This document shows positions 1 through 64,000 of a stretch of 64,000 bases of DNA, one piece after another. This DNA is from Streptomyces sp. 840.1. Lineage in GTDB: Bacteria > Actinomycetota > Actinomycetes > Streptomycetales > Streptomycetaceae. Within the stretch, counting starts at the first letter, position 1, and each line of letters starts with the position of its first letter. Made by a program: the position numbers and the translations under genes. Where the stretch lies: assembly GCF_003751445.1 (NCBI RefSeq), contig NZ_RJUU01000001.1:5632001-5696000 (forward strand), written 5' to 3'. Below the pieces are notes generated by a model that was not told the DNA's origin, did no database searches, and saw nothing but the letters and a program-made list of their open reading frames with translations.

Positions 1-843
1 GCCGTCGCTCCGGACGAGCTGCCCGGACTGGAACCGCATCTCGCGCCCGGCCTCGCGGGCGGCGTCCTCTACGCGCAGGACGCCCAGGTCCAGCCCGCAC
101 TCGCGGCAGCCCACCTGCTGCGCGCGGCCCGCCGCGCCGGGGCCGGTGTCCACCTCGGCGAGACGGTCACCGCGGTGCTGACCGGGCCGGCGGGGGCGGT
201 GCGCGGGGTACGGACCGGGCGGGGCGATCTGCTGGCGCCGGCGGTGGTCAACGCCACCGGCGTCCGGGGCGGTGAACTCGCGGCACTGGCGGGGGTGGAA
301 CTGCCCGTACTGCCCAGACGCGGCTTCGTCCTGGTCACCGAGCCGCTGCCCCGGCTGATCAGGCACAAGGTGTACGCGGCGGAGTACGTGGCCGACGTGT
401 CCAGCGCGTCGGCCGCGCTGCAGACCTCACCGGTCGTCGAAGGGACCCCGTCGGGGCCGGTGCTGATCGGCGCCAGCCGTGAACGGGTCGGCTTCGACCG
501 TACGTTGTCCGTGCCGGTGATCAGCCGGCTGGCGGCTGCGGCCGCCGCGCTCTTCCCCGTACTCGGACAGGCCCGTGTGCTGCGCGCCTACCACGGCTTC
601 CGCCCCTATCTGCCGGACCACCTGCCGGCGATCGGGCCCGACCGCCGGGTGCCGGGCCTCTTCCACGCCTGCGGTCACGAGGGTGCGGGGATCGGGCTGG
701 CTCCGGCGACGGCCGCGCTGATCGTCGCGGCGATCCGCGAGGAGGAGCCCGCCATCGACCCCGAACCGTTCCGGCCCGACCGGTTCGACACCGCCCCCGA
801 CGGCGGCCAGACAGCCCGGTCACCGAGACAGGAGCCCTGGTGA
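1..843 (+). CDS. FAD-dependent oxidoreductase, D-hydroxyproline dehydrogenase beta-like subunit (5' truncated)
   Basis: The reading frame is open from base 1, so the N-terminus with its Rossmann FAD motif lies outside the window. The visible 280 residues are the C-terminal part of a DAO-type (glycine oxidase-like) flavoprotein. It ends with the conserved FAD-contacting segment CGHEGAGIGLAP. The stop overlaps the next start (GTGA), and the next two genes encode a small ferredoxin-like subunit and an NAD/FAD subunit. That trio is the layout of heterotrimeric D-hydroxyproline or opine dehydrogenases. Oxidation of cis-4-hydroxy-D-proline to pyrroline-4-hydroxy-2-carboxylate is inferred from the epimerase and DapA-like genes downstream. 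Substrate is not provable from sequence; a general D-amino acid or sarcosine dehydrogenase is the alternative. Confidence 0.8.
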   Translation, partial: AVAPDELPGLEPHLAPGLAGGVLYAQDAQVQPALAAAHLLRAARRAGAGVHLGETVTAVLTGPAGAVRGVRTGRGDLLAPAVVNATGVRGGELAALAGVELPVLPRRGFVLVTEPLPRLIRHKVYAAEYVADVSSASAALQTSPVVEGTPSGPVLIGASRERVGFDRTLSVPVISRLAAAAAALFPVLGQARVLRAYHGFRPYLPDHLPAIGPDRRVPGLFHACGHEGAGIGLAPATAALIVAAIREEEPAIDPEPFRPDRFDTAPDGGQTARSPRQEPW

Positions 844-1178
844 TACGTATCCGCAAGCGCACCGCCGCCCGCACCCCCGCCGCCCTGGCCGGTGCCGAAC
901 CGGGGCCGGAGTTCGAGATCACCTTCGACGGCCGCCCCCTTCGCGCACTGCCGGGCCAGAGCGTCGCCGCGGTCCTCTGGGCGGCCTCCGTCCTCACCTG
1001 GCGCACCACCAGGGTGAACGGACGCCCGCGCGGGGCCTTCTGCGGAATCGGCTCCTGCTTCGACTGCCTGGTCACCGTGAACGGGCTCCCCGGCCGACGG
1101 GCCTGTCAACTGCCCGCCCGCCCCGGCGACGTGGTCACGACCCAGGAGGGGGACGGCCATGCCGGACTCCGCCGCTGA
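840..1178 (+). CDS. (2Fe-2S)-binding small subunit of the amino-acid dehydrogenase
   Basis: A 112-residue ferredoxin-fold protein starting at GTG inside the GTGA overlap with the previous gene. The cluster ligands are visible as FCGIGSCFDC followed by a distant RRAC, the plant-type [2Fe-2S] pattern C-x4-C-x2-C...C. Proteins of this size and pattern (HcnA or sarcosine oxidase alpha N-terminal type) carry electrons between the two flavin subunits of octopine, nopaline and hydroxyproline dehydrogenases. Its end overlaps the next gene by 20 nt, so the three subunits are probably translated in a coupled way. Confidence 0.85.
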   Translation: MIRIRKRTAARTPAALAGAEPGPEFEITFDGRPLRALPGQSVAAVLWAASVLTWRTTRVNGRPRGAFCGIGSCFDCLVTVNGLPGRRACQLPARPGDVVTTQEGDGHAGLRR

Positions 1179-2673
1179 AAACGCTGAACACGCTGAACAC
1201 GCTGAACACGCTGAACACGCTGAACCCGCTGAACGCCCCGCGCCCGAAAGCCGCTTCACCGAACTCGCGGTGGTGGGCGCCGGGCCTGCCGGGCTTGCGG
1301 CCGCGGTCACCGCCGCAGACGGCGGGCTCGACGTGGTCCTGCTCGACGCGGCGGACGCACCGGGCGGCCAGTACTACCGCTCCCCGGCCCCCGGCCTCGG
1401 CGCCACCCGGCCCGAGGCGCTGCACCACGGCTGGGCGCGTTTCGCGGAGCTCACGGACCGGCTCGGCCGGCACCGGGACGCGGGACGGATCCGCCACCTC
1501 GCCGGGCATCAGGTCTGGACCGCCGAGCGCACCGGGGCGGACTGGACCCTGCACGCGGTCACCGGCCCCGACGGCGAGGGCTCGGCCACACTCCGGGCCC
1601 GCCGTCTGCTCATCGCGACCGGCTCCTTCGAGCGGCAACTCCCCTTCCCCGGCTGGACACTGCCCGGAGTGGTCGGCGCGGCCGGGGCGCAGGCCATGCT
1701 GAAGTCAGGGCTGGTGCTGCCCGGACGGCGCGTCGTCGTCGCGGGCAGCGGACCCCTGCTCCAGGCGGTCGCCGTCTCCCTGGCGCGGGCCGGCGTCCGG
1801 GTGCCCGCACTGGTGGAGGCCGCCGGGTACGGGGCGTACGCACGCGCTCCCCGCGTACTGGCCGCCGACCCCGGCCGGCTCCGGGAGGGGATCAGGTACT
1901 CGGCGGCGCTGGCCGGTCACCGGGTGCGGTTGCTGACCCACCGCGCGGTCACCGCCGTGCACGGGACCGACCGGGTGGAGGGCGTCACCGTCAGCCGGCT
2001 GGACCGCGACTGGCGCCCGCTGCCCGGGACCGGCCGCCGGATCGACTGCGACGCCCTGGCCGTGGGCCACGGTCTGGTTCCCCAGCTCGACCTGGCCGTC
2101 GGCCTGGGCTGCGCGACCCGTTGCGGCGCGGACGGATCGGCCGCCCTGGTGCTCGACGAGGACCTGCGCACCACTGTGCCCGGCGTCTGGGCGGCGGGCG
2201 AGACGGGCGGCATCGGCGGCGTTCATCTCGCGCTGGCCGAGGGGGAGTTGGCCGCCCTCGCGGTGACCGGCGATGCCCGGAACGGGACGCGGGCCCGGGA
2301 CGCGCACCGGATGGCGGCGCTGCGCCGGGGCGGGCGGCGGATGCGCGCGTTCGCCGAGCTGATGGGCGCCGTGCACCGGCCCGGCCCGGGGTGGACCGGG
2401 TGGCTCGCCGCCGACACGGAGGTCTGCCGCTGCGAGGAGGTCTCGGCCGGGGCGATCCGCGAGGCGGTCGACGACCTCGGCGCGGGGGACAGCCGTACGG
2501 TCAAGCTCCTCACCCGGGCCGGGATGGGCTGGTGCCAGGGCCGGACGTGCGGATTCCCGGTCCGGGAACTGGCGGGCTGCCCGGCGGAGGCCGGAGCCCC
2601 GGACCGCCGTCCGCTCGCCTGCCCGGTCCCCCTCGCCACGCTCGCCCGCGCCGCCCGCCCCGAGGACGTGTGA
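1159..2673 (+). CDS. FAD/NAD(P)-binding oxidoreductase, D-hydroxyproline dehydrogenase alpha-like subunit
   Basis: A 504-residue protein. Near residue 35 is the dinucleotide motif VVGAGPAGLAAA, followed by a second nucleotide-binding region (VVVAGSGPLLQAV). The C-terminus has a BFD-like [2Fe-2S] segment with CRCEE and CQGRTC. This is the HcnB/OoxA architecture of the large subunit of opine and hydroxyproline dehydrogenases. The ATG start has an AGGAGGGGG ribosome-binding site. Unusually, residues 6-26 are seven tandem Ala-Glu-X triplets (X = Asn, four His, Pro, Arg) encoded by a near-perfect 9-bp DNA repeat. This precedes the conserved fold and is probably a disordered, variable extension. 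Confidence 0.85.
   Translation: MPDSAAENAEHAEHAEHAEHAEPAERPAPESRFTELAVVGAGPAGLAAAVTAADGGLDVVLLDAADAPGGQYYRSPAPGLGATRPEALHHGWARFAELTDRLGRHRDAGRIRHLAGHQVWTAERTGADWTLHAVTGPDGEGSATLRARRLLIATGSFERQLPFPGWTLPGVVGAAGAQAMLKSGLVLPGRRVVVAGSGPLLQAVAVSLARAGVRVPALVEAAGYGAYARAPRVLAADPGRLREGIRYSAALAGHRVRLLTHRAVTAVHGTDRVEGVTVSRLDRDWRPLPGTGRRIDCDALAVGHGLVPQLDLAVGLGCATRCGADGSAALVLDEDLRTTVPGVWAAGETGGIGGVHLALAEGELAALAVTGDARNGTRARDAHRMAALRRGGRRMRAFAELMGAVHRPGPGWTGWLAADTEVCRCEEVSAGAIREAVDDLGAGDSRTVKLLTRAGMGWCQGRTCGFPVRELAGCPAEAGAPDRRPLACPVPLATLARAARPEDV
1174..1236 (+). repeat. 9-bp tandem repeat, seven units, in-frame
   Basis: Seven consecutive units of GCTGAA plus a variable codon (AAC, CAC four times, CCC, CGC). 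The array covers the stop codon of the upstream ferredoxin gene (1176-1178) and lies in frame in the N-terminus of the following oxidoreductase. Unit length is a multiple of three, so copy-number slippage would change protein length without a frameshift. Confidence 0.9.
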
Positions 2674-2772
2674 GCCCCCGGGGCACGGGGGTCCCCAGAG
2701 CACCGCCGTGAGCGCGGCCCTCTCCTTCCCCTTCGCCGGTCCACGTCATGCCACACCTCTGAGGGAGCCCCG

Positions 2773-3681
2773 ATGTCGATGAACCCCACTGCCCGGAACA
2801 GTCCTTGGCGAGGCGTCATGGTCGCCACTCCGCTCACCCTGCGCGAAGACCGGTCCATCGACTTCGACGCGTACGCGGCCCACGTCCGCGACCTCGTGGA
2901 CGCCGGCTGCGACGGGGTGGTGCCGAACGGCTCGCTGGGGGAGTACCAGACCCTCACCGATCAGGAGCGCGACCAGGTGGTGCGGGTCGCGGTCGAGGCG
3001 GCCGGGGACGGGGCCAGGGTCATGCCCGGTGTCTCCGCCTACGACAGCGCCCAGTCGCGCCGCCTGGCCGACCGGGCGGCGGCGGCGGGCGCCGCGTCCG
3101 TCCTGCTGCTCCCGCCCAACGGCTACCCCTGCGAGGACGCCGCCGTGCGCGCGCACTACGCCGAGGTCGCCGGGGCGGGCCTGCCGGTCGTCGCGTACAA
3201 CAACCCGTACGACACCAAGGTCGACCTGACCCCGGGGCTCCTCGCGCAACTCCACGCGGACGGGTCCATCGTGGCCGTCAAGGAGTTCAGCGGGGACGTC
3301 CGCAGGGCCTACGAGATCGCCGAGGAGGCACCCGGGCTCGACCTGCTGGTGGGGGCCGACGACGTACTGCTGGAACTCGCCCTGGCCGGTGCGGTCGGCT
3401 GGATCGCGGGCTGTCCCAACATGCTGCCCGCCGGCTGTGTCGCGCTGTACCGCGCCGCGGTCTCGGGCGACCTGGAGGCGGCCCTGCCGCTCTACCGGCG
3501 GCTCCATCCGCTGCTGCGGTGGGACTCCAAGCCGGAGTTCGTCCAGGCGATCAAGGCATCGATGGACATCGTCGGTCGGCACGGCGGTCCCACCCGGCCG
3601 CCCCGGCTGCCCCTGGAGGCGGCGGCGGCCGCCGCCGTGCGCGCCGCCACGGAGAAGGCGCTGGCCGAAGGGCTGGACTGA
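2773..3681 (+). CDS. DapA-family lyase, probable pyrroline-4-hydroxy-2-carboxylate deaminase
   Basis: A 302-residue TIM-barrel enzyme of the dihydrodipicolinate synthase/N-acetylneuraminate lyase family, at the normal family length. The Schiff-base lysine is in IVAVKEFSGD, the active-site tyrosine in VVAYNNPYD, and the G-S-L loop in VPNGSLGEYQTL. In bacterial hydroxyproline pathways a DapA homologue deaminates pyrroline-4-hydroxy-2-carboxylate to 2-oxoglutarate semialdehyde. Position between the dehydrogenase subunits and the epimerase supports that role over lysine synthesis. The ATG at 2773 follows GAGGGAG. The dehydrogenase that would finish the pathway to 2-oxoglutarate is not in the window. 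Confidence 0.85.
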   Translation: MSMNPTARNSPWRGVMVATPLTLREDRSIDFDAYAAHVRDLVDAGCDGVVPNGSLGEYQTLTDQERDQVVRVAVEAAGDGARVMPGVSAYDSAQSRRLADRAAAAGAASVLLLPPNGYPCEDAAVRAHYAEVAGAGLPVVAYNNPYDTKVDLTPGLLAQLHADGSIVAVKEFSGDVRRAYEIAEEAPGLDLLVGADDVLLELALAGAVGWIAGCPNMLPAGCVALYRAAVSGDLEAALPLYRRLHPLLRWDSKPEFVQAIKASMDIVGRHGGPTRPPRLPLEAAAAAAVRAATEKALAEGLD

Positions 3682-3850
3682 CGCCGGGCCCGCTAGGTCC
3701 GGACCCGCCGGGCCGGCCCCGGTAGCAGGCACGGCGGAACGTACGACACACCCCACGAGGACCGGCGCATACCGCACGACATACCGCACGACACACCGCG
3801 CGGCGCACGCACGTGCCGCGGCGGACCGGCAGGACGACCGAGGGGGAGAC

Positions 3851-4852
3851 TTGCGCACGCGTCACGTATTCCACGCCGTCGACTCGCACACCGAGGGCAT
3901 GCCCACCCGCGTCATCACCGGCGGGATCGGCACCGTCCCCGGCGCCACCATGGCCGAGCGGCGCGACCACTTCATGGCGCACCGCGACGCGGTACGCACC
4001 CTGCTGATGTACGAGCCGCGCGGCCACGCCGCCATGAGCGGGGCCGTCCTCCAGCCGCCGACCCGCCCCGACGCCGATTTCGGCGTGCTGTTCATGGAGG
4101 TCTCGGGCTGCCTGCCGATGTGCGGACACGGCACGATCGGAGTGGCCACCGTACTGGTGGAGACCGGCATGGTGGAGGTCATCGAACCGGTCACCACCGT
4201 ACGGCTCGACACCCCGGCCGGACTGGTCTCGGTCGACGTCCACGTCCAGGACGGCGCCGCGGCCTCCGTCACCCTGACCAACGTCCCCGCGTTCTCCGCA
4301 GGGCTGGGACTCACGGCGAAGGTGCCCGGCCTCGGCACCGTCACCTACGACCTCGCCTACGGCGGAAACTTCTACGCGATGGTGCAACTGGCCGATCTGG
4401 GGATCCCGTTCGACCGGTCCCGCAAGGACGAGATGCTGGCGGCGGGGCTCGCCCTGATGGACGCGGTCAACGAGACGGACCGCCCGGTCCACCCCCTCGA
4501 CCCCGGGATCGGCGGGCTCAAGCACGTCCAGTTGATCGCGCCCGGCTCCGACGCGGTGCGCTCCCGGCACGCCATGGCCATCCACCCCGGCTGGTTCGAC
4601 CGGTCGCCGTGCGGTACCGGGACCTCGGCGCGGATGGCCCAGCTCCACGCGCGGGGCGAACTCCCGCTGGACACGGACTTCGTGAACGAGTCCTTCATCG
4701 GCACCACGTTCACCGGCCGGCTGGTCGCGGAGACCACCGTCGGCACGCTGCCCGCGGTCGTCCCGACCGTCACGGGCCGAGCCTGGATCACCGGGACCGC
4801 GCAGTACTTCCTCGATCCGGCCGACCCGTTCCCCGAGGGGTTCCTGCTGTGA
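3851..4852 (+). CDS. 4-hydroxyproline 2-epimerase / proline racemase family
   Basis: A 333-residue protein of the proline racemase superfamily. Both catalytic cysteines are present, in PMCGHGTIG and SPCGTGTSAR. A Cys/Cys pair marks racemases and epimerases, whereas hydroxyproline dehydratases have Thr at the second site. I chose TTG at 3851 because AGGGGGAG lies just upstream and the conserved N-terminus begins there; an open frame continues upstream but overlaps the DapA-like gene. It would convert trans-4-hydroxy-L-proline to cis-4-hydroxy-D-proline, the substrate of the dehydrogenase encoded at the start of the window. Confidence 0.88.
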   Translation: MRTRHVFHAVDSHTEGMPTRVITGGIGTVPGATMAERRDHFMAHRDAVRTLLMYEPRGHAAMSGAVLQPPTRPDADFGVLFMEVSGCLPMCGHGTIGVATVLVETGMVEVIEPVTTVRLDTPAGLVSVDVHVQDGAAASVTLTNVPAFSAGLGLTAKVPGLGTVTYDLAYGGNFYAMVQLADLGIPFDRSRKDEMLAAGLALMDAVNETDRPVHPLDPGIGGLKHVQLIAPGSDAVRSRHAMAIHPGWFDRSPCGTGTSARMAQLHARGELPLDTDFVNESFIGTTFTGRLVAETTVGTLPAVVPTVTGRAWITGTAQYFLDPADPFPEGFLL

Positions 4853-4986
4853 GCGTCTGAACGGCGCCCGACCCGCTCCGCCGGCCGGTCAGGAGGCGAT
4901 CGGCTGGGGGGAGGGGCGCTGCCAGGACCCGGTCCCGGCAGCGCCCCTCCCCCCGTTCCTCGCCCCCGTGCCGGCCGGCCCGGCGC

Positions 4987-5274
4987 TCAGTACTCGCGTA
5001 CCCAGAGCTGCCAGCCGCCGAGAACCTGGGGACACATGTAGGACGCGTAGGGGCCGCGGTTCACCAGGTTGTGGCCCACCTGCGAGCACTCCATCTGTGT
5101 GTAGTAGGTGCCCCACAGGAAGAAGGGCATGTCGGCGGCGACCTGCACCGTCCCGGCGTCCGGTGAGGCGGTGGCGGTGGCCGCGCTCGCGGTGGCCGCG
5201 CCTGTTGTCGCCGCCAGCACCAGCGCCGCTCCGACTCCTGCCACCAGCGTCATGGCACGGTTCATCCTGTTCAT
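4987..5274 (-). CDS. Small secreted protein of unknown function
   Basis: A 95-residue product with an n-region (MNRMNRAM), a hydrophobic stretch and Ala-rich cleavage region, so it is probably exported. The mature part of about 50 residues is rich in aromatic residues (WGTYYTQ, GGWQLWVREY) and has exactly two cysteines that could form one disulfide. The start has a strong AGGAGGAG site. It lies 102 bp downstream of the secreted amidase-domain gene on the same strand and may be co-transcribed with it. I do not recognise a family. Confidence 0.7.
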   Translation of the reverse strand: MNRMNRAMTLVAGVGAALVLAATTGAATASAATATASPDAGTVQVAADMPFFLWGTYYTQMECSQVGHNLVNRGPYASYMCPQVLGGWQLWVREY

Positions 5275-5376
5275 GGTTCTCCTCCTGGGTGTTACGGACG
5301 GAACCGTTGCGGCCGGTCCGTGGAAGTGGTGGAGCGAAGGGGACGTGCCGACGGCTCCGGAGAGCGGCCGGGGTGA

Positions 5377-6546
5377 TCAGGTGCGGTGCAGCCACCACCA
5401 GGCGTTGGGATTGGCGACCAGCAGACTCTGGAGCGACCGGTTGATCGTGTCGTTGCTGTGGTAGCTCAAGGCAGGGCCGATGCCGTCGTAGTACCAGGTC
5501 ATCATCATGGTGTGGTCGATCTCCTGGCCGTTCGCCTGCCAGTCGGCCTGAAGGACATCCCCGTCGCCCATGTACCAGACGTTGTCGAGCAGGGTCGTGC
5601 GCCCGCTCCAGTAGGAGGCGTAGAAGTAGAACCAGTGCGCGTTGATCCAGGTGAGCGTCTGGTTGTGGACGTCCCAGGGGTTGTACCACCAGCTGTTCTG
5701 GTCGTTCGACGGATAGGGGCCGTTCGCCTCGTCCGCCCAGCCGCCGGCCCTGAGGGCCTGGCTGATGAAGTTGGTGCAGTCGTTCGACCCGAAGTCCTGG
5801 TACCAGGTGTTGCGGCCGATGGCGTACCACTGGGCGTAGTTGGTCATCGCCGCGTAGTCGTAGCCGCCGCTCAGCTTGGCCGGTTTCCGCTGATGGGTGA
5901 GGGCGGCCGGCCGGGCCGTCGCTGCCCGCGATCCTGCGGGTACCGGGCCGAGGGCGCCGACCTCGTCGGCCTTCGCCGGGTCGGTCTTCGCCTGTCCGGC
6001 CGGATCGCCCACATCGTTGATCGGGGCGGGTCCGCCCTCCTCGACGCGGTGCTGCCTCGTCATCTGCCACTGGCCGTGCGCGGTTCGCGAGAAGTCCACC
6101 TCGTGGTGCGAGGTGAACTTGGTCTGCGGGTCCTTCGCGTTCACGTGCGCGTAGTCGAGCGCGGTGAGTTCGGTGACGTAGAGCCGCACCGTGCCGGGGC
6201 GCCGGACGACCTTGTCGACCGAGATCCTGACGTCGGCGGCGGAGTAGCTCTCGCCCAGCGACTTCAGTTTCTCCTTGCGCGCGGTGATCGCGGCCAGGGC
6301 GACGTCATGGGTGTGCTGGAGGCTGCTGACAGCGGTGATGCCGTGGGTGTCCTGGCGGGCGGGAGCGGGGGTGTCGAGCAGGGCGTAGGTGCGCTCGGCG
6401 AGGAACGCCCTGGTCGTCTCGGTCATGGCCCGGATGTCCGGGGCCTGCGGGGCCTCGGCGAGCGCCGGCACGGCGGGGACGCCGAGGCTCAGCACCGCGA
6501 GGCCGAGAACGACCGTCCGTCGTATGGAACGTCTTCTTCTGTGCAC
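5377..6546 (-). CDS. Secreted protein with C-terminal amidase_6-type domain
   Basis: A 389-residue exported protein if GTG at 6546 is used; that start gives an Arg-rich n-region (VHRRRRSIRR) and a clean hydrophobic signal ending PALAEA. A start 25 codons upstream is possible but places a hydrophilic extension before the signal. The first half resembles an export-associated helical region. The C-terminal 150 residues carry the putative amidase pattern YDYAAMTNYAQWYAIGRN, then FGSNDCTNFISQALRAGGW (catalytic Cys) and a later DHTMMMTW histidine. Such Cys/His domains belong to the NlpC/CHAP-like fold and often cut cell-wall or peptide amide bonds; the substrate here is unknown. Confidence 0.75.
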   Translation of the reverse strand: MHRRRRSIRRTVVLGLAVLSLGVPAVPALAEAPQAPDIRAMTETTRAFLAERTYALLDTPAPARQDTHGITAVSSLQHTHDVALAAITARKEKLKSLGESYSAADVRISVDKVVRRPGTVRLYVTELTALDYAHVNAKDPQTKFTSHHEVDFSRTAHGQWQMTRQHRVEEGGPAPINDVGDPAGQAKTDPAKADEVGALGPVPAGSRAATARPAALTHQRKPAKLSGGYDYAAMTNYAQWYAIGRNTWYQDFGSNDCTNFISQALRAGGWADEANGPYPSNDQNSWWYNPWDVHNQTLTWINAHWFYFYASYWSGRTTLLDNVWYMGDGDVLQADWQANGQEIDHTMMMTWYYDGIGPALSYHSNDTINRSLQSLLVANPNAWWWLHRT

Positions 6547-6664
6547 GCGGCCCCCGTGGTCTCGTGGATGCGATGGGTGTGACGATGCGGGCGCTGTCCC
6601 GATCCCCACCAGTCTGTACATCCGCGATCAGGGCGGTCATTGATCCTGCGCGCACGCATTCTTG

Positions 6665-7657
6665 TCATCGCGCGCGGGGCAGGGGGCCACGCGAGGGGGC
6701 GTCGCGGAGCATCCGCCGGTACTCGGCCGGAGACAGGCCGTACGCGCGGCGGAAGCTACGGCTGAACCCGGCAGGATCGACCAGCCCGTTGCGGGCGGCG
6801 ATCGCGTGCACCGGCAGATGGCTCAGCCGGGTGTCGGCCAGGTCGGACCGGCACCGCTCCAGCCGTCTGCGGCGGATGACCGCCGAGACCGTCTCCTCCC
6901 GCTGCCGGAAGACCTGGTGCACCGTCCGGACGGAAACGTGGTGACGGGAGGCGATGGCGTGCGGCGACAACTGCGGGTCCGCGAGGTTCTCCTCGATGAA
7001 CGCCTCGATGCACGCCAGGAGCACCGCACCGCGAGCCTCGGGCTCCAGGTACGCCCGCGCGTCGATCTGTCGCGCCAGCAGGGCGTACGCCAGATGCAGC
7101 GTCGCGGCCCCGATCCGGGCGCCCTCCGGCTCCCCCAGCCGCGGGCCTTCCCGGAACAGGGCGTGCAGGTGGTGGGCGAGGATCGCACCGATACCGTCGG
7201 AGCCGGGCATCCGGGTCGCCAGCACCCCGTCGACCCGGGCTTCCGGGAAAGGCAGGTCCTTCCTCGGCAGGTGCAGCACGATGCCCTGTGAGAGCCCGTG
7301 GTCCGGCGCGCTCCGCCCCCGGCCCGTATAGGGGCGCGAGGAGCTCCACATGACGAAGTCACCTGCGGACAGGGTGGCCTCACGGCGGGCCTGCGCGACA
7401 CTCATGGCCCCGCCTGCGATCAGCGTCAGCTCGTAGGTCTCCGGATCGGACCGCTTGATGAGGTCCGGCGTGCGCTCCGACTCCAGGGCGGGAAACGACA
7501 TCGAGGTCGCCTGAAGGGGCCCCGCCGACAGCATTTCGACTCTGCCGACGAAGTCGGCGGCATGGTCACTGCTGATCCGGGTCGGCGCTGCTCCGCGGCC
7601 GACGGTCTCGCACCACCAGTCGAACCGGTGCGCCGCCGGCAGCGACAGTGTGTCCAC
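6665..7657 (-). CDS. AraC-family transcriptional regulator
   Basis: About 330 residues. The N-terminal 200 residues match the AraC-binding-like domain seen in regulators with the opening LPAAHRFDWWCE. The C-terminal 100 residues form two helix-turn-helix motifs, ending in DPAGFSRSFRRAYGLSPAEYRR, the AraC signature. I placed the start at GTG 7657, which has AGGAG at good distance and gives the usual family N-terminus (VDTLSLPAAHRF); the open frame reaches 7747. It is flanked by the amidase-domain gene and a divergent GntR gene. Its target and ligand are not evident. Confidence 0.85.
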   Translation of the reverse strand: MDTLSLPAAHRFDWWCETVGRGAAPTRISSDHAADFVGRVEMLSAGPLQATSMSFPALESERTPDLIKRSDPETYELTLIAGGAMSVAQARREATLSAGDFVMWSSSRPYTGRGRSAPDHGLSQGIVLHLPRKDLPFPEARVDGVLATRMPGSDGIGAILAHHLHALFREGPRLGEPEGARIGAATLHLAYALLARQIDARAYLEPEARGAVLLACIEAFIEENLADPQLSPHAIASRHHVSVRTVHQVFRQREETVSAVIRRRRLERCRSDLADTRLSHLPVHAIAARNGLVDPAGFSRSFRRAYGLSPAEYRRMLRDAPSRGPLPRAR

Positions 7658-7934
7658 GACGCCGAACACTCCTGGTTCCCCCGCTCCCTTGTCACCCGTG
7701 CCGGGACCGCGACGGGCCCGGCACCGAACCGGAACCGGTCGAAGCACGTCCGGGACGCACGCCGCTTCGGCCCACGGTGAGACTGTGCAGAACCACCGCA
7801 GGTATGCCGCGTCCGTGGGCCGTTGGCCGAATTCCGTGTGCGGGCGCGGAGACGATCCGGGGTGATCGCCGCAGGCAGCGGTATGGCAACGTCACATTGT
7901 ATTCTGGCTCTCCGCACGGTGCTGGAGGACAGAC

Positions 7935-8606
7935 ATGGCCCGCCTCACGTCGCTCAACGCGATCTCGGCGCAGGAGCATCTGCGCGACCAGGTGGCGCAC
8001 GCGCTGCGGGCGGCGCTGATCGCCGGTGAGCTGCGGCCGGGGACGATCTACTCGGCGCCCGCGCTCGCCGCCGAGTTCGGCGTCTCGGCGACACCCGTGC
8101 GGGAGGCCATGCTCGATCTGGCCCGGGAGGGACTGGTCGAGGCCGTCCGCAACAAGGGCTTCCGGATCACCGAACTGACCGACCAGGACCTCGACGACTT
8201 CACCGAACTCCGCGCCATGATCGAGGTCCCCACCGTCGGCCGGATCGCGCGGATGGGTCTGACGCTGGAGCTGGAGGCACTGCGTCCCGTAGCGAAGGAG
8301 ATCGTCGAGGCCGCGCGCCGGGACGACATCCTTGGCTATCTGGAGGCCGACCGGCGTTTCCATCTCGCCCTTCTCGGGCTGGCCGGGAACCGCCGGCTGG
8401 TCGAGGAGGTCGGTGAACTGCGCAAGCGCTCGCGCCTGTACGGCCTGAACAGGCTTGCCGAATCAGGTCAGTTGACGACCTCGGCCGAGGAGCACGTACA
8501 GCTCCTCGATCTGGTCGTCGCCGGGGACGCCCCGGGGGCCGAGGCCTGCATGCTCGCCCATATGTCCCATGTCCGGTCCCTGTGGGCCGACGGCACGAAG
8601 GCCTGA
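7935..8606 (+). CDS. GntR-family regulator, FCD subfamily
   Basis: A 223-residue regulator. The winged helix-turn-helix occupies residues 10-75, with the GntR signature FGVSATPVREAMLDLAREGLVE. The FCD ligand domain follows, with the acidic/His metal-site pattern in EADRRFHLALLGLAGN and a later EEHVQLLDL. The ATG follows GGAGG. FCD regulators respond to small organic acids and commonly control amino-acid or sugar-acid catabolism. The hydroxyproline operon 3 kb upstream is a reasonable target but not adjacent. A close paralogue is encoded at 15261-16022. Confidence 0.88.
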   Translation: MARLTSLNAISAQEHLRDQVAHALRAALIAGELRPGTIYSAPALAAEFGVSATPVREAMLDLAREGLVEAVRNKGFRITELTDQDLDDFTELRAMIEVPTVGRIARMGLTLELEALRPVAKEIVEAARRDDILGYLEADRRFHLALLGLAGNRRLVEEVGELRKRSRLYGLNRLAESGQLTTSAEEHVQLLDLVVAGDAPGAEACMLAHMSHVRSLWADGTKA

Positions 8607-8928
8607 CACCCCCCGAACGGCGACCGCTCCCTGACGAGCCCCCGCCCCGGATGACGCGCGCCGTCCGGGTGCTTCGCCATGTCCGGACCGGGGTGCGGTA
8701 GCGCGTAGCAAGTCGCCTGCTGGGAGAGGAAGTTGGCGCCCACGCCAATTCGCGCCCAACTGCTTCCTAAGGACATGTGACATGTGCCATTGTACAGGCG
8801 GTCGCGATTGAAGTCGTGTTCATGCCAGGCGGTTACCCCTGCCCGGCCTGCCGGCCCGGCCCCGGTCGCGCACCATCCCCCACGGCCGCGCACAGTCGCG
8901 CGGCCACCACTCCGCTGGGAGGCGGCAC
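8607..8928. other. 322-bp intergenic region before the metallopeptidase gene
   Basis: No coding sequence is supported. The last 160 bases include the palindrome at 8773-8785 and a nearby CATTGTACAG. A similar CATTGTA string occurs before the GntR gene near 7895. These are candidate control sites for the peptidase gene; nothing else was recognised. Confidence 0.5.
8773..8785. promoter_or_regulatory. Palindrome ACATGT-G-ACATGT
   Basis: Two copies of the self-complementary hexamer ACATGT separated by one base, forming a 13-bp perfect palindrome around a central G. It is 143 bp before the metallopeptidase start. The binding protein is unknown; function as an operator is inference. Confidence 0.4.
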
Positions 8929-11316
8929 GTGAAGAACCGAACGGTTCGTCAGAGATTCACCGGCCTGTCCACCGTTGCCCTGGCAGCCTGCCTGGGCGTC
9001 GGCATGCTCGCGGCACCGAGCCGGGCCGCCGAGGTCCGTCCCTCCACCTCGGCGGCCACGAGCGCGAACGCCGCCGCACACCGGGCCGCAGACCCGGCCG
9101 CACCGGAGCCGGGAGGCCCCGCCGCACAGGCCCTGACCGCGCCCGCCCAGGACGCCGGACACATAGCCGACCAGGCACTGAAGCCCGCCGACCGGCCGCC
9201 CACGACCGCTTCCACCGACGCGCTCCGCCGCGACTACGACGACCAGGGCGCCTCCGCGCCGAGCCACCCCGCCCCCTCGATGAAGGCGAAGGCCCGCGCC
9301 GCAGCCCGGTCGGCCGGAACCGGCGCTGCCGCCGCCTGCTCCGTCGCGGACTTCACCAGCCGCACCGGCAGCGCCCTCGTCCAGCAGGTCAAGTCCTCCA
9401 CCACCGACTGCGTCAACACCCTGTTCGGCGTCAAGGGCAACGACGGCTACCTCGCCTTCCGCGAGGCCCAGATGGTCAGCGTCGCCAACGCCCTGCGCGA
9501 CGGATCGGCCGCCTATCCGGGCGACAGCAGCACGGGCATGCCGCAACTGGTGCTCTTCCTGCGGGCCGGCTACTACGTGCAGTACTACGACCCCGGCACG
9601 GTCGGCAGCTACGGCGCCCCGCTGCGCACCGCCATCCAGGGCGCCCTGGACGCCTTCTTCGCCTCCGCGCACTCCCGCGACGTCACCGACGCCAACGGCG
9701 AGACCCTGGCCGAGGCCGTCACGCTCATCGACAGCGCGGAGCAGAACGCCCGCTACCTGTACGTCGTCAAGCGGCTGCTGGCCGGCTACAACTCCTCGTA
9801 CGACAGCTCCTGGTACATGCTCAACGCGGTCAACAACGTCTACACCGTGACCTTCCGGGGTCATCAGGTGCCCGAGTTCGTCAGCGCCGTCGAGGCCGAC
9901 CCGAGCCTGCTCGACTCCCTCGCCGGCTTCGCCCGCGACCACCTGGGCCTGCTGGGCACCGACCGGTCCTACCTGACCTCCAACGCCGGCCGCGAGCTGG
10001 CGCGCTTCCTCCAGGAGGCGTCGCTGCGGCCCAAGGCCCGCCCCCTCGTCACCGACCTGCTCGGCCGCAGCTCCATGACGGGTGCCACCGCGCCGCTGTG
10101 GGTCGGACTGGCGGAGATGACCGACTACTACGACGCGGCCAACTGCTCCGCCTACGGCACCTGCGACCTGTCGGCCCGGCTCAGGAGCGCCGTGCTCCCG
10201 GTCGACTACACCTGCAGCGACAGCATCCGCATCCTGGCCCAGCAGATGTCCTCGGCCGACCTGGGAGCCGCCTGCACCAGTCTGCGCGACCAGGACGCCT
10301 ACTTCCACGGCGTGGTGCGCGACAACGGACCCGTCGCCGACGACCACAACAGCACCATCGAGGTGGTCGTCTTCGATTCGAGCACCGACTACCAGACCTA
10401 CGCCGGGGCCATCTACGGCATCGACACCAACAACGGCGGCATGTACCTCGAAGGGGACCCGGCCGCAGCCGGCAACCAGCCGAGGTTCATCGCCTACGAG
10501 GCGGAGTGGGTCCGGCCCGACTTCCAGATCTGGAACCTCAACCACGAGTACACGCACTACCTCGACGGCCGGTTCGACATGGCCGGCGACTTCGAAGCCG
10601 GCATCACGACACCGACCATCTGGTGGGTGGAGGGCTTCGCGGAGTACGTCTCCTACAGCTACCGCGACGTCACCTACGACGACGCCCTCACCCAGGCCGC
10701 CGCGCACACCTACACCCTGCGCACCCTGTTCGACACGACGTACGAGAACGCCGACCAGACCCGCGTCTACAACTGGGGCTACCTGGCCGTCCGTTACATG
10801 CTCCAGTCGCACCGCGCCGACGTGGACAAGCTGCTGGGCCTCTACCGCGCCGGCGACTGGAACGGCGCCCGCACTCTCCTCACCTCCACCATCGGCAGCC
10901 GCTACGACGCCGACTGGAACAGCTGGCTGACGTCCTGCGCGGCCGGCAGCTGCGGCACCACCACCAACCCGCCCACCGATCCGGTCACCGAGTGCACCTC
11001 GGCCGACAGCCGTGAACTCGGCGAGAACTGCGCCCGCAGCGGACAGCGTGCCACCAAGGGCGACTACTCCTACCTCTACGTCTACGTGCCCGCCGGCACC
11101 GACCGGCTGAAGATCACCACGAGCGGCGGAACGGGCGACGCCGACCTCTACTACAACGCCGGTGGCTGGGCCACCACGGGCGCCTACACCTCCCGGGCGA
11201 CCGGCAGCGGAAACGCCCACACCCTGACCGTCGACCACCCGGCGGCAGGCGCGCACTACATCAGCCTGTACGCCGTGGCGGACTTCGGCGGCGTGAAGGT
11301 CTCCGCACAGTACTGA
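8929..11316 (+). CDS. Secreted M9-family (collagenase-like) zinc metallopeptidase
   Basis: A 795-residue exported enzyme beginning at GTG behind GGGAGG. A signal peptide covers about 35 residues, then a Pro/Ala-rich linker and an M9 N-terminal helical domain. The zinc site is NHEYTHYLDGRF (HExxH variant HEYTH) with the third ligand glutamate in WWVEGFAEYV. The last 110 residues are a bacterial pre-peptidase C-terminal beta-sandwich (PPC) domain with the GDADLYYN pattern, used for substrate binding. M9 peptidases degrade collagen or related proteins. A link to hydroxyproline use in this window is inference. Confidence 0.9.
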   Translation: MKNRTVRQRFTGLSTVALAACLGVGMLAAPSRAAEVRPSTSAATSANAAAHRAADPAAPEPGGPAAQALTAPAQDAGHIADQALKPADRPPTTASTDALRRDYDDQGASAPSHPAPSMKAKARAAARSAGTGAAAACSVADFTSRTGSALVQQVKSSTTDCVNTLFGVKGNDGYLAFREAQMVSVANALRDGSAAYPGDSSTGMPQLVLFLRAGYYVQYYDPGTVGSYGAPLRTAIQGALDAFFASAHSRDVTDANGETLAEAVTLIDSAEQNARYLYVVKRLLAGYNSSYDSSWYMLNAVNNVYTVTFRGHQVPEFVSAVEADPSLLDSLAGFARDHLGLLGTDRSYLTSNAGRELARFLQEASLRPKARPLVTDLLGRSSMTGATAPLWVGLAEMTDYYDAANCSAYGTCDLSARLRSAVLPVDYTCSDSIRILAQQMSSADLGAACTSLRDQDAYFHGVVRDNGPVADDHNSTIEVVVFDSSTDYQTYAGAIYGIDTNNGGMYLEGDPAAAGNQPRFIAYEAEWVRPDFQIWNLNHEYTHYLDGRFDMAGDFEAGITTPTIWWVEGFAEYVSYSYRDVTYDDALTQAAAHTYTLRTLFDTTYENADQTRVYNWGYLAVRYMLQSHRADVDKLLGLYRAGDWNGARTLLTSTIGSRYDADWNSWLTSCAAGSCGTTTNPPTDPVTECTSADSRELGENCARSGQRATKGDYSYLYVYVPAGTDRLKITTSGGTGDADLYYNAGGWATTGAYTSRATGSGNAHTLTVDHPAAGAHYISLYAVADFGGVKVSAQY

Positions 11317-11323
11317 GGCCCCG

Positions 11324-11363
11324 GAGGGTCACGGGTGCGGCCGGTCCGGCGCCCGTGGCCCTC
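11324..11363. terminator. Bidirectional terminator-like stem-loop
   Basis: Arms GAGGGTCACGGGTGC and GCGCCCGTGGCCCTC pair over 15 positions with two G-U wobbles around a 10-base loop. It sits exactly between the convergent metallopeptidase and barstar-like genes and covers the latter's stop codon. Confidence 0.65.
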
Positions 11364-11751
11364 AGCGCAGCAGCAGGGTGCCCGGCGCCGTCTCGGCCCG
11401 GATGATCTCCACGAGCCGGTCGAAGAGGGTCGGCCCCAGCCCTGCGTCCGCCCGGGTCAGCTCCTGGCGCAGCCCCGGCAGGTTGCCCGGATCGGCGCGG
11501 GCCTGCAGACCGCGCAGGTACCGTGCCGTCTCCTGGTGCCCCAGGGCGGCTGCGGAGCGGGTGTGGTCGCGCCACTCGATGACGAAGTCGTCGTCGTCCG
11601 GCGTGCCCATCCCGCCGCGCAGGCAGTCGGCGAAGGAGTCCGGATTGCGGCCGAAGTACCCGCCGGGCCCGTTCACCGCCTCGCCGATCACCTGCCAGAA
11701 GCGCTCCAGGCCGGTGACCTCGGAGCCGTTGATCACATAGGTCACGGTCAT
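11362..11751 (-). CDS. Barstar-family RNase inhibitor
   Basis: A 129-residue cytoplasmic protein when started at the ATG at 11751; an upstream ATG adds five residues. The central region has the barstar pattern of a Trp-containing helix followed by GYFGRNPDSFADCLRGGM and an acidic loop with WRDH. In barstar these regions block the nuclease active site. It lies 80 bp downstream of the secreted RNase Sa homologue on the same strand, so it most plausibly protects the producer from that enzyme. Barstar homologues also occur alone in streptomycetes, so partnership is inferred from context. Confidence 0.82.
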   Translation of the reverse strand: MTVTYVINGSEVTGLERFWQVIGEAVNGPGGYFGRNPDSFADCLRGGMGTPDDDDFVIEWRDHTRSAAALGHQETARYLRGLQARADPGNLPGLRQELTRADAGLGPTLFDRLVEIIRAETAPGTLLLR

Positions 11752-11831
11752 GCGGTGAGCGTACAAGTCCCTCCCGCCGGTGATCCGCGCCGCAGGTGGG
11801 GGACTGCGGCGCGGATCCGGCCGGGGGCGGT

Positions 11832-12233
11832 TCAGCAGGTGAAGTCGACGAGGTCGAACGTCTCGTAGTGGTCGGAGGTGTAGTAGTCCTCCTGGGTCTC
11901 CTCGCCGGTGACGATCCGGCGTGCGCCGCGGGTGGGAGCGCCAGGGGTGATCACGGTGTACTCGTGGTAGTAGCCGGTGCTCTGGCCGGGCAGGACGCCT
12001 TCGCGGTTCTCGAAGACGACTCCGTCCTGGTCGTACGGGAAGGGGCCGCCCGCGTCGATGAGGTCGAGGGTGTCGTGCGCCTGGGAGGGGAGGGCGTCGT
12101 AGCAGATGCTGCCGACCGAGGCGGGGGCCGCTGTCGCGGTTGCCGCGACGGGGCCGCCGACGAAGAGGACGGACAGGAGGGCGGCGACGCCGCCGAGCGT
12201 GGTGATCCGTGGGGGGATTCGCATACCCACCAT
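11832..12233 (-). CDS. Secreted guanyl-specific ribonuclease, RNase Sa family
   Basis: A 133-residue precursor (or 130 residues from a second ATG at 12224) with a signal peptide and a mature domain of about 96 residues. The mature part closely follows Streptomyces RNase Sa: PFPYDQDGVVFENRE, then GYYHEYTVITPGA with the catalytic glutamate, the arginines of RGARRIV, and YTSDHYETF with the catalytic histidine. Two cysteines, near the start of the mature domain and at the last residue, match the single RNase Sa disulfide. It cleaves RNA after guanosine outside the cell. The barstar-like gene directly follows. Confidence 0.93.
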   Translation of the reverse strand: MVGMRIPPRITTLGGVAALLSVLFVGGPVAATATAAPASVGSICYDALPSQAHDTLDLIDAGGPFPYDQDGVVFENREGVLPGQSTGYYHEYTVITPGAPTRGARRIVTGEETQEDYYTSDHYETFDLVDFTC

Positions 12234-12439
12234 GATGACGCGCGTAGACGCCGTCCCGTCAACGCCAACTCATGTGAATTTTTCGGAAGTTAACCTGAAC
12301 GGCGGAAGATCCACGTCGAGACGCCGGGGCCGCCCGGACTCCGTGGTTCCGCACTCATTGACGCCCGGGAAAGCGTGACGGCCCGTGAGCGGGGCATGCA
12401 TTGCGTGAAGCACATCCGAGGAGGAGGGGGCGATTCACT

Positions 12440-12856
12440 GTGCGGGCGGGGGAGACGATGGAGCGTCAGGAGCAGGGCCGGCTGCATCGCAGACTGGGCA
12501 GCGCCGATCTGGCAGCGGTGTCCGAAGTGCGAGGCGCGGTAAGGGAATTGCTGAGGTACCGCTGGAAGGAGGAGCCCGCGCAGGTGGCCGAGCTGCTGCT
12601 CAGCGAGCTGGTGACCAACGCCCTGGTCCACACGGACGAGGGCGCTGTCGTCGCCGTCAGCGTGGCGCCCCGGAAACTGCGGGTGGAGGTAAGGGACTTC
12701 GTCCCCGGGATGCCCGTGTCGCACGCACCGAACGCCGACGACGGTACGCACGGCAGAGGGCTGATCCTGGTGGAGAGCCTCGCGGACGCCTGGGGGATCA
12801 GCCCCAAGGCGCTGGGCAAGGTGGTGTGGTTCGAGCTCGAAGGCGAACGGCCCTGA
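12440..12856 (+). CDS. RsbW-like ATP-binding (anti-sigma/HATPase) protein
   Basis: A 138-residue GHKL ATPase-fold protein. The N-box is LLLSELVTNALVHT, and a glycine-rich lid follows in GTHGRGLILVESLADAWG. Streptomycetes encode dozens of these single-domain kinases, which act as anti-sigma factors or in regulatory switches. I chose GTG at 12440 behind a GAGGAGGAGGGGG stretch; ATG 12458 with its own GGGGGAG is almost as good. No sigma factor or anti-sigma antagonist is adjacent, so its partner is unknown. The stop codon lies inside a strong terminator hairpin. Confidence 0.85.
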   Translation: MRAGETMERQEQGRLHRRLGSADLAAVSEVRGAVRELLRYRWKEEPAQVAELLLSELVTNALVHTDEGAVVAVSVAPRKLRVEVRDFVPGMPVSHAPNADDGTHGRGLILVESLADAWGISPKALGKVVWFELEGERP

Positions 12857-12882
12857 CGATCCGCTGGATCGTCAGGGCCGTT
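12846..12882. terminator. Perfect 17-bp stem, 3-nt loop hairpin overlapping a stop codon
   Basis: AACGGCCCTGACGATCC, loop GCT, then its exact reverse complement. The TGA stop of the RsbW-like gene (12854-12856) is part of the left arm. It is a strong rho-independent-type structure without a long T tract, as usual in Streptomyces, and could serve both flanking convergent genes. Confidence 0.8.
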
Positions 12883-12977
12883 CATCGCCGGCCTTGCCGG
12901 CCGGTCGCCCGGAGCCGGGCCGGCCTTGTCGGCCTGCCGGCCGAAACCGTTCCGATCTGTCGGCCGGCCCGTGCGGG

Positions 12978-14063
12978 TCAGCCGAACTGCTGCTCCAGGG
13001 CCTTCAGTTTCTGCTCCAGCGAATCGAGCCGGGGCAGGGCCTGGGTGTCGTCCTCGGGAGGGAGGTCGACCGCTCTCGGATCAGTCGTGCTCAGGTCCGG
13101 GGCGTTCTTGGAGCTGGAGCCGGTTACGGCTTGCAGGGATGGCCGGGGTCGCAGTGGCAGCTGACCCGGCTCGGATATGGCGGGCTCCGCGACGGACTGC
13201 GCGGAGCCCGTCGAGGCGGTGATGGCCTGGACGTCCGCCTGGGCGCCGCCCCGGCCCACCCGGCCCCAGGCCCGGTTCTGCCGGTTCAGGGCCTTGATCT
13301 GGGCCCGGTCCAGCTTCTCCTGGTCCTTCCTGCGGAGACGGTTCTGCTCCTTCTCCCTGCGGTCCTCGCGTACCTCGTCGACCGCCTCGTCCAGCGTGCG
13401 TACGCCTTCGAGGAGCATCAGCGACCAGGCGCCGAAGGTCTCCCGGGGAGCGCGCAGCCACCGGACGATCCGGATCTGCGGCAGCGGGCGGGGCACCAGG
13501 CCCTGCTCGCGCAGCGCGGCGACACGGGTCTGCTTCAGCGCCCGGTCGAAGAGGACGGCCGCCGAGAGCGACATCCCCGCGAAGAAGTGCGGGGCGCCCG
13601 CGTGGCTCAGGCCGCGCGGTGCGTGCACCCAGTTGAACCAGGCGGCAGCGCCGGCGAAGGTCCACACCAGCAGCCGGGAGCCGAGCGCCGCGTCTCCGTG
13701 GCTGGCCTCCCGCACGGCGAGCACGGAGCAGAACATGGCGGCCCCGTCGAGCCCGAAGGGCACCAGGTACTCCCAGCCCCCGGAGAGGCCGAGGTTCTGC
13801 CGGCCGAAGCCGACGAGCCCGTGGAAGGAGAGCGCGGCGGCGACCGCCGCGCAGCAGAACAGCAGAACGTACGAAGCGGTGGCGTAGAGCGCTTCCTTGC
13901 GCCTGCGGCGGTCCTCGCTGCGTTCCCAGGTGTCGTCGGCCGCGGACGTGTCGGCGGCGCGCTTGCCGCGTGCGACCAGCGCCACCGCCACCGCCGCCAT
14001 GACTCCCGCGAGCAGCACGGCGCCCGGAAGCAGCCAGTCGAGCGATATGTCGGTCAGTCTCAT
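12978..14063 (-). CDS. DUF2637-family membrane protein
   Basis: A 361-residue protein. A first hydrophobic helix (LLPGAVLLAGVMAAVAVALV) follows the start. Three more membrane segments lie at roughly residues 65-165, with the DUF2637 features FHGLVGFG, YLVPFGLDGAAMFCSVLAVREA and AAWFNWVHA. The long C-terminal half is charged, has a coiled-coil-like Lys/Arg/Glu region (REKEQNRLRRKDQEKLDRAQIK would be its core) and a Leu-heptad tail. Related proteins occur on streptomycete chromosomes and near plasmid transfer genes (SpdB-like). ATG 14063 was chosen as the first start giving the N-terminal helix. Function is unknown. Confidence 0.8.
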   Translation of the reverse strand: MRLTDISLDWLLPGAVLLAGVMAAVAVALVARGKRAADTSAADDTWERSEDRRRRKEALYATASYVLLFCCAAVAAALSFHGLVGFGRQNLGLSGGWEYLVPFGLDGAAMFCSVLAVREASHGDAALGSRLLVWTFAGAAAWFNWVHAPRGLSHAGAPHFFAGMSLSAAVLFDRALKQTRVAALREQGLVPRPLPQIRIVRWLRAPRETFGAWSLMLLEGVRTLDEAVDEVREDRREKEQNRLRRKDQEKLDRAQIKALNRQNRAWGRVGRGGAQADVQAITASTGSAQSVAEPAISEPGQLPLRPRPSLQAVTGSSSKNAPDLSTTDPRAVDLPPEDDTQALPRLDSLEQKLKALEQQFG

Positions 14064-14254
14064 GCGCGGTCCCTTGCGTCGCGTAGGGCGTTTCGGGCGC
14101 CATCGTGGCGGAGATTCCCTCAAGTCCTGGCGGTTTCGGGGCAAGTGAACGCCAATGGGGTGGCTGAGCCGGTGGATTTCCGCGATCTGGTCGAACGCCC
14201 CTCAGCGGCAGGGCGGTTGTGTTCGATTCACGTCACCCCTGCGGGCGGTGTGGA

Positions 14255-15115
14255 TCAGGGAGCGGGCGTCAGCTTCCGGACCCGGTCGGCGTCACAGGTG
14301 CGCGGGCAGGTGACGCAGGTGTCCTCGGGCCGCAGTGTGTAGAAGAGGCAGCAGCTCGCCCGGTCCCGGGTGGGCAGTGACTCGCCCGCCGGTCCGGTCA
14401 GTTCACGGAAGCCCGCGGTGCCGACGTACGGCTTGGTGGTGCCCGGCAGGAGGGCCTCCAGCTCGGCCATCGCCCGCCGCTCCTCGCCCAGCAGATGGGC
14501 GATGTACCAGAGGCCCTCGACGATCTCGTCGGTCGCCATGCCCCACAGGGCCCGCTTCCCGCGCCGCATCCTCGGTCCGAAGCCGTCGAGCACCGGTCCG
14601 AGGTGCTCGGCCACGGAGGCGAGGACCTCGGCGCGCAGCGCGGCCTCGTCCGCCACCACCCGGGCGCCCGGCAGCGCCGCCGCCGGGTCGTCGGGCAGGC
14701 AGGCGAACTCCCTTACCCGCAAGGTCAGATGGCCCAGCGCGCGCTGGAAGGAGACGTCCTCGACCGGAATCCGGGGCACCCGCCGGTGCAGGAACCACGG
14801 CACTGTCACCAGCAGACAGGCCGGCCAGGCGTAGCGGTGCAGTCCGAAGCTGGCGACCACGTCGGGCCTGGCCTGCTGTCCGTAGTCCCGCAGCACCTGC
14901 GCGTTGTCCCAGGCGAGGAAGGTGTCCAGGGCGCTGCCGCCGGCCGCCAGCTCGTGCGCGCCGACCCAGCCGACGCCGCCCGGGGCGGACTCGCCGTCCG
15001 TGAGTACCTCGGCGCGCAGCCCCGGGAAGACCTCGGCCAGACGCGCGTACGCCTCGGTCACGGCCGAGGGCGCCGCTGCGGGAAGCGGGGCGGGGAGCAG
15101 GGCGGGGAGGGGCAT
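14255..15115 (-). CDS. FhuF-like ferric-siderophore reductase, [2Fe-2S]
   Basis: A 286-residue protein with the FhuF C-terminal iron-sulfur pattern: adjacent cysteines in RASCCLFY, then CVTC ten residues later, and a further Cys in RTCDAD. FhuF proteins reduce iron(III)-siderophore complexes in the cytoplasm and release iron. A near-perfect DmdR/IdeR-type iron box lies about 30 bp upstream, consistent with iron repression. It stands alone, without siderophore synthesis or transport genes, as is often the case in streptomycetes. Confidence 0.88.
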   Translation of the reverse strand: MPLPALLPAPLPAAAPSAVTEAYARLAEVFPGLRAEVLTDGESAPGGVGWVGAHELAAGGSALDTFLAWDNAQVLRDYGQQARPDVVASFGLHRYAWPACLLVTVPWFLHRRVPRIPVEDVSFQRALGHLTLRVREFACLPDDPAAALPGARVVADEAALRAEVLASVAEHLGPVLDGFGPRMRRGKRALWGMATDEIVEGLWYIAHLLGEERRAMAELEALLPGTTKPYVGTAGFRELTGPAGESLPTRDRASCCLFYTLRPEDTCVTCPRTCDADRVRKLTPAP

Positions 15116-15142
15116 GCGCGGACCACCGTATCGCGATCGTTT

Positions 15143-15161
15143 AGAGGTAAGCCTTACCTTA
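15143..15161. promoter_or_regulatory. Iron box (DmdR1/IdeR-type operator)
   Basis: The core AGGTAAG-C-CTTACCT is a perfect 7+7 inverted repeat within a 19-bp match to the actinobacterial iron-box pattern (TTAGGTTAGGCTAACCTAA-like). It lies 28 bp upstream of the FhuF-like gene start on the minus strand. The known family DtxR/DmdR binds such sites when iron is plentiful. Confidence 0.85.
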
Positions 15162-15260
15162 CCCGACCTGATCGATGTTTGAACTGCGGCCTCCTCCGCC
15201 TATCGTGCACACGGGGCACGGCACACGCGAGCCGTGCCCGGTACGTCCGAGGAGGCAGCC

Positions 15261-16022
15261 GTGGAGCAGGGCAGAGCGTGTGAGGAGGTGCGGCCGCCGT
15301 ACGCGTCCGTCGCCTCCGTGACCGCCCACTCGCCCGTCCGGGTGCCCGAACAGGCCCGCGGCGAGCACACCCACGGCGAGCAGCCCCCGCCCCGGCACGC
15401 GGTGCGGCGGCACTCCGTGCGCGGCCAGATCCTGGAAGCCCTGCGCGCCGCCCTCGTCGACGGCGAGCTGATCCCCGGGCAGGTCTACTCCGCCCCGGCC
15501 CTCGGCGCCCGCTTCGGGGTCTCCGCCACCCCCGTGCGCGAGGCGATGCAGCAGCTGGCCGTCGAAGGAGCCGTCGAGGTCGTGCCGAACCGGGGCTTCC
15601 GGGTCGCGGAGCGCGGCCCGCGCGAGCTGGCCGAGCTGGCGGAGGTGCGGGCGCTGATCGAGGTGCCCGTCATGCTGCGGCTCGCCCGGACCGTGGCCCC
15701 GGCCGGCTGGTGCGCCCTGCGCCCGCTGGCCGACGCCACCGTCGCGGCGGCGGCCGTCGGTGACCGGGCCAGTTACGCCGAGGCGGACCGGGCCTTCCAC
15801 GGAGCGGTGCTCGCCCTGTCCGGCAACACCCAGCTCGTCGCGGTGGCCGACGAACTGCACCGCCGCTCCCAGTGGCCCCTGGAGACCAACCCGGTCACCC
15901 GCCGCGCCGACCTCCTGGCGGACGCGTCCGAGCACACCGCGCTCCTGGACGCGCTGATCGCCCAGGACGTGGTGGTCGTGCAGTCACTGGTACGGGAGCA
16001 CTTCGCCGGTTCCGGGGGCTGA
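15261..16022 (+). CDS. GntR-family regulator, FCD subfamily (paralogue)
   Basis: A 253-residue regulator. The HTH signature FGVSATPVREAMQQLAVEGAVE starts near residue 90, and the FCD domain pattern EADRAFHGAVLALSGN follows. GTG 15261 is preferred because GAGGAGG precedes it by five bases; an upstream ATG at 15234 has none. It closely resembles the product of 7935-8606 (same YSAPAL motif and same HTH), but carries an extra 50-residue N-terminal extension with Arg/His runs. It diverges from the FhuF-like gene. Its target is unknown. Confidence 0.85.
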   Translation: MEQGRACEEVRPPYASVASVTAHSPVRVPEQARGEHTHGEQPPPRHAVRRHSVRGQILEALRAALVDGELIPGQVYSAPALGARFGVSATPVREAMQQLAVEGAVEVVPNRGFRVAERGPRELAELAEVRALIEVPVMLRLARTVAPAGWCALRPLADATVAAAAVGDRASYAEADRAFHGAVLALSGNTQLVAVADELHRRSQWPLETNPVTRRADLLADASEHTALLDALIAQDVVVVQSLVREHFAGSGG

Positions 16023-16057
16023 ATCCGGCAGCCGGGACCGGGCCCCCGGGCGCGGCC

Positions 16058-16843
16058 TCAGTTCGCCTCGGCGGTTCCCGGACCCGGCGGGCCGATGTGC
16101 GGGGCCAGCCAGGTCGGGACGCCGCCGAGCAGCCGGAAGAGCCTGCCCGCCTCGGCGCGCAGCCGGGTCGCCACCTCGGGTTCCGGCTCGGCGTCCGCCA
16201 TGGCGATGAGCGCCGGGGCGGTACCGACGAGGTAGCCCAGCTCCTCCCTTATGCGCAAGGACTCGGCGAAGCCGTGCCGGGCCTCCGCCAGTTCTCCCTC
16301 GCGCAGCGCGATCAGCGCGAGATGGCGCCAGGTCGAGGAGAGCAGCAGCTCGTCGCCCTGCGCGGTGGCGCCGGCATGGGCCCTGCGGTAGGCGGCGCGT
16401 GCGGCCTGCGGCGAATCCGCGATGTTCTGCGCGATCAGGCCCCGCCGGAAGTCCAGCAGCGGGCGGCCCGCGGCGGCCGGGGACAGCAGTGCCGCGGCCC
16501 GGCTCAGCGCGACCCGGGCCTCGTCGGCCCGGTCCCGCACACCGAGCAGCGTCGAGGCGTACGCGAGGTGTCCGCGCTCGCAGGCGGCGGCCCCGCGCTC
16601 GGCGTCGTCGTGGGCCAGGGCCTCGGCGGTGCGCAGCGCGTCCTCGGCCTCGGTCCAGCCCTGCCCCGTGTACAGGCAGCGCTCGGTCAGCAGGGCCGTC
16701 CGCTGGAGCGCCGCGGCCGGGTCGGTGGCGGCGTCGTGTTCGAGCAGTGCCGCGGCGTCCGTCCAGCAGGCGCGGGACCGCAACCGCCATACGGCTGTCT
16801 GGAGCGGCGGATCGTCATCTGCTGTCGTTCCGGAACCAGACAT
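16058..16843 (-). CDS. Hypothetical Ala-rich helical-repeat protein
   Basis: A 261-residue, almost entirely alpha-helical, Ala/Leu/Glu/Arg-rich protein. Repeating patterns such as AALLEHDAATD, AEDALRTAEALAHD and ARHGFAESLRIREELG suggest tetratricopeptide-like helical hairpins, though no repeat is textbook. No signal peptide, catalytic motif or membrane segment is seen. The ATG at 16843 gives a plausible start; the frame extends 27 codons further. It lies 220 bp after the PucR gene on the same strand. Function unknown. Confidence 0.65.
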   Translation of the reverse strand: MSGSGTTADDDPPLQTAVWRLRSRACWTDAAALLEHDAATDPAAALQRTALLTERCLYTGQGWTEAEDALRTAEALAHDDAERGAAACERGHLAYASTLLGVRDRADEARVALSRAAALLSPAAAGRPLLDFRRGLIAQNIADSPQAARAAYRRAHAGATAQGDELLLSSTWRHLALIALREGELAEARHGFAESLRIREELGYLVGTAPALIAMADAEPEPEVATRLRAEAGRLFRLLGGVPTWLAPHIGPPGPGTAEAN

Positions 16844-17064
16844 GGCGGTATACGCCACATTGCCCTCCCCGAGCGCACCATTGAGCTGTGGAGAGTGTCC
16901 GTCCACCGGGCGGTGCACCCGCAATGGCCGGACGCTCTGAGTCTGGCCGCATCACAGCACGGAAAGGCACGCCGGGCCAAGAGGTCGAGGCAATGTCAGG
17001 TGAAACTTTTCACAATCGACGGAAGACGCCGGAAGCCGCCCGGGACGGCGGGAGCCCCCGGGAA

Positions 17065-18798
17065 TCAGCTCATACGCAGGGCGAGGAAGAAGTCGAGCTT
17101 GTCCTCCAGGCGCGCGAGATCACGCCCCGTCAACTGCTCGATTCGCCCGATCCGGTAGCGCAGCGTGTTGACGTGCAGATGCAGCCGGGCCGCGCAGCGG
17201 GTCCACGATCCGTCGCAGTCCAGGAACGACTCCAGGGTCGGGATCAGCTCCGCGCGGTGGCGCCGGTCGTAGTCCCGGAGCGGGTCGAGCAGCCGTGCGG
17301 TGAACGCGCGGCGCACGTCGTCCGGGACGAACGGCAGCAGCAGCACGTGCGAGGCCAGCTCGTGGTGGCCGGCCGCGCAGACCCGCCCGGGACGGGCCGC
17401 CGCCACGCGGCGGGCGTGCCGGGCCTCCTCCAGCGCGCCGCGCAGCCCCTCGGGCGAGTGCACCGACGCGCTGACACCCAGTGTCAGCCGCCCGTCGTCG
17501 GCGAGCCCCGCGGACAGCGGTGCGCGCACCGCTGCGAGCAGGACGTCGGCGTGCAGCACGGGATCCTCCCCGGCGGGCTCCGGGCCCTCCGGGTCCCCGG
17601 CACCGTCCGGGTCCCCGTCCGGCAGGGCGACGGCGGGCAGCGGTACCAGCGCGACGGCCTCGTCGCCGGCGTGCGCGACGGCGATCCGGTCCGCGGAGTC
17701 GGGGCCCGTCACGGCCGGGTCGACGAGGATCTCCTCCAGCAGCGCCTGGGCGACCGGGCCGCCCGCGACACCGGACCCGGACGAGCCGGGCGCGCCCTGC
17801 TCGTCCCAGTCGACCCGGGCCACCACCACCTGCCAGTGCGGCGCGGTGCCGAGGCCGGGCAGCAGGACCGGGGCGGCCACCCGCAGCCTGGCCGCGATCT
17901 CGGCGGGCGGGGCGCCGGCCTGGACCAGTTCGAGGACCTCCTGGGCGAGCCTGCGGCGCACGGTGCGGGCTGCGTCCCGCCGGTCCCGCTCGACCGCGAT
18001 CAGCTGGGTGACGCCCTGGAGCAGGTCGAGCCGGGCGGCCGGCCAGTCGCTCGCGTCGGCCTCGACGGCGAGCAGCCAGTCGGAGAGCACCGACTCGCGC
18101 ACATCGCGCGAGGCCGGCGCGGCGCCCCGGCTGTTGTTCCGGATCGGGAAGAGCGAATACGCCACCCCGCCGATCGCCGCCCGGTAGGGGGCGCGGCGGC
18201 CGGTGCGGACCGCGGCCAGGTGCAGGCCGGCCAGCTCCGCGGCGGCCGGGCCGGGCAGCGGCGCACCGGCCCCCGCGATCTGCCGGCCGGTGGGCGAGAG
18301 CACCCAGGCCTGGAGGTCCAGGTCGGAGCCGAGCAGGTCGAGGACCACTTCCGGTCCGCCGCCCGCCGGGCCCGAGGTCATCAGCCGGCGGTGCCGGTCG
18401 ACGACCGCCGCCAGGTCCCCGGCGCGCTCGCCGGACACCTGACGGACCACGTACTCGGTGATCGTTGCGAACGCGACGATCTCGTTGACGGCGAAGAGGG
18501 GCAGCCGGTGCCGCCGGCACGCCTCGACCAGGTCGTCCGGGATGTCGCCGAACTCCGCCTCGCCCGCCGCGAGCCCGGCGACGCCGGCGCCCGCCAGGAT
18601 CCGTACGAAGGGTTCGGAGTCCGCCGCGTCCCGGTGCCAGGCCAGGCCCGTCAGCACCAGCTCGCCGCCGGTCAGGTAGCGGCTGGGGTCCCGCAGGTCG
18701 GTGGTCATCACGCCGCGGACCGAGCGGTCCAGCTCGTCGTCGCCGCCGAGCAGCCGCAGGCCCAGCGCGTCGGTCTCCAGCAGTGCGCGCAGCCGCAT
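17065..18798 (-). CDS. PucR-family transcriptional regulator of purine catabolism
   Basis: A 577-residue protein. The N-terminal PucR domain begins MRLRALLETDALGLRLLGG and includes TGGELVLTGLAW. The middle has a GGDEF-like/CdaR region, and the C-terminus carries the PucR helix-turn-helix, LESFLDCDGSWTRCAARLHLHVNTLRYRIGRI. It is divergently transcribed from the xanthine dehydrogenase operon with a 256-bp shared control region, so it very probably regulates that operon. Whether it activates or represses, and its purine ligand, cannot be read from sequence. Confidence 0.9.
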   Translation of the reverse strand: MRLRALLETDALGLRLLGGDDELDRSVRGVMTTDLRDPSRYLTGGELVLTGLAWHRDAADSEPFVRILAGAGVAGLAAGEAEFGDIPDDLVEACRRHRLPLFAVNEIVAFATITEYVVRQVSGERAGDLAAVVDRHRRLMTSGPAGGGPEVVLDLLGSDLDLQAWVLSPTGRQIAGAGAPLPGPAAAELAGLHLAAVRTGRRAPYRAAIGGVAYSLFPIRNNSRGAAPASRDVRESVLSDWLLAVEADASDWPAARLDLLQGVTQLIAVERDRRDAARTVRRRLAQEVLELVQAGAPPAEIAARLRVAAPVLLPGLGTAPHWQVVVARVDWDEQGAPGSSGSGVAGGPVAQALLEEILVDPAVTGPDSADRIAVAHAGDEAVALVPLPAVALPDGDPDGAGDPEGPEPAGEDPVLHADVLLAAVRAPLSAGLADDGRLTLGVSASVHSPEGLRGALEEARHARRVAAARPGRVCAAGHHELASHVLLLPFVPDDVRRAFTARLLDPLRDYDRRHRAELIPTLESFLDCDGSWTRCAARLHLHVNTLRYRIGRIEQLTGRDLARLEDKLDFFLALRMS

Positions 18799-18814
18799 CT
18801 CGTCGCCGCCGATC

Positions 18815-18877
18815 TCATTCGTTGGTGCGGGTGAAAACTGGGTGTTGCGGTGAGGTCACAGAGACCCGTCATTCGTT
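18815..18877. promoter_or_regulatory. Direct repeat TCATTCGTT in the pucR-xdh control region
   Basis: TCATTCGTT occurs at 18815-18823 and 18869-18877, 54 bp apart. The second copy is part of the palindrome ATTCG-TT-CGAAT (18871-18882). Both are in the divergent region between the PucR-type gene and the xanthine dehydrogenase genes and are candidate PucR binding sites. The assignment is inference. Confidence 0.35.
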
Positions 18878-19054
18878 CGAATCTACAAGACGAGGACGAA
18901 GACCAGCCAACTCCTTCATGGTTTCGGTGACTGCACCAGGTGGAGCAGGGCTTGTGTACTGGGCCACACACCGCGTTAACAAGACATGAACAAGTCGAGG
19001 GCCGGCCGTCCCCAGCCCCCAGCGCACGACCGATTGAGAAGAAGAGAGCCACTC

Positions 19055-19945
19055 ATGGACTTCCTTCGCCCCGCCAGCTGGGAGGAGGCGCTCGCCGCCA
19101 AGGCCGAGCACCCCACGGCTGTGCCCATCGCGGGCGGCACCGATGTGATGGTCGAGATCAATTTCGACCACCGGCGGCCCGAGTACCTCCTGGACCTGAA
19201 CCGCATCGGTGAGCTGTCCGAGTGGGACGTGGGCCAGGAGAGCGTACGGCTCGGTGCCTCGGTCCCGTACAGCGCCATCATGGAACACCTGCGGACCGAG
19301 CTGCCGGGACTGGCGCTCGCCTCGCACACCGTCGCCTCGCCGCAGATCCGCAACCGGGGCGGCGTCGGCGGCAACCTGGGCACCGCCTCGCCCGCCGGGG
19401 ACGCCCACCCGGCGCTGCTCGCTGCGGGCGCCGAGGTGGAGGCCGAGTCCGTCCGGGGCACCCGGCTGATCCCCATCGACGCCTTCTACACCGGCGTCAA
19501 GCGCAACGCACTGGAACCGGACGAGCTGATCCGGGCCGTGCACATCAAGAAGGCCGACGGGCCCCAGCAGTACTCCAAGGTCGGCACCCGCAACGCGATG
19601 GTCATCGCCGTCTGCGCCTTCGGTCTGGCCCTGCACCCCGAGACCCGCACGGTCCGCACCGGTATCGGCTCCGCCGCCCCGACGCCCGTACGGGCCAAGG
19701 AGGCCGAGGAGTTCCTGAACGCCGCCCTCGAGGAGGGCGGGTTCTGGGAGAGCCGCACGATCATCACGCCGTCCGTCGCCAAGCAGTTCGCCACGCTCGC
19801 CGCGGCCGCCTGCAACCCGATCGACGACGTGCGCGGCACCGCGAGCTATCGCAGGCACGCGGTCGGGATCATGGCCCGCCGGACCCTCGGCTGGACCTGG
19901 GAGTCGTACCGCGGCAACGGCCGCAGCACCGAAGGAGCTGCCTGA
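19055..19945 (+). CDS. Xanthine dehydrogenase FAD-binding subunit
   Basis: A 296-residue subunit of the molybdopterin-dehydrogenase FAD family. The flavin-contacting stretches are visible as PIAGGTDVMVEINF near residue 25 and IRNRGGVGGNLGTASPAGD near residue 105. ATG 19055 matches the family N-terminus (MDFLRPASWEEAL); the open frame starts 23 codons earlier without support. It passes electrons from the Fe-S subunit to NAD+. It is the first gene of the operon. Confidence 0.93.
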   Translation: MDFLRPASWEEALAAKAEHPTAVPIAGGTDVMVEINFDHRRPEYLLDLNRIGELSEWDVGQESVRLGASVPYSAIMEHLRTELPGLALASHTVASPQIRNRGGVGGNLGTASPAGDAHPALLAAGAEVEAESVRGTRLIPIDAFYTGVKRNALEPDELIRAVHIKKADGPQQYSKVGTRNAMVIAVCAFGLALHPETRTVRTGIGSAAPTPVRAKEAEEFLNAALEEGGFWESRTIITPSVAKQFATLAAAACNPIDDVRGTASYRRHAVGIMARRTLGWTWESYRGNGRSTEGAA

Positions 19946-19947
19946 TC

Positions 19948-20541
19948 ATGCGCGTCAATTTCAAGGTCAACGGGCGCAGGCACGAGGCCGACGACGTCTG
20001 GGAGGGCGAGTCCCTCCTGTACGTGCTGCGTGAGCGGATGGGCCTGCCCGGCTCCAAGAACGCCTGCGAGCAGGGCGAGTGCGGTTCCTGCACCGTCCGC
20101 CTCGACGGCGTCCCGGTCTGCTCCTGTCTGGTCGCCGCCGGCCAGGTCGAGGGCCGCGAGGTCGTCACCGTGGAAGGCCTCGCCGACTTCGCCGCCCACC
20201 GCTCCGAGGCCCACCCCGGCACCGGCTGCGCCTCGGGCGCCTGCGGCACCACCGTCGACAAGGCACAGCGCTGGAAGGCCAAGCCGTCCGCCGACGAGAC
20301 CCGCGACACCGGCGAGCTCTCCCCGATCCAGCAGGCGTTCATCGACGCCGGAGCCGTCCAGTGCGGCTTCTGCACCCCCGGTCTGCTGATCGCCGCCGAC
20401 GAGCTCCTGGAGCGCACCCCGGAGCCCTCCGACGCGGACATCCGCGAGGCGCTCTCCGGCAACCTCTGCCGCTGCACCGGCTACGAGAAGATCCTCGACG
20501 CGGTCCGCCTGGCGGCCGCCCGAGCGGAAGAGACGGTCTAG
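19948..20541 (+). CDS. Xanthine dehydrogenase [2Fe-2S] subunit
   Basis: A 197-residue subunit with two iron-sulfur domains. The plant-type ligands are CEQGECGSC with a later CSC. The C-terminal helical domain has QCGFCTPG and CRCTGY. The family is usually near 160 residues. Here about 40 extra residues between the two domains contain another cysteine pair, GCASGACGTT, and a polar linker. The ATG is two bases after the preceding stop, implying coupled translation. Confidence 0.92.
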   Translation: MRVNFKVNGRRHEADDVWEGESLLYVLRERMGLPGSKNACEQGECGSCTVRLDGVPVCSCLVAAGQVEGREVVTVEGLADFAAHRSEAHPGTGCASGACGTTVDKAQRWKAKPSADETRDTGELSPIQQAFIDAGAVQCGFCTPGLLIAADELLERTPEPSDADIREALSGNLCRCTGYEKILDAVRLAAARAEETV

Positions 20542-20544
20542 ACG

Positions 20545-22929
20545 ATGGGCGTTACCGGTTCCCCCACCAACATCAACCAGGGCACCCGCACCAAGGGCGG
20601 CATCGGCGAGTCCACGCTGCGCCCCGACGGGATCCTGAAGGTCACCGGCGAGTTCGCGTACTCCTCGGACATGTGGCACGAGGACATGCTCTGGGGCCAC
20701 ACCCTGCGCTCCACCGTCGCGCACGCCGAGATCGTCTCGATCGACATCTCCGAGGCGCTCGCCACCTCCGGCGTCTACTCCGTGCTCACCTACGACGACC
20801 TGCCGACCGAGATGAAGAACTACGGTCTGGAGTTCAAGGACACCCCCGTCCTCGCCCACGGCAAGGTCCGCCACCACGGTGAACCGGTGGCGCTCGTCGC
20901 CGCCGACCACCCGGAGACGGCCCGCCGCGCCGCCGCCAAGATCAGGATCGACTACCGCGAGCTGCCCCTCATCACCGACGAGGCCTCCGCGACCGCCCCC
21001 GACGCGATCCTCGTCCACGAGGGCCGCGACGACCACCACATCGGCCACGTACCGCACCCCAACATCGTCCACCGCCAGCCCATCATCCGCGGCGACGCGG
21101 AGGCGGCGAAGGCGCGCGCCGATGTGATCGTCAGCGGTGAGTACGTCTTCGGCATGCAGGACCAGGCCTTCCTCGGCCCGGAGTCCGGGCTGGCCGTGCC
21201 CTCCGAGGACGGCGGCGTCGACCTGTACGTCGCCACCCAGTGGCTGCACTCCGACCTGGAGCAGATCGCCCCCGTCCTCGGCCTGCCCAAGGACAAGGTC
21301 CGCATGACGCTCTCCGGCGTCGGCGGTGCCTTCGGCGGCCGCGAGGACCTGTCGATGCAGATCCACGCCTGCCTGCTGGCGCTGCGCACCGGCAAGCCGG
21401 TGAAGATCGTCTACAACCGCTTCGAGTCCTTCTTCGGGCACGTCCACCGCCACCCCGCCAAGCTCTGGTACGAGCACGGCGCGACCCGTGACGGCAAGCT
21501 CACCCACATGAAGTGCCGCATCGTGCTGGACGGCGGCGCCTACGCCTCCGCCTCCCCGGCCGTCGTCGGCAACGCCTCCTCGCTCGCCGTCGGCCCGTAC
21601 GTCATCGAGGACGTCGACATCGAGGCGCTGGCCCTCTACACCAACAACCCGCCGTGCGGCGCGATGCGCGGCTTCGGCGCGGTCCAGGCCTGCTTCGCCT
21701 ACGAGGCGCAGATGGACAAGGTCGCCGCCGAACTCGGCATGGACCCCGTCGAGTTCAGGCAGCTCAACGCCATGGAGCAGGGCACCCTGCTGCCGACCGG
21801 CCAGGTCGTCGACTCGCCCGCCCCGGTCGCCGAGCTGCTGCGCCGGGTCAAGGCCAGGCCGCTGCCGCCGGAGCGCCAGTGGGAGAGCGCCGGCGAGCAG
21901 GCCGACGTCCGGGCGCTGCCCGGCGGGCTCTCCAACACCACGCACGGCGAGGGTGTCGTACGCGGTGTCGGCTACGCGGTCGGCCTGAAGAACGTCGGCT
22001 TCTCCGAGGGCTTCGACGACTACTCCACCGCCCGGGTGCGCATGGAGGTCGTCGGCGGCGAACCCGTCGCGACCGTGCACACGGCCATGGCGGAGGTCGG
22101 CCAGGGCGGCGTCACCGTGCACGCCCAGATCGCCCGTACCGAACTCGGTGTCGCCCAGGTCACCATCCACCCGGCCGACACCCGCGTCGGCTCCGCAGGC
22201 TCGACCTCCGCCTCCCGGCAGACCTACGTCACCGGCGGCGCAGTGAAGAACTCCTGCGAGGCCGTCCGCGAGCAGGTCCTGGAGATCGGCCGCCGCAAGT
22301 TCGGTACGTACCACCCCGCCTGGGCCACCGCCGAACTCCTCCTGGAGGGCGGCAAGGTCGTCACCGACGGCGGCGAGGTGCTGGCCGATCTGGCCGACGT
22401 GCTGGAGGACGAGGCGGTCGACATCGAGCTGGAGTGGCGCCACCGGCCCACCGTGGCCTTCGACCTGCGCACCGGACAGGGCAACGGCCACGTCCAGTAC
22501 TCCTTCGCCGCCCACCGCGCGGTCGTCGAGGTCGACACCGAACTCGGACTGGTCAAGGTCATCGAACTGGCCTGCGCCCAGGACGTCGGCAAGGCGCTCA
22601 ACCCGCTCTCCGTCGTCGGCCAGATCCAGGGCGGCACCCTCCAGGGCATGGGCATCGCCGTCATGGAGGAGATCATCGTCGACCCGAAGACCGCGAAGGT
22701 GCGCAACCCGTCCTTCACGGACTACCTGCTCCCCACCATCCTCGACACGCCGACCATCCCGGTCGACGTGCTCGAACTCGCCGACGACCACGCCCCGTAC
22801 GGGCTCCGCGGCATCGGCGAGGCCCCCACCCTCTCGTCCACCCCGGCCGTCCTCGCGGCGATCCGGAACGCGACGGGACTGGAGCTCAACCGGACGCCGG
22901 TACGACCCGAGCACCTCACCGGCAGCTGA
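20545..22929 (+). CDS. Xanthine dehydrogenase molybdopterin-binding subunit
   Basis: A 794-residue catalytic subunit of the xanthine oxidase family. Cofactor motifs include GVGGAFGGRED near residue 260 and GAMRGFGAVQ near residue 370. The catalytic glutamate is in GLRGIGEAPTLS near the C-terminus. It hydroxylates hypoxanthine and xanthine to urate at the molybdenum centre. The start is three bases after the Fe-S subunit stop. Together with the preceding two genes it forms the heterotrimer, and XdhC encoded at 24692 is its likely maturation factor. Confidence 0.94.
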   Translation: MGVTGSPTNINQGTRTKGGIGESTLRPDGILKVTGEFAYSSDMWHEDMLWGHTLRSTVAHAEIVSIDISEALATSGVYSVLTYDDLPTEMKNYGLEFKDTPVLAHGKVRHHGEPVALVAADHPETARRAAAKIRIDYRELPLITDEASATAPDAILVHEGRDDHHIGHVPHPNIVHRQPIIRGDAEAAKARADVIVSGEYVFGMQDQAFLGPESGLAVPSEDGGVDLYVATQWLHSDLEQIAPVLGLPKDKVRMTLSGVGGAFGGREDLSMQIHACLLALRTGKPVKIVYNRFESFFGHVHRHPAKLWYEHGATRDGKLTHMKCRIVLDGGAYASASPAVVGNASSLAVGPYVIEDVDIEALALYTNNPPCGAMRGFGAVQACFAYEAQMDKVAAELGMDPVEFRQLNAMEQGTLLPTGQVVDSPAPVAELLRRVKARPLPPERQWESAGEQADVRALPGGLSNTTHGEGVVRGVGYAVGLKNVGFSEGFDDYSTARVRMEVVGGEPVATVHTAMAEVGQGGVTVHAQIARTELGVAQVTIHPADTRVGSAGSTSASRQTYVTGGAVKNSCEAVREQVLEIGRRKFGTYHPAWATAELLLEGGKVVTDGGEVLADLADVLEDEAVDIELEWRHRPTVAFDLRTGQGNGHVQYSFAAHRAVVEVDTELGLVKVIELACAQDVGKALNPLSVVGQIQGGTLQGMGIAVMEEIIVDPKTAKVRNPSFTDYLLPTILDTPTIPVDVLELADDHAPYGLRGIGEAPTLSSTPAVLAAIRNATGLELNRTPVRPEHLTGS

Positions 22930-22949
22930 TCCGGAGCTCCACCACGAAC

Positions 22950-23010
22950 TCTCCGGGCGGTGTGCGCCTCCAGGGAACGTCACACTTCCTCCGCCCGCAC
23001 CGCCCGGAGA
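22950..23010. terminator. Long stem-loop between xdh and purine permease genes
   Basis: TCTCCGGGCGGTG pairs perfectly with CACCGCCCGGAGA across a 35-base loop. The loop itself contains GTGTG and CACAC that can form an alternative inner hairpin. It begins 21 bp after the xanthine dehydrogenase stop. It may be a processing or partial termination signal that sets the ratio of dehydrogenase to permease. Confidence 0.5.
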
Positions 23011-23198
23011 ACCCAAGCTCCGCACCGCTCGCGGCTCTTGACCGGAACCACCGAAGACAGCAGTACCCGTACATCCACTCTGCATGAACAGTTCGCCTCG
23101 GGCCGTCCCCCGGGTCGTGCCGCCCGCGCAGTCATCCCAAATCCCGCATCTTGAATCTCCATCGCGGGTGCCCCTGTGAACCTTGGGAGTCAGGCATC

Positions 23199-24656
23199 AT
23201 GACCCAGCAGTCAGTGGAGCCCACGACCACCGCGGAGGAAGCGGGCCCCGGCTCGCGCGTCCCCGCCGGCAGATCATGGCTCGACCGGTACTTCCACATA
23301 TCCGAGCGCGGATCGACCGTCGCACGCGAAGTGCGCGGCGGTGTCACGACCTTCATGGCCATGGCATACATCCTGCTGCTCAACCCGCTGATCCTCGGCG
23401 GCAAGGACGTCGACGGCAACATCCTCAGCCAGCCGGGACTGATCACCGCCACCGCACTCGCGGCCGCGGCGACCACCCTGCTGATGGGGTTCGTCGGCAA
23501 GGTCCCCCTCGCGCTCGCCGCGGGGCTCAGCGTCTCCGGCGTCCTGTCCTCACAGGTCGCCCCCGAAATGTCCTGGCCGCAGGCCATGGGCATGTGCGTG
23601 ATGTACGGCCTGGTGATCTGCCTCCTGGTGGTCACCGGCCTGCGTGAGCTGATCATGAACGCGATCCCGCTCGCGCTGAAGCACGGCATCACCATGGGAA
23701 TCGGTCTGTTCATCGCGCTCATCGGCCTCTACAAGGCCGGATTCGTGGGCAAGGGCACCGCCACCCCGGTGTCCCTCGGCCCGACCGGTGAACTCGCCGG
23801 CTGGCCCGTCCTCATCTTCGCGGTGACCCTGCTGCTCATCTTCATGCTCCAGGCCCGCAACATCCCCGGCGCGATCCTCATCGGCATCGTCGTCGGCACC
23901 GTGGTCGCCATCGTGATCAACAAGCTCGCCGACGTCGACCCGAAGATCTGGAGCAGCGGCCCGCCCGAGCTGAAGGGCTCCGCGGTCTCCAATCCGGACT
24001 TCTCGCTCTTCGGGGACGTCCAGTTCGGCGGCTGGGGCGACGTCGGCGCGATGACCGTCGGCTTCATCGTCTTCACCCTCGTGCTGGCGGGCTTCTTCGA
24101 CGCGATGGCCACCATCATCGGTGTCGGTACGGAGGCCAAGCTGGCCGACGACAAGGGGCGGATGCCCGGACTGTCCAAGGCGCTGTTCATCGACGGCGCG
24201 GGCGGTGCGATCGGCGGCGTCGCCGGTGGCTCCGGGCAGACGGTCTTCGTGGAGTCCGCGACCGGGGTCGGGGAAGGTGCCCGTACCGGGCTCGCCTCCG
24301 TCGTCACCGGCCTGTTCTTCGCGGCCTGTCTCTTCTTCACCCCGCTCACGGCGATCGTGCCGGCCGAGGTGGCCTCCGCCGCCCTGGTCGTCATCGGCGC
24401 CATGATGATGCAGAACGCCCGCCACGTGGACTGGAGCGACCGCGCCGTCGCCATCCCGGTCTTCCTGACCGTGGTCCTGATGCCGTTCACCTACACCATC
24501 ACCACCGGCGTGGCGGCAGGTGTCATCTCCTGGGTCGCGATCAAGGTCGCCCAGGGCCGGGCCCGCGAGGTCGGGGCCTTCATGTGGGGACTGACGGTGA
24601 TCTTCGTCATCTACTTCGCGCTCCATCCGCTCGAAAGCTGGCTGGGCGTCAGCTGA
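23199..24656 (+). CDS. AzgA-type NCS2 purine permease
   Basis: A 485-residue integral membrane protein with about 12-14 hydrophobic segments. The N-terminal AzgA signature (YFHISERGSTVAREVRGGVTT, one stretch) is followed by MAMAYILLLNPLIL. Later segments include GFFDAMATIIGVGTEA and a Gly/Thr loop of the sodium or proton-coupled family, GGVAGGSGQTVFVESATG. AzgA members take up hypoxanthine, guanine and adenine. Position after the xanthine dehydrogenase genes makes it the likely importer of their substrates. ATG 23199 gives the family start. Confidence 0.88.
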   Translation: MTQQSVEPTTTAEEAGPGSRVPAGRSWLDRYFHISERGSTVAREVRGGVTTFMAMAYILLLNPLILGGKDVDGNILSQPGLITATALAAAATTLLMGFVGKVPLALAAGLSVSGVLSSQVAPEMSWPQAMGMCVMYGLVICLLVVTGLRELIMNAIPLALKHGITMGIGLFIALIGLYKAGFVGKGTATPVSLGPTGELAGWPVLIFAVTLLLIFMLQARNIPGAILIGIVVGTVVAIVINKLADVDPKIWSSGPPELKGSAVSNPDFSLFGDVQFGGWGDVGAMTVGFIVFTLVLAGFFDAMATIIGVGTEAKLADDKGRMPGLSKALFIDGAGGAIGGVAGGSGQTVFVESATGVGEGARTGLASVVTGLFFAACLFFTPLTAIVPAEVASAALVVIGAMMMQNARHVDWSDRAVAIPVFLTVVLMPFTYTITTGVAAGVISWVAIKVAQGRAREVGAFMWGLTVIFVIYFALHPLESWLGVS

Positions 24657-24691
24657 CGCACTGCCTTCACACATCCGTCAAGGAGACCGAG

Positions 24692-25843
24692 ATGCTGGAC
24701 ATCGCCGAGGAGCTCGACCGATGGGTCGGGCAGGGACGCGAATTCGCGGTGGCCACCGTGGTGGCCGTCGGGGGCAGCGCGCCGAGGCAGCCGGGCGCCG
24801 CACTGGCCGTCGACCGCGACGGCACGGTGATCGGATCGGTCTCCGGCGGATGTGTGGAGGGCGCGGTGTACGAACTGTGCCAACAGGCCCTCGATGACGG
24901 CATCACCGTCCGCGAGCGGTTCGGCTACAGCGACGAGGACGCCTTCGCGGTCGGCCTGACCTGCGGCGGCATCATCGACATCCTGGTGACACCGGTCCGG
25001 GCGGACGACCCCGCCCGCCCGGTGTACGCCGCAGCGCTCGCCACCGCCGCCCGGGGCGAGGCGGCCGCGGTGGCCAGGGTCACCGACGGGCCCGCCGAAC
25101 TCCTGGGCCGGCCCCTGCTGGTCAGGCCGCAGGGCGCTCACGAGGGCGGCCTCGGGGGACACCCCGAGCTCGACCGCACCGTCGCGGCGGAGGCCCGCGC
25201 GATGCTGGACGGCGGCCGCACCGGCTCCGTCACCCTCGGCGCCGACGGCTCGCTCTGCGGACAGCCCCTCACGCTGCTCGTCGAGTCCAGCGTGCCGCCG
25301 CCCCGGATGATCGTGTTCGGGGCCATCGACTTCGCCGCCGCGCTGGTACGGGCCGGGAAGTTCCTCGGCTACCACGTCACGGTGTGCGACGCCCGCCCCG
25401 TCTTCGCGACGAAGGCCCGGTTCCCCGAAGCGGACGAGCTGGTCATCGAATGGCCGCACCGCTACCTGGCCAGGACCGCCGTCGACGCCCGTACCGCCCT
25501 GTGCGTGCTCACCCACGACGCCAAGTTCGATATCCCGCTGCTCCAGGCCGCGTTGAGGATGCCCGCCGCCTATGTCGGCGCGATGGGCTCGCGCCGCACC
25601 CATCTGGAGCGCAACGACCGGCTGCGCGAGGCCGGGGTCACCGAACTCGAACTGGCCCGGCTGCGCTCGCCGATCGGCCTCGACCTGGGAGCCCGGACGC
25701 CCGAGGAGACCGCCCTGTCGATCGCCGCCGAGATCGTCGCCGACCGCCGCGGCGGCAGCGGCGTCCCGCTGACCGGCGCCCATACCCCGATCCACCACAG
25801 CTCAACCGCGCCGCCCGCCGGGCGGATGGCCTCCGTGGCCTGA
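24692..25843 (+). CDS. xdhC: XdhC family xanthine dehydrogenase accessory protein
   Basis: A 383-residue protein with the XdhC/CoxI N-terminal domain (VGGSAPRQPGAALAVDRDG and SVSGGCVEGAVYE) and a C-terminal Rossmann domain (FGAIDFAAALVRAGKFLGY, AMGSRRTHLER). XdhC delivers and sulfurates the molybdenum cofactor for xanthine dehydrogenase. ATG 24692 follows AAGGAGA; the upstream extension overlaps the permease gene and was rejected. This is the last gene of the purine operon. Confidence 0.9.
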   Translation: MLDIAEELDRWVGQGREFAVATVVAVGGSAPRQPGAALAVDRDGTVIGSVSGGCVEGAVYELCQQALDDGITVRERFGYSDEDAFAVGLTCGGIIDILVTPVRADDPARPVYAAALATAARGEAAAVARVTDGPAELLGRPLLVRPQGAHEGGLGGHPELDRTVAAEARAMLDGGRTGSVTLGADGSLCGQPLTLLVESSVPPPRMIVFGAIDFAAALVRAGKFLGYHVTVCDARPVFATKARFPEADELVIEWPHRYLARTAVDARTALCVLTHDAKFDIPLLQAALRMPAAYVGAMGSRRTHLERNDRLREAGVTELELARLRSPIGLDLGARTPEETALSIAAEIVADRRGGSGVPLTGAHTPIHHSSTAPPAGRMASVA

Positions 25844-25925
25844 AACAGCCCACCGCGACCATGTGCGCAGACCGGCGGGTTGCCGCCACGGCACATTCAC
25901 GCCAGGGGTGAACCGCACCGCAACC

Positions 25926-25947
25926 GCTGATTTACCGGTAGATCAGC
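25926..25947. promoter_or_regulatory. 22-bp palindrome just before the subtilase start codon
   Basis: GCTGATTTACC and GGTAGATCAGC are reverse complements at 10 of 11 positions with no spacer. The site ends three bases before the ATG, covering where a ribosome-binding site would be; no clear Shine-Dalgarno sequence is seen there. An operator or a start-masking structure are both possible. Confidence 0.45.
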
Positions 25948-25950
25948 TGC

Positions 25951-28900
25951 ATGACATTCACCCCCTCCGTTGCCGCCCGCCGGGCGAGACCCGCTCGTGC
26001 GGGGCGCAGAGCCCTCCTCATAGCGACCTCCGTCGCCCTGGTGAGCGGCGCACTGCTCCCCGCCACGGGCGCCGCCGCTGCCACCGGCCCGCTCCCGTCC
26101 ACCGGCCACCCGGCCGCCCCGGTCAAGAGCTACGACATCACCCTGCTCACCGGTGACGTCGTGCACTACTCCGACGGGGCCGGACAGCAGGACACCGTCA
26201 CCGTGGACCGCCCCGACGGCGCGACGGGCGGTGTCCACGTCCAGCAGGCGGGCGACGACATCTACGTCCTGCCCGACGAGGCGACGGCACTGATCGCGGC
26301 CGGCAAGCTGGACCGCCGGCTCTTCGACGTCACCGCGCTCGCGAAGATGGGGTACGACGACGAGAGTTCCGGCTCCATCCCGCTGATCGCCACCTACCCG
26401 GCGAGCAAGGCCCGTTCGCTGCCCGCCGCCCCCCGCGGCGCCAGGACGGCCCGCCACCTGGAGAGCATCCACGGCGCGGCGCTGCAGGCGGCCAAGACCA
26501 CCACCCGCGCCTTCTGGGACGACATCGCCGCCACGCCCGAGGCCCGTTCGCTGGACAACGGCATCGCGAAGCTCTGGCTCGACGGCCGGGTCGAGGCCGC
26601 GCTGAAGGACTCCGTCCCGCAGGTCAACGCCCCGCAGGCGTGGGCCGCCGGCTACGACGGCAAGGGCTCCAAGGTCGCCGTCCTGGACACCGGCATCGAC
26701 GCCGACCACCCGGACGTCAAGGACCGCGTGCTGGAGTCCAGGAGCTTCGTGCCCGGCGAGGAGGTCGACGACAAGAACGGCCACGGCACGCACGTCGCCT
26801 CCACCATCGCGGGCTCCGGCGCCGCGTCCGACGGCCTCAACAAGGGCGTCGCGCCCGGCGCCGGCCTGATCGTCGGCAAGGTGCTGAGCAACGAGGGCTC
26901 CGGCGCGGACTCCGGCATCATCGAGGCGATGGAGTGGGCGAAGGCCGAGGGCGCCGACGTCGTCTCCATGAGCCTGGGTTCCAGCATCCCGGACGACGGC
27001 TCGGACCCGATGTCGCAGGCCGTCGACTCCCTCTCGGCCGACGGCGGCCCGCTCTTCGTGATCGCGGCCGGCAACGCCTACGGGGCCGGCACCATCGGCT
27101 CGCCCGGATCGGCGGACAAGGCGCTGACCATCGCCGCCGTCGACAAGCAGGACAACCGCGCGGAATTCTCCTCCATGGGCCCGCTGACCCGCAGCTACGG
27201 CCTGAAGCCCGACCTCTCCGCGCCGGGCGTCGACATCAACGCCGCCGCCTCGCAGTCGGTCCCCGGCATGGAGGGCATGTACCAGAGCATGTCCGGCACG
27301 TCGATGGCGACGCCGCACGTCGCGGGTGCGGCGGCCATCGTGAAGCAGCGCCACCCCGACTGGTCCGGTCAGCGCATCAAGGACGCGCTGATGACCTCGT
27401 CGAAGGAGCTGGCGGACTACACCCCGTACGAGCAGGGCAGCGGCCGGCTCGACGTGAAGGCGGCGATCGACACCACGATCGAGGCGACCGGCTCCGTCGC
27501 CGTCGCGTCCTACGACTGGCCGCACTCCGCCTCCGACCCGGTCGCCGAGCGGACCATCACCTACCGCAACACCGGCAAGACGGACGTCACGCTGGACCTG
27601 GCGACCGACACGGACGCCGACGCCTACACGCTCTCGGCGAAGCGGCTGACCGTTCCGGCCGGTTCCACCGCCGAGGCCGTCCTCTCGCTCGACCCGGCGA
27701 AGGTCGCGAGCGACACCACCTTCTCCGGGCAGGTGATCGCCAAGGACGCCTCGGGCGCCACCGTCGCGCACACCGGCTTCGCGCTCAACAAGGAGCAGGA
27801 GCTCTACGACCTGAAGATCGAGCTGCGCGACCGCGCGGGCAAGCCGATGGACGGGCAGGTCGTCTTCGCCGCACTCGGTGACCAGAACCTGGGCGTCGTC
27901 CCGGTGTCGGGCGACACCACCCTGCGGCTGCCGCCGGGCGACTACACCGCCTGGACCGCCGCCGACATCAAGGGCGACACCGCCGACTCGAAGGCCCTGG
28001 CCTTCCTGGCGGCCCCCGAGATCGTCCTCGACAAGGCGACCACCGTCTCCCTCGACGCGTCCAAGGCCCGCAAGGTCAGCGTGCGGACGCCGAAGGAGAC
28101 CGAGAACCGCCAGCTGCGCTACGACATGGCCCGCACCGCCCCGGACGGCACCCTCCAGCGCGACGCGTACCAGATCCCGCTGACGTACGACCAGCTGTGG
28201 GCGAGCCCCACCAAGAAGGTCAGCAAGGGCAGTTTCTCCTTCCTGACCCGCTGGCGGCAGGGCGAGAAGCTGGTCGACCTGACGGCCGGCGGCCATGACG
28301 TGCCGGTCGCCGTGCAGGGCGGATCGGCCGTGGCCGACGACAGCCGCAAGAAGCTCACCGCCGTCTTCGCGGGCGACGGCGCGGCCGCCGACTACCGGGG
28401 CATCGACGCCAAGGGCAAGGCCGTCGTGATCCGCAGCAGCACCGGGGTGCCCCCGGCCGACCGGCTCGCGGCAGCGGTCGCGGCGGGCGCGGGCGCGCTG
28501 TTCGTCGTCAACCGGGGCGACGGTGTGCTGATGGAGTCCTACACCGAGTACGGCACCACGGCGGGCATCCCGGTCGCCTCCGTGCGGCGCCTGGCCGGCG
28601 AGGAGCTGATCGCCGCCGCCCGGCACGGCAAGAAGGTGACCGTCGAACAGCGCAGGTACGCGCGGTACGTGTACGACCTGGTCGACCGGCACGACGGCAC
28701 GATCCCGGACCGTTCGCTGGCCTTCACCCCGGCCGTCCGGCAGCTGGCGAAGGTGGAGAACACCTTCTACGGCAACCGCGACGTCGTCGGCGGCGGCTAC
28801 CGCTACGACATCCCGGACTACGGCCCCGGCATCGGCTTCGAGGAGTACGAGAAGTACCCGGGCACCCGCACGGAGTGGGTCAACCCGCTGCCCGGTGCCT

Positions 28901-29703
28901 CGTTCTGGTACGAGAACCACTCGGTCCTCGGCGACGAGGGCTCCGGCGCCGCGCTGGAGGAGCGCAGCGGCAGCATGGACTACCGGGCGGGCGGCAGCTA
29001 CCGGGACTCCTGGTTCGCACCGGTCAGCCGCCCGAGGCTGGGCACCGGCTACTGGGGGCCGTTCCGCTCCTCGTACAACGACATCCAGTTCAACATCACG
29101 CCGTGGACGGACTCCGGAGCCGGCCACTCCGGCTCCATGCCCGACAAGGAGTACGACAGCGGCACCTACGCCTTCTTCCAGGGCGACACACTGATCAAGA
29201 AGGCGGCGGGCCGGGCCGGTTACGCCTGGGACCTGTCGCCTGAGAAGCTGCCCTACCGGCTGGTGCTCGACGCCGCGCGCGACGAGAAGCTCTGGAAGAC
29301 CTCGGTGCGCACGCACACCGAGTGGAACTTCGTCTCGGGTGCGATCGACCCGTCCGGACCGGGCCAGGCCGACATCCCGCTCCTTCAGCTCGACTACGGC
29401 GTCCAGACCGACCTGGCCGGTGACGTGAAGGCCGGGAAGACGACCGAGATCGGTCTCTCGTCCACCACGCAGGAGTGGCTGGACGGCGCCGTGAAGGCGA
29501 CGAAGGCCTCGCTGTCGGTCAGCTACGACGACGGCGGGAGCTGGAGCGCGGTGCAGCTGAAGAAGGACTCGGCCGGTTCCTGGACCGCCCGGTTCAAGAC
29601 CCCGAAGAAGGGCGCCACCGCGGTTTCGCTCAAGGCGCACGCCGAGGCCGGCAGCGGTTTCTCCGTGGACCAGGAGATCATCCGGGCCTTCGGACTGAAG
29701 TGA
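25951..29703 (+). CDS. Large secreted S8 family subtilisin-like protease
   Basis: A 1250-residue exported protein. An Arg-rich signal peptide ends near residue 45, followed by an inhibitor-like propeptide region. The catalytic triad is complete: Asp in VAVLDTGIDADHPD, His in NGHGTHVASTIAG, Ser in GTSMATPHVAGAA. After the catalytic domain come beta-sandwich modules and a protease-associated-like segment (VIRSSTGVPPADRL to GIPVASVRRLAG). Streptomycetes secrete several such giant subtilases for protein degradation. It is monocistronic: a strong terminator follows and a palindrome precedes it. Confidence 0.92.
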   Translation: MTFTPSVAARRARPARAGRRALLIATSVALVSGALLPATGAAAATGPLPSTGHPAAPVKSYDITLLTGDVVHYSDGAGQQDTVTVDRPDGATGGVHVQQAGDDIYVLPDEATALIAAGKLDRRLFDVTALAKMGYDDESSGSIPLIATYPASKARSLPAAPRGARTARHLESIHGAALQAAKTTTRAFWDDIAATPEARSLDNGIAKLWLDGRVEAALKDSVPQVNAPQAWAAGYDGKGSKVAVLDTGIDADHPDVKDRVLESRSFVPGEEVDDKNGHGTHVASTIAGSGAASDGLNKGVAPGAGLIVGKVLSNEGSGADSGIIEAMEWAKAEGADVVSMSLGSSIPDDGSDPMSQAVDSLSADGGPLFVIAAGNAYGAGTIGSPGSADKALTIAAVDKQDNRAEFSSMGPLTRSYGLKPDLSAPGVDINAAASQSVPGMEGMYQSMSGTSMATPHVAGAAAIVKQRHPDWSGQRIKDALMTSSKELADYTPYEQGSGRLDVKAAIDTTIEATGSVAVASYDWPHSASDPVAERTITYRNTGKTDVTLDLATDTDADAYTLSAKRLTVPAGSTAEAVLSLDPAKVASDTTFSGQVIAKDASGATVAHTGFALNKEQELYDLKIELRDRAGKPMDGQVVFAALGDQNLGVVPVSGDTTLRLPPGDYTAWTAADIKGDTADSKALAFLAAPEIVLDKATTVSLDASKARKVSVRTPKETENRQLRYDMARTAPDGTLQRDAYQIPLTYDQLWASPTKKVSKGSFSFLTRWRQGEKLVDLTAGGHDVPVAVQGGSAVADDSRKKLTAVFAGDGAAADYRGIDAKGKAVVIRSSTGVPPADRLAAAVAAGAGALFVVNRGDGVLMESYTEYGTTAGIPVASVRRLAGEELIAAARHGKKVTVEQRRYARYVYDLVDRHDGTIPDRSLAFTPAVRQLAKVENTFYGNRDVVGGGYRYDIPDYGPGIGFEEYEKYPGTRTEWVNPLPGASFWYENHSVLGDEGSGAALEERSGSMDYRAGGSYRDSWFAPVSRPRLGTGYWGPFRSSYNDIQFNITPWTDSGAGHSGSMPDKEYDSGTYAFFQGDTLIKKAAGRAGYAWDLSPEKLPYRLVLDAARDEKLWKTSVRTHTEWNFVSGAIDPSGPGQADIPLLQLDYGVQTDLAGDVKAGKTTEIGLSSTTQEWLDGAVKATKASLSVSYDDGGSWSAVQLKKDSAGSWTARFKTPKKGATAVSLKAHAEAGSGFSVDQEIIRAFGLK

Positions 29704-29723
29704 CCCGCTGAGGTCTGCTCTTG

Positions 29724-29762
29724 AGGCGGCCGCGCACCCCGGACCGGGGTGCGCGGCCGCCT
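29724..29762. terminator. Perfect 19-bp stem terminator
   Basis: The arms at 29724-29742 and 29744-29762 are exact reverse complements around a single central A (in RNA the loop will open by a pair or two). It is followed by the T-rich CTTCTTTACT. It ends transcription of the subtilase gene before the urease operon. Confidence 0.85.
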
Positions 29763-29944
29763 TCTTTACTATCCCTTGATGACTAAAATTTGTCTGCTTT
29801 GCCCGTATATAGTGGGTCATGATGCAAGAAAGGGACTTTTTGCGGTGCGGTGCGAGTTGCCAGGGCGCCACCCGGAGGCTTATAAGAGGGACGTGGCCAA
29901 GGCGATTCCGGGAATTCCGGGGACTGCCGCCATGGAGGTTTCCC

Positions 29945-30247
29945 ATGTTTCTCACTCCGTCCGACACGGAGAAATTGCTGCTGAGTGTTGCCGGAATGGT
30001 CGCCCGTGACCGGTGCGAGCGCGGCGTACGTCTGAACTACCCCGAGGCCGTCGCCCTGCTCGCCTGCTGGGCGATGGAACGGGCCCGCGAAGGGGCCCGG
30101 GTGGTCGACCTCATGACCCTGGGACGCTCCGTACTCACCCGCGCTGACGTGCTCGAAGGTGTTCCGGAGATGCTGCACGACGTCCAGGTCGAAGCGACCT
30201 TCCCCGACGGGCGCAAGCTCGTCACGATCACCTCGCCGATCCCATGA
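29945..30247 (+). CDS. ureA: Urease gamma subunit
   Basis: A 100-residue subunit with the full family pattern: [15 protein letters not shown], then [10 protein letters not shown], and [24 protein letters not shown] 29945 follows GGAGG and matches the normal N-terminus. The in-frame extension back to 29819 is rejected. Together with the beta and alpha subunits it forms the nickel urease that splits urea to ammonia and carbamate. Its TGA overlaps the ureB ATG (ATGA). Confidence 0.96.
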
Positions 30248-30582
30248 TCCCCGGCGAGATCCGCACCGGATCCGGTGTACTCCACCTGAATTCCAGCCGT
30301 CGGAAAATTCAGCTCACCGTGGTGAACGACGGGGACCGGCCCATTCAGATCGGATCGCATTTCCATTTCTGCGACGTGAATCCCGCACTTTCCTTCGACC
30401 GGCCGCAGACCGAGGGATTCCGCCTCGATATTCCGTCCGGCACCTCGCTGCGCTTCGAACCCGGCGTCGGGGCGGAGATCACCCTCGTCGAACTCGGCGG
30501 ACGCGCGAGGGTGCCCGGCATCGTCGCCCGCACCGCGCCCTGGTCCAGGGACGCGGCAGACACCGCAACGGAAGGCGTGTGA
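30244..30582 (+). CDS. ureB: Urease beta subunit
   Basis: A 112-residue subunit beginning [11 protein letters not shown], with the family signatures [21 protein letters not shown] and GTSLRFEPG. It starts in the ATGA overlap with ureA. It has structural rather than catalytic residues. The stop is one base before the ureC ATG. Confidence 0.96.
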
Positions 30583-30583
30583 C

Positions 30584-32287
30584 ATGGCACAACTGACCCG
30601 CGCCGCCTACGCGGCGTTCTACGGACCCACCACCGGCGACCGCATCCGGCTCGCCGACACGGACCTCTGGATCGAGGTCGAGGAGGACCGCTGCTTCGGC
30701 GGCGACGAAGCGGTCTTCGGCGGCGGCAAGTCCATCCGCGAATCGATGGGCCAGGCCACCACCCCGCGCGCCGACGGCGCCCTGGACCTCGTCATCACCA
30801 ACGTCGTGGTCCTGGACCACTGGGGCATCGTCAAGACCGACATCGGCATCCGCGCCGGCCGCATCGTCGCCCTCGGCCGCTCCGGCAACCCCGACACCGG
30901 CGACGGCGTCCACCCCGAGCTGGTGATCGGACCCGGCACCGACGTCGTGTCCGGCGAGGGCCGCATCCTGACCGCGGGGGCCGTCGACACCCACGTCCAC
31001 TTCCTGATGCCCGAGACCCTCCACGAGGCCCTGGCCACCGGCACCACCACCGTCATCGGGGGCGGCACCGGAGCCACCGAGGGCTCCAAGGCCACCACCG
31101 TCACCCCCGGCGCCTGGAACCTCGCCATGATGCACCGGTCCCTGGACCGCGTACCGCTCAACATCATGCTGTTCGGGAAGGGCTCGACCGTCGGCGCCGA
31201 GGCCCTGCGCGAGGCCGCGCTCGGCGGCGCGGGCGGCTACAAGGTCCACGAGGACTGGGGCGCCACCCCCGCCGCCATCGACGCCGCGCTGAAGGCCGCC
31301 GACGCCTACGGCCTCCAGGTCGCCCTGCACGGCGACAGCCTCAACGAGGCCGGCTTCGTCGAGGGGACACTCGACGCCATCGCCGGACGCGGCATCCACG
31401 TCTTCCACGCCGAGGGCGCCGGCGGCGGCCACGCACCCGACATCATCAAGGTCGCCTCGCACCCCAACATCCTTCCGGCGTCCACCAATCCGACGCTCCC
31501 GCACACCGTCAACACCGTCGACGAACACCTCGACATGCTGATGGTCTGCCACCACCTCAACCCGCGCGTGCCCGAGGACCTCGCCTTCGCGGAGTCCCGC
31601 ATCCGCGCCGGCACCATCGCGGCCGAGGACATCCTGCACGACATAGGTGCCCTCTCCATCACCTCCTCCGACGCCCAGGCCATGGGCCGCATCGGCGAGG
31701 TCATCTGCCGCACCTGGCAGGTCGCCCACGTGATGAAGCAGCGCTTCGGCGACCGGGGCAGCGAACTGCCCGCCGACAACGAACGGGCCCGCCGCTACGT
31801 CGCCAAGTACACGATCTGCCCCGCCGTCGCCCACGGCATCGACCACGTCATCGGCTCCGTCGAACCCGGCAAGCTCGCCGACCTGGTGCTCTGGGACCCC
31901 GCGTTCTTCGGCATCCGCCCCGCCGCCGTGCTCAAGGGCGGCATGGTCGTGTACGCACCCCTGGGCGACGCCAACGCCGCGATCCCCACCACCCAGCCCG
32001 TCCTGCTGCGCCCCACCGCCGCCGCCGGGGCCGCCCCGCACCTCTCGGTCAGCTTCGTCGCCCCGGCCGCCCTGGCGGACGGCCTCGCCGAACGGCTCGG
32101 GCTCGAACGCGAACTGGTCGCCGTACGCCCCACCCGCCACCTCACCAAGGCGGACCTGCCCAACAACACCGCGCTCCCGGACATCCAGGTGGACCCGGAG
32201 ACCTTCGCCATTCACATCGACGGCGAACCCGTCGAGCCCGCACCCGCCACCGAACTGCCGCTGGCCCAGCGGTACTCCATGTTCTGA
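30584..32287 (+). CDS. ureC: Urease alpha (catalytic) subunit
   Basis: A 567-residue nickel amidohydrolase. All key residues are visible: nickel histidines in DTHVHF, the carbamylated lysine in [14 protein letters not shown], the histidine in [23 protein letters not shown], the flap cysteine in [10 protein letters not shown] and the aspartate in SSDAQAMGR. Length and order are standard. It is the third gene of the operon, with ureF starting on its stop codon. Confidence 0.97.
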
Positions 32288-32952
32288 TGGGCGCACTGGC
32301 ACCCCTGCTGCTGGGCGACGGACGGCTCCCGGTCGGCGCGTACACCTACAGCGCCGGCCTCGAACCGGCCGTCGTCGCGGGTCTCACCCGCGACAGTGTC
32401 CCCGCACTGCTGCGGGCCCGGCTGCACACCACCGCCCGCACCGAGGCGGCCGCGGCCCTCCTCGCCCTGCGGGCCGCACTGCGCGACCCGGTCGACTACG
32501 CGCCCGTGCAACAGGCCCTCGCCGCACGGACCCCGGCCGCCCCCCAGCGCGAGACCTCGGTGACGCTGGGCCGGGGCGTGCACCGGCTGGCCCGGCGCCT
32601 CGCCCCGGACCACCCGGCGGTCACCGCCCTGGGAGCCATGCGCCCCCGCCCCATGCGGCCGGTCGCGCTCGGCGCCCTCGGAGCCGTACTGAACGTCTCC
32701 GAGGAGGAGCTGGCGCACGTCGTCGTCTACGACGAGCTGCAGACCGTCGCCTCCGCCGCGCTGAAGCTCCTGCCCGGCGACCCGCTCGACTCGGTCGCCT
32801 GGGTCCTCGCCGCCGAACCCGAAGCGGCATCGGCGGTGGCCGCGGCCCTCGCCGTCCGGACCCCGGACGAGCTGCCCGCCCGTACCGCCGCGCTCACCGA
32901 ACAGTGGGCGCTCGAACACGCACGACGCGAACGGAGACTGTTCCTTGCCTGA
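32287..32952 (+). CDS. ureF: Urease accessory protein UreF
   Basis: A 221-residue all-helical accessory protein. The family's opening pattern is seen as [23 protein letters not shown]. UreF works with UreD and UreG as the activation complex that carbamylates the lysine and inserts nickel. Its ATG overlaps the last base of the ureC stop, and its end overlaps the ureG start by eight bases. Confidence 0.92.
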
Positions 32953-33670
32953 GAACGACACCACCCCCGAGCAGCAGCCCAACCCGCATTTCCACGAACC
33001 GCTGAACCAGCCCAGGGCCCTGCGCCTGGGAGTCGCGGGACCGGTCGGCACCGGAAAGAGCTCGATCCTGGCCACCCTGTGCCGGGAGCTCGCCGGCGAA
33101 CTCTCCATGGCCGTGGTCACCAACGACATCTACACCGACGAGGACGCCCGCTTCCTGCGCTCGGCGGGCGTGCTGCCCACCGAACGCATCCGCGCGGTCG
33201 AGACCGGCGCCTGCCCGCACACCGCGATCCGCGACGACGTCAGCGCCAACCTCGACGCCGTCGAGGACCTGGAGGAGGCGTACGGCCCGCTGGACCTGGT
33301 GCTCATCGAGAGCGGCGGCGACAACCTCACCGCCACCTTCAGCCCGGCCCTGGCCGACGCCCAGCTGTTCTGCATCGACGTGGCGGGCGGCGGCGACGTC
33401 GCGCGCAAGGGCGGCCCCGGCATCACCGGCGCCGACCTCCTGATCGTCAACAAGACCGACCTGGCCACCTACGTGGAGGTCGACGTGCCCGCCATGGTCG
33501 CCGACGCCGAGGAGGCCCGCGGCGGACTGCCCGTCCTCGCCCTGTCGAAGAAGGACCCGGACTCCGTCGCCGAACTCGCCGACTGGGTAAGGTCCCTGCT
33601 GGTACGTCACCGCTCCGGCACCCACATCCCCACCGACCCCGGCCCGATGGCGCCGCACAGCCACTCGTGA
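32945..33670 (+). CDS. ureG: Urease accessory GTPase UreG
   Basis: A 241-residue GTPase with a TTG start in the ureF overlap. The P-loop is [11 protein letters not shown], the nickel-binding CPH motif is in [11 protein letters not shown], and the guanine-specificity motif is VNKTDL. It supplies energy and nickel for urease maturation. The N-terminal 25 residues before the P-loop domain are polar and not rich in histidine, which matters because no ureE nickel chaperone is present in the cluster. Confidence 0.95.
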
Positions 33671-34383
33671 GCGACGCGACGGTCGTCGCCGTCGAGCGCG
33701 ACGGCCGGGACCGCCACCTCGCCCGCGAACTGCGGGGCGGCGACTTCCTCGCCCCCCGCCCGCTGCTGCCGTGCCCCGGCCGGATCCGGATCGCCCTGGT
33801 CGGCATCCGGGCCGGACTGCTCGCCGGCGACGAGCTGACCCTGAGCATCTCGGTCGGCCCGGGGGCGCACCTGGAACTGGTCGAGCCGGCCGGGCTCGTC
33901 GCCTACGACCACCGGGGCGGCTCGGCCCGCTGGCGGGCCCGCGTCGATATCGCGGAGGGCGGCGAACTCACCTGGCACGGGCTGCCGTTCGTGGTCTCCA
34001 GTGGGGCGGACGTCGAACGCGTCATGGACGCCCGGCTGGCCGCCGGGGCCCGGATGCTGTGGCGCGACACCCTGGTCCTCGGCCGCTCGGGGGAGCGCGG
34101 CGGGCGGATCCGGGCCATCACCCGGGTGACGTACGAGGACCGGGAGCTGCTGGTCGAGGACCTCGACCTCACCGACCCCGACGTGCGCGAGCTGCCCGGA
34201 CTCCTGGGCCCGAACCGCGTCATCGGCTCCGTCGCCGCACTCGGCGCGACCCCGCCCGGACCGCCGCACCCCTACCGGATGGACCTGGCCGGGCCTGGGG
34301 CACAGGTGCGGCTGCTGGACACGGTGGCGCCGGCCGTCGAGGCCGAGCTGAGCGCGGTCTGGGAGTCCTGGCTCACCCCCTGA
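33667..34383 (+). CDS. ureD: Urease accessory protein UreD
   Basis: A 238-residue protein starting at GTG in a GTGA overlap with ureG. UreD-type features include the beta-rich segment [19 protein letters not shown] and a central [26 protein letters not shown]. UreD (UreH) is the scaffold that docks the UreFG complex on the apo-urease. It ends the six-gene operon, which runs without gaps from ureA. Confidence 0.88.
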
Positions 34384-34399
34384 CGGCCGGCGAAAGGGA

Positions 34400-35632
34400 T
34401 CAGGCCCCGCCGGCCCGGCCCCGCCGGCGCACCGACGCCGCCGCGCACAGCAGCGCGGGCGCCGCCGACAGGGCGAAGCACAGCGCGAGGGGCAGCCGGC
34501 CGACGAGCAGCCCGACCGCCGCGGTGCCGCCCGAAGCCCCGGCGTTGAAAGCGGTGTTGACCCAGGCACCCGCCTGTGTGCGCCGGGCGGGGTCCACCGA
34601 CTCGTCCGCGATCAGGTAGGCGGTCGTGAGGGCCGGGGCGACGAACAGCCCGGCGACCGCGACCGCCGCCACCAGCGCGTACAGACCGGGCGCGAGTCCG
34701 GCGACCGTCAGAGCCGCGCCCATTCCCGCGGCCGCTGCCACCAGCCGCGTCCGGTTCGCCGACTTCCACCGGAGCGCCCCGTACGCCAGACCGCCGGCCG
34801 CGCTCCCGGCCGACAGGGCGGCCAGCACCCAGGATACCGACGCCGCCCGGCCGAGCTCCTCCGTGAACGCCACCACCAGCAGGTCGAGCGCCCCGAGGCA
34901 GAGCCCCACCGCGGCGGTCACCAGCACGGCGTGACGCAGCGCCGGGACGGCGTGCGGCCGCAGCCGGGAGGCGGCGGCCGCATCGGCCGGTGCCGGTCCG
35001 GGGCCCGCGTGCGCGGGCGGCACCGCAGGCGACGACACCAGCGCCGCCGCGCCCACGAACACCAGCACCGCACCGGCCAGCACACCGGCCGCCGGCCGGC
35101 CGGCGCGCACGATCAGGCCGACCAGCAACGGGCCGGTGACGTAGAGCAGTTCCTCGGCGACCCCGTCCAGGCTGTAGGCGCGCCGCAACAGCTCACGGTC
35201 GGGGACCAGCGCGCTCCACAGACTGCGCATCACCGGACCCAGCGGCGGCGTGCAGACACCGGCAGCCACGGCGAGCGCCCCCAGGGCGAGGGGCGGGACG
35301 CCCGGCCGCCAGGTGGCGAGGGCGAGTGCGCAGAGCACCGCCGCGTAGAGCCCGGCCATCGGCGGCAGGGCCCGGCGCGGCCCGTACCGGTCGATCAGCG
35401 CGGCACGGGCGGGGGAGAGGAACACGCTTGCGGCCCCGAACAGGGCCATGGCGCCGCCGGCCACCGCATACGAACCGGTGGCGTCCTTGATGGCCAGCAG
35501 CAGGGCGAGCGGGACGATCCCGTAGGAGAGCCGCCCGAGCAGCGCGGCACCGAAGGTGCGCGCGGCGTGGGGGGTGCGCAGGACAGCGGCGTACGAGGGC
35601 GCGCCCGTGGGCGCGGAAGGAGAGGTGAGCAC
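34400..35632 (-). CDS. MFS transporter
   Basis: A 410-residue membrane protein with about twelve hydrophobic segments. The loop after helix 2 reads ALIDRYGPRRALPP, a variant of the major-facilitator signature. GTG 35632 is chosen because GAGGA precedes it and it leaves a short cytoplasmic N-terminus. It runs convergent to ureD, 16 bp away. No substrate can be assigned; drug or metabolite efflux is typical of this type. Confidence 0.85.
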   Translation of the reverse strand: MLTSPSAPTGAPSYAAVLRTPHAARTFGAALLGRLSYGIVPLALLLAIKDATGSYAVAGGAMALFGAASVFLSPARAALIDRYGPRRALPPMAGLYAAVLCALALATWRPGVPPLALGALAVAAGVCTPPLGPVMRSLWSALVPDRELLRRAYSLDGVAEELLYVTGPLLVGLIVRAGRPAAGVLAGAVLVFVGAAALVSSPAVPPAHAGPGPAPADAAAASRLRPHAVPALRHAVLVTAAVGLCLGALDLLVVAFTEELGRAASVSWVLAALSAGSAAGGLAYGALRWKSANRTRLVAAAAGMGAALTVAGLAPGLYALVAAVAVAGLFVAPALTTAYLIADESVDPARRTQAGAWVNTAFNAGASGGTAAVGLLVGRLPLALCFALSAAPALLCAAASVRRRGRAGGA

Positions 35633-35697
35633 GATGACATTCCTCGTGAGGGCAGCGCCGGGACACGGCGGTGCGGGCATGCGGGGACACCGGAGTG

Positions 35698-35720
35698 CCG
35701 CACCCGGTCGACGGGTGCGG
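35698..35720. terminator. Stem-loop between nucleotidyltransferase and MFS genes
   Basis: CCGCACCCG and CGGGTGCGG flank a five-base loop. Relative to the minus strand it lies 47 bp after the nucleotidyltransferase stop and before the MFS start, so it probably separates the two transcripts. Confidence 0.5.
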
Positions 35721-35766
35721 TCAGTGCGGGGTCCTACGCACGAGGAGGCATCATGCGGGCAAATTA

Positions 35767-36846
35767 TCAGACCGGGAGGTGCTCGGGTGGTGGATTTCCG
35801 GAGTCCCCGGTGATGTCCGGACCGGCCGCCATCACGTCCTCGGCGGCCGCCCACAGCCGGGGCAGGAACCGGATGACCTCGGCACGGCGGGCCAGGATGT
35901 CCGCGGTGCCGGTGATCCCGGTGAGAGCGGCGACGGCCGCCTCGAACGCCGGCAGCCGCGCGGCGTGCAGCGCGGGGGCGTCCACGGCCAGCACCGTGTG
36001 GCAGCGGGCGAAGGTGGCGACGATCCAGAAGACCGCCTCGCGGTGGTCGCCCCGGTCCAGGAGTTCCAGGCTGCCGCCGACGGCGACGGGGCGCGCCTGT
36101 GCGGTGAGGTCACTGCTGAAGAAGAACGGCGTGCGCGCGACGGGGACCGTGGCGTCGAACGTCTCCGCCAGCTCGGCCAGATGGTGCCGTACCCGGTGCT
36201 CCGGGACGTCCGCGCAGCCGAGCAGCCCCAGCAGCTCCGGATAGAGCTCCGCCTTCCCGTACTCGGTCAGCACGTCGCGCACGGCCGGGTAGCGCAGCCG
36301 GACGGTGGGGTTGCGCAGGGCGGCGACCAGCAGGACGTGCGTGGTGACCCCGGTGGGGAACATCCAGGCCGGCACCTGCTCGTGGAAGGGCGCGGAGGCG
36401 TCGAACGCAGCGAGGCGGCTCTCGACCCGGTGCCGGGCGTCCAGACACCGGCGGCGTACCCAGCTCCGCCCGGCGAAGCGGGGCGCGACCTGCGCGTGCA
36501 GGGCGCGCAGCACGCCGGTGGGATCGTCGATGACCGTGTCGGTGCGGAAGCCGCCCGCCAGGTGGTAGGACGAGAGCACCTCCGCCGGGTCGCGGAGTTC
36601 GGCCAGCGGTACGTAGCTGATCTCCAGCAGGACGCCCTCGCAGCGGAGTTTGCCGGGCTTGGCGGGCGGTTCGTCCTGGGCCGTGACGACCATGACGTCG
36701 ATGTCGGACGAGGGTGCCAGCTCGGCGTCGTCCGGCCGGCCCACGGTCGACCCGCTGAAGTACGCGCCCCGGTAGCCGGCGGCGGGGCGGGCGTGTGCGG
36801 CCACCCAGCGGACCGCGGCGGCGCGTGCCGTTCCGACTCTCACCAC
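35767..36846 (-). CDS. Nucleotidyltransferase-domain protein
   Basis: A 359-residue soluble protein. Residues 15-70 hold a nucleotidyltransferase (polymerase beta-type) core: the GS motif in YFSGSTVGRP and the metal-binding SSDIDVMVV (DxD). A long helical C-terminal region follows, as in aminoglycoside-type or HEPN-associated transferases. GTG at 36846 has GAGGAG upstream; the long open frame beyond it is antisense to the next gene. Streptomycetes have several uncharacterised members. Its substrate is not known. Confidence 0.8.
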   Translation of the reverse strand: MVRVGTARAAAVRWVAAHARPAAGYRGAYFSGSTVGRPDDAELAPSSDIDVMVVTAQDEPPAKPGKLRCEGVLLEISYVPLAELRDPAEVLSSYHLAGGFRTDTVIDDPTGVLRALHAQVAPRFAGRSWVRRRCLDARHRVESRLAAFDASAPFHEQVPAWMFPTGVTTHVLLVAALRNPTVRLRYPAVRDVLTEYGKAELYPELLGLLGCADVPEHRVRHHLAELAETFDATVPVARTPFFFSSDLTAQARPVAVGGSLELLDRGDHREAVFWIVATFARCHTVLAVDAPALHAARLPAFEAAVAALTGITGTADILARRAEVIRFLPRLWAAAEDVMAAGPDITGDSGNPPPEHLPV

Positions 36847-37041
36847 AGGACTCCTCGGGACGGGCGGCGGCAGTGGCCGGGCGGACCGCGGCTCCGGTGG
36901 TCCGCCCCTTCCCCCCAGATCTACGCGGTGCGTGCGCGGCCGGTCAAGCGGTCGCCGTCTCCTCCCGTCCCCGTGGACCGCTGCCGGGTAATGTCGGATT
37001 CGTTCCGCCGACCCGTCCCTGATTCCCCGGTGAGGTTCGCG

Positions 37042-37620
37042 ATGCGCAAGGTCATCTACTTCATGTCGATGTCCCTGGACGGCTATATCGAGGGACCGGA
37101 CGGGGACATCGGCTGGCACCAGGTCGACGACGAGCTGCACCGCGCCTTCAACGAGAGGCTCGCCGCGATGGGCGGCTTCCTGCACGGCCGGGTCGTTCAC
37201 GAGCTGATGGCCGACTTCTGGCCCACCGCCGACCAGGACCCGGCGAACGCCGGGACGATGGCCGAGTTCGCCGTCATCTGGCGGGACATGCCGAAGTACG
37301 TCTACTCCCGGACCCTCCAGCGGGCGGACTGGAACACCACCGTCTTCCACGACGTCGTCCCGGAGGAGGTCATGGCGCTGAAGGAGCAGCCAGGCGGCGA
37401 CCTCGCGCTCGGCGGCGCCGGGCTGGCGGCGTCCTTCGCGGCGCTCGGCCTGATCGACGAGTACTGGGTCTACGTCCACCCGGTCCTCATCGGCCGGGGC
37501 AGGCCGATGTTCCCGCTGACGGACACCAGGACCCCGCTGCGGCTCGCGGGCACCGGGGCGTTCGGCAACGGAGTGGTGGAACTGCGCTACGAGCGGGCGG
37601 AGAAGCCCTCGGCGCGCTGA
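37042..37620 (+). CDS. Dihydrofolate reductase/RibD C-terminal-fold protein
   Basis: A 192-residue protein of the RibD C-terminal family. It opens VIYFMSMSLDGYIEGPDGDIGW, here split as VIYFMSMSLDGYIEGPDG and DIGW, and ends with the NADPH-fold pattern LALGGAGLAASFAALGLIDEYW and HPVLIGRGRPMF. Such small stand-alone reductases are common in actinobacteria and mostly uncharacterised. It diverges from the nucleotidyltransferase gene. ATG 37042 follows GAGG. Confidence 0.88.
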   Translation: MRKVIYFMSMSLDGYIEGPDGDIGWHQVDDELHRAFNERLAAMGGFLHGRVVHELMADFWPTADQDPANAGTMAEFAVIWRDMPKYVYSRTLQRADWNTTVFHDVVPEEVMALKEQPGGDLALGGAGLAASFAALGLIDEYWVYVHPVLIGRGRPMFPLTDTRTPLRLAGTGAFGNGVVELRYERAEKPSAR

Positions 37621-37780
37621 CCGTCGGCCGGGTACGGCCGTGGCCCGTACGAGGACACGGTCCGGCGGGCGGGGCCGGCGCATCGCCCCCGCCGCAAGGT
37701 CATCGCCAGAAGGCCTTCGCCCGGCGGCTCCTGACGTGCCGTCCGCCGGGGGCGGCGCCGGGCGCCACCCCCGGGGGCCG

Positions 37781-39334
37781 TCAGCGGCCCGCCTGCAGCG
37801 CCGCCCAGGTGTCGGGGCCCACCACACCGTCCGCCGTCAGGCCCCGGCTCGTCTGGTACCCGCGCACCGCCGTCGTCGTCGCGGGCCCGAAGCTCCCGTC
37901 GATGCCGACGGCCGAGCCGAGCGTCGCGGTCAGCGCGCGCTGGAGGCGCTTCACGGCGTCGCCCGACGCGCCCTCCTGGAGCGTGGCCGCCGGGCCGGCC
38001 GAGAGCAGCGCGGTCCAGGTCCTGGCTCCCACGACACCGTCCGGGTCCAGCCCGTGTGCCGCCTGGTAGGCGGACACCGCGCCCTCGGTGGCCGGGCCGA
38101 AGCTGCCGTCGGCCGCGCCCGCCGCCTGGCCCTGCTCGTTCAGCAGCTGCTGGACCGCCTTGACCTGGGCGCCGGTCGAGCCGCTCCGCTGGACGGCGTA
38201 CGAGGCGAAGCTCAGCCCGTCGGGCGTCGTGCCGCCCCCGGCGCTCCCGCCCACCAGCTGCATGTAGCGCGTCCAGTCCCAGTTCGGGCCGGGGTCGGTG
38301 TGGTCGTTGCCCGGCGCCTCGCTGTGGCCGATGATGTGCGCCCGGTCCTTCGGGATCTTGTACCGGTCGCACAGGTAGGCGGTCAGGGCCGCCGACGAGC
38401 GGTACATCGGGTCGGTGAACCAGGACGGGTCGTCGACGAACCCCTCGTGCTCGATGCCCAGCGCCGAGGAGTTGGCGCTGCGCGCGTGGTACGCGGTGTC
38501 GCTGTCGCGGACCATCTGGGTGATCTGGCCGTCGGACGAGCGCACCACGTAGTGCGAGCTCACCTCGGCCGTCGGGTTCTGGAACCAGCTGATCGAGCCC
38601 GCGTAGGAGCCCTGCGTGACGTGGATGATCACCTTGTCGATCGCCGCCGAGCGGCCCGTGGCGAAGTTGTTCGGGTCGGCCGGGACCCACAGCGCGGCCG
38701 GGTAGTCGGCGCTGCGGGTGACCGGCTCCGTGGCGGCGAGCGAGCCCTTGTGCGGGGTGACCGGCCGGCCGGTCACCGAGACCCGCTCGCCGTCCGGGGT
38801 CACGGCGTCGAGCCCGTCCGCCAGGAAGGTGTAGACCGTGTCGGCGTAGAGGGCGGCGGCCGGGCCCGAGGTGCCGCTGTACCGGGCGACGGCCGGGTAC
38901 CAGGCGTCGACGTCCGCCCGGTCCCGGGCGTCCAGGCCCAGCTTGTCCGCGTAACCGCGCAGCACCGCGGCGCCGCCCAGGATGTTGGACCCGGTATCGG
39001 CGCGGAGGTCGGCCGGGCGCTCGCCGGTGAGGGCGGCGGCCCGCTCCAGGCTCCGGTTCGCCGGGTTGCTGACGAGGTGCATCACGCCGTAGCCGTTCGC
39101 CTGGCTGGGGAGTCCGGCGTGGCTGTCGAGCCGGGTCTCGCCGTATCCGACGGCGGCGAGCAGATCGCGCGGTACGCCGAACCGGCTCGCCGCCCGCTCG
39201 AAGGCCCGGTTCATCGGGTGGCCGGGGTCCGCCGCGGCGAGGGCCGGGGTGCCGGTGACGGTCAGGACGGTGGCGGTGAGGGCCGCCAGCACGGATGCGC
39301 GGGCCTTGGTGTGGGCTGCCGGGCGGCTGGGCAT
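37781..39334 (-). CDS. Secreted N-acetylmuramoyl-L-alanine amidase with two peptidoglycan-binding domains
   Basis: A 517-residue exported hydrolase. After the signal peptide there is a helical region, then a zinc amidase_2 domain (roughly 185-345) with ligands in VIIHVTQGSYAGS and IIGHSEAPGNDHTDPG. Two PG_binding_1 repeats follow (around 370-435 and 445-515), each with the pattern VKxxQxxL...DGSFGPAT and DGVVGxxTW. It cuts the amide bond between MurNAc and the stem peptide in cell walls, for remodelling or for lysing other bacteria. Confidence 0.92.
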   Translation of the reverse strand: MPSRPAAHTKARASVLAALTATVLTVTGTPALAAADPGHPMNRAFERAASRFGVPRDLLAAVGYGETRLDSHAGLPSQANGYGVMHLVSNPANRSLERAAALTGERPADLRADTGSNILGGAAVLRGYADKLGLDARDRADVDAWYPAVARYSGTSGPAAALYADTVYTFLADGLDAVTPDGERVSVTGRPVTPHKGSLAATEPVTRSADYPAALWVPADPNNFATGRSAAIDKVIIHVTQGSYAGSISWFQNPTAEVSSHYVVRSSDGQITQMVRDSDTAYHARSANSSALGIEHEGFVDDPSWFTDPMYRSSAALTAYLCDRYKIPKDRAHIIGHSEAPGNDHTDPGPNWDWTRYMQLVGGSAGGGTTPDGLSFASYAVQRSGSTGAQVKAVQQLLNEQGQAAGAADGSFGPATEGAVSAYQAAHGLDPDGVVGARTWTALLSAGPAATLQEGASGDAVKRLQRALTATLGSAVGIDGSFGPATTTAVRGYQTSRGLTADGVVGPDTWAALQAGR

Positions 39335-39737
39335 ACCTGCTCCTGCTCTGTGGGGGAGAAGAACGGCCCCCGGGCCCGGGTGGGGTGGGCAGGGGGCCGC
39401 GAAGCCCGCTCAGGCTATCCATCTGTCCAGGGCATGACAATCAACCTGCCGTGTGTCGAACTCACTTTCACTCCAATGGAGTTGACGTGCGAATGCGGCC
39501 GCCCTCGTCCGGAGCCCGAGGGTGCCCGGACCCGTTCCGCCCCGGCGATCCGGCGCGGGGTGTGAACCAGGGGATTCGCACACCTGCCCAGCCCGCCCAC
39601 CGCACGGGGGAACGCGGACCGGAGCCGCCTCCCACAGGGCGTATAAAGGGTCCCTCCGGACCGGCCGGCGTCCCCCGACGGCAGTGTGACCTCTCACGCG
39701 GCAAGGCGTCACCGCGTACGACAGCGGAGGAGTGCCC
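39335..39737. other. 403-bp intergenic region, divergent promoters
   Basis: This region separates the amidase gene (minus) from the ACP gene (plus). It holds the palindrome ACTCCA-A-TGGAGT at 39470-39482 followed by TTGACG (39482-39487). A TATAAA hexamer lies at 39642-39647, about 90 bp before the ACP start, and could be a -10 element. No gene is supported. Confidence 0.4.
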
Positions 39738-39971
39738 ATGAGCACGGCAGACGAGATCAGCACCTTGCTGGTGACGAAATTCGGAACCGATCCCGTGGCG
39801 ATCCGCCCCGAAGTGTCGCTCCGTCAGCTCAGGCTGGATTCCCTGGCCCTGGAGGAACTGCGGCTCCTCATCGAGGACCGGATGGGCGTCGACCTGGACG
39901 ATGTCCAGCTCACCTCGCGCGACACCGTCGGCCAGTTGGTCGACGCCGTGCGCGCCAAGGCCGCCGCATGA
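39738..39971 (+). CDS. Acyl carrier protein
   Basis: A 77-residue acidic ACP. The phosphopantetheine serine is in LRLDSLALEELR near residue 34, in the standard DSL context followed by acidic helix II (LIEDRMGVDLDD). ATG 39738 is seven bases after GGAGG. Its stop overlaps the ketosynthase ATG. It differs from the housekeeping fatty-acid ACP in context, being paired with only a ketosynthase and a hydrolase. Confidence 0.9.
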   Translation: MSTADEISTLLVTKFGTDPVAIRPEVSLRQLRLDSLALEELRLLIEDRMGVDLDDVQLTSRDTVGQLVDAVRAKAAA

Positions 39972-41215
39972 CCGGCCGGTACCGCCCCGAGCCGTTCGCC
40001 GCCGCCGTCACCGGGATCGGCCTCGTCACCGCGGCCGGCACGGGCACCGAAGCCACCTGGCACGGGGTGTCCGACGCGGCCACCGCGCCCTCGGTCCCGC
40101 ACCGGACCGAACTCGAAGGCCTGCCCTGCGACTTCATGTACACCATCACGGACCTCGACACGAAGGCGGTCCTCGGGGTGGCGGCCCACCGCCTCATGGA
40201 CCGCTTCTCGCAGCTCGCCGTCATCGCCGCCCGCGAGGCCGTCGCGGACGCCGGACTCGACCCCTCGGTCTGGGACAGCTCCCGCGTCGCCGTCGTCATC
40301 GGCTCCGCCCACGGCGGACTGCCCTTCTACGACCAGCAGCACACCGCGCTCACCGAGCGCGGCGCCCGCCGGGTCTCACCCAAACTCGCCCCGCTCACCG
40401 TCGTCAACGGCGCCGCCAGCAGCGTCGCGACCGACCTCGGCGCACACGGACCCAGCCAGGCCGTCTCCACCGCCTGCTCGTCCGGCACCGTCGCCATCGG
40501 CACCGCACACCAGATGCTGCGCACCGGGGCCTGCGACATCGTCGTCGCGGGCGGCGCCGAATCGGTCTGCTCCCGGCTGCTGATCGCCAGCGCCTGCCAG
40601 CTGAAGGCCGTCTCCACCCGCCGGGACGACCCCGAGTCCGCCTGCCGCCCCTTCGACACCCACCGCGACGGCTTCGTCGTCGGCGAGGGCGCCGGACTCC
40701 TCGTACTGGAACGCCCCGAACACGCCCGCGCCCGCGGCGCCACCGTCCGCGCGCACATCGCCGGATACGGCGCGTCCAGCGACGCGTACTCCGCCGTCGC
40801 ACCCGACCCGGACGGCCTCGGCATCGAACGGGCCCTGCGCGCCGCCCTCGCGGACGCCGGAATCGGCGCGGCGGACATCGGGCACGTCAACGCCCACGGC
40901 ACCTCCACCGTGGCGAACGACCTCATCGAGACGGTGATGCTGCGCCGGGTGCTCGGCACGCACCCCCTCGTCACGTCCACGAAGGCGATGACCGGACACA
41001 CCCTCGGCGCCGCGGGCGGCATCGAGACCGCGCTGACCGTGCTCGCCCTCCAGCACCAACTGGTGCCGCCCACCGTCAACCTGGACGCCCCCGACCCGGA
41101 GATCCCGCTCGAAGTCGTGAGCAAGGAGGCCCGGCCCGGAGCGTTCGACGCGGCCGTCAAGACCTCGCTCGGCTTCGGCGGCCACAACGCCGCACTCGTC
41201 CTCACCAGGGCCTGA
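39968..41215 (+). CDS. Beta-ketoacyl-ACP synthase family protein
   Basis: A 415-residue KAS I/II-type enzyme. The catalytic triad is complete: Cys in VSTACSSGTVAIG, His in VNAHGTSTVAND, His in MTGHTLGAAGG. It begins in the ATGA overlap with the ACP gene, so the two are surely co-translated and probably partners. No acyltransferase, ketoreductase, dehydratase or chain-length-factor gene is adjacent. It might elongate an acyl chain once, or act in an unknown condensing or esterifying step. Confidence 0.9.
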   Translation: MTGRYRPEPFAAAVTGIGLVTAAGTGTEATWHGVSDAATAPSVPHRTELEGLPCDFMYTITDLDTKAVLGVAAHRLMDRFSQLAVIAAREAVADAGLDPSVWDSSRVAVVIGSAHGGLPFYDQQHTALTERGARRVSPKLAPLTVVNGAASSVATDLGAHGPSQAVSTACSSGTVAIGTAHQMLRTGACDIVVAGGAESVCSRLLIASACQLKAVSTRRDDPESACRPFDTHRDGFVVGEGAGLLVLERPEHARARGATVRAHIAGYGASSDAYSAVAPDPDGLGIERALRAALADAGIGAADIGHVNAHGTSTVANDLIETVMLRRVLGTHPLVTSTKAMTGHTLGAAGGIETALTVLALQHQLVPPTVNLDAPDPEIPLEVVSKEARPGAFDAAVKTSLGFGGHNAALVLTRA

Positions 41216-41306
41216 CCGTGCGGCCCCGCAGAGGCTGCCGGGTGACCGCCGACCGTGCGGGCACGCCCCGGCACGCACACTTCCGGCGTTGTCGTCGGTC
41301 ACCAAC

Positions 41307-41332
41307 TCCCCCATAGCTGAAAACATGGGGGA
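41307..41332. other. Stem-loop between ketosynthase and hydrolase genes
   Basis: TCCCCCAT and ATGGGGGA pair around a ten-base A-rich loop (AGCTGAAAAC). It is 92 bp after the ketosynthase stop and 103 bp before the hydrolase start, followed by CCCCTTTC. It could attenuate read-through into the hydrolase gene. Confidence 0.45.
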
Positions 41333-41434
41333 CCCCTTTCGCGTTGACTCCCTCCTCCGCCCTGGAATCGCACGCACCGGACCGCGTCCGCTTTCCGCCC
41401 GGAGGTCACCCGACAGCCTCCAAGGATGGCCAGC

Positions 41435-42355
41435 ATGCCCGACGAGATCATCCGGAACCTGTCGGTGCACGGGCTGCGCTACAGCTACCGGATCCTCCCG
41501 CAGCCCTCGCCCCGCACCGATCCGGTCATCGTCCTGGGCGGCGCGCTCCAGGGGATGTACGGCTGGCCGCAGATGGACGAGCACCTGGGGCCCCGGGCCC
41601 ACGTGGTCACCGCCGACCTGCCCGGCATGGGCGGCGCCGACCCGCTGCCGCCCGGCACCGGCGACGACATCCTGTACGCGGCCGTCACCGGGATCATCAA
41701 CGACCTGGGCGTACCCCGGGTCAACCTCTTCGGCTTCTCCTACGGCACGTCGATCGCGTTCGGCTGCGCCCGGCGCAACCCCGGCCGCATCGCCCGGCTG
41801 GTGCTCGGCGGCGTACCGGCCCACATCAGCGACGCCCAACGCACCCAGTGGGGCCGGGCGGTCGACCGGCTGGGAGCCGGTGACATGGAGGGACTCGCCA
41901 CCCTGACCGCCGAGGCCCTGATGTGTCTGGACCCGGACCGCAACGTGCACCGCAGGGAACTCGCCCGGCGCTACGTCCGGCGCTCCTTCCTGCACGCGCT
42001 CACCCACTCCCCGCACGCCGCCCAGTCGCTGCGCCGGGCCCTGGGCCACCGGCCGGACTTCTCCGGCGGGCTGAGCGGCGTACCCGCACTCGTCTTCGCG
42101 GGCGAGCACGACACGGTGACCTCGCCCGAACGGCAGCGGGCCTTCGCCGCGACGATCGACGGCAGCCGCTTCCTGACCATCGGGGACTCCGACCACTGGG
42201 TCGTGCTGGAGCGCCCCGACGACGTGGCGGACCTGGCCGCCCGCTTCTTCAGCGACCTCCCCCTGGAGCCGGCGCCCGCGCTGTGGCCGCTGGCCGCGCT
42301 GCCGCGTCCGCGTGCCCGCACGGCGGGGGCGGCCCTGCCGAGGGCGGGCGGCTGA
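41435..42355 (+). CDS. Alpha/beta hydrolase associated with ACP-KS pair
   Basis: A 306-residue hydrolase with a complete triad: nucleophile in LFGFSYGTSIAFG, Asp in FAGEHDTVTSPER, His in GDSDHWVVLERP. I prefer ATG 41435 with AAGGA eight bases upstream over the ATG at 41426. There is no signal peptide. On the same strand as the ACP and ketosynthase genes, it could release the ACP-bound product as a thioesterase, or hydrolyse or esterify it. Sequence alone does not fix the reaction. Confidence 0.85.
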   Translation: MPDEIIRNLSVHGLRYSYRILPQPSPRTDPVIVLGGALQGMYGWPQMDEHLGPRAHVVTADLPGMGGADPLPPGTGDDILYAAVTGIINDLGVPRVNLFGFSYGTSIAFGCARRNPGRIARLVLGGVPAHISDAQRTQWGRAVDRLGAGDMEGLATLTAEALMCLDPDRNVHRRELARRYVRRSFLHALTHSPHAAQSLRRALGHRPDFSGGLSGVPALVFAGEHDTVTSPERQRAFAATIDGSRFLTIGDSDHWVVLERPDDVADLAARFFSDLPLEPAPALWPLAALPRPRARTAGAALPRAGG

Positions 42356-42390
42356 GAGTCCGGTGACCCCGGCCGCCCGCCCGCGCGGGA

Positions 42391-44847
42391 TCAGCGGTGG
42401 CCGTGATGTCCGTGGTCACCGTGGCCGTCGTGGCTTCCGTGGCCGGAAGCGCCGGCCCGCACCCGCACGATCTGCGGGTCGTGGTCGCTCGCCTGGTCGG
42501 CGAACTCCGCGTTGATGTGCACCACGTCGTAGTCGAAGCGCCGGATGCCGGGGCTCGTCAGGATGTGGTCCAGCGTCTGCGAGTTGCCCTCGTACACATA
42601 GCTGTACCGCTCGTTCTCCGGCAGCGTGTTGATGAGGGGCTTGAGCGCCTTCCCGGCGGTGAGCGCGGACATCGTCGGTGAGAACGCGAAGTCGTTCAGG
42701 TCGCCGAGGGCGATCACCCGGGCCGATTTGTCGGCCGCCAGCAGGGACTTGACGAAGGTGTTGACCTCCGCCGCCTGCTTGACCCGCTTCGTCTCCGAGC
42801 TGCGCACGGGCGGCTGGTAGCGGCCGTGCAGCGGCTGGTCACCGCCCTTGGAGGTGAAGTGGTTGCCGATGACGAACACCGGCTCGCCGCGGAAGCGGAA
42901 CTCGCCGACCAGCGGCTTGCGGCTGTCCGCCCAGGACTCGTCGAGCGGGCTGATCCGGGCGGGCGAGGCCGACAGGGTGACGCCGTGCCTGGTCTTCACG
43001 GCCTGCACCGCGGTGGTCGCGTCGCCGCCCGCGCGGTCCACGAAGGAGACCCGGGCAGGGTTGAAGAGGAACACGTTACGGATGTTGCCGCCGGGCTCGC
43101 CGCCGTCCTTGCCGTCCTGCGGAGCGACGTAGCGCCAGGAGTAGCGCGGTCCGCCCGCCGCGACGATCGCGTCGGTGAACCGCTTCAGGGTCGCCTCGGA
43201 GCCGACCGTGCCGTCGTTGACCGCACCGTTGTCGTCCTGGATCTCCTCGAGCGAGACGATGTCCGGGGAGGCCAGGCTGACCGCGACGCCCTTGGCGAGG
43301 GTGTCGAACTTGCCCTGCTCGTCGCGCGCGTCGAGGTTCTCCACGTTGTAGGTGGAGACGGCGAGTTCGTCGCGCTTCTGCTTCCTGGTGACCTCGCGCT
43401 TCAGGTGCCGGTCGGTGAGCGTGCCGAGCCGGGTGGCCTGGAGGCTGTAGCCGCCGAAGGAGTCGTAGTCCAGCACGCCGTCGGTGGTGCCGGACAGCAC
43501 GTCGCCCACGTTCGCCACCGGTACGGGCCGGGTGGCGTCGAGGGACATCACCTTGATCCGGCCGGTGTTCTGGTCCTGGTAGGAGGAGTACAGGGTGCCG
43601 CCGCGCCGGGTCGGGTTCTGCTTGGGCTCGACGGTCACCCAGACCTCGCCGTACGAGCTGGTGGCGCCGGTGACCCGGGTGTCGGCCGTCTCGACCCGGG
43701 TGCCTTCGAGGGACTCGTACAGGTCGAGCGCGTACTTCGCCGGTTCGAGGGGCAGCGCGTCGATCGAACCGCCGTCCGCCGAGGGGGCATAACCGCCGGG
43801 TACTGCCTTCGCGTTGAGCGCCACCGGCGCGGGCAGCGCGTTGCCGGAGGACAGGACGGTGGTCCTGGGGGCGGTGATCTCGGTGACGGACTGGGTGGTG
43901 GCCGAGGGGTAGTACTCGTCCACCGTGCCGCTGACCAGGACCGAGTCGCCCACCGAGACGGCCGGGGCGGCGGAGCCGGTGTAGACGAGGACGCCCTCGG
44001 AGGTGCGGGGGTCCGCGTCCGGCGAGGGGTCCTGGATCCAGAAGCCGCGCGAACCCGTGGTGCGCAGCGCCGTGACGATGCCGGGGACCCCGGTCACCGC
44101 CTTGCCGTCCAGCGGGGAGACCCGGGTGCTGCCCTGGATGTCGTGCACGCGCACGGTGCCGGGCTCGGTGGGGTTGCCCGGGTCGCCGGGGTCCTCGCCG
44201 CCGCCGGAGGTCTCACCGGCGGCGTTCACCGGGGTGGGTGCGCCGGCGGAGAGGTCGGCGGCGTTGTCGTCGGTGTCCGCGAGGGAGGCCGCGCGCGCCA
44301 CGGATGCAGTGGCGGAGGCGCCGGTCGCCGGTCCGCCGCCCTCCCGGACGACCGCGGAGCCGTAGCCCACCAGGTCCACGACCCGGGTATCCGATGCGCA
44401 GTCGGCCGCGGTCTTGCAGGTCAGCGCCGTGGTGCCGGAGACCAGCGCGACCGTGCCGCTCGCGGCGGACATGGCGACCGTGCCGGTGGCGTCGGGGGCG
44501 GGCAGGGCGACCGTGCCGCCCGTGCCCGCGGCCTGGCCCACCAGATAGCGGCCGCCGGGCGCCACGGCACCGGTGAGCGGGGACACCTGCCACTGCGAGC
44601 CGGCGGACGGCGCCCCGGGCAGGTACTGGACGCTGAACCCGGACAGGTCGTACGCGGCGGAGCCGGCGTTGGCCAGCTCGACGAAGTCGCGGGTGAGCGT
44701 CGCACCGGAGTTCCCGCCGCCGCCGTACACCTCGGAGATCACGGCGGACGAGGACGGGGCCGCGAAGGCGGCGGGCAGCGCGGTGGCCGAGAGGGTCACG
44801 GCGACCGCGCCGGCCAGCAGGACGGAACGTGGTCTGGATATGCGCAC
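42391..44847 (-). CDS. Secreted ExeM/NucH-type extracellular nuclease with lamin-tail domain
   Basis: An 818-residue exported protein. After the signal peptide comes a lamin-tail domain (VISEVYGGGGNSGATLTRDF, FVELANAG), then an OB-fold ExeM region, then an endonuclease/exonuclease/phosphatase domain from about residue 500. Catalytic patterns include VSTYNVENLD, VSLEEIQDDNG, VIGNHFTSKGGD, ALGDLNDFAFSP, QTLDHIL and ASDHDP. The C-terminal 15 residues alternate His, Gly and Asp (HGSHDGHGDHGHHGHR), a likely metal-binding tail. It probably degrades extracellular DNA for nutrients. Confidence 0.92.
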   Translation of the reverse strand: MRISRPRSVLLAGAVAVTLSATALPAAFAAPSSSAVISEVYGGGGNSGATLTRDFVELANAGSAAYDLSGFSVQYLPGAPSAGSQWQVSPLTGAVAPGGRYLVGQAAGTGGTVALPAPDATGTVAMSAASGTVALVSGTTALTCKTAADCASDTRVVDLVGYGSAVVREGGGPATGASATASVARAASLADTDDNAADLSAGAPTPVNAAGETSGGGEDPGDPGNPTEPGTVRVHDIQGSTRVSPLDGKAVTGVPGIVTALRTTGSRGFWIQDPSPDADPRTSEGVLVYTGSAAPAVSVGDSVLVSGTVDEYYPSATTQSVTEITAPRTTVLSSGNALPAPVALNAKAVPGGYAPSADGGSIDALPLEPAKYALDLYESLEGTRVETADTRVTGATSSYGEVWVTVEPKQNPTRRGGTLYSSYQDQNTGRIKVMSLDATRPVPVANVGDVLSGTTDGVLDYDSFGGYSLQATRLGTLTDRHLKREVTRKQKRDELAVSTYNVENLDARDEQGKFDTLAKGVAVSLASPDIVSLEEIQDDNGAVNDGTVGSEATLKRFTDAIVAAGGPRYSWRYVAPQDGKDGGEPGGNIRNVFLFNPARVSFVDRAGGDATTAVQAVKTRHGVTLSASPARISPLDESWADSRKPLVGEFRFRGEPVFVIGNHFTSKGGDQPLHGRYQPPVRSSETKRVKQAAEVNTFVKSLLAADKSARVIALGDLNDFAFSPTMSALTAGKALKPLINTLPENERYSYVYEGNSQTLDHILTSPGIRRFDYDVVHINAEFADQASDHDPQIVRVRAGASGHGSHDGHGDHGHHGHR

Positions 44848-45098
44848 GGAAACTGCCCCTCAGAGTGTGATGAGGGAGCACAAGCTATGCGCGTAGAACC
44901 GGCGATGACAAGGCATCAGAGGTTAATTCCAGAAATCGGTCAGCCATCCGGCCCACACCGGCCGCCGGCCGGGCTCCCGGCCCGCCGCGCCACCGGTCCG
45001 GCCGCCACTGTTCACGCCCCCGCCGGGCGCCCGTCACACCGCCGCAACGCGGGAGCAACACCCGGCAGGGGAACGGGTGTCCAGGATGCGGCAATGGT

Positions 45099-45128
45099 TT
45101 GACCGGGTTGCGCCGGTCCGGTTACGTT
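45099..45128 (+). promoter_or_regulatory. Promoter of the cysteine leader peptide
   Basis: -35 TTGACC (45099-45104), 18-bp spacer, -10 TACGTT (45123-45128). Seven bases separate the -10 from the leader ATG at 45136, so transcription should begin at or next to the start codon and give a leaderless mRNA. Confidence 0.6.
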
Positions 45129-45135
45129 GCGCGGC

Positions 45136-45216
45136 ATGCAGCGATCCGCACACCTGACGACGCGAGGTCATATCGACCTGAAGCGTGTGTGCTCCGCCGT
45201 GTGTCATCGGGTCTGA
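45136..45216 (+). CDS. Cysteine-containing leader peptide (26 aa)
   Basis: A 26-codon ORF containing TTRGHIDLKRVCSAVCH. It matches the streptomycete putative leader-peptide family with the pattern R-x-H-(V/I)-D-L-x-R-x-x-S-A-x-C near the C-terminus, found before sulfur and cysteine metabolism genes. Two Cys codons (TGC, TGT) fall in the last eight positions, where ribosome stalling on low cysteinyl-tRNA would affect downstream RNA folding. It is probably translated from a leaderless transcript. Cysteine-responsive attenuation is inferred. Confidence 0.75.
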   Translation: MQRSAHLTTRGHIDLKRVCSAVCHRV

Positions 45217-45407
45217 GAGCGTCACGCCCGCGCGACCCGGCCGCGAGGGGGCTGTCCAGCCGTCCCCTTGCCCGGCCCCGGATCCCGCAGGGTGTCTCTC
45301 CACCGCAGAGCAGTGCCGCCCGGCCCCGGGCCGGCGGCGGACTGCCCGAGCTCCGTACCGGAGCACGCACCGCGTCACCCGCTGCCATCGAGGACCTGGA
45401 AGACACT

Positions 45408-46685
45408 GTGAAGAGTCTGTCCGCACCCGGCCGTCGCCCCAGTCCGCCGCGCCGCTCCGACATACCCGCCGCACCGCCCGTCCGCCGGCTCGCGGGCACC
45501 GGCCCGGTGTTCGGCGCGATCCTCGACCACGGACCGGTGGCCCGTTCCACCGTCGCCCGGCTCACCGGCCTCTCGCCCGCCTCGGTCACCGGCCACGTCA
45601 CCTCACTGCTGGCCCGCGGACTGGTCCGGGAGAGCGCGGAGACCGCCGGACCCCGAGGGCTCGGCCGGCCGCACATCCCCGTCGAGATCGACACCGGCCG
45701 CTACCTGGTGGCCGGGGCGCACATCGCCGTCGCCCACTCGACCGTGTCGCTGATGGACCTGCGCGGCCGGATCGTGGCCGAGGACCGCCGGGCCCACCGC
45801 ACCACGGACCCGCACCGGATGTTCGCCGAACTCGCGGCCAGGCTGCCCCGGCTGACGGCCGCGCACGCGGACGGACGCACGGTGCTCGCCCTGGGCCTCG
45901 CCACCGGGCACCGGGTCGACCCCGTCGCCGGGGTGATCGTGGACCACCCGCACCTCGGCTGGCGCGATGTCCCGGCCCGCGACGTCCTCACCGCCGCGAC
46001 CGGGCTCCCGGTCCACGTGGACAGCCACTCCCGCGCACTGGCCCGCGCCGAGCAGCTGTTCGGCCAGGAGTCGACCCGTACCAGTACGGTCCTGCTCTTC
46101 GTCGGCGCGGTCGTGGACGCCGCCTTCGCCACCGAGGGTGCCATGCACCGGGGCCCGCGCTCGGGGGCGGGCAGCGTGGCGCATCTGCCGCTCGGCACCG
46201 AGGGGGCGGACGGTGACGTGGAGGGGGAGCGGGGCGGTGCCGGCGGCTGTTCCTGCGGGCGGGCCGGCTGCCTCCAGTCGGAGGTGTCGGAGCGCGCCAT
46301 GGTGCGGCGCGCGGCCGCTCAGGGGCTGGCCGTCGACTCGTTCCCGGAACTGCTGGACCGGGCGCTGAGCGGTGATCCGAGGGCGGTGGCCCTGTTCCGC
46401 CGGCGGGCGCGGCTGGTGGGGAGGGCCGCGGCGCTGCTGCTCGACATGTTCGACCCCGAGGTGCTCGTCGTCGTCGAGCCGGGGGCGGGCCGGATGCCGG
46501 AGTGTCTGGCCGAGCTGCGGGCCGAGGTGGCGAAGCGCTCGTGGGTCTGCGAGGACCCGGAGCGCACGGTGGTGCCGACCAGCTTCACCGGCACCGTCCT
46601 GGCCACGGCCGGCGGCGCGGTGGCGCTCGGCGCGCTGTACGCGGATCCGCTCGGCCCCTGGCCCGCGCTGCCCGCCGTCTCCTGA
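45408..46685 (+). CDS. ROK-family transcriptional regulator
   Basis: A 425-residue protein. A winged helix occupies residues 20-90 (GPVARSTVARLTGLSPASVTG). The ROK domain follows, with the zinc-binding pattern GGCSCGRAGCLQSE near residue 285. The sugar-kinase phosphate-binding glycine motif is poorly kept, so it is a regulator and not a kinase. GTG 45408 was chosen for the short extension before the HTH and a GGAAG site. It sits 190 bp after the cysteine leader ORF and just upstream of the monooxygenase/ABC cluster, so it may respond to a sulfur compound and not a sugar; that is inference. Confidence 0.85.
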   Translation: MKSLSAPGRRPSPPRRSDIPAAPPVRRLAGTGPVFGAILDHGPVARSTVARLTGLSPASVTGHVTSLLARGLVRESAETAGPRGLGRPHIPVEIDTGRYLVAGAHIAVAHSTVSLMDLRGRIVAEDRRAHRTTDPHRMFAELAARLPRLTAAHADGRTVLALGLATGHRVDPVAGVIVDHPHLGWRDVPARDVLTAATGLPVHVDSHSRALARAEQLFGQESTRTSTVLLFVGAVVDAAFATEGAMHRGPRSGAGSVAHLPLGTEGADGDVEGERGGAGGCSCGRAGCLQSEVSERAMVRRAAAQGLAVDSFPELLDRALSGDPRAVALFRRRARLVGRAAALLLDMFDPEVLVVVEPGAGRMPECLAELRAEVAKRSWVCEDPERTVVPTSFTGTVLATAGGAVALGALYADPLGPWPALPAVS

Positions 46686-46741
46686 GGCCGCCGATTCCGG
46701 CGGGCCCTTCCGGATCCGACTTAATTCAGGCAGTTGCATTG

Positions 46742-46771
46742 TTGACCGGGTACGAATGCGGACGGGATGAT
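46742..46771 (+). promoter_or_regulatory. Promoter resembling the leader-peptide promoter
   Basis: -35 TTGACC (46742-46747), 18-bp spacer, -10 GATGAT (46766-46771). It shares TTGACCGGGT and the 18-bp spacing with the promoter at 45099. The ATG at 46778 is only six bases beyond the -10, so the transcript is predicted to be leaderless. Confidence 0.5.
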
Positions 46772-46777
46772 GGATTC

Positions 46778-46900
46778 ATGACCAGCAGGCAGCGGAATTC
46801 ACGGAACGCGTCCTCGGTGACGCGCGTCTTCCGTCTGTCCTCGACGGCGTTCGCCGCCGTCCGGCTCCTTTGTCGCCGCCCCTGTCCGGGCCTCCGGTAG
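46778..46900 (+). CDS. Candidate second leader peptide (40 aa)
   Basis: A 40-codon ORF with ten Arg, many Ser, and two cysteines close to the end (LLCRRPCPGLR). It lacks the HIDL core of the first leader. Its position right at a predicted transcription start, the Cys pair near the C-terminus and the hairpin downstream resemble cysteine attenuators. It precedes the flavin reductase, ABC importer and monooxygenase genes by 165 bp. It may be a chance ORF; confidence is moderate to low. Confidence 0.4.
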   Translation: MTSRQRNSRNASSVTRVFRLSSTAFAAVRLLCRRPCPGLR

Positions 46901-47065
46901 ACCTGCCGCGTTCGTCGCGACTTCTCCGTTTCGTTTTCCCCGCCGGCCCCCGTCCGGCATTTCCGTCATGGTCGCGGCGCCCCGCCGCGCATTCCATGCA
47001 TGCGCGTACTCGCCATTCCCGCGACCTTTCTCGCCCCTTTCCGACCAGTCACCCCGGGAGAGACG

Positions 47066-47632
47066 TTGACCGTCACCGTGTCCTCATTCACCGCACCGAT
47101 CGCATCGGACGCTGCGGCCGGATCGCCCGCGCCCGGCATCGACCCGGGCCGCTTCAGGCAGGCGTTCCGCCGCTATCCCGCCGGAGTCGTCGTCGTCACC
47201 GCCGACGCGGGCCGGGGCCCCATAGGTTTCACCGCGACCTCGCTCAGCTCGCTCTCGCTGGACCCGCCGCTGGTGTCGTTCGGGATCGGCACCACCACCT
47301 CGTCCTGGCCGCACATCGAACGGGCCCGCACGGCCGTCGTGAACTTCCTCGGCGCCGAACAGCGCGCACTGGCCACCACCTTCGCCACCAGCGGCATCGA
47401 CCGCTTCGCCGCCCCCACCCGCTGGCGGCGGCTGCCGGAGGGGGAGCCGGTGCTCGACGGGGTGGCCGGGTGGCTGCGGCTGGAGATCGAACAGCTCGTC
47501 CCGGCCGGTGACCACCGCGTCGTCATCGCCCGGGTGGTGGACGCCCGGCTCCACGAGGGACACAGCCCGCTCCTCTTCCACGACGGCGGCTACCGCACCC
47601 TCCGGGCGCCCGCGCCCCCCACCGGCCACTGA
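47066..47632 (+). CDS. Flavin reductase family protein
   Basis: A 188-residue FMN-binding reductase of the HpaC/SsuE-like flavin reductase-like domain family. It shows FRRYPAGVVVVTAD, GFTATSLSSLSLDPPLVSFGI and the later FATSGIDRFA. TTG 47066 is chosen for GGGAG five bases upstream; an ATG at 47000 lacks a site. It would supply reduced FMN to the LLM monooxygenase encoded at 50387, giving a two-component oxygenase. It is the first structural gene of the cluster. Confidence 0.85.
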   Translation: MTVTVSSFTAPIASDAAAGSPAPGIDPGRFRQAFRRYPAGVVVVTADAGRGPIGFTATSLSSLSLDPPLVSFGIGTTTSSWPHIERARTAVVNFLGAEQRALATTFATSGIDRFAAPTRWRRLPEGEPVLDGVAGWLRLEIEQLVPAGDHRVVIARVVDARLHEGHSPLLFHDGGYRTLRAPAPPTGH

Positions 47633-47645
47633 CCAGGGACTCGCC

Positions 47646-48713
47646 ATGCCGTTCAACGACACACACCGGACCGTCGGCCGCAGATCATTTCTCGCACTCA
47701 CCGGTGCGACGGCCATCGGCGCGCTCGCCGCCTGCTCGCCACAGGCCGAAACGGTGGCGAGCGCCGAACCCACCGGAAAGCTTCCCTCGGGAGCGCCACC
47801 GGCCGGCACGAAACTCTCCATAGCCGTGCGCACCACCCAACTCCAGCTGGGGGCGGCCGGGCTGGAGAAGGAGCTGCCGTTCACCGTTTCCGACTGGCCC
47901 AATCTGAACGCGGGCCCCGATATCATCCAGGGATTCCGCGCCCATTCCATCGATCTCGCGGTCAATGCCGGAATTCCGCCGATCCAGGCCCAGGCCATCG
48001 GCGTCGGCGCGAAGATCGTCGCGGTGCAGGTGCGCAACAGCCCCAGCTACGTCTTCGCGACCGCGCCCGGATCGGACATCAGGAGCGTGACCGATTTCCG
48101 CGGCCGGAAGATCGGCTTCTCGCAGGGCCAGGCCCAGGGCGTCGTCGTACTGCGCGCGCTGAAGCGGGCCGGCCTCGCCAACAAGGACGTCGAACTGGTC
48201 GCCCTGCCCAGCACCCAGTTCCTCACCGCCCTGCAGTCCGGGCAGGTCGACGTGGCACCACTGGGCGAGCCGACCCTCACCAAGTACCTGAGCCAGTACG
48301 GCAAGGACGGCGCGCGCGGGATCAGGACCGACGTCGTGGACCTGCTCACGGTCCTCTGGGCGCCCGACGAGGTGCTGAACGACCGGGCCAAGGCCGCCGC
48401 CGTCCGGTCCTTCGTCCCGCTGTGGGCCCGCGGAGTGGCCTGGGCCTGGGAGAACAGCGACACCTGGATCGACACCTACTACGTCAAGGACCAGGGCGTC
48501 TCCCGGGCGGACGGCAAGCGCATCGTCGCCTCCCTGCGGCAACCGCGGTTCCCGGTGAGCTGGGACAAGGCCATCGCGTGGGAACAGGAGACCGCCGACC
48601 TGATGGCCGAGGGCGGGTTCGTGCCGAAGCAGGACGTCGCCGGGCTGTTCGACCGCCGCTTCGAGGGGCTGGCGGCCGAGGCCGTACCGGCCCGCTACCG
48701 GGAGACGTCATGA
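47646..48713 (+). CDS. ABC transporter substrate-binding lipoprotein (sulfonate/nitrate type)
   Basis: A 355-residue extracytoplasmic binding protein. The signal has a twin-arginine pattern (GRRSFLAL) and lipobox GALAAC, so it is a Tat-exported lipoprotein. The mature part resembles SsuA/TauA-type NMT1 proteins: FRAHSIDLAVNAGIPPIQAQAIG and FRGRKIGFSQGQAQGVVVLRAL. It delivers an oxyanionic substrate, most likely an alkanesulfonate or sulfone, to the permease. The stop overlaps the permease ATG. Confidence 0.87.
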   Translation: MPFNDTHRTVGRRSFLALTGATAIGALAACSPQAETVASAEPTGKLPSGAPPAGTKLSIAVRTTQLQLGAAGLEKELPFTVSDWPNLNAGPDIIQGFRAHSIDLAVNAGIPPIQAQAIGVGAKIVAVQVRNSPSYVFATAPGSDIRSVTDFRGRKIGFSQGQAQGVVVLRALKRAGLANKDVELVALPSTQFLTALQSGQVDVAPLGEPTLTKYLSQYGKDGARGIRTDVVDLLTVLWAPDEVLNDRAKAAAVRSFVPLWARGVAWAWENSDTWIDTYYVKDQGVSRADGKRIVASLRQPRFPVSWDKAIAWEQETADLMAEGGFVPKQDVAGLFDRRFEGLAAEAVPARYRETS

Positions 48714-49618
48714 CCGGACTGCTCACGAACGCCCGCACCGCGGCCCCGGTGAAGCCGGCCGTCGCGCCCGGGAAGGCGGCGAAGCGGCCGGAGCCGGGCA
48801 CGGACGCGACGGCTCCCCGCCCCGCCACGCCCCGGACCACCCGCAGACGGCTGGGTCCCGGCCGGGCCGTGCCCTTCGGCCGACTGATCGGGCCGGTCCT
48901 GGTCATCGCGCTGTGGTGGTCCGCCTCCGCCGTCGGCTACCTCGACCCCCGGATCCTGTCCGGGCCCGGCACGGTGCTCTCCACCGCGTCGGCCCTCGTC
49001 GCCGACGGCCGGCTCCAGGACAACGTCCTCATCTCACTGCAACGCGCCGGCCTCGGACTGCTCTTCGGGGTGGCGGCGGGGGTCGTGCTCGCCGTCGCGG
49101 CCGGGCTGAGCCGCACCGGCGAGTACCTGCTGGACGGCCCGCTGCAGATCAAGCGCGCCATCCCGTCCCTCGCCATGCTCCCGCTGCTGATCCTCTGGCT
49201 CGGCATCGGTGAACAGATGAAGGTCACGGTGATCGCACTCGGCGTCGCGGTGAGCATGTACATCAACACCTACGCCTCGCTGACCGGCATCGACAGCAGG
49301 TACGTCGAGCTGGCCGAGGGACTCGACCTGAGCCGGCCGCAGTTCGTCCGCAAGGTCGTCGTACCCGGCTCACTGCCCGGTTTCTTCGTCGGGCTGCGCC
49401 TCGGCGTGACCGCGTCCTGGCTGGGGCTGATCGTCGTCGAGCAGATCAACGCCACCAGCGGCATCGGCTACATGATGTTCCAGGCCCAGCAGTACGCGCA
49501 GTCCGACGTGATCATCGTGGGCCTGGTGGCCTACGGGGTCTTCGGCTTCGCGTCGGACGCGGCGGTACGCGCCGTCGAGAGGAGGGTCCTGTCATGGCGA
49601 CGCACTCTGGCGGGCTGA
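48710..49618 (+). CDS. ABC transporter permease (SsuC/TauC-like)
   Basis: A 302-residue permease. After a 60-residue cytoplasmic Ala/Pro/Arg-rich N-terminus there are about six membrane helices. The ATPase-docking EAA loop is in YVELAEGLDLSRPQFVRKVVVPGSLPGFF, cited here as YVELAEGLDLS and VVVPGSLPGFF. It starts in an ATGA overlap with the binding-protein gene and its end overlaps the ATPase gene by 25 bases. Confidence 0.9.
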   Translation: MTGLLTNARTAAPVKPAVAPGKAAKRPEPGTDATAPRPATPRTTRRRLGPGRAVPFGRLIGPVLVIALWWSASAVGYLDPRILSGPGTVLSTASALVADGRLQDNVLISLQRAGLGLLFGVAAGVVLAVAAGLSRTGEYLLDGPLQIKRAIPSLAMLPLLILWLGIGEQMKVTVIALGVAVSMYINTYASLTGIDSRYVELAEGLDLSRPQFVRKVVVPGSLPGFFVGLRLGVTASWLGLIVVEQINATSGIGYMMFQAQQYAQSDVIIVGLVAYGVFGFASDAAVRAVERRVLSWRRTLAG

Positions 49619-50403
49619 CCCGCACCCGTGCCGCCGCCGGTGGGGCCGTGGACGTCCCCGCGATACGCACCCGGCGCCTGGTCCGCAGGTTCGGTGACCG
49701 GGACGTCCTCAAGGAGCTCGATCTCACCGTCGCCCCGGGGGAGTTCACCGCACTGCTCGGACGCAGCGGCTCGGGCAAGTCCACCCTGCTGCGGGCCGTC
49801 GCCCGGCTCGACCACACCGTCGAGGGCTCGGGCGAACTCACCGTCCCCGACCGGGTCTCGCTCTCCTTCCAGGACTCCCGGCTGCTGCCCTGGCTGCGGG
49901 TCATCGACAACGTCGTCCTCGGGCTGCGCGGCCCGGGGGCCCGGGAACGCGGCCTCACCGCACTGGCCGAGGTCGGTCTGGAGGGGCGCGGCCGGTCCTG
50001 GCCGCACGAGCTGTCCGGCGGCGAGCAGCAGCGTGCCGCACTGGCCCGCGCCCTGGTCCGAGAGCCCGAACTCCTCCTCGCGGACGAGCCGTTCGGCGCC
50101 CTGGACGCCCTGACCCGGATCAGGATGCACGACCTGCTGCGCGAGCTCTACGAGCGCCACCGCCCCGCGGTGCTGCTGGTCACCCATGACGTCGACGAGG
50201 CCGTCGAGCTGGCCGACCGGGTGCTCGTCCTGGAGGACGGCCGGATCTCCGTCGACCTCACCGTCGACCTGCCCACCCCGCGGTCCCGGCGCGACCCCCG
50301 GTTCCAGGAGTACCGCGACACCCTGCTCACCGCGCTCGGCGTAGCCCAGCCCCAGCCCCAGGCCCGTACCGAACCGAAGGAACCCCATGGCCCGCACGCC
50401 TGA
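49594..50403 (+). CDS. ABC transporter ATP-binding protein (SsuB/TauB-like)
   Basis: A 269-residue ATPase with Walker A GRSGSGKSTLL, signature LSGGEQQRAALARAL and Walker B LLLADEPFGALDALT, then the H-loop in LVTHDVDEA. The compact Q-loop SFQDSRLLPWL is typical of sulfonate/nitrate importers. It completes the importer, and its 3' end overlaps the monooxygenase start. Confidence 0.93.
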   Translation: MATHSGGLTRTRAAAGGAVDVPAIRTRRLVRRFGDRDVLKELDLTVAPGEFTALLGRSGSGKSTLLRAVARLDHTVEGSGELTVPDRVSLSFQDSRLLPWLRVIDNVVLGLRGPGARERGLTALAEVGLEGRGRSWPHELSGGEQQRAALARALVREPELLLADEPFGALDALTRIRMHDLLRELYERHRPAVLLVTHDVDEAVELADRVLVLEDGRISVDLTVDLPTPRSRRDPRFQEYRDTLLTALGVAQPQPQARTEPKEPHGPHA

Positions 50404-51772
50404 CCGCAAGCAGCTGCACCTCAACGCCTTCCTCATGTCCACCGGCCACCACGAGGCGTCCTGGCGGCTCCCCGGGAGTCCGGCCGAGGCCGACTCGGAC
50501 ATCGAGCACTACAAGAACCTGGCCCGGATCGCGGAGCGCGGCAGACTGGACTCGCTGTTCCTCGCCGACAGTCCGGTCCTGATGGGCGACCCCGGACGGC
50601 GCCCGTCCGCCAAGCTGGAGCCCACCGTCCTGCTGACCGCGCTCGCCGGCGCCACCAGCCGCATCGGGCTCATCGCCACCGCGTCGACCAGCTACAACGA
50701 GCCGTACAACCTGGCCCGCCGGTTCGCCTCGCTGGACCATGTCTCGGGCGGCCGGGCCGGCTGGAACATCGTCACGACCGCGGGCGCCGACGCGGCCCGC
50801 AACTTCGGCCTCGACGACACCCCCCTGCACCACGACCGCTACCGCCGCGCCGGTGAGTTCGTCGAGGTGTCCACCAAGCTCTGGGACAGCTGGGCCGACG
50901 ACGCGGTGATTGCCGACAAGGAGCGCGGCGTGCACGCGCTGGCGGAACGGGTGCGGAAGATCGGGCACAGCGGCGAGTTCTTCCGGGTCGACGGCCCGCT
51001 GAACGTCCAACGCCCGCCGCAGGGATATCCGTTGCTCGTCCAGGCGGGCTCCAGTGAGGACGGCAAGGACTTCGCCGCCCGGTACGCGGAGGCGGTGTTC
51101 ACCGCTCAGCAGACCCTGGAGGAGGGCATCGCGTTCTACAAGGACGTGAAGCAGCGGGCCGAGGCCATCGGCCGCAACCCGGACGGCATCAAGATCCTCC
51201 CCGGCATCGTGCCCGTCATCGGTGACACCGAGGCCGAGGCGCTGGCGCTGGACTCCGAGCTGGAGAACCTCATCGTCCCGGAGTACGCCAAACGGCAGCT
51301 GGCCCAGCGCCTCGGGATCGTGGCCGACGAGCTGGACCTGGACGCGGAGCTGCCGGAGGACATTCCCACCGAGGACGAGATCGAGGGCGCCAAGAGCCGC
51401 TACACGCTCGTCGTGGAGCTCGCCAGGCGCGAGCGCCTGACCGTACGTCAGCTCATCGGCCGGCTCGGCGGCGGACGCGGCCACCGCACCTTCGCCGGCA
51501 CGGCCGAGCAGGTCGCGGACACCATCGAGCACTGGTACGACAGCGGGGCCGCCGACGGCTTCAACATCATGCCCGCCGTCCTCCCCTCCGGCCTGGAGGT
51601 GTTCGTCGACCGGGTGGTGCCGATCCTCCAGGAGCGGGGACTGTTCCGTACCGAGTACACCGCGAGTACCCTGCGCGGGCACTACGGGCTGCCCCGGCCC
51701 GCCAACCGGCTGTTCGAGACCGTCGACAGCGCCGAGGGCCACTTCGGCATCGCGCTGGCGCAGGCCGGGTGA
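50387..51772 (+). CDS. LLM-class FMN-dependent monooxygenase (NtaA/SnaA/DszA type)
   Basis: A 461-residue TIM-barrel monooxygenase. It opens QLHLNAFLMSTGHHEASWRLP and shows the family stretches LDSLFLADSPVL, GRAGWNIVTTAGADAARNFG and SSEDGKDFAARYAEAVFTAQQ, the latter split across residues 225-245. These enzymes use reduced flavin from a separate reductase to oxidise sulfur or amine compounds. With the reductase and sulfonate-type importer here, release of sulfite from an organosulfur compound is likely. The exact substrate is unknown. Confidence 0.9.
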   Translation: MARTPDRKQLHLNAFLMSTGHHEASWRLPGSPAEADSDIEHYKNLARIAERGRLDSLFLADSPVLMGDPGRRPSAKLEPTVLLTALAGATSRIGLIATASTSYNEPYNLARRFASLDHVSGGRAGWNIVTTAGADAARNFGLDDTPLHHDRYRRAGEFVEVSTKLWDSWADDAVIADKERGVHALAERVRKIGHSGEFFRVDGPLNVQRPPQGYPLLVQAGSSEDGKDFAARYAEAVFTAQQTLEEGIAFYKDVKQRAEAIGRNPDGIKILPGIVPVIGDTEAEALALDSELENLIVPEYAKRQLAQRLGIVADELDLDAELPEDIPTEDEIEGAKSRYTLVVELARRERLTVRQLIGRLGGGRGHRTFAGTAEQVADTIEHWYDSGAADGFNIMPAVLPSGLEVFVDRVVPILQERGLFRTEYTASTLRGHYGLPRPANRLFETVDSAEGHFGIALAQAG

Positions 51773-51798
51773 CGGCCTGTCCGGACCGGAGCGGCCGC

Positions 51799-51826
51799 GA
51801 CGGCCGAAGCGCCGGCGCCGGCCGTC
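51799..51826. terminator. Stem-loop between convergent genes
   Basis: GACGGCCG and CGGCCGTC flank a 12-base loop that is itself GC-rich. It lies between the monooxygenase stop and the convergent SnoaL-like gene stop. Candidate shared terminator. Confidence 0.4.
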
Positions 51827-51846
51827 CGCGCGCCGCGTACCGGGTG

Positions 51847-52215
51847 TCAGACGGCCGGCACCCGGTCCAGGAATCCGGCCACCGCGCTGATCCGCCCGTC
51901 GTCCGCGAGGATCACCACGTCCGAGCCGGCGACCGGCGCCGACCCGTCCGCCGCGGCGACCAGTTCCCAGCTGAAGCGGGCGAGGCAATGGTGGCCGTCC
52001 ACGGTCCCGGTCAGCCGGAAGGCGAAGCCGGGGAACTGCCGCTGGGCGCCGCTGACCGCGGCCGCGAGACCCTCGTGCCCTTGCACGGAGGCCAGCGGGT
52101 CGGTGTAGGTGGCGTCCTCGGTGAACGCCGCGGCGACGGCCTTCGCCAGGTCCTGGGGGGTGGCGGCGTTCCAGGCGGCGAAGTAGCGCTCGACGGCGTC
52201 GTCGTAGGAGGTCAT
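51847..52215 (-). CDS. SnoaL-like / NTF2-fold protein
   Basis: A 122-residue protein of the NTF2 fold: YDDAVERYFAAWNAATPQDLAKAV, then FTEDATYTDPLASVQGHEGLAAAV and FSWELVA, with a hydrophobic cavity. Such proteins act as small isomerases, hydrolases or binding proteins. ATG 52215 follows AGGACCC weakly; an upstream ATG adds 20 unrelated residues. Function not assigned. Confidence 0.75.
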   Translation of the reverse strand: MTSYDDAVERYFAAWNAATPQDLAKAVAAAFTEDATYTDPLASVQGHEGLAAAVSGAQRQFPGFAFRLTGTVDGHHCLARFSWELVAAADGSAPVAGSDVVILADDGRISAVAGFLDRVPAV

Positions 52216-52368
52216 CGTGGGTCCTCTCGTGGGCCCCGGCGGGTGGGCCGGGTGCGTTGTGCTGGTGAGGAACACGATGTCCGACAGCGTGGAACGGGTC
52301 GATTACCTCCGGGGTAAGCGCGGTCCGGTAGCTCCGGGGCAGGCACGGCCGCGCGGACCGGACCGCGC

Positions 52369-53211
52369 TCAGCGCCGGTGTTCGTCCAGGAAGCCCATCA
52401 GCGCGGTGTTGAGCTCCTCGGCGTGGGTCCAGCCGATGTTGTGCGGGCCGCCGGCGATCTCCACGAGACGGCTGTCACCGATGAGGTCCGGCAGCCGCCG
52501 CCCGGTCGAGTCGATGGGCAGGATGCGGTCCTCGTCGCCCTGCACGACCAGCGTCGGCACGTCGTTCTTCGGCAGGTCGTCACGGAAGTCCGTCAGCCAG
52601 GTCGGGACGCACGCAAGGGTGGCGTGGGCCGAGGCGTCCGCCGCGACGTTCCACTGCATCCGCAGGGCCTGTTCGCTGATCCGGGTGCCGGCGAGCTTGT
52701 CGGTGTTGTTGAACGCATCAAGGAAAGCGGTCAGATAGGCGGGCCGGTCGGCGACGATCGCGCTCATGATTCCGTCGAAGACGCTCCGCTCGACGCCGGC
52801 GGGGTTGTCGTCCGCCAGCAGCAGGTAGGGCGGTACGGGGGCCACCAGGACGGCCAGGCCGACCCGGCGCGAGCCGTGGTTGCCGAGGTAGCGGGTGACC
52901 TCACCGGTGCCCATGGAGAACCCGGCCAGAACCGCGTCCTGGAGGTCGAGCCTCTCCATCACGGTGTTCAGGTCAGCGGCGAACGTGTCGTAGTCGTACC
53001 CGGTGACGGGCCTGCTCGACCGGCCGAAACCGCGCCGGTCGTAGGTGATGACCCGGTACCCGGCGCCGAGCAGCACCGGGAGCTGTTTCTCCCAGGACGC
53101 GCCGCTCAGCGGGAACCCGTGGATCAGTACGACGGGCCTGCCCTCGCCGTGGTCCTCGTAGTACAGCTCGATGCCGGCGGAGTTCTCCTGGCCGACGGTG
53201 ATGTACGGCAT
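52369..53211 (-). CDS. Alpha/beta hydrolase, non-heme chloroperoxidase-like
   Basis: A 280-residue hydrolase. It shows the oxyanion-loop pattern LIHGFPLSGASWEKQ, RGFGRSSRP, the nucleophile elbow LAGFSMGTGE, the acid in VVQGDEDRILP and the histidine in GGPHNIGWTHAEELN. The set and order match bacterial cofactor-free haloperoxidases/arylesterases (PHGFP class). ATG 53211 follows GAGGGAGAG. A direct repeat lies just upstream. Natural substrates of this family are usually esters. Confidence 0.88.
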   Translation of the reverse strand: MPYITVGQENSAGIELYYEDHGEGRPVVLIHGFPLSGASWEKQLPVLLGAGYRVITYDRRGFGRSSRPVTGYDYDTFAADLNTVMERLDLQDAVLAGFSMGTGEVTRYLGNHGSRRVGLAVLVAPVPPYLLLADDNPAGVERSVFDGIMSAIVADRPAYLTAFLDAFNNTDKLAGTRISEQALRMQWNVAADASAHATLACVPTWLTDFRDDLPKNDVPTLVVQGDEDRILPIDSTGRRLPDLIGDSRLVEIAGGPHNIGWTHAEELNTALMGFLDEHRR

Positions 53212-53225
53212 GCTGGCTCTCCCTC

Positions 53226-53265
53226 GGTACGTGGGTACGTGGGTACGTGGGTACGTCGTACGTGG
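53226..53265. repeat. 8-bp tandem repeat GGTACGTG
   Basis: Four adjacent units of GGTACGTG (the fourth ends in C) followed by a shifted fifth GTACGTGG. It lies 15-54 bp upstream of the chloroperoxidase-like gene start, in its promoter/leader. GTAC and TACGTA-like cores are self-complementary, so it may be either slippage-prone DNA or clustered operators. Confidence 0.8.
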
Positions 53266-53305
53266 GTGTCGTGGCCCGGCTGCGGGCGGCGCTGCGTGCC
53301 CGCGC

Positions 53306-53758
53306 CTACATCCGGCCGTCCGGGACGACGTGCATGGCGGCCTCCTCGGCGGACGCCGCCGCGCCGTCGATCCCGACGTCCTCGCCCGCCGTGGTGTCCG
53401 GGTCGTCGCGGTCCAGCTCCCTGGTGAGGCGCCCGGCACGGGCGTCCCCGACCTCGTCGTCCCAGGGCTCGCCGTCCCCGCCCGGCACGTCGCCCACGCC
53501 GTCACCCGGCCCGTCGGCGACCTCGGGCAGCTCCCGGGCGAGCCTGCCCTCCAGGCCCTCGCCGCTGTGCTGCTCGGACGCGGTGGTGCCCCGGTCCTCC
53601 ACGGCCCACGGCCGCTCCGGCGGGGAGTACCCCTCGTCGAGCACGTCGGTGAGGTCGCGGTCGTCCAGGGTGTCTTCCACATCGAGCTGTTCGGCGGGGT
53701 CGGAGGCCTCCGGCTGCTGGGGCTGGTAGACCTCGTCGCCCCGGTCGGCATCCTTCAT
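53306..53758 (-). CDS. DUF5709-family acidic protein
   Basis: A 150-residue, strongly acidic, low-complexity protein. Its conserved core has LDVEDTLDDRDLTDVLDEGYSPPERP and RLARELPEV, the family hallmark; the first stretch runs from about residue 25 to 50. No signal or membrane segment. ATG 53758 follows GAAGGGA. DUF5709 proteins are widespread in streptomycetes and uncharacterised, probably intrinsically disordered. Confidence 0.8.
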   Translation of the reverse strand: MKDADRGDEVYQPQQPEASDPAEQLDVEDTLDDRDLTDVLDEGYSPPERPWAVEDRGTTASEQHSGEGLEGRLARELPEVADGPGDGVGDVPGGDGEPWDDEVGDARAGRLTRELDRDDPDTTAGEDVGIDGAAASAEEAAMHVVPDGRM

Positions 53759-54030
53759 GATGAGTCCCTTCCCGATGTCGGGGATCCCGGTCATGCCCAC
53801 CGTACGACGCGGGAGAAGGGGGCACAGCAGCCCATGAGCCTTCGAACTTCCCGTACCCCTTCAGGATAGGGGGCCAGGCCCCGGGCCCGCAGCCCTGCGG
53901 CCGCGGGCGGGCGGCCGGGGCACGAGTGAGGGACGATGGAAAGTGTGGGCCGCAGTGCCCCGCAGGGCGGGAACGGCACCGAAAGCCGAGTGGAGAGGCC
54001 GTCCGCAGACGCAGCCACGGAGAGGCCGTC

Positions 54031-54261
54031 ATGGATTACCCGGAGAGCTACCAACTGGTGTTTCAGTCGTCCGCTGTGGAGGACGACGCCGTGATCGTCC
54101 GGCGGACCGCGCAGGCCGGGGCCGGCGGATACCCGGTCTACGAGGACGAGACCGGGATCGTCCGGGCGGAGATCAGCGAGCGCGGCGAGGTGCGCATGCT
54201 CGCCAGTGGCGGGCACCAGGTGCTCGGCACGCCGCTGGTGGTGCCCGAACCGGCCGGATGA
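54031..54261 (+). CDS. Small hypothetical protein (DUF6296-like)
   Basis: A 76-residue protein starting MDYPESYQLVFQS, with GGYPVYEDETGIVRAEIS and RGEVRMLASGGHQ. This resembles a small actinobacterial family annotated DUF6296; I am moderately sure of that assignment. It is predicted to be a compact beta protein. ATG 54031 sits after GGAGAGGCC. Function unknown. Confidence 0.7.
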   Translation: MDYPESYQLVFQSSAVEDDAVIVRRTAQAGAGGYPVYEDETGIVRAEISERGEVRMLASGGHQVLGTPLVVPEPAG

Positions 54262-54482
54262 GACGAGGCCGGCGACGCCGGCCCGCCCTCCGCGAAGGCC
54301 GGAAAACGAACAGACTTCGCGGACCCCTATCACGTGCTCATGTCCGGTGACATCCTGCCGACGCAGGACAATTCGTCGCGAGGCGTCAAACACTTGGTCG
54401 AAATTTTGCCCCTGGTGGGATGCGCGGAGGAGACACCAGGCACACTCGACCTGTAGGAATCTCGCCACGAAGAGGATCACGC

Positions 54483-55067
54483 ATGATCACGTTGAAGAAG
54501 GAAGACGGCCCGGCGGATCTGGACGGGGTGACCCATCTGTCCATCGGGGTGTCCTGGGATCCCACTGTCGGCAGCAGTGGCGGGCTGATGGGCAAGCTCC
54601 GTCAGAAGAAGGGCACCGACCTCGACCTCATCGCCATCGCGATGCAGGGCGCGGAGCCGGTGCGGCTGGCCGGTCTGGACTCCCTGGACCCGCTGGGCAA
54701 CGGTTCTCTGGCGCACAGCGGCGACAACCAGACGGGGAAGGGCGACGGCGACGACGAGACCGTGACCGTCGACTTCGCCCGGGTGCCGTCGAACATCACG
54801 GCCATCGTCTTCATCGCCGCGGCGTACAAGAAGCACAGCTCCTTCCAGAGCGCGCGCAACATCAGCTTCAAGGTGTACGACGCGACGGGCGGCACCACCC
54901 AGCAGGTGGCCGACATCTGGCCGAGCCTGCTCAGCAACGACAACGGCTGCGCCGTGGCCAAGGCGTTCCGGGTCGGCGGGAGCTGGAAGCTCGAGGTGAT
55001 CAACGAGACCGGGAAGATCAAGCAGGGCGACGAGCAGGCCCTGATGCGCTTCGCCGTCAGCAAGTAA
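54483..55067 (+). CDS. TerD-family protein
   Basis: A 194-residue TerD/stress protein. Typical features are VTHLSIGVSWDP, LDLIAIAM, GDNQTGKGDGDDETVTVDF with calcium-binding acidic clusters, and NISFKVYDATGG. TerD domains bind calcium and respond to tellurite, phage and envelope stress; streptomycetes carry many copies. ATG 54483 follows GAAGAGGA. No other ter gene is adjacent. Confidence 0.9.
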   Translation: MITLKKEDGPADLDGVTHLSIGVSWDPTVGSSGGLMGKLRQKKGTDLDLIAIAMQGAEPVRLAGLDSLDPLGNGSLAHSGDNQTGKGDGDDETVTVDFARVPSNITAIVFIAAAYKKHSSFQSARNISFKVYDATGGTTQQVADIWPSLLSNDNGCAVAKAFRVGGSWKLEVINETGKIKQGDEQALMRFAVSK

Positions 55068-55130
55068 CCGGCGGACAGCCGGGGCGTGTTCCTGGAACCC
55101 GGCTTCCCCGTCCCGCACGCGCGGTGGTGT

Positions 55131-56012
55131 TCAGTCCACCCGGCGCCCGCGGGACGGGGGCGCCGCGTTTCCGGCGGCCAGTGGTGACCGGGCCAGTTCG
55201 ACGCAGCCCGCGGTGATCAGGCCCAGGGCCAGCAGTTCGGGAAGCAGCCACCAGCCGGTGCGCAGTTGCTCGCCGAACAGGGTCACCCCGTACAGGACGC
55301 TGATCAGGGCGTCGCCCAGCGTCAGGCACGGCTGGACCGCGACCAGCGTGCCCGCCTGGAGCGCGTTCTGGAGGAGGAACAGCGCGCCGACGCCCGCTGC
55401 GGCCGTCGCGTAGAGCTGCCAGGACTCGAAGAGCACCACCACCCCGTCGCCGTCACTGAGCCGCGCCATGGCGTCCTTCATGAGGGCGGCGGTGAGCGCG
55501 TACCCGCAGGCGGCGGCCAGACCGAGCAGCGCGGCCCGCGAGTTGCCCCGGGTGGCCCGCGCCCCGGCGATCAGCGCCGCCTCGAAGAGACCGGTGAGCA
55601 CCAGCGCCGGAACCCACGCCGCCCCGTGCACCGTCTCGCTCCCGCCGCCCGGAGCGGCCGACGCCATACCGAGCGCCAGACCGGCCGTCACGGCTGCCGC
55701 CCCGAGCCAGACGGGCCGGGGCACCCGCACCCGCATGACGAATCCGGCCAGGAGCAGGGTCGCCGGCAGCTCGATCACGAAGATCGGCTGGACCACCGCG
55801 ATCGGCCCGGTGGCCAGTGCGACTGCCTGACAGACGGCCGCGACGATCACCAGCGCGATGCCCGCCAGCCACACCTTCTGGCGCAGCAGATGACCGATCA
55901 GCGACATCCGCATCGCCTCCCGGTCCGGGACGTCGAGGGCTGCGCGGCGCTGGAGGACGGAGGCGGACCCGTTGCTGAGCGCGGTCAGGACGGCGAAGAG
56001 GACACTGATCAC
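55131..56012 (-). CDS. DMT-superfamily (EamA-like) transporter
   Basis: A 293-residue membrane protein with about nine or ten hydrophobic helices. Conserved positions resemble the small multidrug/EamA fold: LTALSNGSASVLQRRAA, GPIAVVQPIFVIELPATLLLAG, then in the second half FLLQNALQAGTLVAVQPCLTLGDALISV. GTG 56012 gives the normal N-terminus; the longer open frame is antisense to the next gene. Substrate unknown. Confidence 0.82.
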   Translation of the reverse strand: MISVLFAVLTALSNGSASVLQRRAALDVPDREAMRMSLIGHLLRQKVWLAGIALVIVAAVCQAVALATGPIAVVQPIFVIELPATLLLAGFVMRVRVPRPVWLGAAAVTAGLALGMASAAPGGGSETVHGAAWVPALVLTGLFEAALIAGARATRGNSRAALLGLAAACGYALTAALMKDAMARLSDGDGVVVLFESWQLYATAAAGVGALFLLQNALQAGTLVAVQPCLTLGDALISVLYGVTLFGEQLRTGWWLLPELLALGLITAGCVELARSPLAAGNAAPPSRGRRVD

Positions 56013-56112
56013 CGGTCCATGATGCGGGCGGACGGCGCCGGCAGCCGGGTCCCGCGCCCGGCGGGTGGGCGGACGCGGGAAACGCCGGACGGGGTGCCGC
56101 GCGAAGAACCGC

Positions 56113-56141
56113 GCCATCAGGACGGAATCCGTCCTGATGGC
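56113..56141. promoter_or_regulatory. 29-bp perfect palindrome upstream of AlkZ-like gene
   Basis: A 14-bp arm GCCATCAGGACGGA, a single central A, and the exact reverse complement. It lies in the 145-bp region shared by the divergent DMT transporter and winged-helix genes and covers the in-frame ATG at 56137. No T tract follows, so it is more like an operator than a terminator. A dimeric repressor site is the simplest reading. Confidence 0.65.
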
Positions 56142-56157
56142 CGCGTACCGTGCCGCC

Positions 56158-57312
56158 ATGGCCGAGAAGAAGAAGACCTCCTCCCCGGCGCCCGCGGTGC
56201 TCTCGCCGCGGGCACTGGGGCGCGCGACGCTGGAACGCCAACTGCTGCTCCGCCGGGCCTCGATGCCGGCCGCCGAAGCGATCCGGCACCTCGTCGGCCT
56301 CCAGGCGCAGAACACCAGGCCGCCCTACTTCCAGCTGCTCGCCCGGCTGGAGGGCTTCGAGCCGGGCGAACTCGCCGCGCTGATGGAGTCGCGCGAGGCC
56401 GTCCGCATCGTCACCCTGCGCTCCACCATCCACACCCACACCGCCGACGACGCCCTCACCCTGCGCCCCCTCGTCCAGGAGGCCCGCGACCGGGAGCTGC
56501 GCACGTTCCGGAAGGGGCTCGTGGGCGTGGACCTGGACCGGCTCCGCGACATCAGCCGGGAGTACGTCCAGGAGGCGCCCCGCACCCCGAAGGAGATCCG
56601 CGAGAGGCTGCTCACCGAGTGGCCCGACGCCGATCCGCAGGCCCTGAGCACGGCGGCCCGCTGCGTGCTGCCCCTGGTCCAGGTGACCCCGCGCGGGGTG
56701 TGGGGCAGGAGCGGCCGGGTGGCGCTGACCACCGTCGAGCACTGGCTCGACAGACCATCCGACCCGGTGCCCGCGCCCGACGCCACCGTGCTGCGCTACC
56801 TCGGCGCCTTCGGCCCCGCGTCCGTGCGGGACATGCAGGCATGGGCCGGACTGACCCGGCTGGGGGAGGTGTTCGACCGGCTCCGGCCGCGACTGGTCAC
56901 CTTCCGGGACGAGAACGGCGTCGAGCTGTTCGACCTGCCCGACGCCCCGCGCCCCGCCGAGGACACCCCCGCCCCGCCCCGCTTCCTGCCCGAGTTCGAC
57001 AACGTACTGCTGAGCCACGCGGACCGTACCCGGGTCATCCCGCCCCGGTTCAAGGGGCGCAACGGGGTGGGGAACCAGAACTACGGGAGCGTGCTGTTCG
57101 ACGGCTTCCTCGCCGCCCTGTGGCGGCTGGACGCCGGCCGGGGCGGCGCACCGGCGACCGTCACCGTGCAGGAGCTGCGCCCGCTGGGAGCGGCCGGGCA
57201 GGGCGCCGTCACGGCGGAGGCCGTCGCGCTGCTCTCCGTGATGACGGCGGCGGCCGGCGACGGCAGCGGACACGACGTCAGGTTCGCCCCGTTCATCGAC
57301 TTCGGTGAGTGA
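56158..57312 (+). CDS. Winged-helix DNA-binding (AlkZ-like) protein
   Basis: A 384-residue protein of the HTH_42/AlkZ-like family. The N-terminal region has the QxQ-containing HLVGLQAQNTRPPYF, equivalent to the catalytic Gln pair of AlkZ interstrand-crosslink glycosylases. Further stretches are IVTLRSTIHTHTADD and LPEFDNVLLSHADRTRVIP. AlkZ homologues unhook alkylated bases, sometimes for self-resistance to genotoxins. There is no Shine-Dalgarno site at either in-frame ATG (56137 or 56158), so the message may be leaderless. Confidence 0.82.
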   Translation: MAEKKKTSSPAPAVLSPRALGRATLERQLLLRRASMPAAEAIRHLVGLQAQNTRPPYFQLLARLEGFEPGELAALMESREAVRIVTLRSTIHTHTADDALTLRPLVQEARDRELRTFRKGLVGVDLDRLRDISREYVQEAPRTPKEIRERLLTEWPDADPQALSTAARCVLPLVQVTPRGVWGRSGRVALTTVEHWLDRPSDPVPAPDATVLRYLGAFGPASVRDMQAWAGLTRLGEVFDRLRPRLVTFRDENGVELFDLPDAPRPAEDTPAPPRFLPEFDNVLLSHADRTRVIPPRFKGRNGVGNQNYGSVLFDGFLAALWRLDAGRGGAPATVTVQELRPLGAAGQGAVTAEAVALLSVMTAAAGDGSGHDVRFAPFIDFGE

Positions 57313-57387
57313 GCGGATGAGCGGGCGCGTACCGGGGCAGGCGTGCACGCGTCACGAGCGGGCCGGGACCGGCGGGGCCGCGTCGCG

Positions 57388-58230
57388 TTACGGCAGCAGC
57401 CCCGCCCGCCGGGCGGCGACGACCGCCTCCAACCGGGTGTGCGCGCCGAGCTTGCGCATCGCGGAGCGCAGATAGCCCTTCACCGTCTCCGGGCGCAGCC
57501 CGAGCCGGCCCGCCGCCACCGCGTTCGTCGCGCCCGCCGCGACGCAGGCCAGGACATCGACCTCACGGGGAGCCAGCTGCACCTCCCCGGACCTCCGCAC
57601 CCGCGCACCGGCCGCCGAGGCGAGCCGCCCGCACACCGCGAGCAGCTCGTCGCGCAGCGCCGGGTCGAGGACCTTCGGCACCAGGGCGCGCAGTTCCCGG
57701 TGCGCCGACCTGACGTCCTCCCAGGCCTCCGGCGCGGCCCGCGGGTCGGTCACCTCCTCGCGGGTCACGGCGAGCAGCTGCTGCACCTCGTCCCGGACGG
57801 CCAGCGCCTGCTCCACGTCGCGGGCTGCGGCCACCGCCGCGTCGAACGTGCGGTCCCCGAGCGTGAGGGGCTCGCGCAGCGCTCCGTACAGCACCCCGCG
57901 CACCTTGCGGCGTACGACGACGGGTACCGCGACGACCGAGCGGAGCCCCTCCGCCGCCACGGCCACGTCGTACTCGTGGCTGATGTGGCGCGAGGAGTGG
58001 TAATCGGTCACCGCGCACGGCCGGGACAGCGCGATCGCCTTGCCGCCCAGACCGCTGCCGGCCGAGATCACCAGCCCGCGCAGCGCCGCGGTGTGCGCCC
58101 CGTTCAGCTCGGCGATCCTGGCATGTCGGGTGTCGGAGAGCAGCCCGCCGAATGCCACGGGCAGCCCGCTCGTCCGGCGCAGCCGCAGCAGCGCGGCCTG
58201 CATCTCCACCGCATCGACGGATTCCGGCAC
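57388..58230 (-). CDS. GAF-domain LuxR-type regulator
   Basis: A 280-residue regulator. Residues 20-140 form a GAF-like sensor (VVAVPVVVRRKVRGVLYGALREPL). The C-terminal 65 residues are a LuxR helix-turn-helix: LAPREVDVLACVAAGATNAVAAGRLGLRPETVKGYLRSAMRKLG, here as LAPREVDVLACVAAGATN and RPETVKGYLRSAMRKL. It diverges from the acyl-CoA ligase pair with a 137-bp gap, so it probably controls those genes. The ligand is unknown. Confidence 0.87.
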   Translation of the reverse strand: MPESVDAVEMQAALLRLRRTSGLPVAFGGLLSDTRHARIAELNGAHTAALRGLVISAGSGLGGKAIALSRPCAVTDYHSSRHISHEYDVAVAAEGLRSVVAVPVVVRRKVRGVLYGALREPLTLGDRTFDAAVAAARDVEQALAVRDEVQQLLAVTREEVTDPRAAPEAWEDVRSAHRELRALVPKVLDPALRDELLAVCGRLASAAGARVRRSGEVQLAPREVDVLACVAAGATNAVAAGRLGLRPETVKGYLRSAMRKLGAHTRLEAVVAARRAGLLP

Positions 58231-58367
58231 GATGACGCCTCTCTGCCCGGTCCCAGGGGTTCACTGGCTCCGGAGCACCCCCGTTCGGGGGTGGTGAGAC
58301 CCGGGTCACTGTTTACATCATGTCAGGATCCCGGAGAGACGGGTCCGGTCCGCAACGAGGAGGGCAC

Positions 58368-60044
58368 ATGCCGGCAACCAGTGCGACGGAGACGTTCCGG
58401 GCCGCCCGGGACTTCCTGCTGAAGCACCGCGAGGACTACCGAGCCGCCTACGAGGGCTTCCGCTGGCCCCGCAGCGACCACTTCAACTGGGCCCTGGACT
58501 GGTTCGACGTCATCGCCCGGGACAACGACCGCACCGCCCTGCACATCGTGGAGGAGGACGGCGGGCGCACCGAGATGTCCTTCGCCAGGATGTCCGCCCG
58601 CTCCAACCGGGCCGCGAACTGGCTGCGCGCCCAGGGCGTCCGGGAGGGCGACCGCATCCTCGTCATGCTCGGCAACCAGGTGGAGCTGTGGGAGACCGCG
58701 CTCGCCGCGATGAAGCTGCGCGCCGTCGTCATCCCCGCGACCCCGCTGCTGGGCCCGGCCGACCTGCGCGACCGGGTCGAGCGCGGCCGGGTGCGCCACG
58801 TGCTGGTCCGGGACGCGGACACCGCCAAGTTCGACGAGGTGCCCGGCCGCTACACCCGGATCGTCGTCGGCGCGGAGACCGAGGGCTGGCTCTCCTACAC
58901 CGGGGCCGACGAAGCGCCGGACACCTTCACGGCGGACCGGGAGACCGACGCCGACGAACCGCTGATGCTCTACTTCACCTCGGGCACCACCGCCAGCCCC
59001 AAGCTGGTCGAGCACACCCATGTGTCGTACCCCGTGGGCCACTTGTCGACGATGTACTGGATCGGTCTCAAGCCCGGCGACGTCCACCTCAATATCTCCT
59101 CGCCCGGCTGGGCCAAGCACGCCTGGTCCAATCTCTTCGCCCCGTGGACCGCCGAGGCGACCGTCTTCATCTTCAACTACACGCGCTTCGACGCCGCCCG
59201 GCTGATGGCCGAGATGGACCGCTCGCGCATCACCAGCTTCTGCGCGCCGCCCACCGTCTGGCGGATGCTCATCCAGGCCGACCTGACCCAGCTGAAGACC
59301 CCGCCGCGCGAGGTCGTCGCGGCCGGCGAACCGCTCAACCCGGAGGTCATCGAGTCGGTCCGGCGCGCGTGGGGCGTCACCATCCGCGACGGGTTCGGTC
59401 AGACGGAGACGGCCGTCCAGGTCGCCAACACCCCCGGCCAGACCCTGAAGGCCGGCTCGATGGGGCGCCCGAGCCCCGGCTTCGAGGTGGTGCTCCTGGA
59501 CCCGGTCAGCGGGGAGCCCGGCGCCGTCGAGGGCGAGATCTCCCTCGACCTGTCGGCCCACCCGGTCGGCCTGATGACCGGCTACCACGGCGACCCCGAC
59601 CGCACCGCCGAGGCCATGGCGGGCGGCTACTACCGCACGGGGGACATCGGCTCGCGCGACGAGGACGGCTACATCACCTACGTCGGCCGCGCGGACGACG
59701 TCTTCAAGGCCTCCGACTACAAGATCTCGCCGTTCGAGCTGGAGAGCGCCCTGCTGGAGCACGAGGCCGTCGCCGAGGCCGCCGTCGTACCGGCCCCCGA
59801 CCCGGTCCGGCTCGCCGTGCCGAAGGCGTACGTCGTGCTCGCCGAGGGCTGGGAGCCCGGACCCGACACGGCCAAGGTGCTCTTCGCTCACTCCCGCGCG
59901 GTCCTCGCCCCGTACAAGCGGGTCCGCCGGCTGGAGTTCGCCGAGCTGCCCAAGACCGTCTCGGGCAAGATCCGCCGGATCGAGCTGCGCGAGGCCACGG
60001 CCCGGGGCACCGGCACCGAGTACGCCGAGGAGGACCTGACATGA
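58368..60044 (+). CDS. AMP-dependent acyl-CoA ligase (medium-chain/benzoate type)
   Basis: A 558-residue ANL-superfamily ligase. The phosphate-binding loop is [17 protein letters not shown], the core motif is RDGFGQTE, the hinge is YYRTGDIG...[15 protein letters not shown], and the catalytic lysine is in [15 protein letters not shown] and GWAKHAWS segments match the acyl-CoA synthetase medium-chain and benzoate-CoA group. ATG 58368 follows GAGGAGGG. Its stop overlaps the ATG of the second ligase gene, so both are made together. Confidence 0.88.
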
Positions 60045-61648
60045 CCGAGCTCTCCTACGCCCACGGCACCGGCTCCACCCCGCTGCTGGGCGACACCATC
60101 GGGCGCAGCCTCGACCGGGCGATCGAGGCGTACGGCGAGCGCGAGGCGCTGGTCGACGTGGTCTCCGGGCGGCGCTGGACGTACACGGAGTTCGGCTCGG
60201 CCGTCGGGGAGCTGGCCCGTGCGCTGATGGCGTCCGGGGTGGCCAAGGGCGACCGGGTCGGCATCTGGGCGCTCAACTGCCCCGAGTGGGTGCTCGTCCA
60301 GTACGCCACCGCCCGCATCGGCGCCGTCATGGTCAACATCAACCCCGCGTACCGGGCGCACGAGCTGGAGTACGTACTGAAGCAGGCCGGGATCTCGCTC
60401 CTGGCCGCCACCCTCTCGCACCGCACCAGCGACTACCGGGCGCTGGTGGACGAGGTTCGCGCGAACTGCCCCGCGCTGCGCGCCGTGCACTACATCGGCG
60501 ACCCCAGCTGGGACGAGCTGACGGCGGCCGCCGGATCGGTGACGGAGGATCAACTCCACGCGCGCGAGGCCGGGCTGTCCTGCGACGACCCGATCAACAT
60601 CCAGTACACCTCCGGCACCACGGGCTTCCCCAAGGGGGCGACCCTCTCCCATCACAACATCCTCAACAACGGCTATTTCGTGGGGGAGCTGGTCGCCTAC
60701 ACGGAACAGGACCGGGTCTGTCTGCCGGTGCCCTTCTACCACTGCTTCGGCATGGTCATGGGCAACCTCGGCGCCACCTCGCACGGCGCCTGCATCGTGA
60801 TCCCGGCCCCCGCCTTCGACCCTGTAGCCGTGCTCGCCGCCGTCGAGCAGGAGCGCTGCACCTCGCTGTACGGGGTCCCCACCATGTTCATCGCGGAGCT
60901 CAACCTCCCCGGCTTCGCCTCGTACGACCTCTCGTCCCTGCGCACCGGCATCATGGCCGGATCACCCTGCCCGGTCGAGGTGATGAAGCGGGTCGTGGCG
61001 GAGATGCACATGGACGAGGTGTCCATCTGTTACGGGATGACGGAGACCTCACCGGTCTCCACGCAGACCCGCCGCGACGACGACCTGGAACGCCGCACCG
61101 GCACCGTCGGCCGAGTGATGCCGCACATCGAGGTCAAGGTCATCGACCCGGCGACGGGCGTGACGCTGGAGCGCGGCGCCTCGGGCGAACTCTGCACCCG
61201 CGGCTACAGCGTGATGCTCGGCTACTGGGAGCAGCCCGACCGGACCGCAGAGGTGATCGACGCCGGGCGCTGGATGCACACCGGCGACCTCGCGGTGATG
61301 CGCGAGGACGGCTACGTACAGATCGTCGGCCGGATCAAGGACATGATCATCCGGGGTGGTGAGAACGTCTATCCGCGTGAGATCGAGGAGTTCCTCTACA
61401 GCCACCCCAAGATCGCGGACGTGCAGGTCGTGGGGGTGCCGGACGAGCGGTACGGCGAGGAGATCCTGGCCTGCGTCATCCCCGTGGACCCGGCGGACCC
61501 GCCGGTCCTGGAGGAGGTGGCGGCGTTCTGCCGCGGACAGCTGGCGCACTACAAGGTGCCGCGCCTGCTGGAGATCCTCGAAGCCTTCCCGATGACGGTC
61601 AGCGGGAAGGTCCGCAAGATCGAACTGCGGGAGAGCTACGGCCGGTAG
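60041..61648 (+). CDS. AMP-dependent fatty acyl-CoA synthetase
   Basis: A 535-residue ANL ligase that starts in an ATGA overlap with the preceding ligase. Motifs are [64 protein letters not shown] (cited as [14 protein letters not shown] and [11 protein letters not shown]) and [13 protein letters not shown]. It resembles ACSF2/medium-to-long chain fatty acid ligases. A tandem pair of different acyl ligases under one GAF-LuxR regulator suggests degradation of one substrate giving two acids, or overlapping chain lengths. Confidence 0.9.
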
Positions 61649-61678
61649 AGCCTACGGCCGGCCGGACCCGGGGTGCCG

Positions 61679-61921
61679 TCAGGCGGCTTCGATGATGTCG
61701 CCCGTCGCGGTGTCCCGGGTGGCGGCCGCCCATTCGATGAGGAGTACCTCGTACGCGGCGGACTCCACGGAGGACCAGTCCTGCCCGGCGCGCGCGTCCA
61801 CGAGGGCGCGGATCGCCTCGTTCGCCTCGACGGCGGCGGGATGGGCCGGCTGGGCGACGCGGGCGGGCTGCGGGGCGTGCGCCGGCGCATTGGGTGGAGA
61901 ATGCCGTGGAGTTAAGGCCAT
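61679..61921 (-). CDS. Small hypothetical protein
   Basis: An 80-residue protein. The first 30 residues are Pro/Ala-rich and likely flexible; the rest (EANEAIRALVDARAGQDWSSVESAAYEVLLIEWAAATRD, helical, residues 32-70) looks like two amphipathic helices. An ATG 14 codons upstream (61963) is an alternative start. Homologues are typical streptomycete hypotheticals. No function is suggested. Confidence 0.6.
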   Translation of the reverse strand: MALTPRHSPPNAPAHAPQPARVAQPAHPAAVEANEAIRALVDARAGQDWSSVESAAYEVLLIEWAAATRDTATGDIIEAA

Positions 61922-62103
61922 GCGCCCCACTGTAAGGCCCGCCACCGACAACCGACCGAACATCTGTGGCCCCTGGCCCGAACGTGACCGATAGCACTCG
62001 CTGTGGCCGGTTGGTTTCTGTGAGGTGCGGCACGTCGCGCCGAATACGCCCCCCCCGCCGCCGGTCCGGCCCGTGTTCTTCGTGAGCACGCGCACGCCCG
62101 CGC

Positions 62104-62838
62104 TCAGGCGCCGGTGCTGACCAGTTCGTCCGCAGGGCTGTTCACCGGCTGCGGGGTTCCGGTGAGGTCCATGACGAAGAGCGGGATGGCGAGCCCGTCC
62201 GCGCGCTCCCGGGCGTCGGGTGCGTATCCGGCGAGCGAGAACAGCACCCCGGACACCGAGGTGCTCAGCGCGTTGAGCCACAGGCATTCGACGTCGCGCA
62301 GCGCGGTCGCCCTGGTGGTGGAGTCGACCTGGGCGATCAGCCCCGCCGCCCGCAGGTCGATCCGGGACGAGGGGCGCTCGGCGGGCTGGACGACATCGCG
62401 GTAGCCGAGCCACTTCAGATACAGCGCTGCGGCGCCGACCGCGTCCCGCGCGGTACGGATCGTCAGTGGCCGGAACGCCGGTCTGGGGGCCGCGGCCGTA
62501 CGGGGCAGCGGGATGTGCGACGGCCGCACCGGCCCCTCCGCCCGTTGGGGGCCCGTGCCCGCCGCGCGGCCCGCAGACGCCACCGGGCGGACCGGGACCC
62601 GCAGCACCGCCCCGCAGGGGCAGCACAGCTCGGGCTGCGGCCACTGGTCGTGCCGCCCGCAGGCGCGGCAGCGCACCGTCACCCAGTCGTCGTTCCAGGT
62701 GCGGTGGGTGATCGTCGTGACGGGGGCGCCGCGCAGCAGCGGCGGGGCGGTCGGGGAGCCGCACGGGCACGGGTAGGCGGCTGTGACGTACGTGTGGTCG
62801 CGGCGGCAGGCCGGGCACCGTACCGGCACTGACTCCAC
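62104..62838 (-). CDS. Zinc-ribbon protein with Mrr-like restriction-endonuclease-fold domain
   Basis: A 244-residue protein started at GTG 62838 behind AAGGAG. The first 85 residues hold two zinc ribbons (RCPACRRDH...CPCGSP and RCRACGRHD...CCPCGAV). The C-terminal 110 residues look like an Mrr/PD-(D/E)xK fold: AALYLKWLGYRDVVQ, RIDLRAAGLIAQVDS, and the following helix-strand pattern SGVLFSLAGYAPDARERADGLAIPLFVMDL. The position normally Q-x-K reads Q-V-D, so the nuclease lysine is missing. It may bind DNA without cutting. The assignment to the fold is by pattern, not by search. Confidence 0.6.
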   Translation of the reverse strand: MESVPVRCPACRRDHTYVTAAYPCPCGSPTAPPLLRGAPVTTITHRTWNDDWVTVRCRACGRHDQWPQPELCCPCGAVLRVPVRPVASAGRAAGTGPQRAEGPVRPSHIPLPRTAAAPRPAFRPLTIRTARDAVGAAALYLKWLGYRDVVQPAERPSSRIDLRAAGLIAQVDSTTRATALRDVECLWLNALSTSVSGVLFSLAGYAPDARERADGLAIPLFVMDLTGTPQPVNSPADELVSTGA

Positions 62839-63139
62839 CCTGGGCTCCTTCCGCCGCGCGGGCCGCGGGCGAGCCGGGTTCCGGGCCGACTCCGCTCCGT
62901 ACCCCCATGCTCCACCAAGAGCGAGGTCCGGGGGAGGGAGTTGAGCCACTTCGAGGTACTGCCTCCGCTTGTCCGCACGGGCCCGTACCCATCCGCGCTC
63001 GGCCCCTCCCTTGACGGCTGTCCGGGCACACTTTAGATTTGCTTCCGTATAGCAGAATCAACTTTCCGTAATGCGGAATTGGTGCTCTCAGGTGGCGCGA
63101 CAGAGCCCGACTCCACCCAGGTCCGAGCAGGAGCACTCA
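62839..63139. other. 301-bp intergenic region with gcl control sites
   Basis: The stretch between the divergent zinc-ribbon gene and gcl. It carries two palindromic operators at 63043-63078 directly before gcl. The half near the zinc-ribbon gene has only a possible extended N-terminal frame and no other gene. Confidence 0.5.
63043..63078. promoter_or_regulatory. Tandem palindromic operators upstream of gcl
   Basis: TTCCGTATAGCAGAA (63043-63057) and TTCCGTAATGCGGAA (63064-63078) are two versions of one 15-bp inverted repeat, TTCCG-N5-CGGAA. The second is perfect and the first has one mismatch. Their starts are 21 bp apart, two helical turns. They end 61 bp before the gcl ATG. An IclR-type repressor such as the allantoin/glyoxylate regulator AllR is a likely owner, by gene context. 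Confidence 0.7.

Positions 63140-64000
<861 letters not shown>

Follow-up and report, generated by a model that had tools for sequence, protein, structure and literature searches.

The locus described here raises the question of whether a cell reads cysteine shortage once or twice before its sulfur-scavenging genes are expressed. The window, meaning the whole 64-kb stretch of Streptomyces DNA that was analysed, carries on its forward (+) strand the order leader 1, ROK regulator, leader 2, flavin reductase, SsuA-, SsuC- and SsuB-like genes, and monooxygenase. We consider it likely, with a probability of roughly 0.7, that the locus serves to scavenge organosulfur compounds and is controlled by two successive cysteine checkpoints, the ROK protein acting at a box in promoter 2 and completing a feed-forward gate. 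The original prediction had proposed such serial gating by cysteine supply. Its two cysteine leaders were strongly supported by comparison with relatives, but not the joint promoter signal or the mutually exclusive hairpins that went with them.

Organization of the locus

The expected gene context, a ROK gene followed by reductase, importer, and monooxygenase genes, was borne out by NCBIfam and Pfam matches. A ROK-family transcription regulator with an HTH is encoded at 45408–46685 (Pfam ROK 5.3e-28, MarR_2 3.2e-06). Downstream lie a flavin reductase with a TTG start (47066–47632, Pfam Flavin_Reduct 3.2e-39), an SsuA-like substrate-binding protein (47646–48713, TIGR01728 4e-34), an SsuC-like permease (48710–49618, NF008470 1.9e-55), and an SsuB-like ATPase (49594–50403, NF008420 4.7e-76), the last three matching below cut-off, and finally an NtaA/DmoA-family FMN-dependent monooxygenase (50387–51772, TIGR03860 1.1e-165, above cut-off). 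Both strands of the window were scanned for TTGAC, nAnnnT at 16–19 nt after the -35 hexamer, and, after a further 5–8 nt, an ATG or GTG opening an ORF of 6–60 codons with at least two Cys among the last ten. Exactly two ORFs were returned, leaders 1 and 2, against a mean of 0 in 30 mononucleotide shuffles of one strand each. The two cysteine mini-ORFs said to flank the ROK gene in leaderless position are real, and they are the only two of their kind in the 64-kb window. A search of Rfam across 44800–47200 matched nothing at E up to 1.

Leader 1 is conserved as a peptide

Leader 1 (45136–45216) starts at the ATG at 45136, encodes the 26-codon peptide MQRSAHLTTRGHIDLKRVCSAVCHRV, and stops at 45214–45216. 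It had been assigned to the HIDL-type sulfur leaders. The H-[IV]-D-L core followed by a Cys near the end is present, and it matched NF042936 (7.2e-08, 31.9 bits against a cut-off of 45) and NF042934 (6.1e-05, 22.5 bits against 27); because both scores fall under the curated cut-offs, this is a resemblance to the two families and not formal membership. The core or a close variant is kept in 28 of the 30 ROK loci compared class-wide, window included. When 24 of the 27 copies were counted, pN was 0.058 and pS 0.193 in the leader's own frame, and pN exceeded pS in both shifted frames. By these substitution patterns, selection on leader 1 acts at the level of its peptide. Elsewhere in the same genome, ORFs of the leader 1 type precede genes for a PLP enzyme, a nitrite/sulfite reductase, a rhodanese, and a flavin reductase.

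Leader 2 keeps its start and its cysteines

Leader 2 (46778–46900) runs from the ATG at 46778 to the stop at 46898–46900 and encodes the 40-codon peptide MTSRQRNSRNASSVTRVFRLSSTAFAAVRLLCRRPCPGLR; no NCBIfam or Pfam family matched it, NF042936 and NF042934 included. A lack of codon conservation of this ORF in relatives would have counted as a refutation for the original prediction, and the opposite was seen: in all 30 genus genomes bearing the promoter 2 box, a leaderless ORF is present with at least one Cys among its last ten codons, and 28 of them have at least two, at ORF lengths from 18 to 43 codons. Cys accounts for 76/300 of the last-ten codons in frame, compared with 7/300 and 1/300 in the other two frames and with 187 of 53,192 codons in these genomes' cluster genes, and the TGT:TGC ratio is 67:9 in the leader ends as against 33:154 in the cluster genes; since the 30 rows are related, these counts are not independent events, and Fisher values for the comparisons with the cluster genes overstate certainty. 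The cysteines are kept where the stop has shifted, as in the 18-codon MTIRQRIPRYVPCPCCRA and a 27-codon form ending in RRSCCPCRAC. In Actinacidiphila and S. acidipaludis the ORF spans 40–60 codons, with CC at codons 33–34 in 5/7. In some Actinacidiphila, the Cys cluster stands ahead of a later stop.

The rest of leader 2 behaves differently. Its first codons are conserved and its peptide body is not, and pN/pS over the full length revealed no coding signature (own frame, pN 0.31 and pS 0.32; one shifted frame slightly more conserved, 0.289 and 0.375; 16 of the 30 copies counted, all of 40 codons, with MSS starts excluded). The unconserved body also led us to reject a small functional protein as the reading of leader 2. 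Apart from its start and a set of mainly TGT cysteine codons, leader 2 retains little. With a cut-off of E 0.01, its profile retrieved 2 database proteins, both unnamed, and leader 2 is thereby a pointer to short genes overlooked by protein libraries.

The difference in constraint between the leaders, together with the class-wide retention of the HIDL core, would also fit a somewhat different reading. In it, leader 1 is an arrest peptide whose amino-acid sequence (RGHxDLKRVCSAxC) the ribosome reads, perhaps in response to a cue other than Cys-tRNA, whereas leader 2 merely counts codons. We regard this as possible, at rather longer odds than one in two, given that both leaders end in cysteine and that HIDL leaders precede sulfur genes.

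RNA structure within leader 2

Two alignments of the leader 2 sequences were used, A2 with 22 of the 30 (eight divergent ones dropped) and A3 with 27 (three 18-codon ones dropped). A hairpin lies inside the ORF at 46806–46825, where 46806–46812 pairs with 46819–46825, the outermost pair being unformed in the window. Across relatives 82.0% of its cells are paired, 23 cells have changed on both sides, and covariation is 0.270, each value reached in 0/500 shuffles; two further measures were not above shuffles (354/500 and 349/500). Slid versions of the hairpin were at most 47.6% paired. A suggestive long-range helix (columns 11–15/114–118) joins the start of leader 2 to its last Cys codon, with 86.7% of cells paired and covariation reached in 2/500 shuffles, although some of the changed cells may lie in misaligned row ends. 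A further candidate at columns 11–18/50–57 was discarded as no better than shuffles; its -2 slide was 65.7% paired, and the register may be off by two columns. Directly 3' of the stop of compact leaders, a possible hairpin was seen by eye in 8 genomes (rows taken: 22/30 and 8/10).

The internal hairpin, the conserved first codons, the unconserved body, and the slightly better conserved shifted frame would all fit an RNA element or promoter-proximal sequence whose reading frame is incidental. We nevertheless hold this to be very improbable, as Cys codons are confined mostly to one frame (76, 7, and 1), the cysteines stay near the ORF end through changes of stop and length, and distant loci carry unrelated Cys-ended ORFs in the same place.

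Distribution of the two leaders

Both leaders occur together, with leader 1 before ROK, in 27 of the 30 box-bearing genus genomes, and leader 1 stands upstream of ROK in 34 of 37 named loci. Carriers include S. microflavus, S. anulatus, and S. atroolivaceus. Class-wide, it precedes ROK in 28 of 30 ROK loci, and a second Cys leader follows ROK in 20 of these 30, window included, with several unrelated sequences. The second leaders are of distinct types: the 40-codon MTSRQR form, 8–12-codon ORFs of the form M...SCRTxCC, GTG-started ones ending in RCRRC, and ones ending in CCPCCCC. In loci beyond the clade of the window, the place of leader 2 is taken by Cys-ended peptides unrelated to it, MSCRTFCC for example. 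A clear second Cys leader is missing in the other 10 of the 30, four of which (G708, G445, G614, and G496) keep importer genes downstream. Two genomes (G193 and G354) retain leader 2 with only a partial match to ROK and no leader 1 detected.

The joint recurrence of the two leaders in many streptomycetes and some farther relatives suggests, at the level of sequence comparison, that cysteine shortage is checked twice in the pathway. A bolder version, for which we see about even odds, is that the two-checkpoint circuit is old and extends across two or more families within the class: a peptide-specific leader gates ROK, a codon-only leader gates the operon, and leader 2 has repeatedly been replaced by unrelated Cys-ended ORFs with promoter spacing and Cys ending kept, the ROK box being present in much of the set. 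It could also be argued that only the ROK regulator matters and that both leaders, as relics or as fine-tuning devices, act independently of cysteine, as ROK-type CysR and SsuR control sulfur genes in Corynebacterium and leader peptides go unmentioned in the excerpted parts of that work (PMC2580772). This seems improbable to us, for leaders that keep their Cys ending while their sequence changes are hard to explain without a function.

Promoters and a candidate ROK operator

Promoter 1 (45099–45128), recognized from its sequence, consists of TTGACC at 45099–45104, an 18-bp spacer, and TACGTT at 45123–45128, and promoter 2 (46742–46771) of TTGACC at 46742–46747, the same spacing, and GATGAT at 46766–46771. 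The claimed distances from -10 to ATG, 7 nt at leader 1 and 6 nt at leader 2, and both 18-bp spacers match the window sequence. A promoter consensus scan of 44900–47100 flagged a single promoter, the one before leader 2 (mean 0.0 and sd 0.2 in shuffles), and passed over promoter 1; TTGACC with a TACGTT-like -10 was seen by eye in all 27 rows carrying leader 1. At leader 2, the start of the -35 lies 35–36 nt from the ATG in 30/30 genomes, and a transcription start is predicted there.

The two promoters had been described as look-alikes. They do share TTGACCGGGT and the 18-bp spacer; yet TTGACCGGGT is largely the usual streptomycete -35, given as nTGACC in excerpts of PMC8079986, and the parts upstream of it differ. 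As a joint signal, the likeness was not supported: a TTAATTCA box stands at promoter 2 and none was seen by eye at promoter 1. The idea of a shared signature serving as a joint operator was dropped, as the upstream regions differ and the likeness is absent in relatives outside the window's clade.

The candidate ROK operator is instead the box ACTTAATTCA-N5-TTGCATTGTTGACC at 46719–46747, upstream of and overlapping the -35 of promoter 2. Together with the -35 it was recovered once per genome from 30 of 392 genus genomes, and its reversed control from 0; with up to 2 mismatches allowed, the genome that holds the window has just this one copy. The related pattern TTAATTCA-N9-A(A/T)TGTTGAC adjoins distant ROK genes by eye, for example in G685 and G376. 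Against the CysR/SsuR-type inverted repeat ATTnnATTCA ... TGAATnnAAT, likewise by eye, the window box agrees at 7 of 8 set bases in the 5' arm and 4 of 8 in the 3' arm.

Gaps downstream of the leaders

Mutually exclusive hairpins had been expected in the untranslated gaps after leader 1 (45217–45407; C 0.43, G 0.34) and leader 2 (46901–47065; C 0.44, G 0.24), and found no support. Folding was on average no better than in shuffles (mean z -1.04 for the leader 2 gap in 30 genomes, taking at most its first 160 nt, and -0.25 for the leader 1 gap in 27, taking at most its last 200 nt), and a scan of 44900–47100 gave 0 intrinsic terminators. Strong single values were seen after leader 2 in G170 (-5.1), G299 (-3.6), G322 (-3.2), and G158 (-3.1), and after leader 1 in G179 (-3.8). 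Classical attenuation by competing terminator and antiterminator hairpins was thus not supported, on the empty terminator scan and the weak mean z. The gap after leader 2, a candidate Rho loading zone, has more C than G in 30/30 genomes, and the C-G excess of 46901–47060 is reached by 0.65% of equal window segments. Since this gap is C-rich, folds unremarkably on average, and gave no terminator in the scan, Rho-dependent or translational attenuation is likelier at leader 2.

In a purely translational scheme, leader RNA would mask the region around the start of the following gene until a Cys-stalled ribosome frees it, without transcription termination. The absence of terminators in the scan fits, and excerpts of PMC9031893 and PMC13236596 report translation attenuation for mycobacterial Cys leaders; however, gap lengths vary widely among relatives (100–348 nt after leader 2 and 91–320 nt after leader 1, measured to extrapolated gene starts), and in the consensus fold of 22 of the 30 leader 2 sequences the end of the leader did not pair with the ribosome site. 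On balance we find this scheme rather unlikely.

A putative two-checkpoint circuit

For the serial circuit that we prefer, the following steps may be envisaged. Each transcript would start at the A of its leader ORF, leaderless starts being suggested by the promoter-to-ATG spacing, and the leaders would respond to cysteine: when charged Cys-tRNA is scarce, ribosomes would stall at the leader Cys codons. On transcript 1, a stall on the conserved HIDL peptide leader would lead to synthesis of the ROK regulator. On transcript 2, a stall at the mostly TGT cluster would let polymerase or ribosomes reach the flavin reductase, importer, and monooxygenase genes. The most likely site of action for the ROK protein is the TTAATTCA box of promoter 2, where it would bind. 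The operon would then require both the regulator and a stalled leader, and the two requirements would form a coherent feed-forward gate that answers to a single signal. The read-out step after the leaders is putative, as the gaps fold like shuffles on average and the terminator scan was empty. At leader 2, a stalled ribosome most likely shields the C-rich, G-poor stretch from Rho or blocks a start-hiding pairing, rather than switching a terminator, and the covarying internal hairpin may be a pause or timing element.

If this is true, scavenging of a scarce element depends twice, by different means, on one starvation signal. The natural series of replaced leader 2 ORFs also offers a way to test the minimal requirements of a leader.

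Comparison with known systems

Corynebacterium glutamicum CysR and SsuR are ROK-type regulators of sulfur and sulfonate genes (PMC2580772, in part). The window regulator resembles them in having a ROK domain and an HTH beside sulfonate genes. The C. glutamicum arm TGAAtnnAAt appears to resemble, inverted, the ACTTAATTCA arm; at the promoters that it activates, CysR has its sites 3 bp upstream of the -35, whereas the window box runs into it (excerpts of PMC2580772). Leaderless leader ORFs like those described here are also listed for S. lividans, where metL ends in CMCRRMCAF; the eight leaders in Table 4 of PMC8079986, in the part covered, serve Ala, Leu, Ile, Thr, Trp, and Met and include no Cys class or regulator/operon pair. 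Among the open-licence papers searched, none was found on a double cysteine leader or on leader 2.

The closest parallels are mycobacterial. Leaderless poly-Cys ORFs have been reported as cysteine-responsive attenuators (Canestrari 2020, as described in parts of PMC9031893 and PMC9094748), and a figure legend names leaderless Cys ORFs at cysA2, Rv0485/Msmeg_0932, and nirA/Msmeg_4527 (Shell et al. 2015, Fig 7, PMC4633059, in part). Leader 1 matches NF042936 (Ms4527A Cys-rich leader) and NF042934 (putative leader peptide, cis_reg_atten) over the HIDL core. We take Rv0485 to be a ROK/NagC-type regulator, and if so, the leader 1–ROK half of the locus has a mycobacterial precedent; among the open-licence papers searched, none linking Rv0485 with ROK was found. 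Unlike the mycobacterial leaders, as far as excerpts of PMC4633059 describe them, leader 2 has a sequence of its own and a covarying hairpin. The systems share a mini-ORF with C-terminal Cys codons before sulfur genes, but the mycobacterial loci, as partly described, have one leader each. Single cysteine leaders are thus known, and the new aspect here is that a regulator and its neighbouring target operon each appear to be guarded by a leader of their own.

Locus organization and probable leaderless starts

In Streptomyces sp. 840.1 (8.8 Mb in 4 contigs), a series of plus-strand genes at 45.1-51.8 kb begins with a 26-codon, HIDL-type cysteine ORF (leader 1, 45136-45216) and a ROK regulator gene (45408-46685), followed by a 40-codon, cysteine-ended ORF (leader 2, 46778-46900), a flavin reductase gene (47066-47632), an SsuA/SsuC/SsuB-like importer, and an NtaA/DmoA-family monooxygenase. 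Close ROK loci among named records come from Streptomyces and Actinacidiphila. Both leaders start 6-7 nt past a -10 element and 36-37 nt downstream of the first T of a TTGACC -35. This geometry matches that of S. lividans leaderless starts, where 88.7% of the -10 to start distances are 5-7 nt (PMC8079986), and we infer that both leaders are leaderless. Both strands of the window were scanned for a leaderless-type promoter with a short ORF behind it whose last ten codons include two or more cysteines. As originally noted for the surroundings of the ROK gene, two such ORFs were found, namely leaders 1 and 2, and they were the only ones (mean of 30 shuffles, 0). Leader 1 resembles NCBIfam families NF042936 and NF042934, with both scores under the cut-off, and searches of NCBIfam and Pfam gave no match for leader 2.

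NF042934 has 12 matches at E <=1 in this genome, seven of them above the cut-off, and leader 1 ranks eleventh (E 0.00304); matches at this level occurred in 6 of 14 control genomes, none above the cut-off. The ORF downstream was checked for seven of the ten further HIDL-type matches (loci L141-L150), and these genes encode a PLP enzyme (by eye, a cysteine synthase), a nitrite/sulfite reductase, a rhodanese, a flavin reductase, an ABC permease, a dicarboxylate symporter, and one protein without a Pfam match. Locus L149 (MPPVLLLYGRVHVDLARCASARCPDA) precedes a second flavin reductase gene. On contig C3, opposite strands carry two HIDL-type matches (307366-307404, minus; 307916-307960, plus) separated by about 550 bp, which may form a divergent leader pair; the plus-strand peptide ends without cysteine. 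In the window, short direct repeats (approximately gtacgtgg) were noted at 53225-53262, upstream of a minus-strand gene that by eye resembles an alpha/beta hydrolase.

A candidate ROK operator

A conserved box at 46719-46747 overlaps the -35 of the leader 2 promoter. When 392 genus genomes were searched with TTAATTCAN5TTGCATTGTTGACC, allowing up to 3 mismatches, the box was found as a single copy in each of 30 genomes, and the reversed control sequence in none. A wider form occurs once only in the window's own genome. A close flavin reductase is present in 23 of 295 genus genomes, 22 of which also carry the box; the remaining one, G221, has a flavin reductase of 55% identity. By eye, TTAATTCA-N9-A(A/T)TGTTGAC recurs beside ROK genes of 51-57% identity in both families (e.g., genomes G376 and G685), and loci with GTG-started leaders retain TTTCA and AATATTGAC at a different spacing. 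Because of this recurrence, the ROK protein is the likely reader of the box, presumably by binding it.

Conservation of the second leader

Leader 2 has its ATG 35-36 nt past the first base of the -35 in all 30 box-bearing genomes, with lengths of 18, 27, 35, 37, 40, 42, or 43 codons and an N-terminus that is mostly MTSRQR or a variant. Its last ten codons include at least one cysteine in 30/30 and at least two in 28/30, which bears out the expected codon conservation across relatives. Cysteine accounts for 76 of these 300 codons; the shifted frames give 7 and 1 per 300, and 168 aligned cluster-gene segments from these genomes give 187 in 53,192 codons. TGT:TGC is 67:9 in the endings versus 33:154 in the cluster genes; since the rows are related, test values on such counts are not independent evidence. 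A stronger argument that leader 2 is real is the retention of cysteine through changed lengths and endings (CPGxR, SCCRP, PCPCCRA, RSCCPCRAC, GKGC); G023 and G259 are without the CPG cysteine and retain CC. Among 37 named ROK loci, many from the same genomes as the box set, leader 2 has cysteine in its last ten codons in 34, and further in for the other three. In the seven Actinacidiphila and S. acidipaludis loci examined, it stops at 40-60 codons, with cysteine at codons 31-41 in six, five of these having CC at 33-34; in locus L175, the cysteines are at codons 18-19 and 27-28.

Conservation of the serial arrangement

Leader 1 lies upstream of the ROK gene in 27 of the 30 box-bearing genomes. 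The exceptions are G116, which stops at a contig end, and G193 and G354 (loci L048 and L085), in which the ROK match is partial, leader 1 was not found, and leader 2 and its promoter are retained, so that loss of the regulator may leave the second leader in place. Leader 1 is also present in 34 of the 37 named ROK loci; contig ends truncate the remaining three. Class-wide, 345 genomes were sampled, of which 32 had a ROK relative with E <=1e-70, and the locus was obtained for 30. Leader 1 occurs in 28 of these; it was not found in G560, where a contig end cuts the locus, or in G173, a true miss.

A second cysteine leader follows the ROK gene in 20 of the 30 class-wide loci, with the start 36-37 nt past the -35. 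Three belong to the window's clade, ten to other members of the genus (MSCRTFCC twice, MSPFVSCRTHCC twice, four similar, and MSS[AS]RVQVPLTKCRVVDLMRVARTRCC twice), and seven to another family. Five of these seven are GTG-started and end in RCRRC or CCRRC, one ATG-started ORF ends in ACCPCCCC, and G475 has cysteines inside a longer ORF. Of the other loci, G669 has a cysteine-less ORF in position, scattered cysteines occur in the ORFs of G630 and G525, and no second leader was seen after the ROK gene in G552, G408, G614, G496, and G173. G708 and G445 (loci L115 and L116) share a cysteine-less short ORF, MNRRDxSPRKGxAGPLQGVGR, near the place of leader 2; its start, 28 nt past the -35, is too close for a promoter of this type, and the ORF precedes a gene that by eye resembles a TauD-type dioxygenase. 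Downstream importer relatives are present in all 12 distant cysteine-leader loci fetched at length, and also in G708, G445, G614, and G496, which are without a clear second cysteine leader. Judged by these comparisons, the proposed serial arrangement is conserved in relatives and is no peculiarity of this genome.

Selection and read-out

Leader 1 is under selection as a peptide (pN 0.058, pS 0.193 for 24 of 27 copies; shifted frames, pN 0.103 and 0.102, pS 0.043 and 0.085). Leader 2 is not (pN 0.31, pS 0.32 for 16 of 30 copies; shifted frames, pN 0.29 and 0.31, pS 0.37 and 0.32), except in its first eight codons (pN 0.14, pS 0.33). Given this difference, the two leaders probably sense in different ways.

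Mutually exclusive hairpins had been proposed for the gaps after leader 1 (45217-45407) and leader 2 (46901-47065), and the folding data do not bear this out. Mean z was -0.25 (n=27) and -1.04 (n=30), respectively, which is ordinary on average, and no intrinsic terminator was found in 44900-47100. Strong single values occurred after leader 2 in G170, G299, G322, and G158, and after leader 1 in G179; the leader-plus-gap transcripts of the window gave z -0.90 and -1.85. In the second gap, C exceeds G in 30/30 genomes (means 0.41 and 0.25), an excess that in the window is matched by 0.65% of equal segments; that of the first gap is not special (15%). A C-rich second gap fits a mechanism in which Rho would load on the ribosome-free stretch 3' of leader 2, a compositional fit rather than a proof. 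One hairpin inside leader 2 is supported: pairing holds in 82.0% of cells and both sides have changed in 23 cells, values that none of 500 shuffles reached; the numbers of double-change pairs and of pair types were no higher than in shuffles. It is visible too in the divergent leaders of G299, G328, and G385, and the three 18-codon versions are without its 3' arm.

Comparison with known systems

If Rv0485 is a ROK-type regulator, as we take it to be, the leader 1 half has a mycobacterial precedent and is not new in kind, and the novelty lies in the second leader and the pairing of regulator and operon. No description of paired cysteine leaders or of leader 2 was found in the open-licence literature searched. 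The leaders probably work like the mycobacterial poly-cysteine attenuators, and both would respond to cysteine. Cysteine-rich leaderless ORFs precede cysA2, Rv0485, and nirA in mycobacteria, according to Shell 2015 (PMC4633059). The S. lividans metL leader, listed as methionine-dependent, ends in CMCRRMCAF (PMC8079986, Table 4), an ending that would suit a cysteine leader equally well. In C. glutamicum, as described in PMC2580772, the ROK proteins CysR and SsuR form a cascade in which CysR raises SsuR and SsuR raises the sulfonate genes; their sites have an arm TGAAtnnAAt, to which the 5' arm of the box here is a good fit and its 3' arm a poor one.
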